Source of the DNA: Pseudomonas sp. stari2
GTDB lineage: Bacteria; Pseudomonadota; Gammaproteobacteria; Pseudomonadales; Pseudomonadaceae
Length of the DNA: 64,000 nucleotides
Direction of reading: 5' to 3'
Assembly (NCBI RefSeq): GCF_040760005.1
Contig: NZ_CP099760.1
Span: 3,033,501 to 3,097,500, forward strand
The notes beneath the pieces were generated by a model, which worked only from the letters and a program-made list of their open reading frames with translations, made no database searches and had not been told where the DNA came from. A program made the position numbers and the translations under genes. This document shows, piece by piece, positions 1 through 64,000 of the stretch. The stretch's first letter is position 1. Each line of letters opens with the position of its first letter.

Positions 1-1
1 T

Positions 2-3000
2 GGCGGCTCCACCGATGCCCGCTACAACCCGCTGGTGCGCAATGCCGCTGACGGCACGTTCAGCCTGCCGGGCCTGGCGAGCAATCCGGTCTACGCAATC
101 TTGCCGGGCAATCAGAGTGTCTATGCCCCGTTGGTCGCCGAGGCTGGCGCGGTCGATCCGCGCATCGGTCAACAGGTCACGATCGGTGCGGGCGTGCCGG
201 GTTTGCCAGCCGGCACCTATACCTTGCTGCCTTCGACGTTTGCCTTGCTGCCCGGGGCGTTCCGGGTCGAGGTCAACGGCCAGGCGGCGCCGGCGGCCAT
301 GGGTGGCGCGCTGCAAATGCGCAATGGTTCATGGACCAGCAGCGGCCGGATGTCGATTGCCAATACCGGTGTGCGTGACAGTCTGCCGAGCACGCTGACA
401 CTGACGTCAGCCGATGTACTGCGCCGCTATTCGCAATACAACGAAACCAGCTACAGCCAGTTCATCACCAGCGACGCGGTGCGGCGGGGAGTACCACGCG
501 CACTGGCACCGATGGATGGCAAAACCCTCGAGCTGAACCTGCAGCATGGTGAAGAACATGCCATTGCCCTGGATTTCAACGGGCAGGTGCTGTTCAAGCC
601 CGCCGAGGGCGGCGTGACGGGCACGGCCGTTGTGCGCGATCCGTCTTCGGGCATTCTCGAAGTGCTGGGCGCCGGCCATGAGCCGACGCCGGGTTTTCGT
701 GGTGTCTCACTTTACGCCGACAGCCTCAATCGCCTGAATGCCGGACGTCTGGCCATCGGCGCTGCGCCGACCGTGGACTACGGCGCCGGCGGTAATATCG
801 TGACCTTCACCAGCGGCGGCTCGGGCAACGACATCTTCTTGCGTGAGGGGGCGATCCTCTCGGCGCCGGAAGTGCTGCTGCGCACCCATAACATCGGTGG
901 CGGCATCACCATCGAGGCGGGGGCAGGGATCAACACTCTGGGGCGCGGCGAGGTCTCGTTCGACTCCACCAACGGCTTTGTCTATCAGCCGGGACAGGCC
1001 AGCCTGTTGCTGGTTTCCAATGGCTGGAACAGTGTGCTTGCACCAGAGAAAGCCGTCGACCGTACCGGTGCCGGCAGTATCCATATCGGCACTTGCACGC
1101 TGGCGCCGTACAGCAACCCGGCGATCCTGTATTCCAACGGCAGTATCACCGCCGCCACCGACAACCACTTCGAACTCGATGAGGCAGTGCGTTTCGGCAC
1201 CCGCCATCTGACCCTGGCGGTCGGCGCGGTCAATGTCGGCAATACACAGGCCCTGAGCGATGCGGCGGGCCGGGTGCCAGTCGGTCTGACCCTGAGCCAG
1301 AACGTGCTCAACCGTTTGCTGCAGGGCGACACCCGGTTCGGGGCACCGGCCCTGGAGTCGCTGAACCTGACCGCTCGCGACTCGTTCAACTTCTTTGGCA
1401 CCACCACACTCGACACGCTGGATCCACAAACCGGCCAGAGCAAACTGCAGAATCTGATTCTGACGACCCCGGCGATCTACGGCCAGGGCGGCAGCGACGA
1501 CGTAGCCACCTTGCGTACCGCCAACCTGATCTGGAACGGTGCCACCCAGGCGCCGGGAGCATTGGTCAGCGGTGGCGCGGGCACCGGACGCGGCACCCTG
1601 CAGATCGAGGCGCAGCGCATCGAATTCGGCTACGGGCCGAATCCGCAGCCCAGCGGTCTGGATCAGAATGACCGTCTGGCGCTGGGTTTTGCCAACGTCA
1701 ACCTCAGCGCCAGCGAGCGCATCACCGCCAACCACAAGGGCAGTCTTGCGGTGTATCAGGAGCAGGGCGCGTACGACCCGGTCAAGGGTTACGCCTACAG
1801 CGGCGGCAGCCTCACGCTGCGCACGCCGTTGCTGACGGGTGAAGCCGCGTCGATCAACACGTTCAAGGCGGGCAATAACCTGACCCTGACCGGCAGCGCT
1901 ACCGGCGCGGCAGCCGATGCGCTGGGCGCGGAACTGACCCTGGATGCCCGCAATGTTGTCCTCGACAGCCGGATCGCGCTGGCCAGCGGCAAACTGGTGG
2001 TCAAGGCCGAGAATGACCTGGCCCTGACCGGCAATGCGCAGCTGGATCTGGCCGGACGCACCTTGCCGTTCAACGACGTCAACAAATACAGCTGGGGCGG
2101 CGATGTATCGCTGTTCAGCAACAGCGGCAATATCCGTCAGGCGGCCGGCTCGCGCATCGACCTGTCGGCGCAGAACAATCAGGCCGGCAATCTCAGCGCA
2201 GTGGCGCTCGCTGCGGGCGCCGGGGTGGTCGATCTGCAAGGCCGGATCCTCGGCGCCAGCAGCGGTCATTACGATGCCGGCGGCACCTGGGTGCCGTACA
2301 AGGCCGGGGGCGTGGAGATTCGTGCGCAGCAACTGGGTGGTGATCTGAATCAACAATTCGCCGCACTCAACCAGCGCCTGAACGACGGCCAGGTGTTCGG
2401 CAGCCGCAGCTTCCAGTTCAAACAGGGCGATCTGCTGATCGGCGATGGCCTGCGCGCCGGCGAGGTCAATCTCTCGCTCGACAATGGTCACCTGAGTGTG
2501 GCCGGCACGATCGACGCCAGTGGCGAGCGGGTCGGCAGCATTCGTCTGTCCGGCAAAAACGGTTTGACCCTGGGCGGTAGTTCCGTGCTCGACGCTCACG
2601 GTCGTGTGCTGCGGGTCGACAGCTACGGCAAGATCATCGATGCGCCGAACCGGGCGATGGTCGAGCTCGATTCCGGGGCCGGGGTGCTGACGCTGGCCTC
2701 CGGCGCGAGGATTGATCTGCGCCACGGCACCGATGCCGCGTTGGGCAGTCTGCCCGGACAAAACGATGGGCGGGCACGGGGCACCCTGGAGCTGAACGCG
2801 CCGCGTCTGGGCGCCGGTGATATTGCGATCGATGCCAATGGCGCACTGAACATTCAAGGCGCGCGTTCCATTGGCCTCAACGCCGTGCGCCGCTACACGG
2901 ACGCTCGCGACGGCGTTGATCCGGCAGCGAGCGGCCGGCCGTATCAGGTGATCGATCAGGCGCTGTTCGATCGGATTCATGGCGACAGCGACACCTTCAT

Positions 3001-6000
3001 CAACACGGCACTGAGCAACAGTGACCTGCTGCAACGCAAACTGGCGGGGTTGAACAACGCGACTTACCGCGATGCCTTCCATCTGCGCCCGGGCGTGGAA
3101 ATCGCCAGCAAGACCGCCGACGGCGATCTGCTGGTAGAAGGCGATATCGACCTGTCGCGCTATCGCTACGCGAGCCTCAACCCGCACACGCAGAAAACTG
3201 CGTTGTATGGCTCCGGTGAGTCGGCGAGTCTGGTGATGCGGGCCGGTGGCAACCTCGATATCTACGGCAGTATCAACGACGGTTTCGCGCCGCCATCGGA
3301 AACCGTGGATGACGCCGGCTGGAAACTGCTGCCGGGCGTGCAGCCGTTCGGTGGCGATCTGATCGTGCCGGGCAGTGGCGTGACGCTGGCCGAGGGGACG
3401 CTGTTCCCGAGCGGCACGACCTTGAACTACGACTTGCCGATCCAGGCGGCCACCTTCGCCAGCGGCACGTTGTTGCCAACCCAGGCGGTGCTGGCCGGTG
3501 AGTACACCTTGAATGCCGGCAGCGTGTTGTCCGCTGCCGTACACGATTCGGCGGGCAACTTGCTGTACGCCGCCGGCACGCTGCTCACACAGAACGTGAC
3601 CTTGCCGATCGGCAGTCGCCTGGGCGCCGGTACCCGTCTGGAGACTGCCACCGCGCTGCAGGCCATGAGCTGGCCGAAAGGCGTGCCGCTGCCGGGCACG
3701 CTCGGTGCGGATAACGTGCTTGCCGGGGTCAAATTGAGCGGTGCGCTGGCGCTGCTGCGTGGCTCGCTGATTCCGTCGATGACGGATGTGGTGCTGGCTG
3801 ACGGTACGGCTTTCATTGAACTGCGCGGTTACACCAACACCACTCAGCAGGGTCGTAACTGGGCCGTGGCGAGCATGTTGCCGGCGGGCAGTACGTCGTG
3901 GTCGATGCGTCTGGTGGCCGGCTCCGATCTGGATGCCGCTGACAGCCGTGCGCTGAAACCGCTGACCAGCGACGGCAACCTGCGCCTGGCCGATACCCAC
4001 TACGGCTTGAAAGTGACCGAGAAAAAACTCGACACGACCTGGGTCGACGGCAACCCGATGGGTTATCCGGAAGGCACGGTGGTCAGCGATGATGAGCTGT
4101 ATCTGTGTGACGTGTTCCCCGGCGCCTGCCTGGCGCCGGCCAAATTCCTCTGGGTTGAGGGCAACATTGCCGGGATGCCGGCGGGCACCCCGGTGCTCGA
4201 GGCCGATCTGTGGTGGTGTGATGCGGACCCGTTTTCCTGTGCGCCGAACAAGGGCGGGATCAGCACCACGACCCACTCGCAGATGTTCAGCGTGTTGCGC
4301 ACCGGCACCGGCGATCTCGACCTGTTGGCAGCTGGCAACCTGAGCATGGATTCGGCGTTCGGTGTCTACACCGCCGGCACCCAATCGAGCGACGTCGATC
4401 CGCGCTACAACCTGCGCCGTGGCACCTTGACCGACAACGGTTCGGTGCTGGGCAGCCAGGGCGCCGATTACGAAAAATGGGTCAATGGCGGTAGCGACAG
4501 CCTGTATCAGGCCTGGTATCCGCAGGAAGGCGGCAACCTGACGATCAATGCCGGCGGCTCGGTGTCCGGCGACGCCGTGGGGCGTCGAGGCCTCAACCCC
4601 CTGGCCAAGCTTCGCGAGCAAGTTGCCAGCGTCTCGGTGGGCAACTGGCTCTGGCGCCAGGGCACCGGCAACAGCGATGTGCCGACCGCCTGGTGGATCA
4701 ACTTTGGCAGCTATGCAACCCAACCCCTGCCGGATCAAGGCGCCGATAGTGGCCCTTATCTGGTTGGCTTCACCGGTTTTGGTGCGCTGGGCGGCGGCAA
4801 CGTCAGCCTGCGCGCCGGCGGCGACGGCGGCATGCTTCGGCCATTGGGCGACAGCGGGTTGAACCCGCGCAGCCAGGGCTTGATCGTCGCGGTCGGCAGC
4901 ACCGGACGGGTCGGCAGCGACGGCAGCCTGCAATTGACCGGCGGTGGCGACATGGACATCCGCATCGGTGGCTCGCTCAACCCGTCGCTGCAAGCGAGCG
5001 TCGGGCGCAGTGGCAACGCCTCACCGAACCATGACTTGCAGGGCGCCTTGATCAACCTGCGCGGCGCGGCGCAGCTGTCGGGCGGGGCGCTCGGCGCAAT
5101 CAATCTGCAATACGGTGCGGCACCGGCGTTGCAGGATGCGCGCGAAACCCGTGCCTTCGACCCGTTCACCTCGACCCTGGGCATTGCCTCCGGTGGTCTG
5201 GTCCTGATCCCCGGTGACTCTGGCATGCGTCTGAGCACGCGTGGCGATCTGGTGCTCGGTGGCGCGGCGGACCCGGGGCGCGTGCGTCTGCAAAACAGCA
5301 CGCCGTTCACCGATGCCGCTGGCGTCGTGCATGGCGGTGGCGGGCTGGCGGGCTTCTCGCTGTGGACCGATCACACCGCTATCGATCTGTTTTCAGCCGG
5401 GGGCAATCTGACCCCAAGCACCCAATTGGCCGAGACCAGCACGGCAGGGCCGTTGACGAATCGCAACAGCTCGCCGAGCGACCTGCGGTTTGTCTATCCG
5501 TCGATCTTGCGCGCCGTGGCCGCTCAAGGTTCGATCTATGCCGGCACGTCAGCGGTGTCCGTCTCCAGCGCGTTTCCTGCTGCACCGGCTTATTCGCTGG
5601 TGCTGGCACCTTCAGCCGCTGGCCAACTGGAAATGCTCGCCGGCGACTCGATTTACGCCGGCGGCTATGCCATCGATCAGTCCGGTGCCAGCCGGGCCGC
5701 CATCGCCACGCCGTTCGCGCCGGCGTTCAGCGGTTATGCACAATACGGCAGCAGCAAGCCGCTCCTGAGCAATTACAGCGTTGATGGCGTGGCACCGAGT
5801 CAGAACCTGCGTTATCCGTTGTTTGCGTTCGGCGCCGACACGTATTCGGGCACCAGCGGTGTGCAGGCGCCGGCACGTTTCTACGCATTGGCCGGTGATC
5901 TGGTCGGCGTGCGCAGTGGTGAAACCTTGCGCTTCAGCAACTCACTGCGCACCTGGTATGTCGCGGCTGCTCCAGTGTGGATGCTGGCCGGGCGCGATAT

Positions 6001-7525
6001 CGTCGCGGCCGGCACCGACCTCGGCAAACCGACTGCTGCGCCGTCGGATCTGGGCTGGAGCTCCGATGCCATTGCCTCTTCGGGCAATCTGTTTGTTCAT
6101 AACGGTGCGCGTGATGTTTCGCGGGTCTCGGCGGGGCGCGACATCCTCTACAGCAGCTTCGACATTGCCGGTCCCGGCCTGCTCGACGTCAATGCCGGGC
6201 GCAATATCCTTATGGAAGATCGCGCGAGCATCACCAGCCTCGGGCCGATTGTGCAGGGCGATGGTCGGCCCGGTGCCAGCGTGGTGTTGCAGGCTGGCAT
6301 CGGTGCACAAGGTGCGGATTACGGACGTTTCATCGCCCGCTATCTGAACCGGGACAATCTCGCTGACGCGAATCTGTCCCTTGCTGCACAACCGGGCAAA
6401 GTGGTGAAAAACTACCTCGGCGAACTGCAAAGCTGGCTGACCCTGGGATATGGTTTCAGCGGTAGCGAAGAGCAGGCGCAAGCGTTCTTCGCCGCATTGC
6501 CGGGTACCGAGCAAGCGATCTTCGCCCGTCAGGTGTACTTCGCCGAATTGCGTGCCGGTGGCCTGGAATACAACGATGTCGATGGTCCACGCAAAGGCAG
6601 TTACTTGCGCGGTCGTAATGCCATTGCTGCGCTTTTTCCGACCACCGATGTGGCCGGCAACCCGATCCGTTATGACGGCGACATCACTCTTTACGGAGGC
6701 GCCGGGGTCAAGACCCTGTTCGGCGGCGATATCCAGATGCTCACACCCGGCGGTGGTCAGGTGTTCGGCATCGAAGGCGCGGCGCCGCCCTCGACGGCGG
6801 GGATCATCACCCAGGGTTCGGGCAATATTCAGCTCTATTCCCAGGGCAGCATTCTGCTGGGGCAGAGCCGGATCATGACGACGTTTGGTGGCTCGATCCT
6901 CGGCTGGTCGGCCGAAGGCGACATCAACGCCGGTCGTGGCTCGAAAACCACCGTGGTCTACACCCCGCCGAAACGCGTGTACGACACTTGGGGCAACGTG
7001 ACACTGTCGCCATCGGTGCCAAGCACCGGCGCCGGTATCGCCACGCTCAACCCGATTGCCGAAGTGGCACCGGGGGATATCGACCTGATCGCACCACTGG
7101 GCACCATCGATGCGGGCGAGGCGGGGATTCGCGTCTCGGGCAACGTCAACATCGCCGCGCTGACGGTGGTCAACGCCGCCAACATCTCGGTGCAGGGCAA
7201 GGCGACCGGCGTGCCGGTGGTCTCGGCGGTCAACACTGGAGCGATCACTTCGGCCAGTTCCGCTGCGTCGTCGGCAACTCAGGCGGCGGAAGATGTTGCC
7301 CGTCAGCAACAAGCCGCATCACGCCAGAACCAGGCCTCGGTGTTCACCGTGCAGGTACTGAGCTTCGGCAACGAACAACTGGCCCCGACCCGCGATGGCG
7401 CCAGCCGCACGCCGACACCGGGCTACAACCCCAACAGCCCGGTGCAGGTGCTGGGCGCCGGGGCGCTGGATGAACAGGCGAAACAGCAGCTGACCGAGGA
7501 GGAGCGGGGACAGCTGACGTTGTAA
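2..7525 (+). CDS. Filamentous haemagglutinin family surface protein with DUF3739-type C-terminus (5'-truncated by window)
   Basis: The frame is open from base 2, so the N-terminus (signal peptide and TPS secretion domain expected for the family) lies outside the window; about 2,507 residues are visible. The chain is rich in Gly, Asn, Ser and short beta-strand repeats (patterns such as AGGNL, LxLxAGxxL), which is typical of a beta-helical exoprotein exported by two-partner secretion. The last ~100 residues, with a Gln/Ala-rich stretch and then FTVQVLSFG and an acidic tail, fit the DUF3739 end of pseudomonad FHA-like proteins. Likely role: adhesion or contact with other cells at the surface (family knowledge). 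Cysteines are nearly absent except for a tandem repeat around 4040-4251. A strong terminator follows directly. No TpsB partner is visible; it may lie upstream. Confidence 0.85.
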   Translation, partial: GGSTDARYNPLVRNAADGTFSLPGLASNPVYAILPGNQSVYAPLVAEAGAVDPRIGQQVTIGAGVPGLPAGTYTLLPSTFALLPGAFRVEVNGQAAPAAMGGALQMRNGSWTSSGRMSIANTGVRDSLPSTLTLTSADVLRRYSQYNETSYSQFITSDAVRRGVPRALAPMDGKTLELNLQHGEEHAIALDFNGQVLFKPAEGGVTGTAVVRDPSSGILEVLGAGHEPTPGFRGVSLYADSLNRLNAGRLAIGAAPTVDYGAGGNIVTFTSGGSGNDIFLREGAILSAPEVLLRTHNIGGGITIEAGAGINTLGRGEVSFDSTNGFVYQPGQASLLLVSNGWNSVLAPEKAVDRTGAGSIHIGTCTLAPYSNPAILYSNGSITAATDNHFELDEAVRFGTRHLTLAVGAVNVGNTQALSDAAGRVPVGLTLSQNVLNRLLQGDTRFGAPALESLNLTARDSFNFFGTTTLDTLDPQTGQSKLQNLILTTPAIYGQGGSDDVATLRTANLIWNGATQAPGALVSGGAGTGRGTLQIEAQRIEFGYGPNPQPSGLDQNDRLALGFANVNLSASERITANHKGSLAVYQEQGAYDPVKGYAYSGGSLTLRTPLLTGEAASINTFKAGNNLTLTGSATGAAADALGAELTLDARNVVLDSRIALASGKLVVKAENDLALTGNAQLDLAGRTLPFNDVNKYSWGGDVSLFSNSGNIRQAAGSRIDLSAQNNQAGNLSAVALAAGAGVVDLQGRILGASSGHYDAGGTWVPYKAGGVEIRAQQLGGDLNQQFAALNQRLNDGQVFGSRSFQFKQGDLLIGDGLRAGEVNLSLDNGHLSVAGTIDASGERVGSIRLSGKNGLTLGGSSVLDAHGRVLRVDSYGKIIDAPNRAMVELDSGAGVLTLASGARIDLRHGTDAALGSLPGQNDGRARGTLELNAPRLGAGDIAIDANGALNIQGARSIGLNAVRRYTDARDGVDPAASGRPYQVIDQALFDRIHGDSDTFINTALSNSDLLQRKLAGLNNATYRDAFHLRPGVEIASKTADGDLLVEGDIDLSRYRYASLNPHTQKTALYGSGESASLVMRAGGNLDIYGSINDGFAPPSETVDDAGWKLLPGVQPFGGDLIVPGSGVTLAEGTLFPSGTTLNYDLPIQAATFASGTLLPTQAVLAGEYTLNAGSVLSAAVHDSAGNLLYAAGTLLTQNVTLPIGSRLGAGTRLETATALQAMSWPKGVPLPGTLGADNVLAGVKLSGALALLRGSLIPSMTDVVLADGTAFIELRGYTNTTQQGRNWAVASMLPAGSTSWSMRLVAGSDLDAADSRALKPLTSDGNLRLADTHYGLKVTEKKLDTTWVDGNPMGYPEGTVVSDDELYLCDVFPGACLAPAKFLWVEGNIAGMPAGTPVLEADLWWCDADPFSCAPNKGGISTTTHSQMFSVLRTGTGDLDLLAAGNLSMDSAFGVYTAGTQSSDVDPRYNLRRGTLTDNGSVLGSQGADYEKWVNGGSDSLYQAWYPQEGGNLTINAGGSVSGDAVGRRGLNPLAKLREQVASVSVGNWLWRQGTGNSDVPTAWWINFGSYATQPLPDQGADSGPYLVGFTGFGALGGGNVSLRAGGDGGMLRPLGDSGLNPRSQGLIVAVGSTGRVGSDGSLQLTGGGDMDIRIGGSLNPSLQASVGRSGNASPNHDLQGALINLRGAAQLSGGALGAINLQYGAAPALQDARETRAFDPFTSTLGIASGGLVLIPGDSGMRLSTRGDLVLGGAADPGRVRLQNSTPFTDAAGVVHGGGGLAGFSLWTDHTAIDLFSAGGNLTPSTQLAETSTAGPLTNRNSSPSDLRFVYPSILRAVAAQGSIYAGTSAVSVSSAFPAAPAYSLVLAPSAAGQLEMLAGDSIYAGGYAIDQSGASRAAIATPFAPAFSGYAQYGSSKPLLSNYSVDGVAPSQNLRYPLFAFGADTYSGTSGVQAPARFYALAGDLVGVRSGETLRFSNSLRTWYVAAAPVWMLAGRDIVAAGTDLGKPTAAPSDLGWSSDAIASSGNLFVHNGARDVSRVSAGRDILYSSFDIAGPGLLDVNAGRNILMEDRASITSLGPIVQGDGRPGASVVLQAGIGAQGADYGRFIARYLNRDNLADANLSLAAQPGKVVKNYLGELQSWLTLGYGFSGSEEQAQAFFAALPGTEQAIFARQVYFAELRAGGLEYNDVDGPRKGSYLRGRNAIAALFPTTDVAGNPIRYDGDITLYGGAGVKTLFGGDIQMLTPGGGQVFGIEGAAPPSTAGIITQGSGNIQLYSQGSILLGQSRIMTTFGGSILGWSAEGDINAGRGSKTTVVYTPPKRVYDTWGNVTLSPSVPSTGAGIATLNPIAEVAPGDIDLIAPLGTIDAGEAGIRVSGNVNIAALTVVNAANISVQGKATGVPVVSAVNTGAITSASSAASSATQAAEDVARQQQAASRQNQASVFTVQVLSFGNEQLAPTRDGASRTPTPGYNPNSPVQVLGAGALDEQAKQQLTEEERGQLTL
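4040..4251 (+). repeat. Tandem intragenic repeat with paired cysteines
   Basis: Two adjacent copies of a ~35-residue unit lie inside the haemagglutinin-like protein. Copy 1 starts WVDGNPMGYPEGT and ends YLCDVFPGACLAP; copy 2 starts WVEGNIAGMPAGT and ends WWCDADPFSCAP. Each carries Cys-x6-Cys or a near variant, in a protein otherwise almost without cysteine. The order Trp-acidic-Gly-Asn, Pro-x-Gly-Thr, acidic-Leu-aromatic, Cys pair is conserved between the copies. Confidence 0.7.
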
Positions 7526-7548
7526 AGGGCTCTCGTGTAGTACGCTTC

Positions 7549-7575
7549 GGGCGGCCGTTTGGCCGCCCTTTTTTT
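7549..7575 (+). terminator. Rho-independent terminator of the haemagglutinin gene
   Basis: A perfect 8-bp stem GGGCGGCC/GGCCGCCC with a GTTT loop is followed by seven T. It starts 23 bases after the stop codon of the large exoprotein and touches the end of the convergent toxin gene. Confidence 0.9.
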
Positions 7576-7858
7576 ATGGTGATGAGGTTCGTGGGTATTG
7601 TCGTCGGGTGTGGACTAACGTCAGTATTTTGATGCGCCCGTTCACTCGATAGACCAGCAGATAGTTTGGATTGACCACCATTTCCCGAGTGCCTGGCGCT
7701 CGACCGGATCGGTAACCGTAGGGAATTGATGAAAGCCTTTGCGTTGCTACACCCACCTTGTGCTGCAGAGCCGTTGAAGCGTTTGAGTTGTATTGTTCAA
7801 TGTAATCGATAATGTCAGCCAGATCGTCCAGAGCTTGATCGCTCCATTCAAGCGGCAG
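7574..7858 (-). CDS. RelE/ParE-family toxin of a type II toxin-antitoxin pair
   Basis: About 94 residues with the ParE/RelE pattern: an N-terminal WSDQALDDLADIIDYIEQYN helix region, a central PYGYRSGRxPGTREMVV turn and a C-terminal LLVYRVNGRIKILTLVHTRRQYP. Family members inhibit gyrase (ParE) or cleave mRNA (RelE); which applies here cannot be told from sequence. The frame overlaps the 3' end of the antitoxin by 11 bases. No ATG, GTG or TTG lies between an upstream in-frame stop and the conserved N-terminus, so the start is probably the CTG at 7858 (giving MPLEWSDQ). Taking the first GTG (7756) would delete the first third of the fold. Translation is probably coupled to the antitoxin. Confidence 0.75.
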   Translation of the reverse strand: MPLEWSDQALDDLADIIDYIEQYNSNASTALQHKVGVATQRLSSIPYGYRSGRAPGTREMVVNPNYLLVYRVNGRIKILTLVHTRRQYPRTSSP

Positions 7859-8042
7859 CGCGTCGATTCTTGCGTCTCTCTTCTAATAGCTGATCGAGCC
7901 GCACCATGGCTTCCTTGTGGGGAATGCCCGGGCGAGGGTCATCCAGTACAGCCTGCACCTTAGCGCGAAACCAGCGATCGTAGCTCTCGGCCTCTTCTTC
8001 GGATTCGAAGTCAGCGTAAAACGGGGAATGCAATATGCTCAT
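7848..8042 (-). CDS. RelB/StbD-type antitoxin (stability determinant)
   Basis: A 64-residue acidic protein (FESEEEAESYDRWFRAKVQAVLDDPRPGIPH) matching the short antitoxins annotated as stability determinants upstream of ParE/RelE toxins. I chose the second ATG (8042) because GGAG lies six bases before it; an in-frame ATG at 8060 would add six residues. It directly precedes and overlaps the toxin gene, as expected for an antitoxin-first operon. Role (family knowledge): binds and neutralises the toxin and autorepresses the pair. Confidence 0.8.
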   Translation of the reverse strand: MSILHSPFYADFESEEEAESYDRWFRAKVQAVLDDPRPGIPHKEAMVRLDQLLEERRKNRRAAA

Positions 8043-8178
8043 AGTGATCTCCGTGATCAATCTCAGCAGTTTAAGGGGGAATTGCCCATTGTCGTCACTG
8101 GCAGACGATGTACCCCATGAGCCCTAGAGGAACCATGGGATAACGAAGCCCAGTATCTGCAAGCGCCCCTTTGGAATC

Positions 8179-8207
8179 TGCCGGACGTTTCCCTCCGTTG
8201 TCCGGCA
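8179..8207. repeat. Inverted repeat in the 8043-8296 intergenic region
   Basis: TGCCGGAC and GTCCGGCA form a perfect 8-bp stem around a 13-base loop. A second inverted repeat, TGTAGGC (8222-8228) with GCCTACA (8260-8266), lies just downstream. The ~250-base region has no convincing ORF. It lies after the end of the MetA-type gene (minus strand) and before the antitoxin start, so it may hold a terminator and the toxin-antitoxin promoter. Confidence 0.5.
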
Positions 8208-8296
8208 ATCTCGATCACCGCTGTAGGCCTATTCCCGCTCTCAGTTTTTCAGGTTTTCAGCCTACAAATCCGCGCGCGTCTTCCTACAAAATGCAT

Positions 8297-9244
8297 TCAG
8301 AACGCATAGGGAATACTCACCTTCGCCCACAACATTTCCCCCTCTGGCCGGTTCTCCACGTCGAACTCCTTGGCCCAGCGAATCTCCGCGCTGGCGTATT
8401 TGAGGAAAGTGAAGTGCAGTGCCGGGCCGATGGCGAAGACCTTGCCGCGTACGCCGTCGTTCACGTCTTCGCCGGCGAATTGCACGGTGTGGCCGAACTG
8501 TTTGTCGTCGGTGGTCTGCTTGAGGTAGTAGCCGTTGACGCCGAGCATCAGGTCGTCGGTGATCTTGTAGCTGGCCGAGTAATCGAAGTGGAAGATCTGC
8601 CCGGACTTGTAGTCGGTGTCCTTGTTTTTCTCGTTGAAGCTGTAGGTGGTTTTCATCGACACCTCGGTGCGCTCGGTCGGCAGCCAGGTGAAGGAAAACA
8701 GCGGTTTGTAGGTGTAGAAATTGTTGCTGGTGTTGGCCAGGCGGTCGACGCTGTACTCGCCGGTGGGCACGGTGATTTCCACGGCGGCGCCGAGAGTCAG
8801 GTTCTTGCCCATGTCCCACAGGATGATTGGCGCGATGGTGGTATCGCCCATGCCTTCGCGGGTGTCGCTCAAGCCGAACACCGAGACTTCCTGCTTGAGC
8901 CACGGCTGGGCGATGTAACCGGCCAGACGTCCGCCGAAAATCCGCACCGGGCTCAGGTAGTCGAGACGCGGGATCACGGCCGTGGATTCGATCTCGACGT
9001 TTGGCACCTTGCCGCCCAGCGAACTGATGTTGAGCTTCGTCGATTTGTAGTGGTTGTAGTAAAGATTGAAGGCGACCATGTTCTCGGGAAGGCTGTCGAC
9101 TTCCAGCGGCAGCATGAAGAACCCGTCGGTGCCGGGGCCGATGTTGTCGACGCCGGCTTCGGTGGCCAGCGCCGGCAGGGTCGCGGCGCAGCCGAGCAGG
9201 CTCAGCGCCAGTCGTACAGGGAATGTCGCGCGGTTCGGGGTCAT
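8297..9244 (-). CDS. MetA-pathway phenol degradation-type outer-membrane protein
   Basis: 315 residues. A signal peptide is followed by ATEAGVDNIGPGTDGFF, then a beta-barrel-like chain with alternating aromatic strands (AFNLYYNHY, LTLGAAVEITVPTGEY, EVSMKTTYSFNEKNKDTDYKSG, MLGVNGYYLKQ) ending in SIPYAF with a C-terminal Phe, as in outer-membrane barrels. This matches the Phenol_MetA_deg/SphA-type family, proposed to help hydrophobic substrates cross the outer membrane. I chose the ATG at 9244 over 9256 because AGGA lies just before it. The start region carries an AAnAAnAA motif. It is divergent from an AraC regulator, its likely controller. Confidence 0.75.
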   Translation of the reverse strand: MTPNRATFPVRLALSLLGCAATLPALATEAGVDNIGPGTDGFFMLPLEVDSLPENMVAFNLYYNHYKSTKLNISSLGGKVPNVEIESTAVIPRLDYLSPVRIFGGRLAGYIAQPWLKQEVSVFGLSDTREGMGDTTIAPIILWDMGKNLTLGAAVEITVPTGEYSVDRLANTSNNFYTYKPLFSFTWLPTERTEVSMKTTYSFNEKNKDTDYKSGQIFHFDYSASYKITDDLMLGVNGYYLKQTTDDKQFGHTVQFAGEDVNDGVRGKVFAIGPALHFTFLKYASAEIRWAKEFDVENRPEGEMLWAKVSIPYAF

Positions 9245-9255
9245 GTCCGTCCTCA

Positions 9256-9263
9256 TTATTATT
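9256..9263 (-). promoter_or_regulatory. Crc/Hfq-type catabolite repression (CA) motif
   Basis: Read on the minus strand the sequence is AATAATAA, fitting AAnAAnAA, a few bases before the start codon of the MetA-type porin gene. Hfq/Crc binding at such sites blocks translation when preferred carbon sources are present (established in Pseudomonas). Short motif, so moderate confidence. Confidence 0.45.
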
Positions 9264-9443
9264 GTGTTTGGGCGCAACGCCGGCACGCAGGGCGCCCGGC
9301 CACTATAGAAATAAGCCCTTGGCGCACGACGGGGCAGGGTATTGGCGGACACGGAAGGGGGCTTCTGCGGACACTTCGTCAACCCTGTGCTAACTTCCTT
9401 CGACATAACCGGTAACAAAAATAACAATTCAGCGTGATCCGGA

Positions 9444-10490
9444 ATGTCAGCCCCCATGAACGCAAAACTCCAAGACCCCACCTTCGATTTGGCGCTGGTG
9501 TCGCCATTTCTGTTGCAGACCCTGGCCGAAGTCGCCGCCAGCAAGGGCCTGGAGCCGCAAAGCCTGTGCCGTGGCCTGGGCTTTGACGTCGAGGATCTGC
9601 AGGATCCGTCGCAGCGGATTTCCTATCGCCAGGCCGTGGCCATGATCCAGCGGGCGCTCAAGGCCTTGCCCAATCAGGGGTTGGGCCTGTGGGTCGGTGC
9701 GCAGAACGTGCTCGGCACCCTGGGGTTGCTCGGGCACGTGCTGTCGCTGTGCAAAAACTTGCGCGATGCGTTCGAACTGGGGATTCGCCATCAACACACG
9801 TCAGGCGGGATCGTGGTGATCAGCGTGGATGTGGTGGGCGAGCAGGTGTACGTCGACGTGGAGTGCCGCTTGCCGTTCGCTGAGGTGCAGATATTCGCCG
9901 TCGAAGAGTTTTACGCCAGCCTGCTGGTCTACGGTCGGGCGCTGGTGGGTGAGACGTTCAAGCCGATTGCCGTGGAGTTTGTGCATGCCGCGCCGGATTA
10001 CGTCGATGAATACCGGCGCCTGCTGGGGCCGGACGTGCGCTTCGGCTGTCTGCACAACCGCATGCTGATCGACGTGCAATGGCTGGATGTGAACCTGCCC
10101 AATCACCATTCGCTGGCGTTGCGTCAGGCAGTCAAATTGCTGGAGCTGGAAGCGGCGCAGGTGCATCAGAAGCTCGATCTGATTCAGGCCGTGGAACGCG
10201 CCATTGCCCGGGACCTGAGCCGGGGCAGCCACATCGAAAAGATCGCCGGCGACCTGAACATGAGCAGCCGCACCTTGCGCCGGCGGCTGACCGAACACTC
10301 ACTGACCTTCGAAGCGTTGCTGGAGCAAGTGCGCCAGGCGCGAACCATGAGCCTGCTGGCCAATCCCGACATGCCGATCGAGCGTATTACCGAGGAAGTC
10401 GGCTACAGCGACGTGCGCAGTTTTCGCCGCGCGTTCAAGCGCTGGACAGGGAAGAGCCCGAGTGCGTGGCGCAGCGAGTGCGTCATCTGA
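9444..10490 (+). CDS. AraC-family transcriptional regulator
   Basis: 348 residues. An N-terminal arabinose-binding-type effector domain (about 20-210) is followed by a C-terminal double helix-turn-helix (about 245-345), seen in SHIEKIAGDLNMSSRTLRRRLTEHSLTFEALL and ITEEVGYSDVRSFRRAFKRWTGKSPSAWR. An in-frame ATG at 9456 is a possible alternative start. AAnAAnAA-type motifs (9414-9427) precede the gene. The divergent arrangement with the MetA-type outer-membrane gene suggests it controls uptake or catabolism of an aromatic or lipid substrate (inference). Confidence 0.85.
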   Translation: MSAPMNAKLQDPTFDLALVSPFLLQTLAEVAASKGLEPQSLCRGLGFDVEDLQDPSQRISYRQAVAMIQRALKALPNQGLGLWVGAQNVLGTLGLLGHVLSLCKNLRDAFELGIRHQHTSGGIVVISVDVVGEQVYVDVECRLPFAEVQIFAVEEFYASLLVYGRALVGETFKPIAVEFVHAAPDYVDEYRRLLGPDVRFGCLHNRMLIDVQWLDVNLPNHHSLALRQAVKLLELEAAQVHQKLDLIQAVERAIARDLSRGSHIEKIAGDLNMSSRTLRRRLTEHSLTFEALLEQVRQARTMSLLANPDMPIERITEEVGYSDVRSFRRAFKRWTGKSPSAWRSECVI

Positions 10491-10546
10491 TCCCACACAA
10501 ATCCTCCGGCTACAGTTAAACTCCGCGCTCTTTCCAAGGAGTCGAC

Positions 10547-11434
10547 ATGAGTTACTACCAGCCGGGCATTCTCGCCACCCCAGTTCCGCCGCAAGCACGT
10601 CACCTGTTTTTCGCCCTCGAGTCGGTTGAAGCGCTGCCGCAGGCGATCGACAACCTGCTGAACCTGGTGGACGGCAAGTCGGCGGTAGTCGGTTTCGGTG
10701 AATCCTTGGTCAAGGCCCTGAATGTGAACATCGATGGCCTGCGCAGCTTTCCGGCGCTGACCGGCGTTGGCGTGGAAAACCCGTCGACCCAGCACGCCCT
10801 GTGGGTCTGGCTGCACGGTGTCGACCGCGGCGAGCTGCTCAACCGCAGTACCGCACTTGAGGCCGCACTGGCCCCGGCGTTGCGTCTGGTGCAGATGCAG
10901 GAAGCCTTCCGCCACAAGGACGGCCATGACCTCACCGGTTATGAAGACGGCACTGAGAACCCGCACGACGAAGCCGCCATCGCCGCCGCACTGCAAAGTG
11001 AAGGCGCCGACGGTCTGGTTGGTGGCAGCTTTGCTGCGATCCAGCAATGGCAGCACGACCTCAAGGGTTTCCATGCACTGTCCGCTGAAGACAAGGACAA
11101 CATCATGGGCCGTCGCCTGAGCGACAACGAAGAGATCGACGACGCACCGGTGTCCGCCCACGTCAAGCGTACCGCCCAGGAAAGCTTCGCCCCGGAGGCC
11201 TTCGTCGTGCGCCGTTCGATGCCGTGGATCGAAGGCGACCGCGCCGGCCTGATGTTCCTGGCGTTCGGTTTCTCCCTCGATGCCTTCGAAGCGCAACTGC
11301 GCCGCATGAGCGGTCTGGAAGACGGCATCACCGACGGTCTGTACCGCATCAGCCGGCCGATCACCGGTGGCTACTACTGGTGCCCGCCGCTGCAAAACGG
11401 CCACCTCGACCTGCGCGCGTTGCGCATCGGCTAA
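10547..11434 (+). CDS. Dyp-type haem peroxidase
   Basis: 295 residues. It contains the family hallmark GYEDGTENP (GxxDG, residues about 127-135) with the distal catalytic Asp, and the region VSAHVKRTAQESF with the proximal haem-ligand His. Length and N-terminus fit the cytosolic YfeX-like class. Such enzymes use hydrogen peroxide to oxidise dyes, porphyrins or other donors. AAGGAG lies before the ATG. The downstream oxidoreductase starts ten bases after this stop, so the two are probably co-transcribed. Confidence 0.9.
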   Translation: MSYYQPGILATPVPPQARHLFFALESVEALPQAIDNLLNLVDGKSAVVGFGESLVKALNVNIDGLRSFPALTGVGVENPSTQHALWVWLHGVDRGELLNRSTALEAALAPALRLVQMQEAFRHKDGHDLTGYEDGTENPHDEAAIAAALQSEGADGLVGGSFAAIQQWQHDLKGFHALSAEDKDNIMGRRLSDNEEIDDAPVSAHVKRTAQESFAPEAFVVRRSMPWIEGDRAGLMFLAFGFSLDAFEAQLRRMSGLEDGITDGLYRISRPITGGYYWCPPLQNGHLDLRALRIG

Positions 11435-11443
11435 GGCGTGACG

Positions 11444-12412
11444 ATGAAAGTGGTGCGCTGGGGCATGATCGGTTGCGGCAGTGTCGCCGAACGCAAGAGC
11501 GGGCCGGCCTTCTACAAAGCCCCCGGCTCGGCGTTGGTGGCGGTGATGGGGCGACGCCTCGAAGCCGTGTCCGATTACGCCGCGCGTCACGGCATCGCCC
11601 GGACTTACACCGACGTCGATGCCCTGATCAATGACCCCGAGGTGGACGCGGTGTATATCGCCACGCCACCCGACAGCCACCACGCTTACAGCCTGAAAGT
11701 CGCCGCCGCCGGCAAGCATTGCTGCGTGGAAAAACCCATGGCCCTCAACGCCAGGCAAAGCCGCGAGATGCAGCAAGTGTTTGCCGATGCCGGTCTGCAC
11801 TTGTTCGTCTCCTATTACCGCCGTTCGTTGCCGCGTTTCCAGCAGGTGCGGCAATGGCTGGAACAGGGTCGCATAGGGGAAGTCCGGCACCTGAGCTGGA
11901 CGCTGACCAAGGCGCCGTCGCCCAGGGATCTGGATGGCAGCGCCAACTGGCGCACCGATCCGGCGGTGGCCGGTGGCGGCTATTTCGCGGATCTGGCCAG
12001 CCATGGTTTTGACCTGTTCCAGTACCTGCTCGGCGATATTGTCGAGGTGGCCGGGTTCACGGCGCGTCAGGCCGGGTTGTACGCGGCGGAAGATGCGGTC
12101 AGCGCCAGTTGGCGATTCGCATCGGGTGCGCTGGGCATGGGCTGCTGGAGCTTTGTTGCGGACCGGCGCGAGGATCGGGTCGAGATCATCGGCAGCCAAG
12201 GGCGGATCGGCTTTTCGGTGTTCGACGAGCATCCGGTCGAGCTGCGCGCCGATGAGGGCATCAGCCTGGAAATCCCCCATCACGAACACATCCAGTGGCA
12301 CCACGTGCTGGGCATGAACGCGCAGATTCGCGGCGAATCACTGCATCCGGCGACAGGGGCAGAGGCCCTGAAGATCGATTGGGTCATGGATCAAATCCTC
12401 AAGCGCCACTGA
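11444..12412 (+). CDS. Gfo/Idh/MocA-family NAD(P)-dependent oxidoreductase
   Basis: 322 residues. The N-terminal Rossmann motif GMIGCGSVAERKSGP is followed by DAVYIATPPDSHHAYSLKVAAAGKHCCVEKPMALN, where the EKP signature marks the family's catalytic Lys, and by a C-terminal alpha/beta domain containing GGGYFADLASHGFDLFQYLLGD. The family oxidises or reduces sugars, inositols and related hydroxyl compounds; the substrate is unknown. I prefer the ATG at 11444 to the GTG at 11438 because AAGG is better spaced for it. Confidence 0.85.
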   Translation: MKVVRWGMIGCGSVAERKSGPAFYKAPGSALVAVMGRRLEAVSDYAARHGIARTYTDVDALINDPEVDAVYIATPPDSHHAYSLKVAAAGKHCCVEKPMALNARQSREMQQVFADAGLHLFVSYYRRSLPRFQQVRQWLEQGRIGEVRHLSWTLTKAPSPRDLDGSANWRTDPAVAGGGYFADLASHGFDLFQYLLGDIVEVAGFTARQAGLYAAEDAVSASWRFASGALGMGCWSFVADRREDRVEIIGSQGRIGFSVFDEHPVELRADEGISLEIPHHEHIQWHHVLGMNAQIRGESLHPATGAEALKIDWVMDQILKRH

Positions 12413-12451
12413 AGGCGCATCTAACCTTATGCTCATTCGGTATTTCTCAAG

Positions 12452-12497
12452 CTTGTCATAACGTCTCTAAGATCACGTCATAACTCGTTATAACAAG
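12452..12497. promoter_or_regulatory. Predicted GntR operator array
   Basis: Three copies of GTYATAAC occur just before the gntR gene: GTCATAAC at 12455, GTCATAAC at 12477 and the perfect palindrome GTTATAAC at 12487. The outer two are embedded in a long inverted repeat, CTTGTCATAACG (12452-12463) against CGTTATAACAAG (12486-12497), with one mismatch. Half-sites of the type GT..AC with an A/T core are usual for HutC-subfamily GntR proteins. Probable autoregulation and control of the downstream operon. Confidence 0.6.
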
Positions 12498-12507
12498 TGA
12501 TCTCGTG

Positions 12508-13254
12508 ATGACCGATAACGTTCTCTCTCTGGGCAGTGTCCCGTTGCACACCCAACTGCGCGACGTGCTGCGCGCCCGCATTCTCGACGGCGAATACCCG
12601 CAAGACAGCCAGATGCCGTCTGAAAGCGAGCTCGGCACGCTGTTCAAGGTCAGCCGCATCACCGTGCGCCAGGCCCTGGGCGATCTGCAGAAAGAAGGGC
12701 TGATCTTCAAGATCCATGGCAAAGGCACCTTCGTCGCCAAACCCAAGACCTTCCAGAATGTCAGCACCTTGCAAGGCCTCGCCGAGTCCATGACCGGTCG
12801 TGGCTATGAGGTGATCAACCGCCTGCGCAGTTTCAAATTCATCGCCGCCGACAAACTGGTCGCCGAGCGTTTGCAGGTTGCCGAAGGCGAAATCGTCGCG
12901 CAGATCAAACGCGTGCGCCTGATCAACCGCGAGCCGATCTCGCTGGAAATCACCTACCTGCCCAAAGCCATAGGCGAGCGGTTGGAGAAGGCCGATCTGG
13001 TGACCCGCGACATCTTCCTGATCCTCGAAAACGACTGCGGCATTGCCCTCGGCCACGCCGATCTGGCCATCGACGCGGTGCTGGCCGACAGCGACCTGAC
13101 CCAGGCGCTGAACGTCGAGGCCGGCTCGCCGATCATGCGCATCGAGCGCCTGACCCACGACGCCAACGGCCAGCCGCTGGACTTCGAACACCTTTACTAC
13201 CGTGGCGATGCGTTCCAGTACCGCCTGCGGATCGACCGGCAAAAAGGGGCGTGA
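12508..13254 (+). CDS. GntR-family transcriptional regulator (HutC/UTRA subfamily)
   Basis: 248 residues. An N-terminal winged helix (about 10-75) contains LRARILDGEYPQDSQMPSE, VSRITVRQALGDL and GKGTFVAKP. A C-terminal UTRA effector domain contains PISLEITYLPKAIGE and ends with FEHLYYRGDAFQYRLRIDR. A GTG at 12505 sits directly before the ATG used here. The flavoprotein gene begins two bases after the stop region, so the regulator leads the operon; it probably senses the transported substrate or a metabolite of it. Confidence 0.85.
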   Translation: MTDNVLSLGSVPLHTQLRDVLRARILDGEYPQDSQMPSESELGTLFKVSRITVRQALGDLQKEGLIFKIHGKGTFVAKPKTFQNVSTLQGLAESMTGRGYEVINRLRSFKFIAADKLVAERLQVAEGEIVAQIKRVRLINREPISLEITYLPKAIGERLEKADLVTRDIFLILENDCGIALGHADLAIDAVLADSDLTQALNVEAGSPIMRIERLTHDANGQPLDFEHLYYRGDAFQYRLRIDRQKGA

Positions 13255-13255
13255 C

Positions 13256-14986
13256 ATGACCCGCAATACCTTAGAGCAGGAATACGACATCGTCGTGATC
13301 GGCGGCGGCACCGCCGGCCCGATGGCCGCGATCAAGGCCAAGGAAAAGAACAAGGAACTGCGCGTGTTGTTGGTCGACAAGGCCAACGTCAAGCGCAGCG
13401 GTGCGATCAGCATGGGCATGGACGGCCTGAACAACGCAATCATTCCCGGCCACTCGACGCCGGAGCAGTACACCAAGGAAATCACCATTGCCAACGACGG
13501 CATCGTCAATCAGGCGGCGGTGTACGCCTACGCGACCCACAGTTTCGAAACCATCGAACAGCTCGACCGCTGGGGTGTGAAGTTCGAGAAGGACGAAACC
13601 GGCGATTACGCGGTGAAGAAAGTCCACCACATGGGCGCCTACGTGCTGCCGATGCCGGAAGGGCACGACATCAAGAAAGTCCTTTATCGCCAGTTGAAGC
13701 GCGCGCGGGTGAGCATCACCAACCGACTGGTCTGCACACGCTTGCTGACCGACGAGGAGGGCGCCGTCAACGGTGTGATGGGGTTTGACTGCCGCACCGC
13801 CGACTTCCATGTGATCAAGGCCAAGGCAGTGATCCTCGCCTGTGGCGCGGCCGGGCGACTCGGTCTGCCGTCCTCGGGTTACCTGATGGGCACCTATGAA
13901 AACCCGACCAATGCCGGCGACGGCTATGCGATGGCGTACCACGCCGGGGCCGAGCTGGCGAACCTCGAGTGCTTTCAGATCAACCCGCTGATCAAGGACT
14001 ACAACGGCCCGGCCTGCGCCTACGTCACTGGCCCGCTCGGTGGCTACACCGCCAACAACAAGGGTGAACGCTTCATCGAATGCGACTACTGGAGCGGGCA
14101 GATGATGTGGGAGTTCCACCAGGAGCTGGAAAGCGGTAACGGTCCGGTATTCCTCAAACTCGATCACCTGGCCGAGGAAACCATCCAGAACATCGAGGAA
14201 ATCCTCCACAGCAACGAGCGCCCGAGCCGCGGCCAGTTCCACGCCAATCGCGGCACCGATTACCGCACGCAGATGGTCGAGATGCACATCTCGGAAATCG
14301 GTTTTTGCAGCGGCCACTCGGCGTCCGGGGTGTGGGTCAACGAACGGGCGGAAACGTCGGTGAAAGGTTTGTACTCGGCCGGTGACATGGCCGCCGTGCC
14401 GCACAACTACATGCTCGGCGCGTTCACCTACGGCTGGTTCGCCGGACATAACGCAGCGGACTTTGTCGCCGGGCGCGAGTTCTCCGCTTTGGATGTCGAG
14501 CAGATCGAGAAGGAAAAGGCCCGGGTCTACGCACCGCTGGACCGCGAACACGGCCTGCCACCGGCGCAGGTTGAGTACAAGCTGCGGCGCTTCGTCAACG
14601 ACTACCTGCAACCACCGAAAGTGACGAAGAAGATGGAAATCGGCCTGCAACGTTTCAGCGACATCGAACGCGATCTCAACGAAATGAAGGCCAACAACGC
14701 CCACGAACTGATGCGCGCCATGGAAACCAGTGTGATCCGCGACTGCGCCGAAATGGCCGCTCGCGCCTCGCTGTTCCGCGCCGAAAGTCGCTGGGGCCTC
14801 TACCACTACCGCGTCGATCACCCGCAACGGGACGACCGCGAATGGTTCTGCCACTGCCACCTGAAGAAGGGCGAAGACGGGCGCATGATCAGTTTCAAGA
14901 AAGCCGTCGAGCCTTACATCATTCCCCTCGATGCCGAGGAAATGCAGGCCTACGACCGTTTGCGGGTTGGCGCTTTCGCCGCTTGA
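13256..14986 (+). CDS. AprA-like FAD-dependent oxidoreductase (fumarate reductase/adenylylsulfate reductase alpha-type)
   Basis: 576 residues. The dinucleotide motif GGGTAG (16-21) is followed by VDKANVKRSGAISMGMDGLN, which resembles the FAD-binding segment of dissimilatory adenylylsulfate reductase AprA more than that of succinate dehydrogenase. Later come ISEIGFCSGHSASGVWV and GLYSAGDMAAVPHNYMLGAFTYGW, the second FAD contact. The C-terminal third is helical and holds HCHLKKGEDG. The next gene encodes an AprB-like ferredoxin, so the pair probably forms an AprBA-like heterodimer. True APS reduction is unlikely to be the role in an aerobic pseudomonad; the neighbouring sulfonate-type ABC importer suggests turnover of a sulfur compound (inference). 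Confidence 0.8.
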   Translation: MTRNTLEQEYDIVVIGGGTAGPMAAIKAKEKNKELRVLLVDKANVKRSGAISMGMDGLNNAIIPGHSTPEQYTKEITIANDGIVNQAAVYAYATHSFETIEQLDRWGVKFEKDETGDYAVKKVHHMGAYVLPMPEGHDIKKVLYRQLKRARVSITNRLVCTRLLTDEEGAVNGVMGFDCRTADFHVIKAKAVILACGAAGRLGLPSSGYLMGTYENPTNAGDGYAMAYHAGAELANLECFQINPLIKDYNGPACAYVTGPLGGYTANNKGERFIECDYWSGQMMWEFHQELESGNGPVFLKLDHLAEETIQNIEEILHSNERPSRGQFHANRGTDYRTQMVEMHISEIGFCSGHSASGVWVNERAETSVKGLYSAGDMAAVPHNYMLGAFTYGWFAGHNAADFVAGREFSALDVEQIEKEKARVYAPLDREHGLPPAQVEYKLRRFVNDYLQPPKVTKKMEIGLQRFSDIERDLNEMKANNAHELMRAMETSVIRDCAEMAARASLFRAESRWGLYHYRVDHPQRDDREWFCHCHLKKGEDGRMISFKKAVEPYIIPLDAEEMQAYDRLRVGAFAA

Positions 14987-15011
14987 GGCATCACTAGAGA
15001 GAGTCTGGACC

Positions 15012-15257
15012 ATGGCCTATCAAGCCCAGGAAATCTTCTTCCGCTCCAATGCTCCCGTCACCGTGGACGAGGACAAATGCATCGCCGAAAAGGGCTGCAC
15101 CGTGTGCGTCGACGTTTGCCCGATGGACCTGCTGGCGATCAACCCGGCCACGCAAAAGGCCTACATGGCTTTCGATGAGTGCTGGTACTGCATGCCCTGC
15201 GAAAAGGACTGCCCGACCGGTGCGGTGAAAGTCGAAATCCCGTATCTGCTTCGCTAA
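15012..15257 (+). CDS. AprB-like ferredoxin with two [4Fe-4S] sites
   Basis: 81 residues with two cysteine clusters: Cys23-x5-Cys29-x2-Cys32-x3-Cys36-Pro and Cys57-x2-Cys60-x2-Cys63-x3-Cys67-Pro. The layout resembles the beta subunit of adenylylsulfate reductase but without its C-terminal tail. It lies 25 bases after the flavoprotein gene, so it is most likely the electron-transfer partner of that enzyme. The start at 15012 gives the expected N-terminus; upstream codons in the same frame overlap the flavoprotein gene and are not credible. Confidence 0.85.
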   Translation: MAYQAQEIFFRSNAPVTVDEDKCIAEKGCTVCVDVCPMDLLAINPATQKAYMAFDECWYCMPCEKDCPTGAVKVEIPYLLR

Positions 15258-15368
15258 AACGCTATCCGGCAACACCGGACGCCTGCTTCAAGACACCCCC
15301 TCGTTTCCCACCGCGCCCTGATCGCGGCGGAGACGAACATCCTATAAATGATTCGAGGGGATTCAACC

Positions 15369-16772
15369 ATGTTGCGTGCAGCAATCGCCGGTCTGGTACT
15401 GGCTTCGTTCACCTTGTCTGCTTCGGCCGAAACCATCCGCATCGCCATCGGAACCCAGGACACCACCATCAACTGCGCCGCCGGCGGGCTGTTGATTCGC
15501 GAGCTGGGCCTGCTCGACAAATACCTGCCCCACGACGGCGCCTACAAGGACGCCAAGTACGACGTACAGTGGAAGAACTTCACCAGCGGCGCGCCGCTGA
15601 CCAACGAGATGGTCGCCGGCAAACTCGACTTCGGCGCCATGGCCGATTTCCCCGGTGCGTTCAACGGCGTGGCGTTCGAAACAGCCGGCAAACACAGCCT
15701 GTTCATCAGCGTGTTGTCGGGCAGCATCAAGGGCAGCGGCAACGGCATTGTGGTGCCGAGCGCGTCGGGCGTTCAGTCTTTGAGCGAACTCAAGGGCAAG
15801 ACCATTTCCGTGCCGTTCGCCTCCACCGCCCACGGCATGTTGCTGCGCGCTGTGGCGGAGCAGGGTTGGGATCCGCTCAAGGATGTGAACATCATCGCCC
15901 AGCCGCCGGAGGTCGCAGGTTCCGCGTTGCAGGCCGGCAAGATCGACGCCCACGCTGACTTTGTGCCGTTCGCCGAACTGTTCCCGAGCCGTGGTTTTGC
16001 CCGCAAGATCTACGACGGCGCCCAGGCCAATGCGCCGACCTTCCACGGTGCGCTGGTGGATCAGGCCTACGCGAAAAAGTACCCGGAAATCGTTGTCGCC
16101 TATTTGCGCGCAAGCATCGAAGCCAATCAGCTGCTGGCCGCCGAACCGGAGAAGTACAGCGAACTGATCGCCAAGGTCACCGGTGTCGATGCCGAGGTCA
16201 ATTACCTGTTCCACGGCCCGCTCGGCGTGCAGACCCGTGACCTGAGCTGGAAACCGGAATATCGCCAGGCCGTGGGCACCGCCATCGACACGCTGAAGCT
16301 GCTGAAGAAGGCCGATCGCGGGCTCGATCTGAATACCTTTATCGACGATCAGTACATCCGCGCGGCGTTCAAGGCCTCGAATCTGGATTACACCGCGCAA
16401 CTGGCCAATTACGCGCAGACGCCGTTGAAGTCTGTCGATGCGGTGACCGGAAAGGCCATTTCGGATTTCAGCCATGTCGCCGAAATCTGGGTGCGCGGTG
16501 AGGACAAGGTCCGGCGTTATTCCTCGGCTGAAGAGGCGTTCACGGCGTTGGCCGGCCTGAAGTCGGAAGGCAAGAACATCCGGGCGGTGTATGCCCAGGC
16601 GAGTGACAGCGGGATCAAGTTGCTGGCGGAGCAGGCGTGGTTTGCCAGTGATGGGAAGGGGCACCTCAGCGCGTTTTTGTTGAAGGGGCAGGCGCAGCAA
16701 TTTGCGTCGGAACAGGGAGGCAAGGTGTTTGATTTCACCGATGCCACCGCGCAGGCCGTGGCCAGTCGCTAA
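15369..16772 (+). CDS. TauA/SsuA-type ABC substrate-binding protein with NosL-like C-terminal domain
   Basis: 467 residues. A signal peptide ending ...SASA precedes ETIRIAIGTQDTTINCAAGG; residues to about 370 look like a periplasmic binding protein for nitrate, sulfonate or taurine (AMADFPGAFNG, GSGNGIVVP, FASTAHGMLLRAVAEQG). Such proteins usually have about 320-350 residues. The extra ~85 residues (HVAEIWVRGEDKVRRYSS... AWFASDGKG... SAFLLKGQAQQFASEQGGKVFDF) follow the pattern of NosL-type domains, including the paired AxxFAxxxGGxVxxF ending, but show no obvious Met/Cys metal ligands. The start at 15369 has AGGGG upstream. It is the first gene of the importer in this operon. Confidence 0.8.
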   Translation: MLRAAIAGLVLASFTLSASAETIRIAIGTQDTTINCAAGGLLIRELGLLDKYLPHDGAYKDAKYDVQWKNFTSGAPLTNEMVAGKLDFGAMADFPGAFNGVAFETAGKHSLFISVLSGSIKGSGNGIVVPSASGVQSLSELKGKTISVPFASTAHGMLLRAVAEQGWDPLKDVNIIAQPPEVAGSALQAGKIDAHADFVPFAELFPSRGFARKIYDGAQANAPTFHGALVDQAYAKKYPEIVVAYLRASIEANQLLAAEPEKYSELIAKVTGVDAEVNYLFHGPLGVQTRDLSWKPEYRQAVGTAIDTLKLLKKADRGLDLNTFIDDQYIRAAFKASNLDYTAQLANYAQTPLKSVDAVTGKAISDFSHVAEIWVRGEDKVRRYSSAEEAFTALAGLKSEGKNIRAVYAQASDSGIKLLAEQAWFASDGKGHLSAFLLKGQAQQFASEQGGKVFDFTDATAQAVASR

Positions 16773-16774
16773 TC

Positions 16775-17557
16775 ATGAAAATCTCAAAAAAACGCTGGAT
16801 ATCAAGAGCAGCCTCGCTGCTGCTCTGCCTGCTCTTCTGGCAACTAGCCGCCAGCCACCACTGGAACCTCGGCCTGGTCACCTTCGCCAACGTTCCGACC
16901 CCATTGGCCGTGATCGAAGCCGCATTGGGCCTGGGCGACTCCGGCAAGCTCATCCAGCACCTTAGCGCGAGCCTCGGCCGGGTCTTCGCCGGTTACCTCG
17001 CAGCGCTGATCATAGGCATCGCCCTGGGCCTGGCCATCGGCCGTTCAAAATGGGCTGAAGACCTGCTGCTGCCGCCACTGGAAGTGCTGCGTCCAATCCC
17101 GGCCGTGGCGTGGATTCCACTGGCCATTCTGATGTTCCCGTCGTCGGAATTGTCGATGGTGTTCATCACCTTCACCGGTGCGCTGTTCCCGATCCTGCTC
17201 AACACCGTGCACGGCGTCGAAGGCGTCGACCCGCGCCTGATTGCCTCGGCCAAAAGCCTGGGAGCCGGGCGCCGGGCGATCCTGTTGGAAGTGATCCTGC
17301 CGGGCGCCGCGCCCAGCATCATCACGGGCCTCGCCATCGGCATGGGCACGTCGTGGTTCTGTCTGGTGACCGCCGAAATGATCTCCGGCCAGTTCGGCAT
17401 CGGTTACTACACCTGGGAGTCCTACACGATTCAGAACTACGCCGACATCGTGGTCGGCATGTTGCTGATCGGCGTGTTGGGCATGGGCAGCAGCCTGCTG
17501 ATCAAACGCCTTGGCGGCCTGTTCACGCCCTGGCACCGACCACGAGGAAAAGCCTGA
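16775..17557 (+). CDS. ABC transporter permease, SsuC/TauC type
   Basis: 260 residues with about six hydrophobic segments and the BPD_transp_1 coupling motif region EGVDPRLIASAKSLGAGRRAILLEVILPGAAPSIITGL. It begins two bases after the binding-protein gene and its stop overlaps the ATPase start (ATGA). The inner-membrane channel of the sulfonate-type importer; substrate not determinable from sequence. Confidence 0.9.
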   Translation: MKISKKRWISRAASLLLCLLFWQLAASHHWNLGLVTFANVPTPLAVIEAALGLGDSGKLIQHLSASLGRVFAGYLAALIIGIALGLAIGRSKWAEDLLLPPLEVLRPIPAVAWIPLAILMFPSSELSMVFITFTGALFPILLNTVHGVEGVDPRLIASAKSLGAGRRAILLEVILPGAAPSIITGLAIGMGTSWFCLVTAEMISGQFGIGYYTWESYTIQNYADIVVGMLLIGVLGMGSSLLIKRLGGLFTPWHRPRGKA

Positions 17558-18405
17558 TGAGCGTGATGCAAGCCCCGGAAGGGCGGATCGACATCCGCCA
17601 GTTATCCATCGTCCTCGGCGAGGGCCGGCACGCGTTCGAAGCGGTGCAGGGGCTGGATTGCCAGATCGAGCCGGGCCAGTTCGTGTGCATTCTCGGGCCG
17701 TCCGGTTGCGGCAAATCGACTTTGCTCGGCGCGCTGGCCGGGCATCTGCAACCTCACGGCGGGCAGTTGAAAGTCGACGGCGCCGAAGTGTCCGGCCCGT
17801 CACCGCAGCGCGGCATGGTGTTCCAGCATCACACCCTGTTCCCGTGGCGCACGGTGCGTGACAACGTCGCTTTCGGCCTGAAGATGCGTGGCATCGGTAA
17901 AAGCGAACGCCATCGTGCCGCCGATGACATCCTCAAACTGGTTGGCCTCGAAGGATTCGCCGAACGCTGGCCGGATCAGCTCTCCGGCGGCATGCAGCAA
18001 CGGGTAGAAATCGCCCGGGTGCTGGTCAACCGGCCACGGCTGTTGCTGATGGACGAACCCTTCGGTGCGCTGGACGCGTTGACCCGCCTGAACATGCAGG
18101 AACTGTTGCTGGACATCTGGACGCGGATTCGCACCACCGTGGTGTTCGTCACCCATGACATCGACGAAGCGCTGTTCCTCGCCGACCGCTTGCTGGTGAT
18201 GAGCGCACGGCCGGGGCGGATCATCGAAGACCTGCGCCTGGACTTCCCACGGCCACGCACCACCGAACTGGTGACCAGCCACGCGTTCTCGCGCCTCAAG
18301 CGCCACTGCCTCGATCTGCTGCGCCATGACAACGACCGACCGCTGCCGCGCCTGAACCCGCTCGGTTTGCCTCCTGAAAACGCCTTGCCGAGATTTGCCC
18401 TGTGA
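17557..18405 (+). CDS. ABC transporter ATP-binding protein, SsuB/TauB type
   Basis: 282 residues. Walker A is GPSGCGKS (47-54), the signature is LSGGMQQR, Walker B is LLLMDEPFGALD and the switch His is in VFVTHDIDEA. Length and the ending RPGRIIEDLRLDFPRPR fit nitrate/sulfonate/taurine importer ATPases. The ATG overlaps the permease TGA. Upstream codons in the same frame lie inside the permease gene and were dismissed. Confidence 0.92.
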   Translation: MSVMQAPEGRIDIRQLSIVLGEGRHAFEAVQGLDCQIEPGQFVCILGPSGCGKSTLLGALAGHLQPHGGQLKVDGAEVSGPSPQRGMVFQHHTLFPWRTVRDNVAFGLKMRGIGKSERHRAADDILKLVGLEGFAERWPDQLSGGMQQRVEIARVLVNRPRLLLMDEPFGALDALTRLNMQELLLDIWTRIRTTVVFVTHDIDEALFLADRLLVMSARPGRIIEDLRLDFPRPRTTELVTSHAFSRLKRHCLDLLRHDNDRPLPRLNPLGLPPENALPRFAL

Positions 18406-19364
18406 CCTCATTTTTTGCTGTGACCGATAACGAAGACATTCTCGCCCTGCAACCACGACTGACCGCTGATGACGCCGGAGTGCGCCGGATTGCCCTGATC
18501 GATCTGGCCGACCTTGAAGAGCCGGATGGCTTGCTCTGGCTGGTTGAGCGGTTGGCCGAAGACCCTGCCGAAGAGGTGCGTGCCGAAGCAGCGCGTCTAT
18601 TGGAAGCCTGGGAAGACGAACCGGTGGTTGAAGCGCTGTGTCAGGCGCTGACGGATCCGTCGCCGGCGGTGCAGGCTGCTGCGGCTCAGAGCCTGAGCCT
18701 GCTCAAGACCGAAGCGGCGGGAAGGGTGATTTTGCCGTGGACCGCTCATGTCGAAACCAGCGTGCGAATTGCCGCGTTTCGGGCCTTGCGCGAATTGCGT
18801 TTCCCCGGCGCCGCGCCTGCCGCGATTCAGGCATTGAACGATGCTGATGCGAGTGTGCGTCGCGAAGCCGTTGGTGTGCTCGGCTGGCTCAAACAGCTGG
18901 ATGCCTTGCCGGCGCTGGCACGCTTGGCCAGTGCTGACCCAGACACCGAAGTACGCCGCGCCGCTACCGGCGCCTTGGGCCTGGCGAGTGGCGCAGATGT
19001 GCTGCCCGCCTTGAGTCAGGCCTTGCAGGACGACGCCTGGCAAGTGCGCGAAGAAGCCGCGACAACGCTCGGCAAGGTCGGCCACACCGACGCCGGGCCG
19101 GCTCTGATCGAAGCCTTAAGCGACGATTACTGGCAGGTTCGTCTGCGCGCAACCCGCAGCCTTGGCCGTTTGCGTTACGTGCCGGCACTCGACGCCCTGA
19201 TCGACACCCTCGGTCATCGCATCAGCAACCTGCGCAAGGAAGCTGCGCTGGCGCTGGGCGAGTTGAATGATCGCGGCGCCGTGGCCGCGTTGCAGGCCGC
19301 GCAGGACGACGGCGACCCGGAAGTGCGCAAAGCGGTGCGAATTGCCTTGAGTCAGTTGCAATGA
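18402..19364 (+). CDS. HEAT-repeat protein
   Basis: 320 residues made almost wholly of HEAT/PBS-lyase-type repeats of about 31 residues (for example DPSPAVQAAAAQSLSLLK, DADASVRREAVGVLGWLKQ, DPDTEVRRAATGALGLA, DDAWQVREEAATTLGKVG, DDYWQVRLRATRSLGRL). No signal peptide, so cytoplasmic. The GTG start overlaps the ATPase stop (GTGA); a GTG at 18420 is an alternative. HEAT proteins serve as scaffolds or chaperone-like lyases. Tight linkage to the AprBA-like operon suggests a role in enzyme assembly or cofactor loading (inference). Confidence 0.85.
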   Translation: MTSFFAVTDNEDILALQPRLTADDAGVRRIALIDLADLEEPDGLLWLVERLAEDPAEEVRAEAARLLEAWEDEPVVEALCQALTDPSPAVQAAAAQSLSLLKTEAAGRVILPWTAHVETSVRIAAFRALRELRFPGAAPAAIQALNDADASVRREAVGVLGWLKQLDALPALARLASADPDTEVRRAATGALGLASGADVLPALSQALQDDAWQVREEAATTLGKVGHTDAGPALIEALSDDYWQVRLRATRSLGRLRYVPALDALIDTLGHRISNLRKEAALALGELNDRGAVAALQAAQDDGDPEVRKAVRIALSQLQ

Positions 19365-19639
19365 ATCCGCTGGCGATCGGCAATTCCCAAAGTGAGCACC
19401 GGTTGCGGCTGAGCTGGCCGGATGGCCGCGAGCAGCTGCTTGACCATGCCGAACTGCGCCGCCAGTGCCCGTGCTCGCAATGCCGGGCGTTCCGCCTGCG
19501 GGGCTCGGCTCCGCTAGTGGATGATCGAGTGCGTGTAATCGAACTCAACCCGCAGGGTTACGGCCTGCAACTGGTGTTCAGCGACGGCCATCAACGCGGG
19601 ATCTATCCATGGCAGTTCCTGGCGCAACTGACACCGTAG
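19361..19639 (+). CDS. DUF971 domain protein (GBBH-like N-terminal domain)
   Basis: 92 residues. LRLSWPDGREQLLDHAELRRQCPCSQCR, then VRVIELNPQGYGLQLVFSDGH and GIYPWQFL are the conserved features of DUF971. Cys36, Cys38 and Cys41 form a CxCxxC metal-binding-like cluster. The domain also occurs fused to Fe-S carriers of the Mrp/ApbC type and at the N-terminus of gamma-butyrobetaine hydroxylase (family knowledge). Its start overlaps the HEAT gene stop, so it closes the operon. A role in Fe-S or metal handling for the flavoprotein/ferredoxin pair is inferred. Confidence 0.85.
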   Translation: MNPLAIGNSQSEHRLRLSWPDGREQLLDHAELRRQCPCSQCRAFRLRGSAPLVDDRVRVIELNPQGYGLQLVFSDGHQRGIYPWQFLAQLTP

Positions 19640-19661
19640 GTTCGCCGCATTCAACCGTGGC

Positions 19662-20399
19662 TCAGAAGGATTTGCTGACGCTGGCCACCACCGTCGCCGT
19701 GCACACATCCTTGAAGCCCCAGTTGCTCAGGCACTGGCTCTGCGACAGGTCGGTGTCGATGTAGCTCAGGCCCAGCACTACGCCGGCCAGGTTGTGGGTC
19801 AGTTTGACTTCCCACTCCCGGTAGGATTCTTCGCCATGTCCGGACGCCGAGTACAGATGCGGGTCCTTGAAGTCCATGTTGCCGTAGCGCAGCTTCAGCC
19901 CGGAATCCAACGGCAATTCGGTTTCATAGCCGATGTAGCTGTAGAGCGAACTCTGTTTGCTGTCGATGCCCGGCGCATCACTGGAGTAGTACGCCGCGAG
20001 TTTCACGCCGTAGGCGCTGAGAATCGAGTACACCTCGCTCTGGTTGAACTGGCTCTCCTTGGGATACGCGTATTTGATGTAGCCCAGATCCAGACTCACG
20101 GCTTCGGTCGCCTGCCACAGCCAGCCGGCGTAGTAATCAACTTCCTGACGGGTTTTCAGGCCGCCGCCGAAATCGACGTTCGAACTCCACGCGCCGAGGT
20201 ACAGGCCGCTGCTGTGGGCCAGGGTCAAACCGGCCTGCACCACGGGATCGTTCTGGGTCTGGGAGATGCCGCGGGTGCGGTAGTCGCTGGCCAGAGTCAG
20301 GTCGACCAGCACCGCGAAATCATCGTTCAAGGGAATCGCGTGGCTGCTTAAAGGCAGCAGGCTCAAGGAAGTGAGGGCGAGCAGGGGCATGGCTTTCAT
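19662..20399 (-). CDS. TorF-family putative porin
   Basis: 245 residues. A signal peptide (MKAMPLLALTSLSLLPLSSHA) is followed by the family motif LTLASDYRTRGISQTQNDPVVQAGLTLAHSSG, then GLYLGAWSSNVDFGG and a barrel-like chain ending VASVSKSF with terminal Phe. This is the Gcw_chp/TorF outer-membrane family. It ends 22 bases from the convergent DUF971 gene and is separated by about 100 bases from the upstream amidohydrolase. Substrate unknown. Confidence 0.85.
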   Translation of the reverse strand: MKAMPLLALTSLSLLPLSSHAIPLNDDFAVLVDLTLASDYRTRGISQTQNDPVVQAGLTLAHSSGLYLGAWSSNVDFGGGLKTRQEVDYYAGWLWQATEAVSLDLGYIKYAYPKESQFNQSEVYSILSAYGVKLAAYYSSDAPGIDSKQSSLYSYIGYETELPLDSGLKLRYGNMDFKDPHLYSASGHGEESYREWEVKLTHNLAGVVLGLSYIDTDLSQSQCLSNWGFKDVCTATVVASVSKSF

Positions 20400-20501
20400 G
20401 TGAAGTCCCGATGTTGTGATTGTTATGGGCAGGAAGCGGGCAAGGCTGCGCCGAACCCCGGCGGCTGGCGCGGGGGCGGGCAGGGGATACGGCGATCGTT
20501 A

Positions 20502-22256
20502 TTAGAGGGTAGGGGCGTAGACCTGACGGCCGGCGAACCAGGTTTGCAGGACCTGAGTGTCATGCAGGGCCTTGTCGTCGACGCTGAACACGTCGCGATC
20601 GAGGACGATGAAATCGGCCTGCTTGCCCGGGCTCAGCGAGCCGATTTGTTGCTCCAGGCCGATGGTGCGCGCGGCGTTGACGGTGTAGGCGTAGAACATG
20701 GTTTCGCGGTCCAGGCGTTCGTCGGCGTTGAGCACGCCCAACGGCCCGGTGCGGGTGATGGCCTGGGCCATGGCGTTCCACGGATTCGGCGAGGACACCG
20801 GCCAGTCGCTGGCGCCAGCAATCGTCGCGCCCTGCTTGAGCAGCGAATGTGCCGGGTATTGATAGCGGAAGGCGAGGGCGCTGACGTAAGGCTTGATCAT
20901 GTCGGTGGTGTAGTCGTCGGCGCTGGCCCACAGCAGTTGCATCGAGGCAATCACGTTCAGCGGCTTGAAGCGGGCGAATTCCTTGGGATTGACCATTTGC
21001 AGGTGGGTGATCGAGTGCGTCACGCCGCTTTGTCGATCCTTGCGTGCCTGGGCGATACCGTTCAGTGATTCACGCACGGCGCGGTCACCGATGGCGTGGA
21101 TGTGCACCAGCCAACCGCGCTGGTCGATGGCGCTGACCAGTTCGCCGAAGTGCTGTGGATCGATCAGCAGTTCGCCCTGTTTGTGCGAGTTGCTGTAGGG
21201 ATCGATCATCGCCGCGCTCTGGGCCGGGTATTCGATCACACCGTCAGCGAAGATCTTGATCCCCGGCAGGGTCAGGTTGGGGATGCCCTGAAACTGCCGG
21301 CGAACCTTGTCGAGGGTATCGAGATCGGCCGGCACGCTTTTCGGGTTGGCCACCAGCAGTGCGGCGACGTGGGCGGTCATGCCGCCGCTTTCCGACAGGG
21401 CCTTGTAGGCCGGCAACACGCCGACGGTTTTCTCGGTGGGCTTGAGGGCGAACACCGGTTCGCCAGGCGCGGCGTTGGCGGCGGGGTCCATCCACGCGGT
21501 GATGCCGAGGCTGTTGTTGAAACGCACCGCCGATTGCGCAGCCTTGAGCAGGTCGGCAGGGCTCGGCACCGGCATTTTCGAGGCGACGCGATCCCAACCG
21601 GCATCGACCACAAAGCCGTTCGGCTCACCGCTGGGCAGTTTGCCGATGGTGTCTTTTTCGGCTTCCGGCAGGTTTTTGAGCAGCGCGGCGTCGATGCCCG
21701 CACGCTTGAGCATCACGTTGTTGGCCCATGCGGTGTGATGATCGCTGCCGGTGAACACCACCGGCACGTCGGCCCATTCGCCGTGGTTGAAGATCTTGCC
21801 TAGGGCCTCAGCCTTGGCCCAGTACGCCGAACTCATTCCGGCCACGCTCAACACATCGCCATGCCGGGCCTTGCCGTCGTCACGCCAGTCGCGCAGGCGC
21901 TTTTCCAGTTCATCGAGTTCAACTACCTCGTCTTCCATGTTCGCCGAGACCATCTCCAGTCCGCCGAAAATCGCATGGGAATGGCTGTCGATCAAGCCGG
22001 GCATCATGGCCTTGCCTTGAAGGTCGATCACTTGGGTGCCGGGTTCGATCAAGGCTTTGATCTGTGCATCGGTGCCGACTTTCAACACCTTGCCGTTCTC
22101 CACGGCCAGCGCCTGAACCTGCGGTTGAGCGCGGTCGGCGGTGAAAATCTTGCCATTGAGCAGCACCAGATCGGTAGCGGCCATGGCTTCCATCGAGGCA
22201 AAACTCACAGCGGCGATCAGCACATTTTTTGCGAAATGCGGGATGAATCTTTTCAT
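20502..22256 (-). CDS. Exported amidohydrolase, YtcJ-like (Amidohydro_3)
   Basis: 584 residues. A signal peptide (MKRFIPHFAKNVLIAAVSFASMEAMA) precedes TDLVLLNGKIFTAD. MPGLIDSHSHAIFGG carries the metal-binding His92-x-His94, and VHIHAIGDRAVRESL and ASDWPVSSPNPWNAMAQAITR supply later metal ligands. This is the layout of the YtcJ-type metal-dependent hydrolases, here with predicted export. It is divergent from a LysR regulator. GGAAA lies before the ATG and an AAnAAnAA motif just upstream. Substrate unknown. Confidence 0.85.
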   Translation of the reverse strand: MKRFIPHFAKNVLIAAVSFASMEAMAATDLVLLNGKIFTADRAQPQVQALAVENGKVLKVGTDAQIKALIEPGTQVIDLQGKAMMPGLIDSHSHAIFGGLEMVSANMEDEVVELDELEKRLRDWRDDGKARHGDVLSVAGMSSAYWAKAEALGKIFNHGEWADVPVVFTGSDHHTAWANNVMLKRAGIDAALLKNLPEAEKDTIGKLPSGEPNGFVVDAGWDRVASKMPVPSPADLLKAAQSAVRFNNSLGITAWMDPAANAAPGEPVFALKPTEKTVGVLPAYKALSESGGMTAHVAALLVANPKSVPADLDTLDKVRRQFQGIPNLTLPGIKIFADGVIEYPAQSAAMIDPYSNSHKQGELLIDPQHFGELVSAIDQRGWLVHIHAIGDRAVRESLNGIAQARKDRQSGVTHSITHLQMVNPKEFARFKPLNVIASMQLLWASADDYTTDMIKPYVSALAFRYQYPAHSLLKQGATIAGASDWPVSSPNPWNAMAQAITRTGPLGVLNADERLDRETMFYAYTVNAARTIGLEQQIGSLSPGKQADFIVLDRDVFSVDDKALHDTQVLQTWFAGRQVYAPTL

Positions 22257-22267
22257 TGAACATTTCC

Positions 22268-22275
22268 TTGTTATT
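22268..22275 (-). promoter_or_regulatory. Crc/Hfq-type CA motif before the amidohydrolase
   Basis: AATAACAA on the minus strand sits directly before the GGAAA ribosome binding site of the exported amidohydrolase, the usual place for Hfq/Crc translational repression. Confidence 0.4.
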
Positions 22276-22359
22276 GCGTCTGATGGCCAGATTAGTGGCT
22301 GCCAACGCCCGACAGAACGCCTCCCTCACGAAAAACGTTTTTGCCTGAATGGAAAAAGC

Positions 22360-23277
22360 ATGGACAAGCTGGGTGCACTGAAAATGTTTGTGGTCACCGC
22401 GCAGCTCGGCAGTTTCAGCCGCGCTGCCGAGCAACTGGGCAAGACCCCGTCGGCCCTGACCAAAGCGGTCAATCATCTGGAATCCGAGCTCGGCGCGCGG
22501 CTGTTCGAGCGCAGCACGCGGCGGATACTGCTGACTGAAATCGGCCGGCTCTATCTGGAAACCGCACGCCAGGTGCTGCAACGGCTGGACGAGGCCAGCG
22601 AAGAAATCGAGCAGTTGCAGCATGGCCTGCGCGGCAGCCTGAAAATCACCGCACCGCTGGCTTACGGCCGGGCGTTTCTCGATCAGGTGTGTGACGGCTT
22701 TTTGCAGCAATACCCGCAGATCAGCCTGCAAGTGGATTTGTGCGATGAATTCGTCAATCTGCTGGAAAGCGGCTACGACCTGGCGCTGCGCGAAGGGCAC
22801 GATGATTTGCCGGGGCTGATTGCCCGGGTGGTTGGCAGCAATCGTCTTGCACTTTGCGGAAGCCCCGAATACCTGGCGCGCAAGGGCTTGCCGGTGACGC
22901 CTCAAACCCTCGACCAGCATGAGTGGCTGCTGTACCGGCATCCGTTGCTCAGCCGCGAATTCTGGTGGGCCGAACGCGACGGCCAGCGCCTGAGCCTGGC
23001 GCAACCGGCGGCGCCGCTGTTGCGCAGTGACAATTACGATTTGCTGCTGGCCAGCGCTTTGGCCGGGCGCGGCTTGTTGCACACGCCGCTGTGGAGCGCC
23101 GCGCCGTACATCGCCGACGGGCGACTGGTGCGGGTCATGGCCGATTACGAGATCGACCCGGACAGCTTTGGCCCGCACATTCTGGCGGTGTACCCGAGCC
23201 ATCGGCGGGCGACGGCCAAGGTTATGGCGTTTATCGACTACATCGCAGAGTTTCTGGCGGAGCGTGGTTTGAGCTGA
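22360..23277 (+). CDS. LysR-family transcriptional regulator
   Basis: 305 residues. The N-terminal winged helix-turn-helix reads LGALKMFVVTAQLGSFSRAAEQLGKTPSALTKAVNHLESELGARLFERSTRR in outline (about 3-60), followed by a LysR substrate-binding domain. The ATG at 22360 gives the canonical N-terminus; the open frame extends 5' into the amidohydrolase gene but lacks LysR homology there. The divergent position suggests it regulates the amidohydrolase (inference). Confidence 0.88.
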   Translation: MDKLGALKMFVVTAQLGSFSRAAEQLGKTPSALTKAVNHLESELGARLFERSTRRILLTEIGRLYLETARQVLQRLDEASEEIEQLQHGLRGSLKITAPLAYGRAFLDQVCDGFLQQYPQISLQVDLCDEFVNLLESGYDLALREGHDDLPGLIARVVGSNRLALCGSPEYLARKGLPVTPQTLDQHEWLLYRHPLLSREFWWAERDGQRLSLAQPAAPLLRSDNYDLLLASALAGRGLLHTPLWSAAPYIADGRLVRVMADYEIDPDSFGPHILAVYPSHRRATAKVMAFIDYIAEFLAERGLS

Positions 23278-23309
23278 CTGGCGGTGCTTGTCAGGAAATT
23301 CCCGCAAGA

Positions 23310-23321
23310 GTACAAATGTAC
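23310..23321. promoter_or_regulatory. LexA2-type SOS operator
   Basis: GTACAAATGTAC is a perfect palindrome of the form GTAC-N4-GTAC, close to the GTAC-N4-GTGC box known for the second LexA of pseudomonads. It overlaps the first ATG (23316) of the lexA2 gene itself, placing the operator at or just after the transcription start. Confidence 0.75.
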
Positions 23322-23933
23322 TCCATGACAAATCTGACTCCCCGCCGTACCGCTATCCTGACCTTTATCCGCGAACGCATCGCCGAACACGGTCAGCCCC
23401 CAAGCCTCGCTGAAATCAGCGAGGCTTTTGGTTTTGCCTCCCGCAGCGTGGCGCGCAAGCATGTGCTGGCGCTCACCGAAGCCGGGTTTATCGAGGTCAA
23501 CCCGCATCAGGCCCGGGGCATTCGCCTGCTCGGGCAGCCGGCGCGGCCGGAACTGCTCGAAGTCCCGGTACTCGGCCGGGTAGCTGCCGGTGCGCCCATC
23601 GGCGCCGATGCCGACCTGCACAATCGGCTGATGCTCGACCCCGCACTGTTCTCCCGCACGCCCGACTACATGCTGCGGGTGCAGGGCGACTCGATGATCG
23701 AGGACGGCATTCTCGACGGCGATCTGGTCGGCGTACGCCGCAACTCCGAGGCGCTCAACGGCCAGATCGTGGTGGCGCGGCTCGACGGCGAGGTCACCAT
23801 CAAACGCTTCGAGCGGGTCGGCGATGAGGTTCGCCTGTTGCCCCGCAACCCGGCGTACCAGCCGATTGTGGTGCGTGACGATCAGGACCTGGCCATCGAA
23901 GGGGTGTTCTGCGGTCTGGTGAGGCAAGGCTGA
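23316..23933 (+). CDS. lexA: LexA2-type SOS repressor
   Basis: 205 residues from the first ATG. The winged helix domain (about 8-72) is LTPRRTAILTFIRERIAEHG with recognition region FASRSVARKHVLALTEAG. Self-cleavage elements are all present: Ala91-Gly92 in RVAAGAPIG, catalytic Ser126 in VQGDSMIEDG and Lys163 in TIKRF. It differs from canonical LexA1 and matches the LexA2 that heads imuA-imuB-dnaE2 cassettes. ATG 23316 has AAGAG at good spacing; ATG 23325 would leave the operator upstream of the coding region. The stop overlaps the imuA start. Confidence 0.92.
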   Translation: MYSMTNLTPRRTAILTFIRERIAEHGQPPSLAEISEAFGFASRSVARKHVLALTEAGFIEVNPHQARGIRLLGQPARPELLEVPVLGRVAAGAPIGADADLHNRLMLDPALFSRTPDYMLRVQGDSMIEDGILDGDLVGVRRNSEALNGQIVVARLDGEVTIKRFERVGDEVRLLPRNPAYQPIVVRDDQDLAIEGVFCGLVRQG

Positions 23934-24550
23934 TGGGTGCCGTCGTTGCGCTGGATACGCTGTTCAATGGCGGCCAGATCTGGAAGGGCCGGCCTGCGCC
24001 ACCCACCACCAGCCCGCAACCCACCGGGCACGCGGCGCTGGATGCGGCCTTGCCCAGTGGCGGCTGGCCGGAAGCGGCGCTGAGTGAAATCCTCCTGGCC
24101 GGGCCCGGCGTTGGCGAACTGCAACTGGTGTGGCCGACGTTGGCGCGTCTGTCGGCGGCGGGCGAGCGCATCGTGCTGGTGGCGCCGCCATTCGTGCCGT
24201 ACCCGCAGGCGTGGGCCAATGCGGGAGTCGATCTGCGCCAGTTGTCGGTGATCCAGGCCAGCGAACGTGATGCCTTGTGGGCGGCGGAACAATGCCTGCG
24301 TTCGGGCAGTTGTGGCGCGGTGCTGTGCTGGCCGCACAAGGCCGATGACCGCGCCTTGCGCCGTTTGCAGGTGGCGGCGGAAACCGGCCAGACCCTGGCG
24401 TTCGCGTGGCGGCCATTGAGCGAAGCGATCAACCCCTCGCCGGCCGCGCTGCGCATTGCCATCGATGCCCGCCCGGCGCAATTGCGCGTGCTCAAGTGCC
24501 GGGGCGGTCTGGCGCGCAGCGCACCGATCGCCTTCGCTGTGGGGCATTGA
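23933..24550 (+). CDS. imuA: ImuA, translesion synthesis accessory protein
   Basis: 205 residues, with a RecA/SulA-like core without a complete Walker A (GHAALDAALPSGGWPEAALSEILLAGPGVGELQLVWP). Position between lexA2 and imuB is diagnostic. ImuA acts with ImuB and DnaE2 in damage-induced mutagenesis. ATG overlaps the lexA2 stop; imuB follows after seven bases. Confidence 0.9.
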   Translation: MGAVVALDTLFNGGQIWKGRPAPPTTSPQPTGHAALDAALPSGGWPEAALSEILLAGPGVGELQLVWPTLARLSAAGERIVLVAPPFVPYPQAWANAGVDLRQLSVIQASERDALWAAEQCLRSGSCGAVLCWPHKADDRALRRLQVAAETGQTLAFAWRPLSEAINPSPAALRIAIDARPAQLRVLKCRGGLARSAPIAFAVGH

Positions 24551-24557
24551 GGTCGCC

Positions 24558-25973
24558 ATGCGCTGGGTTTGCATTCTGTTCCCGCAATTGGCCCTCGACG
24601 CCGTGCTGCGTCAGCGCCCCGATCCCGAACAACCGTTGGCGCTGCTCAGCGGCCCGGCCCAGCGCCGGGTGCTGCAAGCGGTCAACCCGGCGGCGCGGGC
24701 ACTGGGCTTGCGTCCCGGGCAATCGATGACCGCCGCGCAGGCCATGAGCAAAGGGTTCACCACCGTCGATTACGACGCGGCTGAGGTCGAGCACTGGCAG
24801 CAGTTTCTCGCCGCCTGGGCCTATCGTTTCAGCGCCCAGGTCAGCGTGCATTACCCGCGCACCGTGGTGTTCGAAATCGAATCGAGCCTCGGGCTGTTCG
24901 GTTCCTGGACGCAGTTCGAGGCGCGATTACGCACGGAACTGACGGAGCTGGGTTTTCGTCACCGCATCGTCGCCGCGCCCAACCCGGTAGCGGCGCGAAT
25001 ACTGGCCAACGCCTACGACGGATTGGTGGTGCCCGACGGTGAAGCCTTGCGCCATCACCTCGGGCAACTGCCGGTCGATCGCATCGGGCTTGAACCGAGC
25101 GTGGCCACGGCGCTGTCGCGCATGGGCCTGCGCAACCTTCATCAGGTGCAGAACCTGCCGCGTCAGGCCCTGGCCCGGCGTTTCGAGGCGCCGATGCTCA
25201 AGCATCTGGACACGCTGTTCGGCGCACGGCCGCTGGCGCTGGCGTTCTACCTGCCGCCGGACCGTTTCGATGTGCGCATCGAACTCAATTTCGACGTGCA
25301 ATCCCATCAGGCGCTGCTGTTTCCATTGCGCCGCCTGACGTCCGATCTGTCGGCGTTCTTGTGCGGGCGCGACAGCGGCGTGCAGCGCTTCGATCTGCAC
25401 CTGGAACACGCCGGGTTGCCGGACACATTGATCAAGGTCGGTCTGCTCAGCGCCGAACGCGACCCGGCGATGCTCTTCGAACTGGCCCGTGGCCGACTGG
25501 AGCAGGTGCAGGTCGAGGCCCCGGTGCGCGGTTTTCGTCTGCGCGCCGAGGATCTGCCGAGTTTCGTGCCGCAGTTTCAGGAACTGTTCGACGACCGTCC
25601 GCAGCAGACCTTGCCCTGGGAGCAACTGCGTGAACGCTTGCGCGCACGGCTGGGAGATGAGGCGGTCCAGGGCCTGCGCTTCCAGGCCGATCACCGACCT
25701 GAGTGCGCGTGGCAGAACGCCGATGACAAGCAGCCTTGTGCTGCGTTACCCGGCGTGCAGCGTCCGGGCTGGTTGCTGAGTGAGCCGCAGTCAGTACCCG
25801 AAGGTTCGGCGCGCATCCTCATGGGCCCGGAACGGATCGAGTCCGGCTGGTGGGACGGTGACGACGTGCGCCGCGACTATTACCTGATCCAGAACCGCGC
25901 CGGCCAGCAAGGCTGGGCGTACCGGGCAGTGGGTGAGGGCGGTCCGTTGTGGCTGCAGGGCTGGTTCGCGTGA
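24558..25973 (+). CDS. imuB: ImuB, Y-family polymerase-like protein
   Basis: 471 residues. The N-terminus [19 protein letters not shown] and the following palm/fingers-like region resemble Y-family DNA polymerases, but the acidic catalytic positions are not evident, as known for ImuB, which serves as an adaptor between the beta clamp, ImuA and DnaE2. A segment [11 protein letters not shown] near residue 350 could be a clamp-binding motif (tentative). The start follows GAGG; codons upstream overlap imuA. The stop overlaps the dnaE2 GTG. Confidence 0.9.
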
Positions 25974-28900
25974 ACCAGGGTTATGCCGAGCTGCACTGCC
26001 TGTCGAATTTCAGTTTTCAGCGCGGTGCGTCCAGTGCGCTGGAGCTGTTTCAGCGCGCGAAAAAACACGGCTATCAGGCGTTGGCGATCACCGATGAGTG
26101 CACCCTCGCCGGGATCGTCCGTGCCTGGCAGGCGGCAAAATCCGTGGAGCTGCCGCTGATCATCGGTAGCGAAATCCGTATCGAAAACGGCCCGAAACTG
26201 GTGCTGCTGGTAGAAAGCATCGAGGGTTATCAGGCGCTGTGCGGCTTGATCACTCAGGCCCGAAGGCGCACGCAGAAAGGCCAGTATCAAGTGCTGCGCG
26301 AGGACTTCAGCGAGCCATTGCCGGGATTGCTGGTGCTGTGGGTGCCGGATACGGTCGATGACGTGGAAGAGGGCCGCTGGCTGAAGCAGACCTTCGGTGA
26401 ACGGCTGTGGCTGGCCGTGCAGTTGCATCGCGGGCAGAACGATCAGCAACGGCTGGCCGCACTGCTGAGTCTGGCGGATGAACTGCAAATTCCAGCCGTG
26501 GCCAGCGGCGATGTGCACATGCACGCCCGTGGCCGCCGGGCCTTGCAGGACACCATGACCGCGATCCGCCATCACGTTCCGGTGGCCGAAGCGGGGATGC
26601 GCCTGCACCCCAATGGCGAGCGGCACTTGCGCAGCCTTGATGTGTTGAGCGAGTTGTATCCGCAGGCCTTGCTGGACGAATCGGTGAAACTGGCCCGGCG
26701 CTGCACGTTCGATTTAAGCCAATTGCGTTATCAGTATCCGAAAGAGCTGGTGCCCGATGGATACTCGGGTCGTTCCTGGCTGCGACAGTTGACTAAACAG
26801 GGCATCGCCTGGCGCTGGGAAAACGGCGCGCCCTTCAAGGTGCTGAGGCAGATCAACAAGGAACTGAAGCTGATCGCCGAACTCGGCTACGAAAGCTACT
26901 TCCTCACCGTGCACGACGTGGTGCGCTTCGCCCGGCAGCAGAAAATCCTTTGCCAGGGCCGGGGTTCGGCGGCCAACTCGGCGGTTTGTTTTGCTCTGGG
27001 CATCACCGAGATCGACCCGGATCGCACCACGCTGCTGTTCGAGCGCTTCATGTCGAGGGAGCGCAACGAGCCGCCGGACATCGACGTGGATTTCGAGCAC
27101 GAACGCCGAGAAGAAGTCCTGCAATACGTGTTTCGTCGTTATGGCCGCCGTCGTGCGGCGCTGACGGCGGTGGTCAGCACCTATCACGCTGCCGGTGCGG
27201 TACGCGATGTGGCCAAGGCCCTCGGTTTGCCGCCAGACCAGATCAACGCGCTGGCCGATTGCTGCGGCCACTGGAGCGATGAAACACCGCCCGTGGAACG
27301 CCTGCGCGAAAACGGCTTCGACCCGGACAGCCCGATCCTGCACCGGGTGCTGAGCCTGACCGGGCAACTGATCGGCTTCCCCCGGCACCTGTCGCAGCAC
27401 CCCGGTGGTTTCGTGATTTCCGAGCAACCGCTGGACACCCTGGTGCCGGTGGAAAACGCCGCGATGGCAGACCGCACCATCATTCAGTGGGACAAGGATG
27501 ACCTCGATGCGGTCGGGCTGCTCAAGGTGGATATCCTTGCCCTCGGCATGCTCAGTGCGATTCGCCGCTGTTTCGACCTGCTGCGCCGTCATCGCAACCA
27601 GAATCTGAGCCTGGCCACGATCCCGCCTGACGACCGCCCGACCTACGACATGATCAGCCGCGCCGACACCATCGGCGTGTTCCAGATCGAGTCCCGGGCG
27701 CAGATGTCGATGCTGCCGCGTCTGCGCCCGCAAAACTTCTACGATCTGGTGATTGAAGTGGCCATCGTCCGGCCGGGGCCGATCCAGGGCGGGATGGTGC
27801 ATCCATACCTGCGCCGGCGAAACAAGGAGGAAAAGGAAACCTATCCGTCACCGGAATTGGAAGTGGTGCTCAAACGCACCCTTGGCGTGCCGCTGTTTCA
27901 GGAACAGGTGATGCAGATCGCCATCGTCGCCGCCGATTACAGCCCCGGCGAGGCCGACCAGTTGCGCCGCTCCATGGCCGCGTGGAAACGCCACGGCGGG
28001 CTGGAACCGCACAAGGAACGGCTGGCCGCCGGCATGAAGAAAAACGGCTACAGCCCGGATTTCGCCGCGCAGATCTTCGAGCAGATCAAGGGCTTCGGCA
28101 GTTACGGTTTTCCCGAGTCTCACGCCGCCAGTTTTGCCTTGCTGACGTACGCCAGTTGCTGGCTCAAGTGCCATGAACCGGCGGCGTTCGCCTGTGCGCT
28201 GATCAACAGCTGGCCGATGGGTTTCTACAGCCCGGATCAGATTCTCCAGGATGCACGCCGCCATCATTTGCAAATCCGCCCGGTAGACGTGCGTGCCAGT
28301 GACTGGGATTGCAGCCTGGAGCCGATCACCGGCGAGCAACCGGCCATTCGTATGGGGTTGCGGATGATCAAAGGCTTTCGCGAGGAAGATGCCCGGTGCA
28401 TTGAAAAGGCTCGGGCGAGGGGCGCGTTTGCCGATGTCGCCGATCTGGGCGAACGCGCCGGCCTCGACAGTCGGGCCCAGGCGTTGCTGGCGGATTCTGG
28501 AGCGTTACGTGGGCTGGCCGGCCACCGCCATCGGGCGCGCTGGGAGGTGGCCGGGGTGCAGAAACAGCTCGGGTTGTTTGCCGGGTTGCCGAGTCAGGAG
28601 GAGCCGGATGTGCTGCTGCCTACGCCGAGTGTCAGCGAAGACCTGTTCACCGACTACGCCACCCTGGGCACCACACTGGGGCCGCATCCGCTGACGCTGT
28701 TGCGCGATGAGTTGCGTGCGCGGCGCTGTCGCAGCTCCCGGGAGTTGCTGGAGGTCGAACACGGCCGGCCGGTCAGCGTCGCGGGGCTGGTGACCGGACG
28801 CCAGCGCCCGGCCACTGCCAGCGGCGTGACCTTCGTGACCCTGGAAGACGAGTTCGGCAACGTCAACGTGGTGGTCTGGCGTGATCTGGCCGAGCGCCAG

Positions 28901-29047
28901 CGTCAGGTGCTGGTGGGCTCACAATTACTCAAGGTCGATGGTCGCTGGGAGCGCGAAGGCGAGGTGCGGCACTTGATTGCCGGACGCTTGAGCGATCTCA
29001 GCCCGTTGCTCAACGGGATTCGGGTGCAAAGCCGCGATTTCCACTGA
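25970..29047 (+). CDS. dnaE2: DnaE2 error-prone DNA polymerase III alpha-type subunit
   Basis: 1,025 residues. PHP domain at the start ([18 protein letters not shown]), polymerase active-site blocks [22 protein letters not shown] and [20 protein letters not shown] with the catalytic Asp residues, helix-hairpin-helix region, and a C-terminal OB fold ([26 protein letters not shown]). Shorter than replicative DnaE (about 1,160). The GTG at 25970 overlaps the imuB stop (GTGA) and gives the family N-terminus. Performs SOS-induced mutagenic lesion bypass. Confidence 0.95.
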
Positions 29048-29191
29048 CAAAACTGCTGATTCGAAAGCCAATTCACTGGCGTCAAAAAAACCTGTCCTCA
29101 CTGATGGCACTTTGGCATAATGCCGGCCCTTTCCCGATCCCCCACGATTTTTGCCGTGCCGGGACACATCATTTTTCAGAAGGAATGCACA

Positions 29192-29884
29192 GTGAGAATG
29201 ATCTCCCGGATGTTGGTCTCGGGCGTTGCGATTGCCGTCCTCGGCACCCTGGCCGGCTCGCTTTCCGGCTGCGCCACCGAAAGCTCCCGCGCACTGCCGG
29301 TGGCCAAGGTGGAAAGCGCCACTCGGGCCTGGACCGGTGTCCGTATCCCGATGGCCGTGGGCAAATTCGACAACCGTTCGAGCTACATGCGCGGGATCTT
29401 CTCCGACGGCGTCGACCGTCTCGGCGGCCAGGCCAAGACCATCCTGATCACTCACCTGCAGCAGACCAACCGTTTCTCCGTGCTCGACCGCGACAACATG
29501 GGCGAGATCCAGCAGGAGGCGGCGATCAAGGGCCAGGCCCAGCGTCTGAAAGGCGCCGATTACGTGGTCACCGGTGACGTCACCGAGTTCGGCCGCAAAG
29601 AGACCGGCGATCATCAGCTGTTCGGTATTCTCGGCCGTGGCAAGACCCAGGTCGCCTACGCCAAGGTCAACCTGAACATCGTCAACATCAGCACTTCCGA
29701 AGTGGTGTATTCGACCCAGGGCGCCGGCGAATACGCCTTGTCCAACCGCGAAATCATCGGCTTTGGCGGCACTGCTGCCTACGACTCCACCCTCAACGGC
29801 AAAGTCCTCGATCTTGCCATGCGCGAGGCGATCAATCGCCTGGTCGATGGCATGAACGCCGGCGCCTGGAAACCGGGCAACTGA
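29192..29884 (+). CDS. CsgG-family lipoprotein
   Basis: 230 residues. A lipoprotein signal with lipobox LSGC (mature Cys after about 26 residues) is followed by the CsgG pattern VGKFDNRSSYMRG, LLITHLQQTNRFSVLDRDN-type region and ADYVVTGDVTEFGRK. AAGGAA lies six bases before the GTG at 29192; ATG 29198 is an alternative. First gene of a three-gene lipoprotein operon with DUF4810 and GNA1162-type proteins, a conserved set in Gram-negative bacteria. No curli genes are nearby, so it is probably not a curli secretion pore. Confidence 0.88.
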   Translation: MRMISRMLVSGVAIAVLGTLAGSLSGCATESSRALPVAKVESATRAWTGVRIPMAVGKFDNRSSYMRGIFSDGVDRLGGQAKTILITHLQQTNRFSVLDRDNMGEIQQEAAIKGQAQRLKGADYVVTGDVTEFGRKETGDHQLFGILGRGKTQVAYAKVNLNIVNISTSEVVYSTQGAGEYALSNREIIGFGGTAAYDSTLNGKVLDLAMREAINRLVDGMNAGAWKPGN

Positions 29885-29913
29885 TAGACGCCCATCGCAA
29901 GGAGCAACACACC

Positions 29914-30276
29914 ATGAATCTGTCCCTGTCTCGGTCGCTGATGGCCCTGACCGCCAGCGCCTTGCTGGCCGGTTGCAGCAGCCCGCAAACCCTGTACCAG
30001 TGGGAAGGCTACCAGCCACAAGTCTACGAATACTTCAAAAGCGAAACGCCGAAAGAGGCCCAGGCCGAAGCGCTGGAAGCCGATCTGCAAAAAATCCGCG
30101 CCAGTGGCAAGCCCGTACCGCCGGGTTACCACGCACACCTCGGTCTGCTGTACCTGAGCATGGGCAAGGACGATCAGATGGTGCAGCAATTGCGCACAGA
30201 GAAGACCCTGTTCCCCGAGTCCGGCACCTACATGGACTTCTTGCTCAAGAACGCCAAGACCGGAGACGCCAAATGA
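29914..30276 (+). CDS. DUF4810 lipoprotein
   Basis: 120 residues. Lipobox LLAGC at about residues 17-21, then SSPQTLYQWEGYQPQVYEYFK and PPGYHAHLGLLYLSMGKDDQMVQQLRTEKTLFPES, which match DUF4810. CAAGGAG precedes the ATG. The stop overlaps the next ATG by four bases, so the operon is translationally coupled. Function unknown; probably an outer-membrane or periplasmic partner of the CsgG-like lipoprotein. Confidence 0.88.
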   Translation: MNLSLSRSLMALTASALLAGCSSPQTLYQWEGYQPQVYEYFKSETPKEAQAEALEADLQKIRASGKPVPPGYHAHLGLLYLSMGKDDQMVQQLRTEKTLFPESGTYMDFLLKNAKTGDAK

Positions 30277-30932
30277 TCTCCCGTGCCTTGAAACTGCTGG
30301 CCGCCGGCCTGGCGCTGACCGTTCTGGGTGGCTGCGTCGCACCGAAAACCGTGGACTATTCGGCGTACAAGCAAGCGCGTCCGAAGTCCATTCTGGTGCT
30401 GCCGCCGCTGAACACCTCGCCGGACGTCAAGGCGTCCTACAGCCTGTTGTCGCAAGTGACGTTCCCGCTGGCCGAGGCCGGTTACTACGTGCTGCCGATT
30501 ACCCTGGTCGACGAGACGTTCCGCCAGAACGGCCTGACCACGCCGGATGACATCCATCAGGCGCCGGTCAACAAACTGCACGAAATCTTCGGTGCCGACG
30601 CGGCGCTGTACATCACCGTCAGCGAGTACGGCACGCGCTACATGGTGATCAGCAGCGAAACCGCAGTGACCGCCAGCGCCAAACTGGTGGACCTGAAAAC
30701 CGGCGTCACTTTGTGGACCGGTGCAGCCCGGGCGTCGAGCGAAGAGGGCGGCAACAACAGTGGCGGCGGCCTGATCGGCGCGCTGATCACTGCTGCGGTA
30801 AAACAGATCGTCAACAGCTCCAGCGATGCTGGCTACCCGATTGCCGGTGTGGCCAGCAATCGACTGCTGTCGGCCGGACATCCGGCAGGCCTGCTGTATG
30901 GGCCACGGTCGCCGAAGTACGGCACTGACTGA
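30273..30932 (+). CDS. GNA1162-family (DUF799) lipoprotein
   Basis: 219 residues. Signal with lipobox LGGC, then PKSILVLPPLNTSPDVKASYSLLSQVTFPLAEAGYYVLP, the hallmark of the GNA1162/DUF799 family. A Gly-rich loop GGNNSGGGLIGALI lies near the C-terminus. Last gene of the lipoprotein operon, followed by a strong terminator. Function unknown. Confidence 0.88.
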   Translation: MISRALKLLAAGLALTVLGGCVAPKTVDYSAYKQARPKSILVLPPLNTSPDVKASYSLLSQVTFPLAEAGYYVLPITLVDETFRQNGLTTPDDIHQAPVNKLHEIFGADAALYITVSEYGTRYMVISSETAVTASAKLVDLKTGVTLWTGAARASSEEGGNNSGGGLIGALITAAVKQIVNSSSDAGYPIAGVASNRLLSAGHPAGLLYGPRSPKYGTD

Positions 30933-30945
30933 TTGACCTGTCACG

Positions 30946-30972
30946 GCAGCCCACCTCGGTGGGCTGCTTTTT
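30946..30972 (+). terminator. Rho-independent terminator of the lipoprotein operon
   Basis: GCAGCCCACC/GGTGGGCTGC stem (10 bp) with a tiny loop is followed by five T. It touches the stop codon of the convergent flavin reductase gene. Confidence 0.9.
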
Positions 30973-31630
30973 ATTTGGCAGGCCAGAACCGCTCGCCACC
31001 CCCCGGCGCCTCCGTCCACGCTTGCAACGAGCGGGTCGGCAAATCGAAGTAATCCCGGGTCCGCGCATAACCATGCCCACCCATGCGCCCAATCGCATCC
31101 AGCCCCAATTGATCGATGTACAGGGTTTTCGGGTCGATCAACTCGTCGCGCACATGCGCCATCAACACCTCGCCAAAGATGATTTCACGCGACTGGCCGA
31201 TGTTCAGCGCCATCATCCGCCGACACTCCAGTGCCACCGGTGCCTCGCCGATTCGCGGACATTTGACCGAAGTGCCGGGGATCGCCGTCAGGCCGGCAGC
31301 CGTCAACTCATCGAAGCCCGGCGCGAACGGCACGGCGCAGACGTTCATGGCTTCCACCAGTGCATCGTTGACGATGTTGACGGTGAACTCCTGGTTCATC
31401 TGGATATTGCGGGTGGTGTCCTTGGGGCTCTGGTCGCCGTAGTTCTCGACACCGAGCGCGAGAATGGGCGGGTCCGCCGACAGCGCATTGAAGAAGCTGA
31501 ACGGCGCCGCATTGACCCGGCCGTCGCCGTCGATGGTGGTGACCAGGGCAATCGGGCGCGGCACCACGCTGCCGATCAGGATCTTGTATTTTTCCCGTGG
31601 GCTCAGTTGGCTGAAATCGAAGCTGTGCAT
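30971..31630 (-). CDS. Flavin reductase-like domain protein
   Basis: 219 residues. YKILIGSVVPRPIALVTTIDGDGRVNAAPFSFFNALSADPPILALGV is the typical FMN-binding start of the flavin reductase family (in outline; about residues 15-60), and GEVLMAHVRDELIDPKTLYIDQLG is the conserved C-terminal part. It may supply reduced flavin or act as an FMN oxidoreductase. AGAGAA precedes the ATG at 31630; it lies 11 bases after the upstream amidohydrolase and is the last gene of the minus-strand transport/hydrolase operon. Confidence 0.85.
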   Translation of the reverse strand: MHSFDFSQLSPREKYKILIGSVVPRPIALVTTIDGDGRVNAAPFSFFNALSADPPILALGVENYGDQSPKDTTRNIQMNQEFTVNIVNDALVEAMNVCAVPFAPGFDELTAAGLTAIPGTSVKCPRIGEAPVALECRRMMALNIGQSREIIFGEVLMAHVRDELIDPKTLYIDQLGLDAIGRMGGHGYARTRDYFDLPTRSLQAWTEAPGGGERFWPAK

Positions 31631-31641
31631 GGCAGTGTTCT

Positions 31642-33129
31642 CTAAAGAAGTGGATCGATGGCGCTCAACGGCGCTTCGGCGCTGTAGTCGTCGGCGAAGG
31701 GAATGGCCGGCCGGAACAGGGTTTTCCAATCCGGTCGGCCAAAGGCCCGGTCGCTGTGGCTGCGCATCAGTTTTTCGTATTGGCGCTGGGCCTGGCGTTG
31801 CAGAGTGGGGTAGTCGACGCCGTTGACCTGACCGTCGTGCATCACGCAGCGACCGTCGATGTAGCTGGCGATGCAGTCGTCGCCGCGCCCGGCCAGCAGC
31901 AGGTTTTTCAGTGGGTCGAACAGCGGGCCCAGATGCAGACCACGCAGGCTGAATACGGTGATGTCGGCTTTGGCCCCCGGTGCCAGACGCCCGAGATCGT
32001 CACGACCCAGCGCCTTGGCGCCGCCGAGGGTGGCGGCGTTGTACAGATCGAGGCTGCTGGTCCGCGCCGAGCCGCCCTCCTTCAATCGAGCGATGTTCAG
32101 ACCGTGGCGCATGTTTGCCAGCAAGTCCGCCGGCCAGGTGTCGGTGCCGAGGGCGAAGTTGATGCCTTGGGCGCGATAGCGGCCGAATGAATTCAGCGCC
32201 TCGCCGTCGCGGGCAAACACCAGCGGGCAGTGCACCAGACTGGCGCCACCGTCGATGACCCGTTGCAGATCATCATCCCCCGAGGTGTAGATGCCGTGGG
32301 GCAACAGGCTGCGCGGGGTGAGCAGGTCGAGTTGCTGCAACCAGCCCAGCGGCGAGGTGCCGCGCAACTGTTCGACCATCGCCACTTCGCCAAGCGCCTG
32401 ACAGCAGTGCAGACGCATCGGTGCATTCAGCTCGCGGCTCAATGCAGACGTACGCTGAAGCAGCGCCGGGGTGCAGGTCTGGATGCGATCCGGCAGCAGC
32501 GCACCGCGAATCAGCCCCGCGTGTGCGCCATCGAAATCCTTGAAAAACCGTTCGGCCGCGTCCAGTCCATCCAGACCGCGCGCCTCATCCCAGTGATGGG
32601 CGAGGGTGCCGTCGGCGCGCCAATAACTCATGCCGCTCATGTAGCAAGGGCCGAGATACGTGCGCAGCCCCAGTTCGCCCGCCACATTGGCCACAGCGGC
32701 GAACTCGTCGTAGGTCTCCGCCCATTCGCGGTAATACATCGAGGTGATCGGCATCGCCGTGGTGATGCCGTTGCGGATCAACTGGGTAAAGGCGTAGCGG
32801 TACTTGAAGACCTCTTCTTCCCGGCTGAACGACTCACGCGGGCCGCTCGCCAGATACTCCGCCGACCACATGCGGCCCATGGCGCGTTCGTCGCCGTTGT
32901 CCAGGGTCAGTACCGTGGAATCGAGATCGCCGAGGGCATCGAGGTCAATGAAACCGGGCCCGATCAGCGCATTGCCGTAATCGATCCACTGATCCACCGG
33001 CTCTTGATAACCGCGCCCGACAAATTCGATGCGCGAGCCGGCGAACACCACTTCGCCGTCACGCCACAGCACATGCTGCGTGCCGTCGAAACCGATCACG
33101 CAACTGGCCTTCAGGCCGATCCGTTTCAC
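31642..33129 (-). CDS. Amidohydrolase/chlorohydrolase-type protein with altered metal site
   Basis: 495 residues with amidohydrolase architecture: a small N-terminal beta domain, a TIM barrel and a C-terminal return to the beta domain. Later metal or catalytic positions are present (RLHCCQALGE, LLPHGIYTSGDD, FALGTDTWPADLL). The usual N-terminal PGFxxxHxH is replaced by PGFIDLDALGDLD, so the first two His ligands are absent (Asp64 and Leu66 in their places). The family may use another metal arrangement. Its start overlaps the preceding amidohydrolase stop by four bases, which implies coupled expression. Substrate unknown; an N-rich heterocycle or amidine is plausible from context. Confidence 0.75.
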   Translation of the reverse strand: MKRIGLKASCVIGFDGTQHVLWRDGEVVFAGSRIEFVGRGYQEPVDQWIDYGNALIGPGFIDLDALGDLDSTVLTLDNGDERAMGRMWSAEYLASGPRESFSREEEVFKYRYAFTQLIRNGITTAMPITSMYYREWAETYDEFAAVANVAGELGLRTYLGPCYMSGMSYWRADGTLAHHWDEARGLDGLDAAERFFKDFDGAHAGLIRGALLPDRIQTCTPALLQRTSALSRELNAPMRLHCCQALGEVAMVEQLRGTSPLGWLQQLDLLTPRSLLPHGIYTSGDDDLQRVIDGGASLVHCPLVFARDGEALNSFGRYRAQGINFALGTDTWPADLLANMRHGLNIARLKEGGSARTSSLDLYNAATLGGAKALGRDDLGRLAPGAKADITVFSLRGLHLGPLFDPLKNLLLAGRGDDCIASYIDGRCVMHDGQVNGVDYPTLQRQAQRQYEKLMRSHSDRAFGRPDWKTLFRPAIPFADDYSAEAPLSAIDPLL

Positions 33130-34322
33130 AGACGACTGCCCAGCAAACGACCGCCACTGGCAATCAGTTCACCGCCGCGATAGACCTGACGCATCGGCCG
33201 CGCGACCACGGCTTCGCCAAGGGTTTCGACCGGCATAAGCAGAAAGTCCGCCGGCCGGCCGATGTCGAAGCCGTAATCCTTGATCCCCAATGCGCGCGCA
33301 CCGTTGACCGTTGCCGCGTCGAACGCCGCCGCCAGTTCATCGTCCTTGCCCAGGTCAAAACGGAACGCCAGCAACATCGCTCGTTCGAGCATGTCGCCAT
33401 TGCCCATTGGCGACCACGCATCGCGGATGCCGTCGGAGCCGAGGCACACGTTGACGCCCGTCTCGCGCAGCGACAGAAACGGCGGCACCGCGCAGTCGGC
33501 CGGTGCCGAACTCATCAGCGAAATCCCCAGCGCGGCAAGGCGTTCGGCGACCGGCTTGACCTGGCTCCACGGCAACATGCCGAGGCAATAGGCATGGCTG
33601 ATCATCACCCGGTTCTGCAGGTTGAAGCGCTCGGTGTAATCGGCGATCCGGGCGATCTGCCACAGGCCCAGTTCACCTTTGTCGTGCAGGTGAATATCGA
33701 CGCCACGCTGAAAGTCGCGGGCCAGGTTGAACACGAAATCCAGTTGCGCAATCGGGTCGTTGTCGATGCCGCAGGGATCGAGTCCGCCGACGTTTTCCAC
33801 GCCCAGGGCCATGGCTTCGCGCATCAGTTCGGCGGTGCCGGGGCGACTGATCAGACCGGTTTGCGGGAACACCACCAGTTGCAGGTCGATCAGGTCGTTG
33901 TAGCGTTCGCGCAGCTGTTGCATGGCTTCGACGTGACGCAGGCCGAATTCCGGATCGATGTCGACGTGGCAACGCATCGTCAGTGAACCTCGGGCGATGC
34001 AGTTTTCCAACAGCGCACCGGCCCGTTCGGCGATCGGCGCTTTGACTTCGCGCAGGACGCGGCGCTCGTTGCTGATGTAATCCTTGAGCGTCGGGCCCGC
34101 GCTGTTCGGGCGCCAGGGCTGGCCGTACAGGGTCTTGTCGAGGTGGACGTGGCTTTCCACCAGCGGGGCGGTCAGGAGCTGGTTCTGGCCGTCGATGTCG
34201 GTGGCGGCCAGTGGAGCATTGGAGGCCGGGCGGCGTTGGGTGAACTTGCCGTTTTCGATCAGCAGGTCTTCGGCAGGGGCGCCGTAGGCGCGGATGTTTC
34301 TGAGCCAGCGGGGGTGGGACAT
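33126..34322 (-). CDS. Amidohydrolase, cytosine deaminase-like
   Basis: 398 residues. Metal ligands fit the CodA group: VESHVHLDK (His58, His60), a His in DIHLHDKGE, SHAYCLG and GSDGIRDAWSP. Cytoplasmic (no signal peptide). The ATG at 34322 has AGAGG six bases upstream. Follows the binding-protein gene across a REP hairpin and overlaps the next amidohydrolase. Likely deaminates or hydrolyses the compound imported by the adjacent ABC system (inference). Confidence 0.85.
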   Translation of the reverse strand: MSHPRWLRNIRAYGAPAEDLLIENGKFTQRRPASNAPLAATDIDGQNQLLTAPLVESHVHLDKTLYGQPWRPNSAGPTLKDYISNERRVLREVKAPIAERAGALLENCIARGSLTMRCHVDIDPEFGLRHVEAMQQLRERYNDLIDLQLVVFPQTGLISRPGTAELMREAMALGVENVGGLDPCGIDNDPIAQLDFVFNLARDFQRGVDIHLHDKGELGLWQIARIADYTERFNLQNRVMISHAYCLGMLPWSQVKPVAERLAALGISLMSSAPADCAVPPFLSLRETGVNVCLGSDGIRDAWSPMGNGDMLERAMLLAFRFDLGKDDELAAAFDAATVNGARALGIKDYGFDIGRPADFLLMPVETLGEAVVARPMRQVYRGGELIASGGRLLGSRL

Positions 34323-34358
34323 TTCATACCTCTGTTTCCATGTTGTCTGGGCGGGCCT

Positions 34359-34380
34359 CATCGCTGGCAAGCCAGCGATG
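34359..34380. repeat. REP-type palindrome
   Basis: CATCGCTGGC-AA-GCCAGCGATG is a perfect 10-bp stem within GGGCCTC...GGCCGC flanks, the common pseudomonad REP form. It sits between the binding-protein stop and the next operon gene, where it may stabilise the upstream mRNA. Confidence 0.8.
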
Positions 34381-34407
34381 GCCGCGACGCGGTCTCAAGT
34401 CAGGCGA

Positions 34408-35460
34408 TCAACCTTTGAGCTTCGACCAGATCCGATCCTGCAGCTCCCGCGCCTTGTTGCTGCATTCCTTCTCCGGCCGCAGCCGGGAGGCGTATTCCTC
34501 GGGCATGTTGATCGCGTCCATGACCTTCCATTTCGCATCCAGCAACTGATCGCTCTGAATCCCGTTGGCATAGGCAATCGCGTTGGACACGGCCGCCGCG
34601 TTCTCGGGTTTCATCATCCAGTCGATAAAGATCTTCGCGTTACCCGGATGCGGGGCGCTTTTCGGTACGGCGAAGTTGTCCTGGAACATCGCCAGGCCTT
34701 CTTTCGGGTACACGTATTTGATCGTGCTCTTCTGCAAGGTGGCGCGGGCTGTCGAGCCGTTCCAGTTCTGCATCATGATCACTTCGCCCGAAGCCATACG
34801 GTCGACGGTGTTGTCGGAGCTGTACATCTTCAAAAACGGTTTCTGCTTTTGCAGCAGTTCGAGGATGCGCTTGGCGTCCTGCGGGTTTTCCGTGCATTCG
34901 TCGACGTTCAGGTAATGGCTGGCGGCATTGATCACGCTGCTGGAGGTGTCGAGGGCGGCGAGCTGGCCTTGCAGTTCCTTGCGCGGCTCGAAGAATTCTT
35001 TCCACGAGTCGTCGAGCTTGCCGCCCGGCACCCGGGCGCTGTCATAGGAGAAACCGGTGGTGCCCCACAGGTACGGCGCCGAATATTTGCGGCCCGGATC
35101 GAAGCTCGGATCGCGGAACGGCCCTTTGACGTACTGGAAGTTGTTCAGGGTCGGAGCGTCGATTTCCAGCAGCAGGTCCTGTTTGATCAGCGTCTGCATG
35201 ATCGACTGCGACGGCACGATCACGTCATACGCCGCGCCGCCGGCCTGCAACTTGGCCAGCAGGGTTTCGTTGCTGTCATAGCCGTCCATGGTGACCTTGA
35301 TCCCGGTCTCCTTTTCGAACTTGGCCAGCAGGTCTACCGGGTAGTAATCGGTCCAGTTGTAGAAGAACAATTCCTTGGGCTCGGCGGCATGGGCGCTGAA
35401 CGCGGTGAAACAACTCAAGGCCAGACCGGATACTGCCAGACGCATGTTTTTCACTTTCAT
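34408..35460 (-). CDS. ABC substrate-binding protein, PotD/PotF type
   Basis: 350 residues. Signal peptide ending SAHA, then AEPKELFFYNWTDYYPVDLLAKFEKETGIKV and YDSNETLLAKLQAGGAAYDVIVPS, the polyamine-binding family pattern. SAPYLWGTTGFSYD and a helical C-terminus complete the fold. Its ribosome binding site follows an AACAACAA motif that overlaps the permease stop. Ligand probably a polyamine, amino-acid derivative or other small cation; not determinable here. Confidence 0.88.
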   Translation of the reverse strand: MKVKNMRLAVSGLALSCFTAFSAHAAEPKELFFYNWTDYYPVDLLAKFEKETGIKVTMDGYDSNETLLAKLQAGGAAYDVIVPSQSIMQTLIKQDLLLEIDAPTLNNFQYVKGPFRDPSFDPGRKYSAPYLWGTTGFSYDSARVPGGKLDDSWKEFFEPRKELQGQLAALDTSSSVINAASHYLNVDECTENPQDAKRILELLQKQKPFLKMYSSDNTVDRMASGEVIMMQNWNGSTARATLQKSTIKYVYPKEGLAMFQDNFAVPKSAPHPGNAKIFIDWMMKPENAAAVSNAIAYANGIQSDQLLDAKWKVMDAINMPEEYASRLRPEKECSNKARELQDRIWSKLKG

Positions 35461-35473
35461 GAGAACGCTCCAG

Positions 35474-35486
35474 GTTTATTGTTGTT
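35474..35486 (-). promoter_or_regulatory. Crc/Hfq-type CA motif before the binding-protein gene
   Basis: On the minus strand AACAACAATAAAC overlaps the TAA stop of the permease gene and lies just upstream of the SD of the binding-protein gene. A good AAnAAnAA match, suggesting carbon-source control of the most highly needed component. Confidence 0.55.
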
Positions 35487-36264
35487 TGCCGCGTTGGCCG
35501 AGCCAGAAGGCCAGCACCACGAGAACGATGGAGATCACCAGCATCAGGGTTGAGATCGCGTTGATCTCGGGCGTCACGCCGGCCTTGATCGCCGAAAAGA
35601 TGTACACCGGCAACGTGGTCGAACCAGGGCCGGCGACGAAGAAGGTCATGATGAAATCGTCGAGGCTGACCACGAACGCCAGCACCGAACCGGACAACAC
35701 CGCCGGCCACAACAGCGGCAGCGTCACGCGGCGGAACACTTGCCATGGGTTGGCGTACAGGTCGTTGGCGGCCTCCAGCAGGCTCTTGTCCAGATCGTTC
35801 AGGCGTGCGCGAATTGGCAGGTAGGCGAACGGAATGCAGAAGCCGATGTGCGCGACAATCACCGTCATCAGGCCGAGCTTGATCCCTAGCGCCATGAACA
35901 GCAGCAGGGTCGCCACGGCGGTGACGATCTCCGGCAGGATCAGCGGCAGGTTGATCCCGCCTTCGACCATTTTCTGCCCGTAGAACGGCCGGTACGTCGC
36001 CAGCGCTGCGAGCAGCGCAATCGCCGTGGCGCACACGGTGGCGATGGTCGCGACGATGATCGAGTTCAGCGCGGCGGTCTGGATCGAAGGGTTGGCCAGG
36101 ATCCGTCCGTACCAGGCGAACGAGAACTCGGTCCACACCGTCGCCGAGCGGTTGGCGTTGAAGCTGTAGACGATCAACACCAGGATCGGCACGTACAGAT
36201 AGGCGAGGATCAGCAGGCTGATTTCCCGGGTCGCCGGGAGTTTTTTCAGGTGCAGAGAGATCAT
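35476..36264 (-). CDS. ABC transporter permease, PotC/PotI type
   Basis: 262 residues, about six membrane segments, and the coupling region DLDKSLLEAANDLYANPWQVFRRVTLPLLWPAVLSG. Its start overlaps the stop of the first permease by four bases. Second inner-membrane subunit of the polyamine-type importer. Confidence 0.9.
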   Translation of the reverse strand: MISLHLKKLPATREISLLILAYLYVPILVLIVYSFNANRSATVWTEFSFAWYGRILANPSIQTAALNSIIVATIATVCATAIALLAALATYRPFYGQKMVEGGINLPLILPEIVTAVATLLLFMALGIKLGLMTVIVAHIGFCIPFAYLPIRARLNDLDKSLLEAANDLYANPWQVFRRVTLPLLWPAVLSGSVLAFVVSLDDFIMTFFVAGPGSTTLPVYIFSAIKAGVTPEINAISTLMLVISIVLVVLAFWLGQRGKQQ

Positions 36265-37178
36265 GCTTTCGCTCCCCGGTTCAGGGTTTTCACCGCGTTG
36301 CGGCTGTAGAGGGCGTAGAGCACCAATGACAACAGCAGAATCCCCAGCAGCAGGAACGACAGCGAACTGCCCAGCGGCCAGTTGCGCGCAGTGCCGAATT
36401 GCTGCTGGATCAGGTTGCCGATCATCAGGGTCTTGCCGCCGCCGAGAATCGCCGGGGTGATGAAGGCGCCGAGGCTCGGCACGAACACCAGCAACGCGCC
36501 GGCAATCACGCCGGGCATCGACAGCGGCAGGATGATCCGGCGCAGTGCGTGCCAGCGGTTGGCGCCCAGGTCATAAGCGGCTTCAACCAGACGCCAGTCG
36601 AGTTTTTCCAGGGTCGAGTAGATCGGCAGGATCATGAACGGCAGGAAGCTGTAGACCAGACCGACGCTGACCGCGAAGTCGTTGTAGAGCAGGGTGATGC
36701 CGCCGGCACTCGGGAACAGCGCGTTAAGGCTCTGGGCGACCCAGCCCTGTTCGCGCAGGATGATCAGCCACGCGTAGTTGCGGATCAGCAGGTTGGTCCA
36801 GAACGGAATGGTGATGAGCAACACCATCAGGTTGCGTCGGCGCGGGGTCAGGCTCGACATCCACAACGCCACCGGAAACCCGAACAGAAAGCACAACACG
36901 GTGGTGCCGCCGGCCTGGAACACCGAGCGCAACAGTGCCTGGGCGTAGACCCAGTTCAGTTCCAGCTCGCCGTCGAAACCTTCCTGGAAAAACAGCTGCA
37001 CGTAACTCTGCAACTGCCATTGCGCCTGCCAGTCGACGCCGCCGTAGGTGTTGCGCGGCAGCAGGCTGATGTAACCCATGATCCCCAGCGGAATGGCGAT
37101 CAGGGCGAGCAGGGTCAACACCACCGGGCTGAGCAACAGCGCGCGGTTGAGGGAGGGGGAAGTGCTGCTGACGCTCAT
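36261..37178 (-). CDS. ABC transporter permease, PotB/PotH type
   Basis: 305 residues with about six membrane segments and the EAA-like motif region LVEAAYDLGANRWHALRRIILPLSMPGVIAG. It starts one base after the ATPase stop, so the pair is tightly coupled. First permease subunit of the polyamine-type importer. Confidence 0.9.
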   Translation of the reverse strand: MSVSSTSPSLNRALLLSPVVLTLLALIAIPLGIMGYISLLPRNTYGGVDWQAQWQLQSYVQLFFQEGFDGELELNWVYAQALLRSVFQAGGTTVLCFLFGFPVALWMSSLTPRRRNLMVLLITIPFWTNLLIRNYAWLIILREQGWVAQSLNALFPSAGGITLLYNDFAVSVGLVYSFLPFMILPIYSTLEKLDWRLVEAAYDLGANRWHALRRIILPLSMPGVIAGALLVFVPSLGAFITPAILGGGKTLMIGNLIQQQFGTARNWPLGSSLSFLLLGILLLSLVLYALYSRNAVKTLNRGAKA

Positions 37179-37179
37179 C

Positions 37180-38265
37180 TCAGGCCTCCATCAACAGGCA
37201 GGCCTGGGGTGGCAGGCGCACCGCCACGGGCTCGCCGACCGCACGACAAGCGCTCAGGCCTTCGTTGTTTTCCCGCAGCATGACTTTTATGTCGTTGTTC
37301 AAGCGGCACTGGTACAGCGTTGCAGTGCCGACATACAGCACGGCCTCGATCACCCCGCGCAGATGATGGGGTTGATCCGCCGCGACCAGTTGCGAACGCT
37401 CGGGACGAAACGCCAGTTGCACGCTGCTGCCATTGACGCCTTGTGGCGGGCAGGGGATTTCCACCGGCATGCCGTTGGGCACGAAGAGGTTCTGGTTGTG
37501 CTCGCCGCGCTTGAGCTGGCCAGGGAGGAAGTTGATGTCGCCGATGAACTGGGCGACGAAGCGGTGCTGCGGGCGTTCATAGATGTCGGTCGGGGTGCCG
37601 ATCTGCAGGATCTTGCCGGCGGACATCACCGCAATCCGGTCGGACAGGGTCAGGGCTTCTTCCTGATCGTGGGTGACAAAGATGAAGGTGATCCCGGCTT
37701 CCTGTTGCACACGCTTGAGTTCGACCTGCATTTCCTTGCGCAGCTTCAGGTCCAGCGCCGACAGCGGCTCGTCGAGCAACAGTACTTTCGGTTTCGGCGC
37801 CAGGGCCCGGGCCAGAGCCACGCGCTGCTGCTGGCCACCGGACAGTTCCGCCGGTTTGCGCCCGGCCAGGTGCTCCATCTGCACCAGCGCGAGCATCTCG
37901 TCGACCCGTCCGGGGATCGTCTTGCGATCAAGACCCTGCATCTCGAGGCCGAAGGCGATATTCTGCGCGACACTCATGTGCGGAAACAGCGCGTAACTCT
38001 GGAATACCGTGTTGACCCGACGCTTGAACGGCGGCAGGTGATTGACCGTTTCACCCGCCAGACGGATCTCGCCGTCGCTGACGTGTTCGAATCCGGCGAT
38101 GGTGCGCAGCAAGGTGGTTTTGCCGCAGCCCGAGGGGCCGAGCAGGGTGAAGAATTCATTGTCGGCGATGTTCACCGAGACATTGTCGAGGGCTGGCGCG
38201 AGGCCGGGATCGTCGGAGTACCGTTTGGAGACATTACGCACTTCAATTGCTATTGGTTGACCCAT
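37180..38265 (-). CDS. ABC transporter ATP-binding protein, PotA/PotG type
   Basis: 361 residues. Walker A GPSGCGKTT, Q-loop NTVFQSYALFPHMSV, signature LSGGQQQRVALARAL, Walker B VLLLDEPLSALD, H-loop FVTHDQEEAL, and a C-terminal TOBE domain (LAFRPERSQLV). AGAGGA lies before the ATG. First gene of the operon and divergent from the FCD-type GntR regulator. Confidence 0.93.
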   Translation of the reverse strand: MGQPIAIEVRNVSKRYSDDPGLAPALDNVSVNIADNEFFTLLGPSGCGKTTLLRTIAGFEHVSDGEIRLAGETVNHLPPFKRRVNTVFQSYALFPHMSVAQNIAFGLEMQGLDRKTIPGRVDEMLALVQMEHLAGRKPAELSGGQQQRVALARALAPKPKVLLLDEPLSALDLKLRKEMQVELKRVQQEAGITFIFVTHDQEEALTLSDRIAVMSAGKILQIGTPTDIYERPQHRFVAQFIGDINFLPGQLKRGEHNQNLFVPNGMPVEIPCPPQGVNGSSVQLAFRPERSQLVAADQPHHLRGVIEAVLYVGTATLYQCRLNNDIKVMLRENNEGLSACRAVGEPVAVRLPPQACLLMEA

Positions 38266-38285
38266 AATGGTGCAATCCTCTAATT

Positions 38286-38297
38286 ATTGTATGCAAT
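38286..38297. promoter_or_regulatory. Candidate GntR (FadR-type) operator
   Basis: ATTGTATGCAAT is a near-perfect palindrome in the ~140-base gap between the divergent ABC operon and the gntR gene; FCD-type GntR proteins often bind such TTG(T)AT...CAA sites. A related half, GAATGCAATT, lies 12 bases downstream. Confidence 0.5.
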
Positions 38298-38405
38298 ATC
38301 TGAATGCAATTTAGAAATACCCGGATTAATCTGCTTGCGCAACCCCCCATTTCCCAGACTGAGTCTCTCGTCGGGCAGCGTTGCCAGCATTGAAGGAGCT
38401 GTTGA

Positions 38406-39095
38406 ATGACCGAGAAGAAAACGGAAACCACGGTCGACCGCGTCTACCAAGGGGTTTACGAGGCGATCAGCAAGCGCTCGCTGCGTCCGGGAATGAAACT
38501 GGGCGAGGCGTCGCTGGCGGAATTGTTCAATGTCAGCCGCACGTCGGTTCGCGCCGCGCTCAAGCAACTGGAGGCCGACGGACTGGTCACCACCGAGCCC
38601 AATAAAGGTGCGTCGGTGTCGCTACCCAGCGATGAAGAGATCCGTTCGCTGTTCGAAACCCGGCGTCTGATCGAGATCGGCATCGTCACCGAGCTGTGCC
38701 GGCGCAAGGACTCCGCCGCGATGCAGGATCTGCGCGAGCATCTATTGCTGGAAGATGAAGCCCACGCAGCCGGCGACCACGAGCGGTTGATTCACCTGCT
38801 CGGCGAGTTCCACCTCAAACTGGCCCGCAGCCTGAACAACCCGGTGTTGCTCGACTGGTTCCAGAAGCTGATATCCCGCGCCTCGCTGTACGCCGCCGCG
38901 CTGGATGACGACAGCCACGAAGCTTGCCGCGACGACGAACACTTGCGCCTGATCGAATACATCGAGGCCGGCAACCAGAGCGCGGCGATCGAGCTGACCT
39001 GTATGCATCTGGATGGCATTCAGAAGGCGATTCTTGATGTCGCTGCCAAGCTGAAAACCGGTTATCACCCGCTCAAGCACTTGATCGAGGTGTGA
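38406..39095 (+). CDS. GntR-family regulator, FadR/FCD subfamily
   Basis: 229 residues. Winged helix at about 10-75 (VYQGVYEAISKRSLRPGMKLGEASLAELF, VSRTSVRAALKQLEADGLV). FCD effector domain with the metal-type pattern ETRRLIEIGIVTELC, DEAHAAGDHERLIHLLGEFHLKLA and CMHLDGIQKAI. AAGGAG precedes the ATG. Divergent from the polyamine-type importer and amidohydrolase operon, its probable target. Confidence 0.88.
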   Translation: MTEKKTETTVDRVYQGVYEAISKRSLRPGMKLGEASLAELFNVSRTSVRAALKQLEADGLVTTEPNKGASVSLPSDEEIRSLFETRRLIEIGIVTELCRRKDSAAMQDLREHLLLEDEAHAAGDHERLIHLLGEFHLKLARSLNNPVLLDWFQKLISRASLYAAALDDDSHEACRDDEHLRLIEYIEAGNQSAAIELTCMHLDGIQKAILDVAAKLKTGYHPLKHLIEV

Positions 39096-39226
39096 ATTCC
39101 GGTCGCCAGTGAAATCAGCTATACCTCTAATGAAACCATTGCCCCCCGCAAGGCTCGAAACAGACGGGCGTGACGTCACTGGACGTAGCGACATATCGGA
39201 CAAACCATAAGGCGTTGGATCAAACG

Positions 39227-41338
39227 ATGCAGTTCTTATCCGATAGCCACGGGTGTGACGGCTGGCAAGGCGAGATGGCCGGACGCATCCGTGCGTTCGA
39301 CTGGAGCGGTACGGATCTGGGCCCCCTCGAAACATGGCCGGCCAGCCTGTGCAGCACGGTGCAGTTGATGCTCGCCTCGCCGTTGCCGATGGTCATGCTC
39401 TGGGGCCATGCCGGTTACATGATCTACAACGACGCCTACTCGCGGTTCGCCGGCGGCCGGCACCCGTATCTGCTGGGTGTGCCGGTGGAACTGGGCTGGC
39501 CGGAAGTCGCTGATTTCAACCGGCATGTGGTCGACACATGCCTGGCTGGCGGTACGCTGTCCTATCGCAACAAAGAACTGGTCCTGCTACGCGCCGGCGT
39601 TCCCGAAGATGTCTGGATGGACCTTTATTACAGTCCGGTCGCTGACGATGCGGGAGTACCTTCCGGCGTGATGGCGATGGTGGTGGAAACCACCGAACTG
39701 GTGCTGTCAGAACGCCTGCGCCAGGCTGCCGAAGACGCCTATCGCGCCGACAATGAGCGAGTGCGTCTGGCGCTGAATGCCGGGGCATTGCTCGGTTCAT
39801 TTGTCTGGGACGTGAGAAACAACGTGCTGTCGGCGGACGAGCGCTTTGCCCGGACCTTTTCCTTCCCGCCGGATCAGGACCTGACCAACCTGCCGCAGCA
39901 CATTGCCGAAGCGCACATTCATCCCGATGACCGCGTCTGGGTGCAGGAGTGCGTCGAAAACTCGGTACGCACCGGCGAGCCCTACAACGCCGAATACCGA
40001 GTGATCCGCGCTGACGGCAGCCATTCATGGGTGCTGGCAAGCGGCTGTTGTGAGTTCGATGAACAGGGCCAGCCGTTCCGTTTCCCCGGGGTACTGATCG
40101 ACATCCATGAACGCAAGACCGCTGAAGAATCCCTGCTTAAATTCACCCGAAACCTTGAGCAGCGCGTGGCTGATGAAGTGGAAGCACGCCTCAACGCCGA
40201 AGAGCAATTGCGCCAGTCGCAGAAGCTCGAAGCCATCGGCGGCCTCACCGGCGGCGTGGCTCACGACTTCAACAACCTGCTGCAGGTGATCGCTGGCAAC
40301 CTGCACCTGTTGGCGCGGCATGAGCCGAACAACGCCAATGTGCAACGCCGGGTCAGCGCGTCGCTGGCGGCGGTCGAGCGCGGCGCCAAGCTGTCCTCGC
40401 AACTGCTGGCGTTCGCCCGGCGTCAGCCGCTGTCGCCGGCGGTGTGCGATCCACGGCAAATCTTCGAAGGTGTCGGCGAATTGCTGCAACGGGCACTGGG
40501 AGAAACCATTCAGATCGACGTGCAGTTGCCCGTAGAACCGTGGCACATCAACGTCGATCGTAATCAACTGGAAAACGCGATTCTCAATCTGGCGATCAAC
40601 GCCCGGGATGCCATGAAGGGCGAGGGCACCATCGTCCTCGGCGCCACCAATACTTCACTGGATCGGGCGTTCTGCGCCGGCAAGGGCATTGTGCCGGGGG
40701 ATTTCGTGCGGGTCTCGGTCAGCGACAGCGGCGTGGGCATTGCCCCGCACATGCTGGAACAGGTGTTCGAGCCGTTCTTCACCACCAAGGCCGACGGGCA
40801 GGGCACGGGCCTCGGATTAAGCATGGTGTTCGGTTTTGTCAAACAGAGCGGCGGGCATGTCGAGATCGACAGCCAGATCGGCGAGGGTACGCGGGTTCAG
40901 TTGTATTTCCCGCGCAGTTTGCGGCCGCTGATCGATGAGACGCCTGACGTGCGCCGTCAGCAGGCCGGTGGCAATGAAACGATTCTGGTGGTCGAGGACA
41001 ACGAAGCCGTACGCACTTCGGCGGTGGAGCTGTTGCGCGAAGAAGGCTATCGGGTATTGATCGCCGGTAATGGCGATGCGGCCATGCAGATGCTGCTGGA
41101 AGGCGCCCGAGTCGACCTGATCTTCACCGACGTGGTCATGCCCGGGCTGATCAAAAGCTCCGATCTCGCCGCCTGGGCCAAGGTGCAAATGCCGCCGGTG
41201 GCCGTGCTGTTCACCTCCGGCCACACCCGCGACATCATCTCGCGCAATCACCAGCTCAGCCCCGACACTCATTTGCTCGGCAAGCCCTACGGGCCGGAAG
41301 CGTTGTTGCAGATGATCCGTGCGGTGCTGAGTGCCTGA
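39227..41338 (+). CDS. PAS-domain hybrid histidine kinase with C-terminal receiver
   Basis: 703 residues. Two PAS/GAF-like sensory segments (about 20-320; the second contains EYRVIRADGSHSWVLASG), a coiled coil, HisKA with His346 in GGVAHDFNNLL, HATPase with NAILNLAINARDAM (N box), DSGVGI (G1) and GTGLGLSMVFG (G2), and a receiver with phospho-acceptor Asp635 in IFTDVVMPG. No membrane segment, so a cytosolic sensor. I prefer ATG 39227 to the upstream GTG 39170, whose extra 19 residues show no family resemblance and which overlaps the palindrome GTGACGTCAC. Signal and output unknown. Confidence 0.85.
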   Translation: MQFLSDSHGCDGWQGEMAGRIRAFDWSGTDLGPLETWPASLCSTVQLMLASPLPMVMLWGHAGYMIYNDAYSRFAGGRHPYLLGVPVELGWPEVADFNRHVVDTCLAGGTLSYRNKELVLLRAGVPEDVWMDLYYSPVADDAGVPSGVMAMVVETTELVLSERLRQAAEDAYRADNERVRLALNAGALLGSFVWDVRNNVLSADERFARTFSFPPDQDLTNLPQHIAEAHIHPDDRVWVQECVENSVRTGEPYNAEYRVIRADGSHSWVLASGCCEFDEQGQPFRFPGVLIDIHERKTAEESLLKFTRNLEQRVADEVEARLNAEEQLRQSQKLEAIGGLTGGVAHDFNNLLQVIAGNLHLLARHEPNNANVQRRVSASLAAVERGAKLSSQLLAFARRQPLSPAVCDPRQIFEGVGELLQRALGETIQIDVQLPVEPWHINVDRNQLENAILNLAINARDAMKGEGTIVLGATNTSLDRAFCAGKGIVPGDFVRVSVSDSGVGIAPHMLEQVFEPFFTTKADGQGTGLGLSMVFGFVKQSGGHVEIDSQIGEGTRVQLYFPRSLRPLIDETPDVRRQQAGGNETILVVEDNEAVRTSAVELLREEGYRVLIAGNGDAAMQMLLEGARVDLIFTDVVMPGLIKSSDLAAWAKVQMPPVAVLFTSGHTRDIISRNHQLSPDTHLLGKPYGPEALLQMIRAVLSA

Positions 41339-41367
41339 GCAATTCTTCTTCAGACCAAGGTTGGCCA

Positions 41368-44001
41368 ATGACTTCCAAGCGCAGCTCCAGTTCCACCGCC
41401 GGCATGGTCCGGGTGCGCGGTGCCCGCGAACACAATCTGCAGAACGTCGACGTCGATATTCCCCGGGATGCGCTGGTGGTGTTCACCGGCGTGTCCGGGT
41501 CGGGCAAGTCGTCGCTGGCGTTCTCCACCTTGTATGCCGAAGCGCAGCGCCGCTATTTTGAATCGGTAGCGCCCTACGCGCGGCGGCTGATCGACCAGGT
41601 CGGCGTGCCGGACGTCGACTCCATCGACGGTCTGCCACCGGCGGTGGCGCTGCAACAGCAACGCGGCACGCCCAGTACACGCTCGTCGGTGGGCAGCGTG
41701 ACCACGCTGTCGAGCCTGATCCGCATGCTGTATTCCCGCGCCGGGAGTTACCCGCCAGGCCAGCCGATGCTGTACGCCGAGGATTTTTCACCGAACACGC
41801 CGCAAGGTGCCTGCCCGGAATGCCACGGATTGGGTCGGGTCTATGAAGTGACCGAAGCCTTGATGGTGCCCGATCCGGAGCTGACCATCCGCCAGCGCGC
41901 CGTGGCGTCCTGGCCGCTGGCCTGGCAGGGGCAGAACCTGCGCGACATCCTGGTGACCATGGGCATTGATGTCGACATCCCCTGGCGCAAACTGCCGAAA
42001 AAACAGCGCGACTGGATTCTGTTCACCGAAGAGACGCCAACGGTTCCGGTATATGCCGGGCTGACGCCGGAAGAAACCCGTGTGGCTCTGGAACGCAAGA
42101 TGGAGCCGAGCTATCAAGGCACCTTCACCGGCGCCCGACGCTACATCCTGCATACGTTTACCCATTCGCAAAGTGCGCTGATGAAGAAGCGCGTTTCGCA
42201 GTTCATGCTCGGCAGCCTGTGCCCGTTGTGCGATGGCAAACGCCTGAAACGCGAGGCGCTATCGGTAACGTTTGCCGGCCACGACATCGGCGAGTTGTCG
42301 CGGATGCCGCTGCTGCAAGTCGCCGAGGTCTTGAAACCGGTGGCGGACGCGAGCTGGCTGGAACACGCCGATGAAACCGGCGAAACCCTGACCCACGGCC
42401 AGACCCGCGAAGCCCACCAGCAGCGTGTCGCCCATGGCGCCAGTGGCCACGCCAACGCGCCAGACGTGCGCCATACGCCCAACCTGTCGCTGGAAAAACG
42501 CCTGGCGGCACAGCGCATCGCCGAGGACCTGCTTGAGCGGGTCAGCACCCTGACCGATCTCGGTCTCGGTTATCTGGCGCTGGAGCGCAGTACGCCGACT
42601 CTCTCGTCCGGGGAGTTGCAGCGCCTGCGCCTGGCCACGCAACTGGGCTCGCAACTGTTTGGTGTGATTTACGTGCTTGATGAACCCTCCGCCGGTCTGC
42701 ATCCGGCCGACGGCGAGGCGTTGTTCGATGCCTTGCAGCGGCTCAAGGCTGACGGCAACAGTGTGTTTGTGGTCGAGCACGATCTGGACACCATGCGCCG
42801 CGCTGACTGGTTGATCGATGTCGGCCCGGCGGCGGGCGAGAAGGGCGGGCAGATTCTCTACAGCGGTCCGCCTGCCGGGCTTTCAGCCATCGAGCAGTCG
42901 CAGACCCGCGCCTATCTGTTCGCCGAACAGCAACGGCCGACCCGCACCGCGCGTAAACCGTCGGGCTGGCTGAAGCTCGATGGCGTCACGCGCAACAACC
43001 TCAACAACCTCAGCGCCGAATTTCCGTTGGGCTGTTTCACTTCGGTCACCGGGGTCTCCGGTTCCGGCAAGTCGAGCCTGGTCAGCCAGGCGCTGCTGGA
43101 ACTGGTCGGCGTGCAGCTCGGGCGCAGCGCCAGTGACGCTGAACCGGAAGAACTCAATCTGGAAGACGATACGCCGACCGCCAGCACCGGCCAGGTCAGC
43201 GCCGGGCTGGAGTCGATCAAGCGTCTGGTGCAGGTCGATCAGAAGCCCATCGGCCGCACGCCACGCTCCAATCTGGCGACCTACACAGGGCTGTTCGACA
43301 ACGTGCGCAAGCTGTTCGCCGCCACCCCTCAGGCGCAAGAGGCGGGCTACGACGCCGGGCAGTTTTCCTTCAACGTCGCCAAGGGCCGTTGCCCGACTTG
43401 CGAGGGCGAGGGGTTTGTCAGTGTCGAGTTGCTGTTCATGCCGAGCGTCTATGCGCCGTGCCCAACCTGTCATGGCGCACGTTACAACCCCGAGACGCTT
43501 GCGGTTCAGTGGCAGGGGTTGAGCATTGCTCAGGTGCTGCAATTGACCGTGGACGAGGCGGTGACGGTGTTTGCCGAGCAACCGGCGATCCGCCGCTCAC
43601 TGGAAGTGCTGCGCGATATCGGACTCGATTACCTGCGCCTCGGTCAACCGGCGACCGAGTTGTCCGGAGGCGAGGCGCAGCGGATCAAACTGGCCACCGA
43701 GCTGCAGCGCAATGCCCGTGGTGCAACGTTGTATGTGCTGGACGAGCCCACTACCGGGCTGCACCCGCGAGACGTCGACCGCTTGCTGGAGCAACTGGAC
43801 AATCTGGTGAGCGCAGGGCACACGGTGATTGTGGTCGAGCACGAAATGCGCGTGGTGGCGCAGAGCGACTGGGTGATCGATATCGGTCCGGGTGCTGGAG
43901 ATCAGGGCGGCAAAATCGTCGTGGCCGGTACGCCGCAGAAAGTCGCCGCGAACAAGAAGAGCCGGACTGCGCCGTTTCTTGCCCGGGCGTTGAGCTGCTG
44001 A
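41368..44001 (+). CDS. uvrA: Class II UvrA-type excinuclease ATPase
   Basis: 877 residues, shorter than canonical UvrA (about 940). Two ABC ATPase halves: Walker A TGVSGSGKSSLAF and TGVSGSGKSSLVS; signatures TLSSGELQRLRLA and ELSGGEAQRIKLA; Walker B in YVLDEPSAGLHP and YVLDEPTTGLHP. Zinc-type CxxC pairs are seen at CPECHG, CPLCDG, CPTCEG and CPTCHG. The region between the first Walker A and first CxxC lacks most of the UvrB-binding insert, as in UvrA2 proteins linked to resistance to DNA-damaging compounds. Adjacent hybrid kinases give no functional clue. A terminator follows. Confidence 0.85.
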   Translation: MTSKRSSSSTAGMVRVRGAREHNLQNVDVDIPRDALVVFTGVSGSGKSSLAFSTLYAEAQRRYFESVAPYARRLIDQVGVPDVDSIDGLPPAVALQQQRGTPSTRSSVGSVTTLSSLIRMLYSRAGSYPPGQPMLYAEDFSPNTPQGACPECHGLGRVYEVTEALMVPDPELTIRQRAVASWPLAWQGQNLRDILVTMGIDVDIPWRKLPKKQRDWILFTEETPTVPVYAGLTPEETRVALERKMEPSYQGTFTGARRYILHTFTHSQSALMKKRVSQFMLGSLCPLCDGKRLKREALSVTFAGHDIGELSRMPLLQVAEVLKPVADASWLEHADETGETLTHGQTREAHQQRVAHGASGHANAPDVRHTPNLSLEKRLAAQRIAEDLLERVSTLTDLGLGYLALERSTPTLSSGELQRLRLATQLGSQLFGVIYVLDEPSAGLHPADGEALFDALQRLKADGNSVFVVEHDLDTMRRADWLIDVGPAAGEKGGQILYSGPPAGLSAIEQSQTRAYLFAEQQRPTRTARKPSGWLKLDGVTRNNLNNLSAEFPLGCFTSVTGVSGSGKSSLVSQALLELVGVQLGRSASDAEPEELNLEDDTPTASTGQVSAGLESIKRLVQVDQKPIGRTPRSNLATYTGLFDNVRKLFAATPQAQEAGYDAGQFSFNVAKGRCPTCEGEGFVSVELLFMPSVYAPCPTCHGARYNPETLAVQWQGLSIAQVLQLTVDEAVTVFAEQPAIRRSLEVLRDIGLDYLRLGQPATELSGGEAQRIKLATELQRNARGATLYVLDEPTTGLHPRDVDRLLEQLDNLVSAGHTVIVVEHEMRVVAQSDWVIDIGPGAGDQGGKIVVAGTPQKVAANKKSRTAPFLARALSC

Positions 44002-44014
44002 TTGCAGCGCCTTG

Positions 44015-44040
44015 GCCGGCCTCATCGCGGGCAAGCCCGC
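44015..44040. repeat. REP-type palindrome
   Basis: GGCCGGCCTCATC precedes GCGGGC-AA-GCCCGC, the same REP form as the copy near 34.36 kb. It lies between convergent genes, directly before a terminator hairpin. Confidence 0.75.
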
Positions 44041-44061
44041 CTCCAAAGGGGGAGGCGTTTT
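44038..44061 (+). terminator. Rho-independent terminator after the uvrA-type gene
   Basis: CGCCTCC/GGAGGCG stem around AAAGGG, followed by TTTT. It partly overlaps the REP palindrome. Confidence 0.75.
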
Positions 44062-44071
44062 GTGCGGCGTA

Positions 44072-46015
44072 TCAGGCGCCGTCGAGCGTACGGCGCACCT
44101 TGTCCAGCAATTCACTGATCTGGAACGGCTTGACCAGCATGTCCATGCCGGCACCGAGAAACACCTGACGGTTGATCGCGGTTTCCGCGTAACCGGTCAT
44201 GAACAGGATCGGCAATCCTTCGCGCCAGCCGCGGGCAACGTCTGCCAGTTCGCGACCGCTCATGCGTGGCAGGCCAACGTCGGTCAGCAGCAGGTTGATC
44301 GAGGGCTCATTCTGCAGGCGTTCCAGCGCGGTTTCGACATCGCCGGCCTGGGTGCAGCGGTAACCGGCGTCTTCCAGCACTTCGGTGACGAACAGCCGCA
44401 CCGACGGCATGTCCTCGACGATCAGCACATGCTCGCCGGAACCTTGCGGGTCGACGGCTGGCGGCACCAGATCGACGGCCGTCGGGTCGCTGGTGGCCGG
44501 CAGCATGATGGTCACTTCGGTGCCGCGCCGGGCGACGCTGCGGATGTGTGCATCGCCGCCGGACTGACGGGCGAAACCGTAAATCATCGACAACCCCAGA
44601 CCGGTGCCCTGGCCCAATGGCTTGGTGGTGAAAAACGGGTCGAACACCTTGTCGATCAAGCTGTGCTCGATGCCGGTGCCGTCGTCGCGTACCGACAGCG
44701 CCACGTAGGAGCCATCGGTCAGGTTCGGGTCGCCGTGGGAGTACGCCGCATAGGTGCTGACCCAGATATTGCCGCCTTGCGGCAACGCATCCCGAGCATT
44801 GATGATCAGGTTGAGCACGGCGCTTTCCAGTTGAATCGGATCGACCAGGGCGATGGCCGGTTTGCTGGTCAGCTCAAGCTTGAGGGCGATGCGTTCGCCG
44901 ATGGTGCGCACCAGCAACTCTTCGAGCGAGCGCACGTGATCGTTGATGTCCACCGGCCGGGTGTCCAGTGGCTGTTGCCGGGCAAAGGCCAGCAGGCGAT
45001 GGGTGAGTGACGCGGCGCTCATCGCCGAATTCAGCGCGGCGTCGGCGTAGAACTGCACCTTGTCGAGACGGGCGTCGGCGACACGTTTCTGGATCAGTTC
45101 CAGGCTGGCGATGATCCCGGTCAGGAGGTTATTGAAGTCATGGGCGATGCCGCCGGTGAGCTTGCCCAGCGCGTCCATTTTCTGCACTTGCAGCAATTGA
45201 GCTTCGGCCCGTACCCGGTCGGCGACTTCCTTGGCCAGTTGCGTGGTGGTGTCGTCCAGCTGTGCCAGGTGCGAGCGTTCACGGTGACGGTGTTCGGTGA
45301 CGTCTTCGACGAACACCAGGCTCAGTTCCGGCGTACGGTACGGGGAAATCTGCCACTGGGTTTCGCGGATTTCGCCCTGCACGCGCATGTTCAGCGTGCC
45401 TTTCCAGCGTTCTCCGTCCACCAGCCGCAGACGCAATTCCTTGAGGATGGCGCCCTGATCTTCGGCAAAGCACTCGTCGAGGATCTGCGCGTCGCGGTTG
45501 TCCTGGATCAGTTGGGCGAAGGCGTGGTTGCACTCGTGGACTTTCAGGGTTGCATCGATGACCGCAATCGGCGCCGAGACATTGACGAAGATTTCCCGGA
45601 AGCGTGCCTCGCTTTCGCGCAGGGCGTTCTCCGTGTCACGCACCCGCAGTAGGGTGCGCAGGGTCGCGAGCAAAACATCGGGATCGACCGGGTGAATCAG
45701 GTAGGCGTCAGCCCCGGCGTCGAGACCGGTGATGATGTCGCCGGTCTGGATCGACGCCGCCGACACATGGATCACCGGGAGCAGGGCAGTGCGAGAGTCG
45801 GCGCGCAGTTCACGGACGATGTCGAAACCGCTCATGTCCGGCAGGTTGACGTCGAGAATCAACGCATCCAGTGCTTCGCTGGCGATCAGCGCCAGACCTT
45901 CGCCACCGGTGCCGGCCTCCAGCACTTCGTAGCCATGGCGCTCCAGTCGTCGGCGCAAGGCATAGCGGGTGGCGACGTTGTCGTCGACGATCAGCAGGCG
46001 GATGTCATGTTTCAT
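44072..46015 (-). CDS. Hybrid histidine kinase: receiver-PAS-HisKA-HATPase-receiver
   Basis: 647 residues. N-terminal receiver with Asp55 in LILDVNLPD, PAS segment (about 130-250), HisKA with His292 in GGIAHDFNNLL, HATPase with NLIINARDALP, RDDGTGI and GTGLGLSMIYG, and a second receiver with LLLTDVGLP. Soluble. The start overlaps the upstream histidine kinase stop by 11 bases. Last gene of the stressosome-like operon; the N-terminal receiver could be phosphorylated by that kinase, forming a relay (inference). Confidence 0.88.
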   Translation of the reverse strand: MKHDIRLLIVDDNVATRYALRRRLERHGYEVLEAGTGGEGLALIASEALDALILDVNLPDMSGFDIVRELRADSRTALLPVIHVSAASIQTGDIITGLDAGADAYLIHPVDPDVLLATLRTLLRVRDTENALRESEARFREIFVNVSAPIAVIDATLKVHECNHAFAQLIQDNRDAQILDECFAEDQGAILKELRLRLVDGERWKGTLNMRVQGEIRETQWQISPYRTPELSLVFVEDVTEHRHRERSHLAQLDDTTTQLAKEVADRVRAEAQLLQVQKMDALGKLTGGIAHDFNNLLTGIIASLELIQKRVADARLDKVQFYADAALNSAMSAASLTHRLLAFARQQPLDTRPVDINDHVRSLEELLVRTIGERIALKLELTSKPAIALVDPIQLESAVLNLIINARDALPQGGNIWVSTYAAYSHGDPNLTDGSYVALSVRDDGTGIEHSLIDKVFDPFFTTKPLGQGTGLGLSMIYGFARQSGGDAHIRSVARRGTEVTIMLPATSDPTAVDLVPPAVDPQGSGEHVLIVEDMPSVRLFVTEVLEDAGYRCTQAGDVETALERLQNEPSINLLLTDVGLPRMSGRELADVARGWREGLPILFMTGYAETAINRQVFLGAGMDMLVKPFQISELLDKVRRTLDGA

Positions 46016-46880
46016 CGACGTTCTCCAAAGCGATCGCCAGCGGGATGATCACGAAAAAGGTCGAGCCGATGCCCGGTGCGCTGTCCATGCCGACTTCGCC
46101 ACCCAGCAGCGCCGCAAAGCGCTTGCACAGGGACAACCCGAGCCCGGTGCCGCGCAGGCGTTTTTGCAGCGGTGAATCGACCTGTGAAAAGTCTTCGAAC
46201 AGGGCGCCGTGCAACTCCGGGGCAATGCCGATGCCGGTGTCGCTAACTGCGAAACGCACCTTGTCCTGACCTTCAAGCCGTGCCGAAACCCGGACTTCGC
46301 CACGAGTGGTGAATTTCAGCGAGTTGGAGATGAAGTTGCGCAGGATCTGCGCCAGCTTCTTGTCATCGGTGTACAGGCGCGGCAGGCCCACCGGCTCTTC
46401 GAAAATCAGGTCCACGGCTGTAGCGTCGACAATCGGCCGGAACATCCCGCGCAACGCCGCGAACAGGTCGAACATGTCGAACCATGCCGGGGAAATGGTG
46501 ATGCGCCCGGCCTCGATCTTCGCCAGATCGAGCAGGTCATCGACCATGTCGCTGAGTTCGCGGGCGGCGCTGCTGACGAACGCAACCTGCTTGTGCTGTT
46601 CGGGACTGAGCGGGCCGTCGAGTTCATCGGCCAGCAGGCTGTTGATGCTCAGGATTGAACCCAGCGGCGTACGGAATTCGTGGCTCATGTACGACAGGAA
46701 GCGGCTTTTCAGGTCCGACGCCTGGCGCAATTGCTCGGCCTGGATGTCGAGTTCGGCGTACAGGGCCAGTACGCCCTGATTGGTTTCGTCGAGTTCTTCG
46801 CGCAGCGCGGCGGTTTCGCTCTGCAATTGGGCGATCAGCGCTGATTGCTCGGCACTGTTCAAGGTCGGGGACTCAGCCAT
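46005..46880 (-). CDS. Soluble histidine kinase of the stressosome operon
   Basis: 291 residues. An N-terminal coiled coil (about 10-60) leads into HisKA with His67 in FLSYMSHEFRTPLGS, then HATPase with KLAQILRNFISNSLKFT (N box), SDTGIGI (G1) and GTGLGLSLCKRF (G2). No membrane or separate sensor domain, so it probably receives its input through protein partners. GGAGG precedes the ATG at 46880, which overlaps the phosphatase gene. Such kinases occur downstream of RsbRST modules in several proteobacteria. Confidence 0.88.
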   Translation of the reverse strand: MAESPTLNSAEQSALIAQLQSETAALREELDETNQGVLALYAELDIQAEQLRQASDLKSRFLSYMSHEFRTPLGSILSINSLLADELDGPLSPEQHKQVAFVSSAARELSDMVDDLLDLAKIEAGRITISPAWFDMFDLFAALRGMFRPIVDATAVDLIFEEPVGLPRLYTDDKKLAQILRNFISNSLKFTTRGEVRVSARLEGQDKVRFAVSDTGIGIAPELHGALFEDFSQVDSPLQKRLRGTGLGLSLCKRFAALLGGEVGMDSAPGIGSTFFVIIPLAIALENVDET

Positions 46881-47889
46881 GGGCGGCCTCCAGGGCAACG
46901 ACCAGCACCGTTACATCGTCACGCCCGCGACTGAAGTCGCGGTGCAGGATGCTGGCTATCACGGCGGGATGGCGGTGCACCAGGCCGGGGTAGTCTTGTA
47001 GGTTCCAACGGGACTGCAAGCCGTCGCTGTACATGATCAATAGATGTCCATTCACGTGAGCATAGTCAAAGGGCTGGGCTTTTCGGTATTGGCCGCCGAC
47101 GATCCCCGGGTGCGAGGCCAGTCCGCGGGACTTGTCGGCGGTCACCAGACTGGCGCTGATGTTGCCGACACCGGCAAAGGTCAGGCTGTCGCGCGCGCCA
47201 TGGAACTGCGCAAATGCGACGGCACCACCACGGGTGCCGATCATTTCCCGGTGCAGGTCTTCCATCAACTGCACCGGGGCGGCGAACGGGGTCAGGGCAA
47301 AGGCTTTTTCTCCGGCCCGTCCAGCCCGTTCCGCATCTTCGCCGTGGCCTAGACCATCGACGATCAGTGCGCTGAAGTCTTGCCCGTTGAACGCCAGATG
47401 CCAGACATCACCGCACGCGGGATCGTTGTGCAGTGAATGCTGACTGACTCCGAAGCGCATGTCGGGCAGGCTGTCATAGCGCGAGTAGAGGCGTGCCAGC
47501 AACACGGCGCCCCGAGCGTCGGAGTAGACGTCGAAGACTTCAGCCTGTCGGGATATTGTGCCGAGGCCGATACCGTGGGTGCCTCCCGTGGAAAAACCGT
47601 CGGTCAGACAGTCCTGCAGATCGAAGCCATTGGCCCTGTCGACCGCCAGCATCTCGATGCCGGACCCGCCAGCTCGGGGCAGGGCACGCAGGTGCAGTTC
47701 GCCGCGCCCGGCGTGCTTGAGCACATTGCTGGCGAGTTCCGTGGCCACCAGCGCTACGCGTCCGGCGTCGTGCTCGTCGAAGCCGTGCTGCTCGGCAAGT
47801 TTCTGCGCGATGCGCCGGGCGTGACCGATCTGACTGTTCTCTTCGATCAACAACACCTGGGTCAGTGACCCGCTGATATTCATGTCCAT
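46873..47889 (-). CDS. Fusion of RsbW/T-like ATPase and SpoIIE/RsbX-type PP2C phosphatase
   Basis: 338 residues. N-terminal GHKL ATPase (about 20-135) with intact N box ATELASNVLKHAG and GIGLG. C-terminal SpoIIE-type PP2C domain (about 145-335) with CGDVW, VDGLGHGEDA, FAGVGNIS, MYSDGL and GRDDVTVLVV, covering the acidic metal sites. In stressosome systems RsbX dephosphorylates RsbS and RsbR; the fused ATPase is a variation seen in non-Bacillus modules. Overlaps both the RsbT-like gene and the histidine kinase gene. Confidence 0.85.
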   Translation of the reverse strand: MDMNISGSLTQVLLIEENSQIGHARRIAQKLAEQHGFDEHDAGRVALVATELASNVLKHAGRGELHLRALPRAGGSGIEMLAVDRANGFDLQDCLTDGFSTGGTHGIGLGTISRQAEVFDVYSDARGAVLLARLYSRYDSLPDMRFGVSQHSLHNDPACGDVWHLAFNGQDFSALIVDGLGHGEDAERAGRAGEKAFALTPFAAPVQLMEDLHREMIGTRGGAVAFAQFHGARDSLTFAGVGNISASLVTADKSRGLASHPGIVGGQYRKAQPFDYAHVNGHLLIMYSDGLQSRWNLQDYPGLVHRHPAVIASILHRDFSRGRDDVTVLVVALEAAHG

Positions 47890-48284
47890 CGTGTGATCGT
47901 TATGCGCGTGCCTTGGCCAGGCGCGGTGTCCAGCTCGAACTCGTCCACCAGCCGCTTGGCACCGGTCAGGCCCAGGCCCAGACCGCTGCCGGAAGTCCAG
48001 CCATCGGTCATCGCCAGTTTGATGTCGGCAATGCCCGGGCCTTCATCGCGGAAGGTCAGGCGCAGACCGACCTTGTGGTTGTCGTCGAGGATCTGCCAGT
48101 CCATGTCGCCACCCCCGCCATACACCATGGTGTATGGCGCCAGCTCGCTGACGGCGGTCACCAGTTTGGTCAGGTCGATCAGGCGCATGCCACATTCGGT
48201 GGCCAGTTTGCGCGCCAGTTGCCGGGCGAGCACCACGTCTTGTTCGATGTTGATCGGTTGCGTACCGCTGCTGCGCACCGTCAT
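47880..48284 (-). CDS. rsbT: RsbT-like serine/threonine kinase with degenerate N box
   Basis: 134 residues. The RsbT fold is clear: DVVLARQLARKLATECG, TKLVTAVSELA, VYGGGG, FRDEGPGIADIKLAMTDGWTSGSGLGLGLTGAKRLVDEF. The family N box ELARN reads ELAPY here (Pro50, Tyr51), so the Arg and the Mg-ATP-coordinating Asn are missing, and the altered codons lie inside a perfect 24-bp palindrome (48116-48139). The kinase may be inactive, or the sequence locally wrong. Overlaps rsbS by four bases and the phosphatase gene by ten. Confidence 0.85.
   Translation of the reverse strand: MTVRSSGTQPINIEQDVVLARQLARKLATECGMRLIDLTKLVTAVSELAPYTMVYGGGGDMDWQILDDNHKVGLRLTFRDEGPGIADIKLAMTDGWTSGSGLGLGLTGAKRLVDEFELDTAPGQGTRITITRWT
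48116..48139. repeat. Perfect 24-bp palindrome inside the rsbT-like gene
   Basis: The core ACACCATGGTGT is flanked by CGCCAT on the left and ATGGCG on the right, so all 24 bases are self-complementary with no loop. It lies exactly over the codons of the ATP-binding N box of the kinase. Confidence 0.95.
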
Positions 48285-48643
48285 TGCTGGCGTACCCGTT
48301 CCTGAAGCAGTTTCATGCCGCGCTCGACGTTCAACGCGGTGCTGACGCCGGGCAGGTTGAGGCCGAGTTCGACAAGCGTGATCGCCACCGCCGGCTGCAT
48401 GCCGACCAGCATGGTTTCGGCGTCCATGATTTTCGAAAGGCCAGAGATCGTGCCGATCATCCGGCCGATGAACGAATCGACCATGTCCAGTGCCGAGATA
48501 TCGATCAACACCCCGCGCGCCGAAGTTTTGCTGATGCGCTCGGACAGATCGTCCTGCAGGGTGAGGGCGAGTTGGTCATGCATGTCGACCTGGATGGTCA
48601 CCAGCAGGAAGTCGCCCATTTGGAGAATCGGGATACGTTCCAT
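48281..48643 (-). CDS. rsbS: RsbS-like STAS-domain protein
   Basis: 120 residues, single STAS domain. The conserved phosphorylation site of RsbS, Ser57 in LDMVDSFIGRMIG, is present, as is VGMQPAVAITLVELGL. Forms the stressosome core with RsbR and releases RsbT on phosphorylation (known from Bacillus). Starts three bases after the rsbR stop and overlaps rsbT. Confidence 0.9.
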   Translation of the reverse strand: MERIPILQMGDFLLVTIQVDMHDQLALTLQDDLSERISKTSARGVLIDISALDMVDSFIGRMIGTISGLSKIMDAETMLVGMQPAVAITLVELGLNLPGVSTALNVERGMKLLQERVRQQ

Positions 48644-48646
48644 CGC

Positions 48647-49498
48647 TTAAACCGTCTTGGCGAGAGTGATGCCCAGGCGGGTCAGGGCCAGTTTCAACGC
48701 ATCGGCCAGGTTGGCCTTGGTCACCACGCCTTGCAGGTCGAGGCCAAGGTGCACGATGGTCTGGGCAATCTGCGGACGCACGCCGCTGATGATGCAATCG
48801 GCGCCCATCAGGCGGATCGCGGTGACGGTCTTGAGCAGGTGCTGGGCGACGAGAGTATCGACGGTCGGCACGCCGGTAATGTCGATGATGGCTATTTCCG
48901 AGCCGGTGTCGACGATGCGTTGCAGTAGCGATTCCATCACGACCTGGGTGCGTTGCGAATCGAGGGTGCCGATCATCGGCAGCGCGAGGACGCCGTCCCA
49001 GAGTTTGACCACCGGTGTGGACAGCTCCAGCAGTTCTTCCTGCTGACGCTTGATCACCGCTTCACGGGACTTCTGGAAGGTGCGGATGGTGTGCATGCCG
49101 AAGGCATCGAGCAGTTCGGAGATTTCCCAGAGCTGTTCGGCGAGCAGGGCGGGTTGATCCTGGTAATGGTTTTGCAACAAGGCAAACAGCGGGCGTTTGA
49201 GCGAGAAAATGAAACTGGCGGTTTGTTGCGAGTCCTGACCAAGCAGGGCGCGGCTGTAGGAGAGCTTTTCGAGGAACTGGCGGGTAGCCTCCCAACCCGG
49301 TGCGGCAATGTTGGTACCGCTGTCGTTTTCCAGCCCCGTGACCACCAGTTGCAGGAATTCGCTGGTCTGTTGCTGCACGTCGTGGTCTTTGAGGTTGCGG
49401 GTGGCACCGCTGTCGACCAGCCCTCGAGTCCATTCATCCAGCAGTTGTGCCTGTTTGTTTTTCATCGCACCAAGTGTGCTGTTCTGCAGTGCTGCCAT
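48647..49498 (-). CDS. rsbR: RsbR-like stressosome sensor/scaffold
   Basis: 283 residues. A helical N-terminal half (about 1-150) of the RsbRD N-terminal type, a linker, and a C-terminal STAS domain. Both threonines phosphorylated in Bacillus RsbR have counterparts: Thr161 in LLELSTPVVKLWDG and Thr215 in ITGVPTVDTLVAQH. The ATG at 49498 is preceded by CAGG/GGAG; the longer upstream frame is not conserved in character. First gene of a six-gene overlapping operon reaching 44072. Confidence 0.88.
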   Translation of the reverse strand: MAALQNSTLGAMKNKQAQLLDEWTRGLVDSGATRNLKDHDVQQQTSEFLQLVVTGLENDSGTNIAAPGWEATRQFLEKLSYSRALLGQDSQQTASFIFSLKRPLFALLQNHYQDQPALLAEQLWEISELLDAFGMHTIRTFQKSREAVIKRQQEELLELSTPVVKLWDGVLALPMIGTLDSQRTQVVMESLLQRIVDTGSEIAIIDITGVPTVDTLVAQHLLKTVTAIRLMGADCIISGVRPQIAQTIVHLGLDLQGVVTKANLADALKLALTRLGITLAKTV

Positions 49499-49696
49499 GT
49501 GCCTGTTGCTCCGTCGCGAATGAGGGGCCGGTTTGCAGGAAAACGACCGGCGCGAAATGAATGACATTTGCCGTATGAAATAGTTGTTCGTTCCTGCGCG
49601 GATATTTTTGACCTTCCGCAAGGAGCGTTCCGGTAACTCTAGTCGGCATGGGTGGCGGCGGAGGTTTTTTGGCGGGTTTCGGGGGGGGCAGAAATG

Positions 49697-49728
49697 AAAG
49701 GGCCGCATCCTCTGGATGCGGCCCTTTT
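49697..49728. terminator. Terminator hairpin downstream of the DUF4142 gene
   Basis: AAAGGGCCGCATCC-TCT-GGATGCGGCCCTTTT gives a stem of 14 bp. It lies 14 bases past the stop of the minus-strand DUF4142 gene and has A/T runs on both sides. Confidence 0.85.
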
Positions 49729-49741
49729 GCGCGGTTGGCGT

Positions 49742-50263
49742 TTATTTGCTTGGGTGTTTGGCTTGCAGTTCCTTGGCGGCGGCCAGGTGTTTTTCCAGGC
49801 CGGGCAGCATTTTCTGGGCAAAACCCTTGAGTTCTGTGGCGCCCTTGACCTGGTCGTCGGTCACGGTGCTCGCCTGTTTCTCGAACAGTTTGATGGCTTC
49901 TTCGTGAGCTTTGACCTGATTGTTGGCGTAGGCGGCATCGAAGGACTCATCGCGCATGTCGAGGATCTTTTCCTTGGCTTGTTTGACCAGCGTCGTGGAG
50001 TCCGGGACCTTGATGTCGTGGGCCTGGGCGATTGTGGCCAATTCATCGTTGGCCTTGCCATGGTCGGTGATCATCATGTTGGCGAAGGCCTTGATGTCGG
50101 CCGATTGGCTTTTCTCGAGCGCCAGGCGACTGGTTTCGATTTCAGCGATGCTGCCGGCAGCCGCGTTATCGACGAAGTCATTGTCGGTGGCGGCAAAGGC
50201 CGAGCCCATGCCGGTGCTCAAAACCACGGCCAGAAAAAGATGACGCAGATTGAATCCGTCCAT
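49742..50263 (-). CDS. DUF4142 periplasmic protein
   Basis: 173 residues. Signal peptide (LFLAVVLSTGMGSAFA), then DNDFVDNAAAGSIAEIETSRLALEKSQSADIKAFANMMITDHGKANDEL, the DUF4142 ferritin-like four-helix pattern. Members are periplasmic proteins often induced by stress; function unknown. The family's role is not defined by this context. Confidence 0.9.
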   Translation of the reverse strand: MDGFNLRHLFLAVVLSTGMGSAFAATDNDFVDNAAAGSIAEIETSRLALEKSQSADIKAFANMMITDHGKANDELATIAQAHDIKVPDSTTLVKQAKEKILDMRDESFDAAYANNQVKAHEEAIKLFEKQASTVTDDQVKGATELKGFAQKMLPGLEKHLAAAKELQAKHPSK

Positions 50264-50467
50264 TGGTGTTTCTCCACACAGGTATTTTGGGGGGTACTCA
50301 ATGGAGATGCGCCGGCGGGCGAAGGTTTTATTGCATTTGCGAAAGGGCGACGAACGGGCACCGCTGGTCTGACAGGTGGTCGACAGAACCGGTCAACCGA
50401 GGCCATTCTGATAACTGGCCAGCGCAATCGGTCGCGTTGGCTGCCGATCAACTGACGGAGGTGTTCC

Positions 50468-50710
50468 ATGCCGGTGACTCATGATCTGTTACAGGACTTG
50501 AAACTTACAAAGGAAGAGATCCAGCAACGACGCACCGCGGATCCACATCTGGATGCACTGATCAACAAGTATTCTCAGGCGGACGCCGAAGTCGTCAAGG
50601 CCGAGACCGCGACCTCGGATGCGCCCAGCGATGACACGTTGAAGAAACTCAAAGAGAAACGTTTGCAGGTCAAAGACAAGATCGTCGAGCAGTTGCAGGC
50701 GCGAACCTGA
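50468..50710 (+). CDS. DUF465 (YdcH-family) protein
   Basis: 80 residues, mostly helical and charged: HDLLQDLKLTKEEIQQRRTADPHLDALINKYSQADAEVVKAE and LKKLKEKRLQVKDKIVEQL. This is the short coiled-coil DUF465 family. GGAGG precedes the ATG. Function unknown; probably its own transcription unit. Confidence 0.88.
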   Translation: MPVTHDLLQDLKLTKEEIQQRRTADPHLDALINKYSQADAEVVKAETATSDAPSDDTLKKLKEKRLQVKDKIVEQLQART

Positions 50711-50765
50711 CCGTCAGTCGCGCCATTGATCTTCGATGGTGCACGACTGGAACGACAGCCACGAC

Positions 50766-50815
50766 GGCACCTCGAATGTACAGAGTCTTCACTTAGCGAC
50801 TCTTTGCGAGGTGCC
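50766..50815 (+). promoter_or_regulatory. Leader hairpin covering the SD of the 55-residue gene
   Basis: Outer stem GGCACCTCG (50766-50774) pairs perfectly with CGAGGTGCC (50807-50815); an inner stem AGAGTC (50782-50787) pairs with GACTCT (50798-50803). The 3' outer arm contains the GAGG ribosome binding site and ends two bases before the ATG, so the SD would be hidden in the folded mRNA. Confidence 0.7.
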
Positions 50816-50817
50816 TT

Positions 50818-50985
50818 ATGAATCCCAAATTCCCCAGTGAGGAGCAGGGTACATTCGACCCGGTTCCCACGCATCCCGAGCCCAACAGTCCGGCGCATAC
50901 CGTCCGCCATCCTGAGGAGGAACGCAAGATTGCGGATGTGCCGGAAGATGAGGACCCGGAAAAATTTGATCGATCCAACAACTGA
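50818..50985 (+). CDS. Small acidic hypothetical protein (55 residues)
   Basis: ATG with GAGG six bases upstream; the frame runs to TGA at 50983. The protein (MNPKFPSEEQGTFDPVPTHP... EEERKIADVPEDEDPEKFD) is rich in Pro, Glu and Asp, lacks hydrophobic segments and looks disordered. I do not recognise a function. Support comes from the SD spacing, reading-frame codon use and a leader hairpin ending exactly before the start. Confidence 0.65.
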   Translation: MNPKFPSEEQGTFDPVPTHPEPNSPAHTVRHPEEERKIADVPEDEDPEKFDRSNN

Positions 50986-50990
50986 CCGTC

Positions 50991-51033
50991 CGCCATCGCT
51001 GGCTCGTCGGCCCGCCGCATCGCAGCGATGGCG
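50991..51033. repeat. Inverted repeat between convergent genes
   Basis: CGCCATCGCTG and CAGCGATGGCG (11 bp each) flank a 21-base spacer downstream of the 55-residue gene and of the convergent beta-propeller gene. The arms resemble REP arms; without a T run it may be a weak terminator. Confidence 0.6.
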
Positions 51034-51062
51034 CCCGCTGATTCAATACGAATTTCAGGCCT

Positions 51063-52139
51063 TCATTTCAAGGCTGCATCCAGCGGCATCCGCACCATGT
51101 GCGTGGCCTTCAGTGAACCGAAATACAACCAGTCGCCATACTCGCGCGCCGTGGTGATCGGCGAGTAATTGCCGGCGCTGGCATCCTGCAGATTGGCAAT
51201 CACCTTGCCGTCCAGATCCAGTCCCAGCACAAACCCGCGTTTTTCCAGCGGTTTGGGCAGGACGGTCATCGCCCGCACGAGCATCTTGCGCACGAACGGA
51301 TGCCCGGCGGTGCGATCCAGCAGCGGATTGCGCGGCGTGTACAGCGCCACCCAGAAACGATCCCGACCATTGAACGCGAGGTTGTCGGGCAGGCCGGGCA
51401 GGTTGTCGATGAACAGGTCATGGGTGCCGGCCTTCGGCCCGGTCAGCCAGTAGCGGCTGATGCGGTAGGCACCGGTTTCGTTGACCAGCACATAGGCGTC
51501 ATCCGGGCCGAGGGTCACGCCGTTGGCGAACTCAAGCTTGTCGAGCAGGACGCTGGTCTTGCCGGTCTGGAAGTCATAGCGCAGCAGACGCCCGTCACCG
51601 CCGTGCTCGATGATCGCTTCGCCGTCATGGCCGTAACCCCAGCGACTGGAGGCATCGCTGAAGTAGGCGTAATGCCCGGACTTGTCGATGGCCACGTCAT
51701 CGGTAAAACCGAACTTCAGGCCATTGGCTTCGGTGGTCAGCGCGGTCAGTCGGCCCTGAGCATCGAGGGACAGCAAACCCTTGACCCCGTCGGCGATCAC
51801 CAGCAAGCCATTCGGATGCCGCGCCAGTCCCAACGGCCGGCCGCCGGTATCGGCCAGCACTTTGCGTTGCTGACCGTCGAGGCTGGTACGGATCAGGCGC
51901 CCATCGTGCAGCCCGGTAATCAATGCGCCGTCCTCCAGCAGCAGGGCTTCCGGGCCTTCAATGTCGCTGGGGCCGACCTGTGCTGCGCTTTTCAGACGCT
52001 GATTTTCGGCATAGATGCCTTCGGTCAGCGACGGTGCCGGTTGCGGTGTCCACGCCACCGGTTCGACCTTGGTCGGCATCAGCAGCAGAAAGGCCAGAAT
52101 CACGACGATCAGCAGCAAAATCAAATGGCGCAATTTCAC
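51063..52139 (-). CDS. Membrane-anchored SMP-30/strictosidine synthase-like beta-propeller protein
   Basis: 358 residues. An N-terminal membrane anchor (LRHLILLLIVVILAFLLLMP) is followed by a six-bladed propeller with typical blades IEGPEALLLEDGALITGLHDGRLI, RPLGLARHPNGLLVIAD, FTDDVAIDKSGHYAYFSDAS and LEFANGVTLGPDDAYVLVNET. The family hydrolyses lactones or acts on unknown esters. Overlaps the upstream desaturase-like gene by four bases, suggesting the two act on the same lipid-like compound (inference). Confidence 0.85.
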   Translation of the reverse strand: MKLRHLILLLIVVILAFLLLMPTKVEPVAWTPQPAPSLTEGIYAENQRLKSAAQVGPSDIEGPEALLLEDGALITGLHDGRLIRTSLDGQQRKVLADTGGRPLGLARHPNGLLVIADGVKGLLSLDAQGRLTALTTEANGLKFGFTDDVAIDKSGHYAYFSDASSRWGYGHDGEAIIEHGGDGRLLRYDFQTGKTSVLLDKLEFANGVTLGPDDAYVLVNETGAYRISRYWLTGPKAGTHDLFIDNLPGLPDNLAFNGRDRFWVALYTPRNPLLDRTAGHPFVRKMLVRAMTVLPKPLEKRGFVLGLDLDGKVIANLQDASAGNYSPITTAREYGDWLYFGSLKATHMVRMPLDAALK

Positions 52140-53290
52140 ACGTGAGCTCCCGCGAGCGCCAGATGCCGGGTCGCCCTGTCGCGCAGGGCCAGCATCGAGG
52201 CCGCCGATTCACGTTCGATGCGGCGCTTGAGCAGCAACTGATTGGCGATGCGCATGCCCAGACTTTCGAAGCGGTAATCAAGAGTGCGCACGAAGGCCGT
52301 TCCTTCCCCTGCGGCCGAGCATTCGTAAGTCAAATGCAACGACAGCCCATGATCGCCCTGGGCCCGGGCACACCAGCGCCGACCCGGCAGGTATTCGGTG
52401 ACTTCCCAGCTCAAATGCCCCTCGCGGCCACCGGCATGAATGTCTTCCTCGAAACGCGCACCGGCATGCAACGGGCCGGCAGGGCCGTCGATTTTCAGCG
52501 AAGACGGATGCCATTCCGGCCAGCGGCTGACGGTGGCGGCGTAGGCGAGCACGGCAATCGGCTCGCCGGCGATGTCGATCGGATGCTGCATGCGGGTCAT
52601 GGACGTTCTCGAATCGGTCAGAGGGGCGGGTTCCGGTTCCCAGTAGAGGGTGCCGAACAGGTAATCCATCAACGGCAGGACAATGTTGAAATTGCGCTCC
52701 TGCATGCGCTCGCGCCGATGATGCAACTCGTGCAGGCGGCGCATGTGGCGGATCCACGGCAGGCGGCTCAGCGGGTTTTGCGCCGGCAAGTGCTCGCAGG
52801 CGTGAAACACTTCATAGGCCAGGTAACCCAGCACCATGCTGCCGCCGAACAGTCCGGCGACGTTGGCGTTGACCTGTGAGAAAAGCCACCACAGGGGCAG
52901 GGTGATCACCAGTGTGTGCACCACGATCAGCCACGCCGGAAACAGGATCACCCGCCAGTCGCGGGCGCTGTCCCAAGTCATGTGGCCGGGGGTGAAGAAG
53001 CTGTGATGGTCGCCGGCATGGCGGGCGTAAAACATCTTGGCGAAGGCTTTCTTGTGATGCCCGAGGTGGCGGTGTACCACGTACACGCCGAAGTTGAAGA
53101 ACAGCAGGGTCAGCGGCACGGCCAGCCATTCCAGTGGACGCACCTGATGCGCGCTGCTCCAGAACGCGCCGATCGCCAGCACGCCGAACAGCAGCACGAA
53201 GACGCCGTGCAGCCACGGGTTGTACAGAGGATGAATCGCCGCGCGATAGCGGCTGCGAAAAGCCTCGGTGGTCTGCCTCACTGCGGTCAC
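52136..53290 (-). CDS. Fatty acid hydroxylase/sterol desaturase fused to an SRPBCC domain
   Basis: 384 residues. Residues 20-225 are a membrane di-iron hydroxylase with several hydrophobic helices and the His boxes HRHLGHH (73-79), HAGDHH (91-96) and HELHH (187-191). From about Met231 the chain resembles a polyketide cyclase/SRPBCC domain (MTRMQHPIDIAGEPIAVLAYAATVSRWPEWHP, then ARFEEDIHAGGREGHLSWEVTEY). The GTG start at 53290 is preceded by an AAnAAnAA motif. Membrane lipid or sterol-like hydroxylation with a fused lipid-binding domain is likely (inference). Confidence 0.8.
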   Translation of the reverse strand: MTAVRQTTEAFRSRYRAAIHPLYNPWLHGVFVLLFGVLAIGAFWSSAHQVRPLEWLAVPLTLLFFNFGVYVVHRHLGHHKKAFAKMFYARHAGDHHSFFTPGHMTWDSARDWRVILFPAWLIVVHTLVITLPLWWLFSQVNANVAGLFGGSMVLGYLAYEVFHACEHLPAQNPLSRLPWIRHMRRLHELHHRRERMQERNFNIVLPLMDYLFGTLYWEPEPAPLTDSRTSMTRMQHPIDIAGEPIAVLAYAATVSRWPEWHPSSLKIDGPAGPLHAGARFEEDIHAGGREGHLSWEVTEYLPGRRWCARAQGDHGLSLHLTYECSAAGEGTAFVRTLDYRFESLGMRIANQLLLKRRIERESAASMLALRDRATRHLALAGAHV

Positions 53291-53299
53291 CTGCGGAGA

Positions 53300-53307
53300 T
53301 TGTTGTT
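53300..53307 (-). promoter_or_regulatory. Crc/Hfq-type CA motif before the desaturase-like gene
   Basis: AACAACAA on the minus strand lies about ten bases before the GTG start at 53290, a position where Hfq/Crc could block ribosome binding. Confidence 0.45.
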
Positions 53308-53390
53308 ATCCCGGCAGATTAGCCGATCCCGCCGTTTGTGCAGGGTCTACCTTGAGGTCACAACTGCCATGCTCCGGTGCATAGCGGTCG

Positions 53391-54254
53391 TCAGCTCAAC
53401 GGGTTCCAGCGCTGCGACCAGTCATCATCGGCCTTGATCACTTCGCGCAGCAGATCGAACGCCTGTTGCAAGGTTGCCGAATCGCGGTCGCGGGAATAGA
53501 CGAGATAGGTCGGATAACCGAATTCCGGGGCTTTGGTGACGACTTCCAGCGCGCCGCTTTCCAGATAGGTGCGAACGACGCGGGTGCGGAAGTAGCCGCT
53601 GCCGCCGTTTTCCAGAATGTATTGCAAGGCCAGCGGGCCGAGGTTGAAGCTCAGGGCTGCCTTGGCCTTTTCCGGCAGCGCGGCGTCGTGCTGCCGGCGG
53701 AAGTCGGTGCCCCAATCGATGTACACGTAAGGAGTGGGGCGGTTGGGCGTTCGGACCAGAATGAGTTTCTCTTCCAGCACTTGTTCGACCTGCAACCCCG
53801 GCCAGTATTCCGGTTGGTAGACGAGCGCGGCATCAAGTACGCCGAGTTCGAGCTGACGCAGCAGGTTCTCGCCGTCGCGGATGTCCATGCGCAGGGCATG
53901 GCTGGGGATTTTCTCGCGCAGTTCGGCGGCCCAACTGAGCATCAGGGGGTTGCACAGGCTGACCTCGCCACCGATGTGCAGCACGTTGTCGTAGCCTTCG
54001 GGCAGCGGCAGGTCGCGGCGGGCGGCTTCCCAGGTCTGCACCAGTTGATTGGCGTAGACCACGAAGGCCTCGCCATTGGCAGTCAGGCGCGCACCGGCGC
54101 GATTGCGCACGAACAGCGTGCTGCCCAACTGGCTTTCGAGCTTTTGCACCCGGGCGGTGATGGCGGTCTGGGTGACGAACAGCTTCTCGGCCGCCGCAGC
54201 GAGGCTGCCGTGGCGGACGATTTCCAGAAAGGTGCGGGCGAGGTCGATGTCCAT
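53391..54254 (-). CDS. LysR-family transcriptional regulator
   Basis: 287 residues. Helix-turn-helix at about 1-60 (LARTFLEIVRHGSLAAAAEKLFVTQTAITARVQKLESQLG), followed by a LysR effector domain with DAALVYQPEYWPG and ALQYILENGGSGYFRTRVV. The ATG at 54254 gives the usual LysR N-terminus; the longer frame adds 26 residues without homology. Lies downstream of the HypX-like gene on the same strand, across a REP-like hairpin. Confidence 0.87.
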   Translation of the reverse strand: MDIDLARTFLEIVRHGSLAAAAEKLFVTQTAITARVQKLESQLGSTLFVRNRAGARLTANGEAFVVYANQLVQTWEAARRDLPLPEGYDNVLHIGGEVSLCNPLMLSWAAELREKIPSHALRMDIRDGENLLRQLELGVLDAALVYQPEYWPGLQVEQVLEEKLILVRTPNRPTPYVYIDWGTDFRRQHDAALPEKAKAALSFNLGPLALQYILENGGSGYFRTRVVRTYLESGALEVVTKAPEFGYPTYLVYSRDRDSATLQQAFDLLREVIKADDDWSQRWNPLS

Positions 54255-54294
54255 GGGCGGGCCGGCGGTTGAGGTGCCGGCATTGTAGGCGCAG

Positions 54295-54326
54295 GCTCGC
54301 GATCGCGTCATCGTGCAATCGCGAGC
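54295..54326. repeat. REP-like hairpin after the HypX-like gene
   Basis: GCTCGCGAT (54295-54303) and ATCGCGAGC (54318-54326) form a perfect 9-bp stem with a 14-base loop, flanked by GCAGG/TTGC as in pseudomonad REPs. It lies between the HypX-like stop and the LysR start. Confidence 0.65.
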
Positions 54327-54338
54327 TTGCATCGGGAC

Positions 54339-56057
54339 TCAACCGGCCAACTCTGCCTCACGCATCCGCGCCCAATCCTCCACCAACCGCGCCGGCGTGC
54401 AGCACGTCTTGCGCTTGTAAACAAAGTTCCGGCACTTCTCGGAGAACTGATTGCGGTTGTACAGCATGTCTTCCTGCATCTCTTGCAACTCGGTTTCGCG
54501 GCATTGGCGGATCAGCTCATGATCAACCCGCAGCTTGCGTTTACGCACCGCCGCATACGTCGGATCGGTCAGCACCGAATTGGCTCGTTGCAGCAGCCAC
54601 AAACCAAACTCGTCCGGGCAGCGCGGGCCGATTTCCTGAACCATGCCCAGTTGCAATGCCTGAGTGGCGCTGACGGGCAGGCAGGCCTGAGTCAGTTGTT
54701 CGGCCATGGCGGGGCCTACGGCGCGGGGCAGGCTGTAGGTCCAGTATTCCGAGCCGTACAGGCCCATGCTTTTGTAATGCGGGTTGAGCACGATATCGGC
54801 GCGGGCGAACACGATGTCAGCCGCCAGGGCGAGCATCACGCCACCGGCGCCGGCATTACCGGTAACGCCGCTGACCACCAGTTGCCGCGCACTGAGCAAT
54901 TCTGCGCAGACATCATCGATGGCCTGGATATTGGCCCAGGCTTCGGCGCCCGGATCTTCGGCGGCTTGAATCACGTTCAGGTGCACACCGTTGGAGAAAC
55001 TGCCGCGTCCACCCTTGATCAACAGCACTTGAGTGTCGCGGGATTTGGCCCAGCGCAGGGCTTCGACCATGCGATGGCACTGCTCGGTGCTCATGGCGCC
55101 GTTGTAGAACTCCAGAGTCAGCTCGCCGACATGCCCGGACTCACGATAGCGGATCGGCTGATATGCCTCATCGCTGAACGGCGCGTTGGCGATCGACCAG
55201 TCCAGCACCGGCACGTTCGCCAGTTGTCCGGCCAGCACATGCCGCGCCGGACGCTTGAAGGTTTCTTCACCCGGTTGCGGTTTGCGTCGCAGCGAGCCGA
55301 TCCACAGGCTGTGATCACCGGTGGCCACCAGCACCGCATCGTCGTGTACCGCGAGGATCTCGCCGGGGATGCCGGTGCGCTGATCGAGGTGCGCGTCGTA
55401 GACGTAATACTGACCGCCGGCGAGACTGGCGAGCACGCCAGGCTGGCCGTCCGCCGCGTCGATGCAGCGTTTGATGAATCGCGAGCAGTCGTGCCAGCTG
55501 AAGGTGCGGTCGTCCTGTTTCATGTTCGGTTGCAGGCAGCCGCGAACCTTGGGATCGGTGTAGTCCAGGGGCACCGGGACGAAGCCGTCGATGAATTTCT
55601 CCACCACTTCGCGGATGCAACGGATCGCCGCGTCGCTGACCTGGCCGTTGTACAGCTCGGATTTGCGCAGGCCCGTCGGCAGGTTGAATTCGCAGGTGGC
55701 CCAGACCGGGCCGGCGTCCATTTCTTCCACCGCTTGCAGGGCGGTCACGCCCCAGGACGGCAGCTCACGCATGATCGCCCAGTCCAGCGCGCTGGCGCCG
55801 CGATCACCGACGATGCCGGGGTGAATGATCACCACAGGACGTTGCGGATTGCTCCACAGCGCATGGGGAACACGATCCTTGAGGAACGGGCAGATCACCA
55901 GGTCGGCGCCGCTGTTTTCGATCTGTTCGCAGACGGCGGTTTCGTCGGTGAACAATACGACGCTGGGCGAATGGCCCGCCTGACGCAGGTCCAGCCAGGC
56001 ACGTTGAGTCAGACCGTTGAACGCCGACGACAAAAGAATGATGTTGAGTGATCGCAT
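54339..56057 (-). CDS. hypX: HypX/HoxX-like protein: formyl-THF hydrolase domain fused to enoyl-CoA hydratase-type domain
   Basis: 572 residues. The N-terminal formyltransferase-like domain (about 1-260) contains VIIHPGIVGDRGASALDWA with the HPG motif. The C-terminal crotonase-like domain (about 290-530) contains SGVTGNAGAGGVMLALAADIVFARADIVLNPHYKSMGLYGSEYWTYSLPR in outline, very close to HoxX. HypX makes CO from formyl-tetrahydrofolate for the hydrogenase active site in aerobes. No hydrogenase gene is in the window, so the role may differ. AAGGAAGAG precedes the ATG at 56057. Confidence 0.87.
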   Translation of the reverse strand: MRSLNIILLSSAFNGLTQRAWLDLRQAGHSPSVVLFTDETAVCEQIENSGADLVICPFLKDRVPHALWSNPQRPVVIIHPGIVGDRGASALDWAIMRELPSWGVTALQAVEEMDAGPVWATCEFNLPTGLRKSELYNGQVSDAAIRCIREVVEKFIDGFVPVPLDYTDPKVRGCLQPNMKQDDRTFSWHDCSRFIKRCIDAADGQPGVLASLAGGQYYVYDAHLDQRTGIPGEILAVHDDAVLVATGDHSLWIGSLRRKPQPGEETFKRPARHVLAGQLANVPVLDWSIANAPFSDEAYQPIRYRESGHVGELTLEFYNGAMSTEQCHRMVEALRWAKSRDTQVLLIKGGRGSFSNGVHLNVIQAAEDPGAEAWANIQAIDDVCAELLSARQLVVSGVTGNAGAGGVMLALAADIVFARADIVLNPHYKSMGLYGSEYWTYSLPRAVGPAMAEQLTQACLPVSATQALQLGMVQEIGPRCPDEFGLWLLQRANSVLTDPTYAAVRKRKLRVDHELIRQCRETELQEMQEDMLYNRNQFSEKCRNFVYKRKTCCTPARLVEDWARMREAELAG

Positions 56058-56355
56058 GATTGCTCTTCCTTGAAGGGTCAGCCGCAGGCTCTCGGTGAGC
56101 CGTCCGTGGCTATCGATGGAGGCGCAAGGTTAGAGACTGGCGTGGCCGGCGCCACTGATCGAGATCAACGTTGTGTCAGCCAATGTTGCCGTGGCGACAA
56201 AGCGTCTTATGCTCAATGGTTTGCATATCCTGATTTTTTATTACTTCAAATGTCCGCGACGCTATTGCACAGTCGCAGCCCTGATCAACGCCGGACGATC
56301 CCGGCGTATCCATGGATTTTCGCAGCGGGTGGAGCCCGTTTTCAGGGAGTAAGGC

Positions 56356-56862
56356 ATGGGGAGTCACAACCCGCATTACCAGGTCATCGGGCAAATGTTC
56401 CAAAAGGACTACCGATGGTTATGCGCCGCAGTCAGCCGTACCCTCGGCTGCCCGCACAGCGCACAGGACATTGCTTCGGAAACCTTTCTGCGGGTGCTGG
56501 CATTGCCTGACCCGCTGGCGATTCGCGAACCCCGCGCGCTGTTGACTACGATTGCGCGACGGTTGGTCTATGAAGGCTGGCGCCGACAGGATCTCGAGCG
56601 CGCCTATCTGCAAAGCCTGGCCCTGGCGCCAGAGCCGGTGCATCCGTCACCCGAAGAACGGGCGTTGGTGATCGAAACGTTGCTGGCGGTGGATCGCTTG
56701 CTCAACGGTCTGTCGGCCAAGGCCAAGGCTGCGTTTCTCTATCACCAGCTCGATGGCCTGACCTATAGCGAAATCGGCGAACGCCTTGGCGTCTCCACCA
56801 GTCGCGTGCAGCAGTACATGGTCGAAGCCTTCAAACGTTGCTATCAGGCGATGCAGGTATGA
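56356..56862 (+). CDS. FecI-type ECF sigma factor
   Basis: 168 residues. Region 2 (YRWLCAAVSRTLGCPHSAQDIASETFLRVLAL, RALLTTIARRLVYEGWRRQDLERAYLQSL) and region 4 (LSAKAKAAFLYHQLDGLTYSEIGERLGVSTSRVQQYMVEAF) are typical of FecI proteins. AGGGAGTAAGG precedes the ATG. An A/T-rich stretch around 56215-56250 lies upstream and may hold its promoter. Overlaps the fecR-type gene (ATGA); together with the next receptor it forms a cell-surface signalling system. It probably controls the promoter of both TonB receptors here (inference). Confidence 0.92.
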   Translation: MGSHNPHYQVIGQMFQKDYRWLCAAVSRTLGCPHSAQDIASETFLRVLALPDPLAIREPRALLTTIARRLVYEGWRRQDLERAYLQSLALAPEPVHPSPEERALVIETLLAVDRLLNGLSAKAKAAFLYHQLDGLTYSEIGERLGVSTSRVQQYMVEAFKRCYQAMQV

Positions 56863-57809
56863 GACCGGACGAAACGCTGATCGACGAAGCAGCTCAATGG
56901 ATGGCGCTGTTGCAATCGGGGGATGTCAGCCTACAGGAGCGCGCAGCGTTCGACGCCTGGCGTGCGGCGGATCCACGGCATCAGCAAATCATCGAGCAGA
57001 TGGGCGGCGGGCTGAGTCTGTTGCATCATTCGAACCTGCGCGGCTTGCCCCGTGAGAGTGTGCTGCACAGCCTGAATGCGCCTTCCAGCAGTCGCCGCCG
57101 ATTCATCAGCGGCAGCCTGAGCGTGCTCGGCCTCGCGGTGCTGGCCGGGTTGCTCGGGCGACGTTTTGGCTGGTTGCCCGAGGCCGGCGAGTTGTCGACC
57201 GGAACAGGCGAGCGACGTGAATTCACCTTGGAGGATGGCAGCACCCTGACGCTGAACGCCCGCAGCCGCGTGGTGCCGCGATTCGACAGCGCAGAGCGTC
57301 TGCTGGCCCTGCGCAGCGGGGAACTGCTGATCGATGTGGCGAGAAATCCGGCCCGGCCGTTTGTGGTCGAAACCGAACACGGGCGGATGCGCGCCCTCGG
57401 TACGAAATTCCTGGTGCAGCGTGGTGAAGATTCGACGCGGCTGGTGATGCTGCACTCGCAAGTCGAAGTGGTCACTGCCAGCGGCGCGCGGCAAGTGGTG
57501 GGGGCGGGCGAGAGCTTGCTGTTCAACGGTCAGGAAATCCTCGCGCTGGAACGCAGCAAAGGGCAGGAAAGTGCATGGGTCCAAGGGCGACTCGAAGTGC
57601 GCGACCGCCCCCTCAGCGAAGTCATCGACAGCCTGCGCAGTTACCGTCGCGGCATTCTGTACCTGAGCCCCGACGTCGCCGGTCTGCGCCTCAGCGGCCT
57701 CTATCCGCTGGACGACAGCGACCGCACCCTGCAGTTGCTCGAACGCTCGCTGCCGATTCGCGTGACCTGGCACAACTCCTACTGGGTGAGCATCGAGGCA
57801 CGGTTATAA
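56859..57809 (+). CDS. FecR-type anti-sigma/regulator
   Basis: 316 residues. N-terminal FecR segment LIDEAAQWMALLQSGDVSLQERAAFDAWRAADPRHQQI, one membrane span (about 88-106, GSLSVLGLAVLAGLLGRRFG), and a periplasmic FecR domain (TGTGERREFTLEDGSTLTLNARS, LRSGELLIDVARNPARPFVVET, LGTKFLVQR) that binds the receptor STN domain. The ATG at 56859 overlaps the sigma factor stop. Confidence 0.9.
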   Translation: MRPDETLIDEAAQWMALLQSGDVSLQERAAFDAWRAADPRHQQIIEQMGGGLSLLHHSNLRGLPRESVLHSLNAPSSSRRRFISGSLSVLGLAVLAGLLGRRFGWLPEAGELSTGTGERREFTLEDGSTLTLNARSRVVPRFDSAERLLALRSGELLIDVARNPARPFVVETEHGRMRALGTKFLVQRGEDSTRLVMLHSQVEVVTASGARQVVGAGESLLFNGQEILALERSKGQESAWVQGRLEVRDRPLSEVIDSLRSYRRGILYLSPDVAGLRLSGLYPLDDSDRTLQLLERSLPIRVTWHNSYWVSIEARL

Positions 57810-57823
57810 AACCATAACTTCCT

Positions 57824-57845
57824 GGTCTATCCGCGACCCTATAAA
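57824..57845 (+). promoter_or_regulatory. Shared promoter-like motif before TonB receptor 1
   Basis: GGTCTA-N7-CCCTATAAA. The same elements with the same 7-base spacing occur at 62103-62124 before the second TonB receptor; both end exactly 56 bases before their start codon. Candidate target of the adjacent ECF sigma factor. Confidence 0.65.
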
Positions 57846-57865
57846 AAGCGCCGGCCCGCTGCTCA

Positions 57866-57892
57866 TTCCCTGCAGACGCCTTCAACAGGGAA
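57866..57892 (+). promoter_or_regulatory. Leader hairpin before TonB receptor 1
   Basis: TTCCCTG (57866-57872) pairs with CAGGGAA (57886-57892). The 3' arm holds the only purine-rich SD candidate, about 8 bases before the ATG. A matching hairpin precedes receptor 2. Confidence 0.6.
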
Positions 57893-57900
57893 GCCCCTCG

Positions 57901-60822
57901 ATGTTCTCATTCAAACAACAATCAACCCGCCTGACGCTGGCCGCCGCGCTGGCGATGGGCATCGTTCCTTCGGCCGTTCTGGCGCAAGACACGGCGGCTC
58001 AGGTCTTCACCTTCGACATTGCTGCGGGTCCACTCGATGAGGTGCTGTTGGACATTTCGCGGCAGACCGGCGTACCGATTTCCTTCAGCCAGAATCTGGT
58101 CCAAGGCAAGCGCAGCAATGCGGTGCGCGGTGCGTTGGGTGGCCGGCAGGCGGTGGAGAAGGCGTTGCTCGGCAGCGGTCTGCAAGTCGATCAGGGCACT
58201 CAAGGGTTGAGCATTCGCCAGGCCGATGCGCCAGGCGCCGCACCGGTCAAGGCTGCCGCCGTGGTGCCCGCCAACAGCGCCGATTACCGCATGGAAAAGG
58301 TCACGGTCACCGGCTCGCGCATCGCCCGCGCCCAGTCCGATGGGGCGACACCGGTCAACGTCATCACCCACGAAGAAATGGAAGCGCGGGGCTACAAGAA
58401 CGTCTATGACGCGCTCGCCACGCAAACCCAGAACACCGGCATGACCCAGGGCGAAGACTACGGCAACACCTGGCAGCCGGCCGCCAGCGCCCTCAACCTG
58501 CGTGGTCTTGGCCCCAACCACACGCTGGTGCTGATCAATGGCCGGCGGGTCGCCGATTACCCGACGCCGTACGACGGCAAGGTCAACTTCACCAACCTTG
58601 CGAACATTCCGTCGGCGATCATCGACCGCATCGAAATCCTCAGCAGCGGCGCCTCGGCGATCTACGGTTCGGATGCGATTGCCGGGGTGGTGAACATCAT
58701 CCTCAAGGACAAAATGAATGGCGTCGACGTCAACCTCAAGGGCGGCACCAGCGAGCGCGGCGGCGGTGACAACCAACGCTTGCAGATCAGCGGCGGCGGC
58801 AGTTGGGGCGACTTCGATGGTTTGTTCGGACTTGAGCTGACCAATCGTGATCCGATCTGGGCTGATGACCGAGGTTTCATGCAGAGCGGGCCGCTGGCAG
58901 ATGTCGGTTACCGTCGCGACCTGAGCAACAACCGTTATCTGGGACCGGGCTGCGGCGCCTACCAAGGCACGTTCGACAACAAGTTGTTCAACAGCGGCGG
59001 GCGCTGCCGCACCGACCAGATGTACAACGATTACTGGACGATCCAGACGCAAAAGGAAAACTACGACGGCTACACCCGCGGCACCTGGCATTTCAGCGAC
59101 AGCGGTCAGGTGTTCGCCGACCTGATGTATGGCCTCGATCACATCCAGAACAACACCCGTGGCCCGTCCTTCACGTCGCCGGACTTCATCAACCAGAACA
59201 GCGGCAATCTGGAACGTTGGTATCGGCGTTTCGGCGAAGAGGAAATCGGCGGGCGCACCAGCAACAACAGCAAGTGGCGCGATACGTCATGGACAGGAAC
59301 CCTCGGGCTGTCGGACAAGATCGCCGACACTGGCTGGCGGTATGACTTGGCGGCCAATCGCTCGGAATACAAAAGCGTGCGCACCACACGCTATACGCCG
59401 CTGTCGTCGATCCAGGACTTTTACCTCGGCCCGCAGCTCGGTACACGCGGCGGCTACCCGGTATTTTCCCCAGACGCCTCGCGTCTCGACCGGCCGTTGA
59501 CGCCACAGGAATGGGAGCAGTTTCGCGGCAACCTGACGCAGAGCAGCAAGTCGGTGTCTACCAGCTACAACGCCTCGGTCAATGGCGATCTGTTTGACCT
59601 GCCGGCCGGCCCGGTTGGATTTGCTGGCGTACTGGAAGCAGGCAAACAGCAATACCGCATCGATCCGGACGACAGCCTCAACGATGGCAGTTTTTATGGC
59701 GTGACCCCGGCGCAAAGCTCCGGCGGTTCGCGCAAGCGATACGCGGCGGGTGGCGAGTTCAGCATTCCAGTCACTGACACGGTGCTGGCGACAGCGGCGG
59801 GGCGCTGGGACCAATACAAGTTCAGTGGCCGCACCGAGCAGCAGAAAACCTACAACCTTGGCCTGGAATGGCGGCCGATCACCAGCCTGTTGTTGCGCGG
59901 CAGCTACGGCACCAGTTTCCGAGCGCCCGACCTGAACTACATCTACCAGTCCGACAGCAACGGCTACTACCCTGCGCAGATTGATTACTACGGTTGCAGC
60001 CAGGGCGTGGAAGGCGCCTGTGATCGCGGGCGTGTCGATTACACCCAGAGCGGCACGGCGGATCTGGCATCCGAACGCGGAAAGTCCTGGACCTACGGCT
60101 TTGTCTGGTCGCCGTCGCGCAACTTCGACTTCTCCACCGACTTCTGGCGCGTGGAAATCGATGACCTGCTGACCACCGTCGACGAAAACCGCCTGTTGCA
60201 GGAAGAGAACGAATGCCGCAACGGCACTCAGGACATCAATTCGGCCAACTGTCAGTCCACTCTGGCACGCGTCGATCGTAATCCCGGCAATGCCGCCATC
60301 GATCCCAATCAGTTGCAGCGAGTACGGGTCAATGCGATCAACGCCGCCAGCGAGCGGGTCAGCGGTCTGGACTTCAAGAGCAACATTCGCTGGGGCGCCG
60401 GGCAGTACGGTGCGTTCAGTTCGGCGCTGGGCTACACCCTGGTGCTGTCGCATTTCTACAAGGAATCGGACGAAGCTCCGACCCAGGACTTGCGCACTTC
60501 GCGCAGCAACTACGACTGGCGCAGCAAGGTCAATGCCAGCCTGACCTGGGATTACCAGAAGGCCACGGCGACCCTGATGGGCATCCGTTATGGCTCCGTC
60601 ACCAACGGCGCGGGCGACGGGCGTCTGTCACCGTGGACAGTGTTCAATGCCAGTGCGCGCTATCGCTTGAACGACCGGGCGAGTGTCGGACTGACCGTCA
60701 ACAACCTGCTCAATCAGGTCAAACATGACGACTCGGCCGGCTGGCCGTATTACCCCACCGGCAACTACGACCCGTATGGGCGGCAGTGGTGGCTGGATGT
60801 GAGTTATCACTTCGGGGGATGA
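57901..60822 (+). CDS. TonB-dependent receptor with N-terminal STN signalling domain
   Basis: 973 residues. Signal peptide ending SAVLA, STN domain (about 35-115: FDIAAGPLDEVLLDISRQTGVPISFSQNL), then a TonB box-like EKVTVTGSRI, plug (LNLRGLGPNHTLVLINGRRVADY, IDRIEILSSGASAIYGSDAIAGVVNIILKD) and a 22-strand-type barrel ending DVSYHFGG. The STN domain links it to the FecI/FecR pair directly upstream. The many aromatic and Asn/Asp-rich barrel loops resemble receptors for carbohydrates or similar substrates in Xanthomonas/Caulobacter rather than classic siderophore receptors; substrate unknown. The first codons contain an AACAACAA motif (57914-57921). Confidence 0.9.
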   Translation: MFSFKQQSTRLTLAAALAMGIVPSAVLAQDTAAQVFTFDIAAGPLDEVLLDISRQTGVPISFSQNLVQGKRSNAVRGALGGRQAVEKALLGSGLQVDQGTQGLSIRQADAPGAAPVKAAAVVPANSADYRMEKVTVTGSRIARAQSDGATPVNVITHEEMEARGYKNVYDALATQTQNTGMTQGEDYGNTWQPAASALNLRGLGPNHTLVLINGRRVADYPTPYDGKVNFTNLANIPSAIIDRIEILSSGASAIYGSDAIAGVVNIILKDKMNGVDVNLKGGTSERGGGDNQRLQISGGGSWGDFDGLFGLELTNRDPIWADDRGFMQSGPLADVGYRRDLSNNRYLGPGCGAYQGTFDNKLFNSGGRCRTDQMYNDYWTIQTQKENYDGYTRGTWHFSDSGQVFADLMYGLDHIQNNTRGPSFTSPDFINQNSGNLERWYRRFGEEEIGGRTSNNSKWRDTSWTGTLGLSDKIADTGWRYDLAANRSEYKSVRTTRYTPLSSIQDFYLGPQLGTRGGYPVFSPDASRLDRPLTPQEWEQFRGNLTQSSKSVSTSYNASVNGDLFDLPAGPVGFAGVLEAGKQQYRIDPDDSLNDGSFYGVTPAQSSGGSRKRYAAGGEFSIPVTDTVLATAAGRWDQYKFSGRTEQQKTYNLGLEWRPITSLLLRGSYGTSFRAPDLNYIYQSDSNGYYPAQIDYYGCSQGVEGACDRGRVDYTQSGTADLASERGKSWTYGFVWSPSRNFDFSTDFWRVEIDDLLTTVDENRLLQEENECRNGTQDINSANCQSTLARVDRNPGNAAIDPNQLQRVRVNAINAASERVSGLDFKSNIRWGAGQYGAFSSALGYTLVLSHFYKESDEAPTQDLRTSRSNYDWRSKVNASLTWDYQKATATLMGIRYGSVTNGAGDGRLSPWTVFNASARYRLNDRASVGLTVNNLLNQVKHDDSAGWPYYPTGNYDPYGRQWWLDVSYHFGG

Positions 60823-60881
60823 GACTTTTCCTCGGGAACGTCCTACGGAAACAAGCTGGTTTTGCGTGAAAACAGGGATAT

Positions 60882-60913
60882 TTCCGACGACTTTTTCAGG
60901 TTGGTCGTCGGAA
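60882..60913. repeat. Inverted repeat in the 60823-61086 gap
   Basis: TTCCGACGAC and GTCGTCGGAA (10 bp, perfect) flank a 12-base loop. The ~264-base gap after receptor 1 has no convincing gene; its codon use in the extended toxin-antitoxin frame is unlike the neighbours. The hairpin may end receptor 1 transcription. Confidence 0.6.
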
Positions 60914-61086
60914 GCGTGATCTATAGCATCGGCTGTGACATTGAAGTCGTACACGGCCTGGACGTTCAGGCCTCTGATAATGGATGGATCATGCGTACTG
61001 CACACCTCGAATACGAAACGCCTGCTTATTCCACCTGCCATCAATGGCGCGTTGATCGTGCCAGATGTCCCATGGAGGACGTCGCG

Positions 61087-61563
61087 TTGCCCAGTGCAAA
61101 AGTACCCCGGTTGACGGGCTTGAAGAAGGTTGTGGGCAAGCCTGTCGAATTGCTCGTGCATGGCCGGAACATCGGTGATGACGCCATGCTGATCGTTCAC
61201 CTCACGGATGAAGGCTTTGAGTTGAACGACGTCGTCGACATGCTTTCAACGTCTGAGCTTTATCAGCACGGTGACGTGGTCAAACTCATCACTGGCATGT
61301 CGGTCAGAACGGTACGGCGGCTGCTGAAGGAAGGAAAACCGGTACGGCTTGACCCGCAGCAGAGTGTCATCGCCTACCAATATGCATTGGTGCTGGAGTT
61401 GGCCATTCGGGCCTTCGGAGGGCAATCACGGGCGGAGGACTGGATGCAGAAACCCTCTACCTATTTTAACGGTCGCGTGCCGCTGGAATTGACCCTGCAT
61501 CCATTGGGTTTTCAGATGGTGGAGCAGTATCTGGGGCAACTGATCTATGGGGTTTACCCATGA
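61087..61563 (+). CDS. Xre/MbcA/ParS-type antitoxin of a RES toxin pair
   Basis: 158 residues from TTG 61087, which has GGAGG eight bases upstream; ATG 61072 is an alternative without an SD. The C-terminal part LPLEL-type MbcA/ParS region is clear: DVVKLITGMSVRTVRRLLKEGKPVRLDPQQSVIAYQYALVLELAIRAFG followed by WMQKPSTYFNGRVPLELTLHPLGFQMVEQYLGQL. It overlaps the RES toxin by four bases. It neutralises the toxin and autorepresses (family knowledge). Confidence 0.8.
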   Translation: MPSAKVPRLTGLKKVVGKPVELLVHGRNIGDDAMLIVHLTDEGFELNDVVDMLSTSELYQHGDVVKLITGMSVRTVRRLLKEGKPVRLDPQQSVIAYQYALVLELAIRAFGGQSRAEDWMQKPSTYFNGRVPLELTLHPLGFQMVEQYLGQLIYGVYP

Positions 61564-62063
61564 ACCCCTTGCCGTGGGACAAACATTGGTATGCATGGCG
61601 GCTTGATCGCGAGGTTTACGGAGGTACGTGGGACAGCGGGATCGGATCGAGGCTGAAAGGCGGTCGATGGAATATACCCGGACGACGCGTCGTCTACGCG
61701 TCAGTCGATCCGTCGTCGGCCATTCTGGAGGTGGCAGCCAACCGCAGTTTCGATGCTCTGGACCGTGAGCCTTATGTTTTGACGTGTTTCGAAGTCATCA
61801 ACAATGCGAAGGTAAAAATCGTGCAGCCTGAAGAGGTGCCGAACCCTTACTGGCTGAGCCCTGCACGGCCGTCACCCAATCAGCGATTGTTTGCCGACGC
61901 TTTACTGGCTGAACATCCGTTTGTACTGATTCCCTCGGTGGCAACCCGGCATTCGTGGAACTTGCTGGTGAGCTGCGATCTGGCGGAGGGGCAGTTCAGG
62001 ATGGTTTCTCAGGAACGATTTGGACTGGATACCCGGTTACTGAAGGAAATGGTTTTGAGCTGA
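61560..62063 (+). CDS. RES-domain toxin
   Basis: 167 residues. RES landmarks are visible in order: YAWRLDRE with the Arg, GSRLKGGRWNIPGRRVVYAS, the Glu in SSAILEVAAN, and SVATRHSWN with the Ser. RES toxins modify or degrade NAD+ (established for several members). ATG overlaps the antitoxin stop. The pair lies between two TonB receptors that share leader elements, which suggests it was inserted there. Confidence 0.88.
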   Translation: MNPLPWDKHWYAWRLDREVYGGTWDSGIGSRLKGGRWNIPGRRVVYASVDPSSAILEVAANRSFDALDREPYVLTCFEVINNAKVKIVQPEEVPNPYWLSPARPSPNQRLFADALLAEHPFVLIPSVATRHSWNLLVSCDLAEGQFRMVSQERFGLDTRLLKEMVLS

Positions 62064-62102
62064 TGAGCTGGCTTGTCTATTTGCATAACCTCATCACCCA
62101 AC

Positions 62103-62124
62103 GGTCTAAACCGCGCCCTATAAA
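62103..62124 (+). promoter_or_regulatory. Shared promoter-like motif before TonB receptor 2
   Basis: GGTCTA-N7-CCCTATAAA, equal in elements, spacing and distance to the start codon (56 bases) to the motif at 57824-57845. Confidence 0.65.
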
Positions 62125-62143
62125 TCCCTTCATGCCATCGCAC

Positions 62144-62171
62144 ATCCCTGCATAAACCAAAACGCAGGGAT
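62144..62171 (+). promoter_or_regulatory. Leader hairpin before TonB receptor 2
   Basis: ATCCCTGC (62144-62151) pairs with GCAGGGAT (62164-62171), an 8-bp stem with a 12-base loop. The 3' arm is the only SD candidate before the ATG at 62180. Confidence 0.6.
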
Positions 62172-62179
62172 GGCTTTTC

Positions 62180-64000
62180 ATGATTCATTTTTCACCCGTT
62201 AAATCCCCTTTGAGCCTGGCCTTGCTGCTGGCAATCAACACGTTGCCGGCCATCGCTGCCGAAAGCAATGCCACAGAACCGACGACCCAATTGCAACGGG
62301 TCGAAGTCACCGGCACCGCGATCCGCCGGGTCGATGCCGAAACGGCGGTACCGGTCACGATCCTTCGGGTGGAGGAACTGCAGAAGCAAGGTGTGACGAC
62401 GACTGAAGAACTGGTCAACCGGATCTCTGCCAACCAGTCGTCCGTAGGTTCCGGACGTTCGGTGGGGTCGAGCAGTGGCGGGGCGTCTTATGCCGACTTG
62501 CGAGGCATTGGCCCGAACAAGACGCTGGTGCTGCTCAACGGGCGCCGCTTGAGCAACAACGCGACCAACGCCATCAATGGCTCCGGTGTGGATCTCAACA
62601 CCATCCCGTTCGCCGCCATCGACCGGGTCGAAGTGCTGCGCGATGGGGCTTCGGCGTTGTATGGCACCGATGCCATCGGTGGGGTGATCAACTTCATCAC
62701 CAAGACCAGCCTCACCGAAGGTCAGATCAGCACGAGTTACGACACGCCGACTCATTCCGGCGGCGGTGAAAGCCGTAACTTCAGCGGCAGTTGGGGCTTC
62801 GGTGATTTGCAGGACGATCGCTTCAACGTCTTCGGCGTTGTGAGTTACGACAAGCAGCAACGCCTGGCCGCCGAAGATCGTGCCTATACCTACAACTATC
62901 AGCCGGGGCGAGGGCTTGATTACACCTCCGGCACGGCGTCGCCCGCCAACTGGAGCCAGGGCAGCAACGCTACCAATCCATTGGCCGGTTCCGGTTGCAA
63001 TGCACCGGGTCTGCTGTCACGTAACGGTATCTGCCGCCAGAGTCTGTGGAATTACCTCGATCTGGTCCCGGAAACCGAAAAGACCTCGGCCTTCGCCAAA
63101 GCCACCGGCAAGCTATCGGACGATCACAACGTCAGCCTCGAATACTTCTGGGCGCGCAATGAAAACCGCACACAGATCGGACCCGGCACCCTGATGGGTA
63201 ATCAGGTCAATCCTGGTACGGCATTTTATCCGGGCAACGGCATCACCCCCGGGCCGAGCGGTTTTGCCCTTGATTCAACGCAACCGGTGGACGTGAACTG
63301 GCGCGAAACTGCGGTCGGTGCCCGCCGTCACGAAGACGACAACACCGGTCAGCGCCTGCTGTTGAGTTTCGACGGCACGCTGGTTGGGTGGGATTACAAC
63401 CTTGGCGCTTCGTACAACCAGAACAAAGTGGTCAACACGATCCGCAGTGGCTACGTGAACGACCGCGCCGTAAGCCAGGGGATCGCCAATGGCGTGATCA
63501 ACCCGTTCGGGCCGCAGACGGCTGCCGGTTCGGCATTGCTGGCGGCCAACGCGGTGGACGGCGATTACGCAACTGCCGTGGGTCGGGTGAAGGCGATTGA
63601 CGGCCGTGTCAGCCGCGAGATCGGCGACTGGTTCGGCGCCGGTCCATCGGCATTGGCGCTGGGCGGCGAATACCGCAAGGAAGACTTCCATCAGGACTTC
63701 ACTGCGTTTGCCGGTGATGTGCAGAGTCTCGGCGTGGACCCCAACGGCAGCGTGTCAGGGGATCGCAGCGTCTCGGCGCAATATGCCGAGGTCAATGTCC
63801 CGGTACTCGATAGCCTGGAATTGTCCGCCGCCGTGCGACACGACAAGTACAGCGATTTCGGAAGCACGACCAACCCGAAATACTCGTTCCGTTTCCAGCC
63901 GTTCAAGGAACTGGTGGTACGCGGCGCGTACAGCGAAGGTTTCCGCGCACCGTCGCTGTATGAACTCTATAACCCGAATTTCACCACCTTCACCAACGCC
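62180..64000 (+). CDS. TonB-dependent receptor (3'-truncated by window)
   Basis: 607 residues visible; the frame remains open at the window end. Signal peptide (SPLSLALLLAINTLPAIAA), TonB-box-like TTQLQRVEVTGTAIRR, plug domain with YADLRGIGPNKTLVLLNGRRL and IDRVEVLRDGASALYGTDAIGGVINFITK, then barrel strands. No STN domain, so it transports without signalling through FecR. Same receptor class as the gene at 57901. A late segment VRGAYSEGFRAPSLYELYNP is typical of the barrel. Confidence 0.9.
   Translation, partial: MIHFSPVKSPLSLALLLAINTLPAIAAESNATEPTTQLQRVEVTGTAIRRVDAETAVPVTILRVEELQKQGVTTTEELVNRISANQSSVGSGRSVGSSSGGASYADLRGIGPNKTLVLLNGRRLSNNATNAINGSGVDLNTIPFAAIDRVEVLRDGASALYGTDAIGGVINFITKTSLTEGQISTSYDTPTHSGGGESRNFSGSWGFGDLQDDRFNVFGVVSYDKQQRLAAEDRAYTYNYQPGRGLDYTSGTASPANWSQGSNATNPLAGSGCNAPGLLSRNGICRQSLWNYLDLVPETEKTSAFAKATGKLSDDHNVSLEYFWARNENRTQIGPGTLMGNQVNPGTAFYPGNGITPGPSGFALDSTQPVDVNWRETAVGARRHEDDNTGQRLLLSFDGTLVGWDYNLGASYNQNKVVNTIRSGYVNDRAVSQGIANGVINPFGPQTAAGSALLAANAVDGDYATAVGRVKAIDGRVSREIGDWFGAGPSALALGGEYRKEDFHQDFTAFAGDVQSLGVDPNGSVSGDRSVSAQYAEVNVPVLDSLELSAAVRHDKYSDFGSTTNPKYSFRFQPFKELVVRGAYSEGFRAPSLYELYNPNFTTFTNA

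Follow-up and report, generated by a model that had tools for sequence, protein, structure and literature searches.

The 64,000-nucleotide stretch of the genome of Pseudomonas sp. stari2, a soil Pseudomonas, analyzed here (the window) carries an operon in which a gntR regulatory gene precedes genes for a flavoprotein, a ferredoxin, an ABC importer, a HEAT-repeat protein and a DUF971 protein. This gene grouping exceeds chance, because its core is kept in 120 loci of three phyla, and the flavoprotein family branches apart from both AprA/PAPSR and AsfA as a clade of its own. We tentatively read the operon as an inducible sulfur-acquisition module, which might take up an organosulfonate-like anion as its candidate substrate and free sulfite from it by ferredoxin-fed flavin reduction, a function that we regard as quite possible, if short of probable.

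Organization and conservation of the operon

The gntR gene and the seven genes that follow it occupy positions 12505-19639 of the window on the + strand. A check of genes, order and strand showed that adjacent genes overlap or lie no more than about 110 bases apart, with intergenic gaps of 1, 25, 90 (or 111) and 2 bases from gntR to the permease gene and overlaps of 1, 4 and 4 bases at the last three junctions. The close packing of seven genes behind a GntR regulator, claimed in an earlier note on this DNA, was thus borne out. The next gene downstream of the DUF971 gene (19662-20399) is on the opposite strand. A promoter and terminator scan yielded nothing exceeding shuffled sequences.

The product of gntR (12505..13254) is a GntR/HutC-type regulator with GntR and UTRA domains (Pfam, 65 and 131 bits, respectively). 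Upstream of the gene lies a 14-bp palindrome, CTCGTTATAACAAG (12484..12497, no strand assigned; consensus CTYGTYATRACRAG), and a weaker copy with 2 mismatches is found at 12452-12465. Of 96 loci, 88 carried an exact match to the palindrome in the 120 bases preceding gntR, and some of these loci had also served to derive the pattern; the background for sites with at most one mismatch is 7e-5 per 130 bp. The site at 12484..12497 is the sole exact match in the 6.31-Mb genome, in which the palindrome pattern and a reversed control pattern gave 5 sites each at up to one mismatch. Its conservation upstream of gntR suggests that the palindrome is likely the GntR operator.

Linkage outside close relatives had been set beforehand as a test of the proposal, and it holds far beyond them, as the 120 loci cover Pseudomonas and other proteobacteria, cyanobacteria and actinobacteria, on chromosomes and plasmids. 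They comprise 80 Pseudomonas loci (the best 80 of 512 confirmed, which are close relatives and not independent), 20 loci from genomes and 20 plasmid loci out of 51 records. The ferredoxin gene lies within 9 kb of the flavoprotein gene in all 120 (80/80, 20/20 and 20/20 in the three sets), and the HEAT gene in 117 (77/80, 20/20 and 20/20), the remaining three being short contigs. Counts for the binding protein (78/80, 18/20 and 18/20), as for GntR, permease and ATPase, were obtained by tblastn and may include unrelated paralogues, such as GntR in L119 and L143 or ABC genes near L118 and L122. The DUF971 counts (76/80, 19/20 and 9/20) miss some genes by the same method, L150 having an annotated copy. 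Genome-frequency data on the operon are confined to the Pseudomonadota.

The HEAT-repeat protein (18402..19364, + strand; HEAT_2, 185 bits) has its counterpart in the HEAT portion of NF010374, a fused family, and HEAT is fused to the flavoprotein in two actinobacterial loci, L123 and L155. It probably acts as a partner of the flavoprotein or in its assembly, and would bind it stably. The DUF971 (GBBH-like_N) protein (19361..19639, + strand; PF06155, 74 bits) does contain the CxCxxC motif ascribed to it earlier, as C-P-C-S-Q-C. A Mrp/NBP35 protein is found behind HEAT instead of DUF971 in four cyanobacterial loci (Pfam was run on two of them). DUF971 probably serves in Fe-S or cofactor delivery, and either it or Mrp/NBP35 may load the Fe-S clusters of the flavoprotein complex.

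Family and pocket residues of the flavoprotein

The flavoprotein (13256..14986, + strand), an FAD protein of the AprA/SdhA superfamily, is a member of NCBIfam NF006131 (PRK08275), with 1138.9 bits against a curated cut-off of 587. Its nearest solved chain is PAPS reductase alpha (8a8o_A, 218 bits), followed by AprA. It remained below the cut-offs of the AprA model TIGR02061 (194.7 vs 641.75 bits), the PAPSR-like model NF005331 (299.9 vs 557 bits) and the fumarate reductase/succinate dehydrogenase model TIGR01812 (167.2 vs 567.3 bits). The 81-aa, 2x[4Fe-4S] ferredoxin (15012..15257, + strand) scored 37 bits against the 135.65 of the AprB model TIGR02060; its Fer4 family matches and its linkage point to a probable role as electron-transfer subunit of the flavoprotein.

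A tree was built from 20 family members, five AprA, five AsfA, MtPAPSR, SdhA and NadB; L111-L116 were called AprA from scores and a nearby ferredoxin match in 5/6, not from TIGR02061. The five AsfA rows formed one clade (support 100/100) and the family of the window flavoprotein another (94/86). A sister relationship of this family to AsfA, in preference to AprA/PAPSR, had a support of 36/10, with long branches flagged and an AU p value of 0.478 for the alternative. The flavoprotein therefore lies outside the AprA/PAPSR and AsfA clades and not within a characterised family of known substrate, in line with the earlier note. The label 'AprBA-like' used there is apt for the superfamily and the nearest kin, but family cut-offs and most APS/PAPS-site residues speak against it.

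The predicted model of the flavoprotein (27 sequences) was poor (pLDDT 48), and residue positions were therefore taken from the alignment. The APS site of AprA, which we take to include N74, E141, W234, R265 and a pocket His (A. fulgidus numbering), is retained in the family at N74 and the pocket His; E141 is replaced by K or R and Q145 by H or R, in a region that crosses an insertion, and W234 by Y. Arg265 is an invariant Leu in the family, so that the AprA mechanism is not simply transferable. Q145 has been named as an AprA APS-site residue, and K120, R121 and S122 as PAPSR specificity residues (PMC10322725); in the flavoprotein, H124 and H125 occupy the aligned positions of R121 and S122. 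Three family-specific cysteines, Cys239, Cys254 and Cys351, are invariant in the 22 aligned members, whose mean column identity is 71%, and flank the aligned pocket segments. Judged by sequence alignment only, Cys239 and Cys254 fall opposite AprA H259 and G274, both in the R265-containing segment, and Cys351 opposite the residue three before the AprA pocket His.

For SdhA/FrdA, we assumed the substrate His of the HPT motif and the catalytic Arg to be diagnostic. The HPT motif is INP in the flavoprotein and the catalytic-Arg segment of SdhA has no aligned counterpart; the name 'fumarate reductase/succinate dehydrogenase flavoprotein subunit', given to NF006131 and to its HEAT-fused version NF010374, is thus misleading, judging from these residues. 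A system found from actinobacteria to cyanobacteria hence carries a respiratory-enzyme annotation against which its residues argue. The fumarate reductase reading was dropped on the TIGR01812 score and the loss of the dicarboxylate residues.

Candidate function and competing explanations

The periplasmic binding protein (15369, or alternative start 15348, to 16772, + strand) scored 125.4 bits against the SsuA family TIGR01728 (cut-off 163.5). Structural matches of its predicted model assign the binding domain to the SsuA/TauA/NrtA fold class, and as modelled the protein folds like SsuA/TauA; other ligands of such folds include nitrate, bicarbonate, thiamine precursors and PQQ. These matches leave the C-terminal residues ~350-467 uncovered, and the NosL-like C-terminal domain comes from Pfam alone, with the window protein below the curated cut-off. 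No conserved Met or Cys was seen in the alignment of the NosL-like region, so copper binding looks unlikely. The permease (16775..17557; BPD_transp_1) and the ATPase (17557..18405; ABC_tran), both encoded on the + strand, are of the nitrate/sulfonate/taurine type. The permease falls below the cut-offs of the SaoP, ntrB, SsuC and TauC models, and the best NCBIfam match of the ATPase, the taurine ATPase, reaches 264 bits (cut-off 357).

Ferredoxin-NADP reductase (FNR), the ferredoxin FdxA and the sulfite exporters YeiH and TauE are recurrent neighbours of the operon. Within 9 kb, FNR was found in 9/20 genome and 2/20 plasmid loci, YeiH in 6/20 and 3/20, and a TauE-type exporter in 0/20 and 6/20; none of the exporters, FNR or FdxA was within 9 kb in any of the 80 Pseudomonas loci. 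Five of the 20 genomes, all of one genus, encode a single YeiH, and it is located within 9 kb of the operon; most YeiH cases belong to one genus. YeiH is reported to give sulfite resistance in Salmonella. In certain other bacteria, FNR and FdxA genes lie close to the operon.

In the sulfur-acquisition module that we propose, a small effector would free GntR from the palindrome, and the binding protein, permease and ATPase would take up a small sulfonate-like organosulfur anion. Electrons from NADPH might reach the small subunit's two [4Fe-4S] clusters, and then FAD, by way of FNR and a soluble ferredoxin, for instance FdxA. The reduced flavin would then split the imported compound and set sulfite free, which would parallel the action of AprAB and PAPSR on their sulfonyl-nucleotides, though with a rebuilt pocket; the sulfite would feed cysteine synthesis, any excess being exported via YeiH or a TauE-type protein where present. 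The uptake-to-redox pathway for sulfur or another small anion suggested earlier gains on its sulfur side from the occurrence of sulfite exporters beside the operon in several lineages and from the similar layout of AsfAB loci, and the substrate part stays conjectural. A bolder version holds that the family reduces organosulfonates (or S-sulfonates) independently of oxygen, with ferredoxin-fed FAD and pocket cysteines splitting the sulfur bond and a dedicated HEAT/DUF971 pair required for maturation, and that soil bacteria and cyanobacteria commonly carry it; this is arguable though doubtful.

Importers of this class accept varied ligands, FAD_binding_2 enzymes act as reductases on a wide range of substrates, and the regulators of the operon vary by clade (GntR, Crp/Fnr, LysR), all of which would suit a reductase for a non-sulfur anion, such as a nitrogen compound, a small organic acid or a thiamine-like precursor, served by the NitT/TauT-type importer. 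This seems unlikely given the neighbouring sulfite exporters, the sulfonate-type binding proteins, LLM-type monooxygenases or metX beside the operon in single loci, and the lost dicarboxylate residues.

The flavoprotein and ferredoxin might instead act as electron suppliers of a sulfonate monooxygenase whose gene lies elsewhere. Published work proposes such a role for AsfAB in conjunction with ssu, viewing AsfAB as a chain that carries electrons for oxygenative C-S cleavage. SsuD exceeds its cut-off in 18 of 21 operon-bearing Pseudomonadota genomes (a count without a background rate), and two SsuD genes do so in the genome of the window; NtaA/DmoA-type (LLM) monooxygenase genes lie near the operon in L117 and L150, and genes for a TauD-like protein, so classed from its sequence, in L133 and L146, which are related loci. 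The hosts examined are, we presume, mostly aerobes. However, no oxygenase family occurred in more than 2 of 40 loci (303 non-core neighbours, from a codon-scored gene call that still misses genes), SsuD matches (E up to 0.001) were lacking in one of the 21 genomes and stayed below the cut-off in another two, and a catalytic-type flavoprotein so conserved exceeds the apparent needs of a shuttle. We thus hold this explanation to be rather unlikely.

The invariant cysteines, aligned at or near the AprA pocket segments, would fit reduction of S-S or S-sulfonate (Bunte-salt) compounds, e.g., S-sulfocysteine or organic thiosulfate, by cysteine-assisted flavin chemistry, but their positions come from alignment and the neighbourhoods hold no direct link to such substrates, which makes this improbable. 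The reading as an assimilatory APS or PAPS reductase, comparable to PAPSR of methanogens, is very improbable and was dropped: PAPSR alpha is the closest solved relative and N74 and the pocket His are retained, but the TIGR02061 and NF005331 scores are below cut-off, E141, Q145, W234 and R265 are all substituted in the alignment, and a dedicated small-anion importer is mismatched with an intracellular nucleotide substrate.

Comparison with known systems

The nearest solved kin, the Methanothermococcus PAPS reductase (8a8o) and dissimilatory AprBA, likewise combine an FAD alpha with a two-cluster beta subunit, and a flavin-N5 route to sulfite has been proposed for PAPSR and AprA; the window proteins differ in their scores and in most site residues, and their genes sit in an importer operon. 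The importer shares its binding-protein fold and transporter class with SsuABC/TauABC, but lies below the listed sulfonate and taurine cut-offs and carries the extra NosL-like domain.

For the NF006131 gene set, no paper was found among the titles listed from the open-licence literature, and passages of PMC9694294, PMC3596284, PMC8079746 and PMC13352529 contain nothing on the operon. To this extent the earlier description of an undescribed pathway stands, but its plan is already known from asfRABC of Pseudomonas putida S-313, with a presumed homologue in Cupriavidus metallidurans CH34 (L170 8312-9823 presumably being Rmet_4334). AsfAB is required for aromatic sulfonate use. There, too, a same-superfamily FAD flavoprotein, a 2x[4Fe-4S] ferredoxin, an NMT1-type binding protein, a permease and an ATPase are clustered, and the plan of flavoprotein, two-cluster ferredoxin and sulfonate-type ABC importer is common to the window operon and 6/6 AsfAB loci. 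In contrast, the window flavoprotein is 24-27% identical to AsfA, none of the six AsfAB loci has a HEAT or DUF971 match, and a LysR regulator is reported for AsfRABC where the window has GntR. The sulfonate part of organic soil sulfur is presently ascribed to monooxygenases, and reductive desulfonation, if true, would add a second chemical route to it and provide a testable model for AsfAB function. Were the oxygen-independent reductase reading correct, AsfAB, too, would have to be seen as a catalyst and no longer as an electron shuttle.

Conservation of the operon

The eight genes that an earlier note had grouped together, coding for a GntR regulator, a flavoprotein, a two-cluster ferredoxin, a binding protein, a permease, an ATPase, a HEAT protein and a DUF971 protein, were all found on the + strand of the window (12505-19639) in the proposed order. 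Successive genes are separated by 1, 25, 90 or 111, and 2 bases and then overlap by 1, 4 and 4 bases, and the gene directly downstream lies on the opposite strand. The genome is a single contig of 6.31 Mb whose closest relatives are Pseudomonas. Genes for a Dyp-type peroxidase and a Gfo/Idh/MocA oxidoreductase (10547-12412) immediately precede the operon on its strand and do not recur at other loci.

Linkage was analyzed in three sets of loci. The first comprised 80 loci on Pseudomonas genome contigs, the best among 512 that were confirmed. For the second, 21 of 398 Pseudomonadota genomes exceeded the cut-off of the flavoprotein family NF006131, and each of these except the window's own contributed one locus (20 loci). 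The third comprised 20 plasmid loci, out of 51 matching plasmid records. Genes were counted within 9 kb of that for the flavoprotein: the ferredoxin gene was present at all loci of the three sets (80/80, 20/20 and 20/20, respectively), the HEAT gene at 77/80, 20/20 and 20/20, and the DUF971 gene at 76/80, 19/20 and 9/20; the three loci that miss HEAT (L032, L041 and L066) terminate within 2.4 kb past the flavoprotein. The counts for the binding protein (78/80, 18/20 and 18/20), permease (77/80, 18/20 and 19/20), ATPase (77/80, 19/20 and 18/20) and GntR (79/80, 10/20 and 9/20) may take in unrelated paralogues. The linkage extends beyond close relatives, with loci from Alpha-, Beta- and Gammaproteobacteria, Acidithiobacillus, Cyanobacteriota and Actinomycetota; with a cyanobacterial member as the query, Nostoc, Leptolyngbya, Fischerella and others were among the best 120 matches. 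The gene set is a real, broadly conserved unit that travels together, and a literature search of open-licence papers found no description of it. One 99% identical flavoprotein (P0050) carries a Bacillus subtilis label in the source database, the assembly being probably mislabelled or contaminated.

HEAT belongs with the flavoprotein. The two share a single open frame in Tsukamurella (L123) and Nonomuraea (L155). In the L123 protein both domains were confirmed by Pfam, and it passes the fused family NF010374 (NCBIfam; 1568 bits versus a cut-off of 1196). At L152, on a Mesorhizobium plasmid, the HEAT gene is annotated in two overlapping pieces (11945-12902). Four cyanobacterial loci, two of which were examined with Pfam, code for an Mrp/NBP35 protein downstream of HEAT, and DUF971 was not found in them; this lends support to a part for DUF971 in loading Fe-S clusters but does not prove it. 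The genome (G000:C1) has three DUF971/GBBH-like_N matches, at 644293, 3052882 and 6013776, and only the middle one is the operon member. The C-terminal part of the binding protein (16476-16757) is a NosL-like domain joined to an SsuA-type binding protein; this domain was matched in 20 of 26 homologues, and no conserved Met or Cys was seen in it.

A separate flavoprotein family

The window flavoprotein (13256-14986) scored 1138.9 bits against NF006131 and fell below the cut-offs of the PAPS-reductase-like NF005331 (299.9 bits), AprA (194.7 bits) and SdhA/FrdA (167.2 bits) models. Its name, fumarate reductase, does not fit; INP takes the place of the SdhA HPT motif in the alignment. Among solved structures it comes closest to methanogen PAPS reductase, whose alpha subunit gave 218 bits, and next to AprA. 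In a maximum-likelihood tree of 33 rows the family forms a separate clade (support 94/86), AprA and the methanogen PAPS reductase MtPAPSR form one clade and AsfA another (100/100 each). Grouping of the family with AsfA had a support of 36/10 and its placement with AprA and PAPSR an AU p of 0.478, with long branches flagged.

Of the AprA site residues, N74 and the pocket His are preserved, W234 is replaced by Y and R265 by an invariant L. Replacement of E141 by K/R and of Q145 by H/R is less certain, as the aligned stretch spans an insertion. Cys 239, 254, 351 and 497 are invariant among 22 aligned members, whose mean column identity is 71%; three of these (239, 254 and 351) fall opposite H259 and G274 of AprA, both within its R265-bearing segment, and opposite the position three residues ahead of the pocket His. 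Q145 of AprA and the proposed flavin-N5 mechanism are treated in PMC10322725.

Predicted function and regulation

Within 9 kb of the flavoprotein gene we found genes for ferredoxin-NADP reductase (9/20 genome and 2/20 plasmid loci), FdxA (4/20 and 3/20), YeiH (6/20 and 3/20) and TauE-type exporters (0/20 and 6/20), and none of these at the 80 Pseudomonas loci. Five of the 20 genomes, which belong to a single genus, have their sole YeiH gene within this distance; a sixth genome has two copies, one of them equally within 9 kb. YeiH gives sulfite resistance in Salmonella, according to PMC12880088. These surroundings point to sulfite and ferredoxin-fed reduction. As the most probable role of the operon, at somewhat less than an even chance, we predict uptake of a sulfonate-like sulfur source, which would then undergo ferredoxin-fed reduction by the flavoprotein, with sulfite released. 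On a mobilizable plasmid of Acidithiobacillus caldus (L118, 10574-14035), FdxA and a 1153-residue protein carrying a Pyr_redox_2 domain are encoded directly after the operon.

Oxygenase genes are no constant component of the operon, yet they are present near some loci. The 303 non-core neighbour genes at 40 diverse loci fall into families each found in at most four loci. Related NtaA/DmoA-type (LLM) monooxygenase genes lie near the operon at two plasmid loci that belong to different classes (L117, 16509-17879; L150, 18322-19665), possibly as partners or as neighbours through shared sulfur regulation, and L133 and L146, which are related loci, encode near it a protein judged TauD-like from its sequence. 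As a raw count, SsuD exceeded its cut-off in 18 of the 21 genomes that bear the operon, while two gave sub-cut-off matches only and one gave none; the window's genome has two such alkanesulfonate monooxygenase genes (G000:C1, 4568007 and 6198290). A partner oxygenase encoded elsewhere is therefore possible.

A 14-bp palindrome, CTYGTYATRACRAG, is located immediately 5' of gntR (12484-12497). At 96 gntR-bearing loci, some of which served to derive the pattern, it was exact in 88, had one mismatch in two and two mismatches in two, and was not found in four; exact copies include those of the divergent loci L127, L147 and L156 (GntR 66%, 58% and 65% identical). The exact palindrome occurs once genome-wide; at up to one mismatch, the genome has no more sites for it than for a reversed control pattern. 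The palindrome is the likely operator of this GntR, as a dedicated autoregulator. Three cyanobacterial loci (L121, 6685-8685; L153; L154) code for a LysR regulator in which one domain is similar to the binding protein of the operon, possibly making the regulator a cytoplasmic sensor of that protein's ligand.

Comparison with AsfAB

PMC4267179 describes asfRABC, in which an ABC transporter is encoded together with a reductase/ferredoxin system, as required for use of aromatic sulfonates, and reports that P. putida S-313 mutated in asfA still used aliphatic sulfonates. AsfA and AsfB of C. metallidurans CH34 are Rmet_4334/5, according to PMC2864759. In the CH34 record, in which ferredoxins were sought over 220 kb, a flavoprotein gene adjoins that of a two-cluster ferredoxin, with a sulfonate-type ABC importer nearby; because the record is unannotated, we infer that this pair is AsfA/AsfB. 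A scan of 249 Pseudomonadota genomes gave homologues of the CH34 flavoprotein in 5. No close AsfA relative was found in the window's own genome, where the best match is the window flavoprotein (27%). Locus L186 (8400-15155) has two AsfAB pairs in a single genome, flanking one ABC gene set, and its first AsfA match spans the C-terminal two thirds only. AsfAB is an instructive known parallel: all six AsfAB loci share AsfA, AsfB and ABC genes, the same plan as that of the window operon, whereas, unlike the latter, none of the six has a HEAT or DUF971 match.
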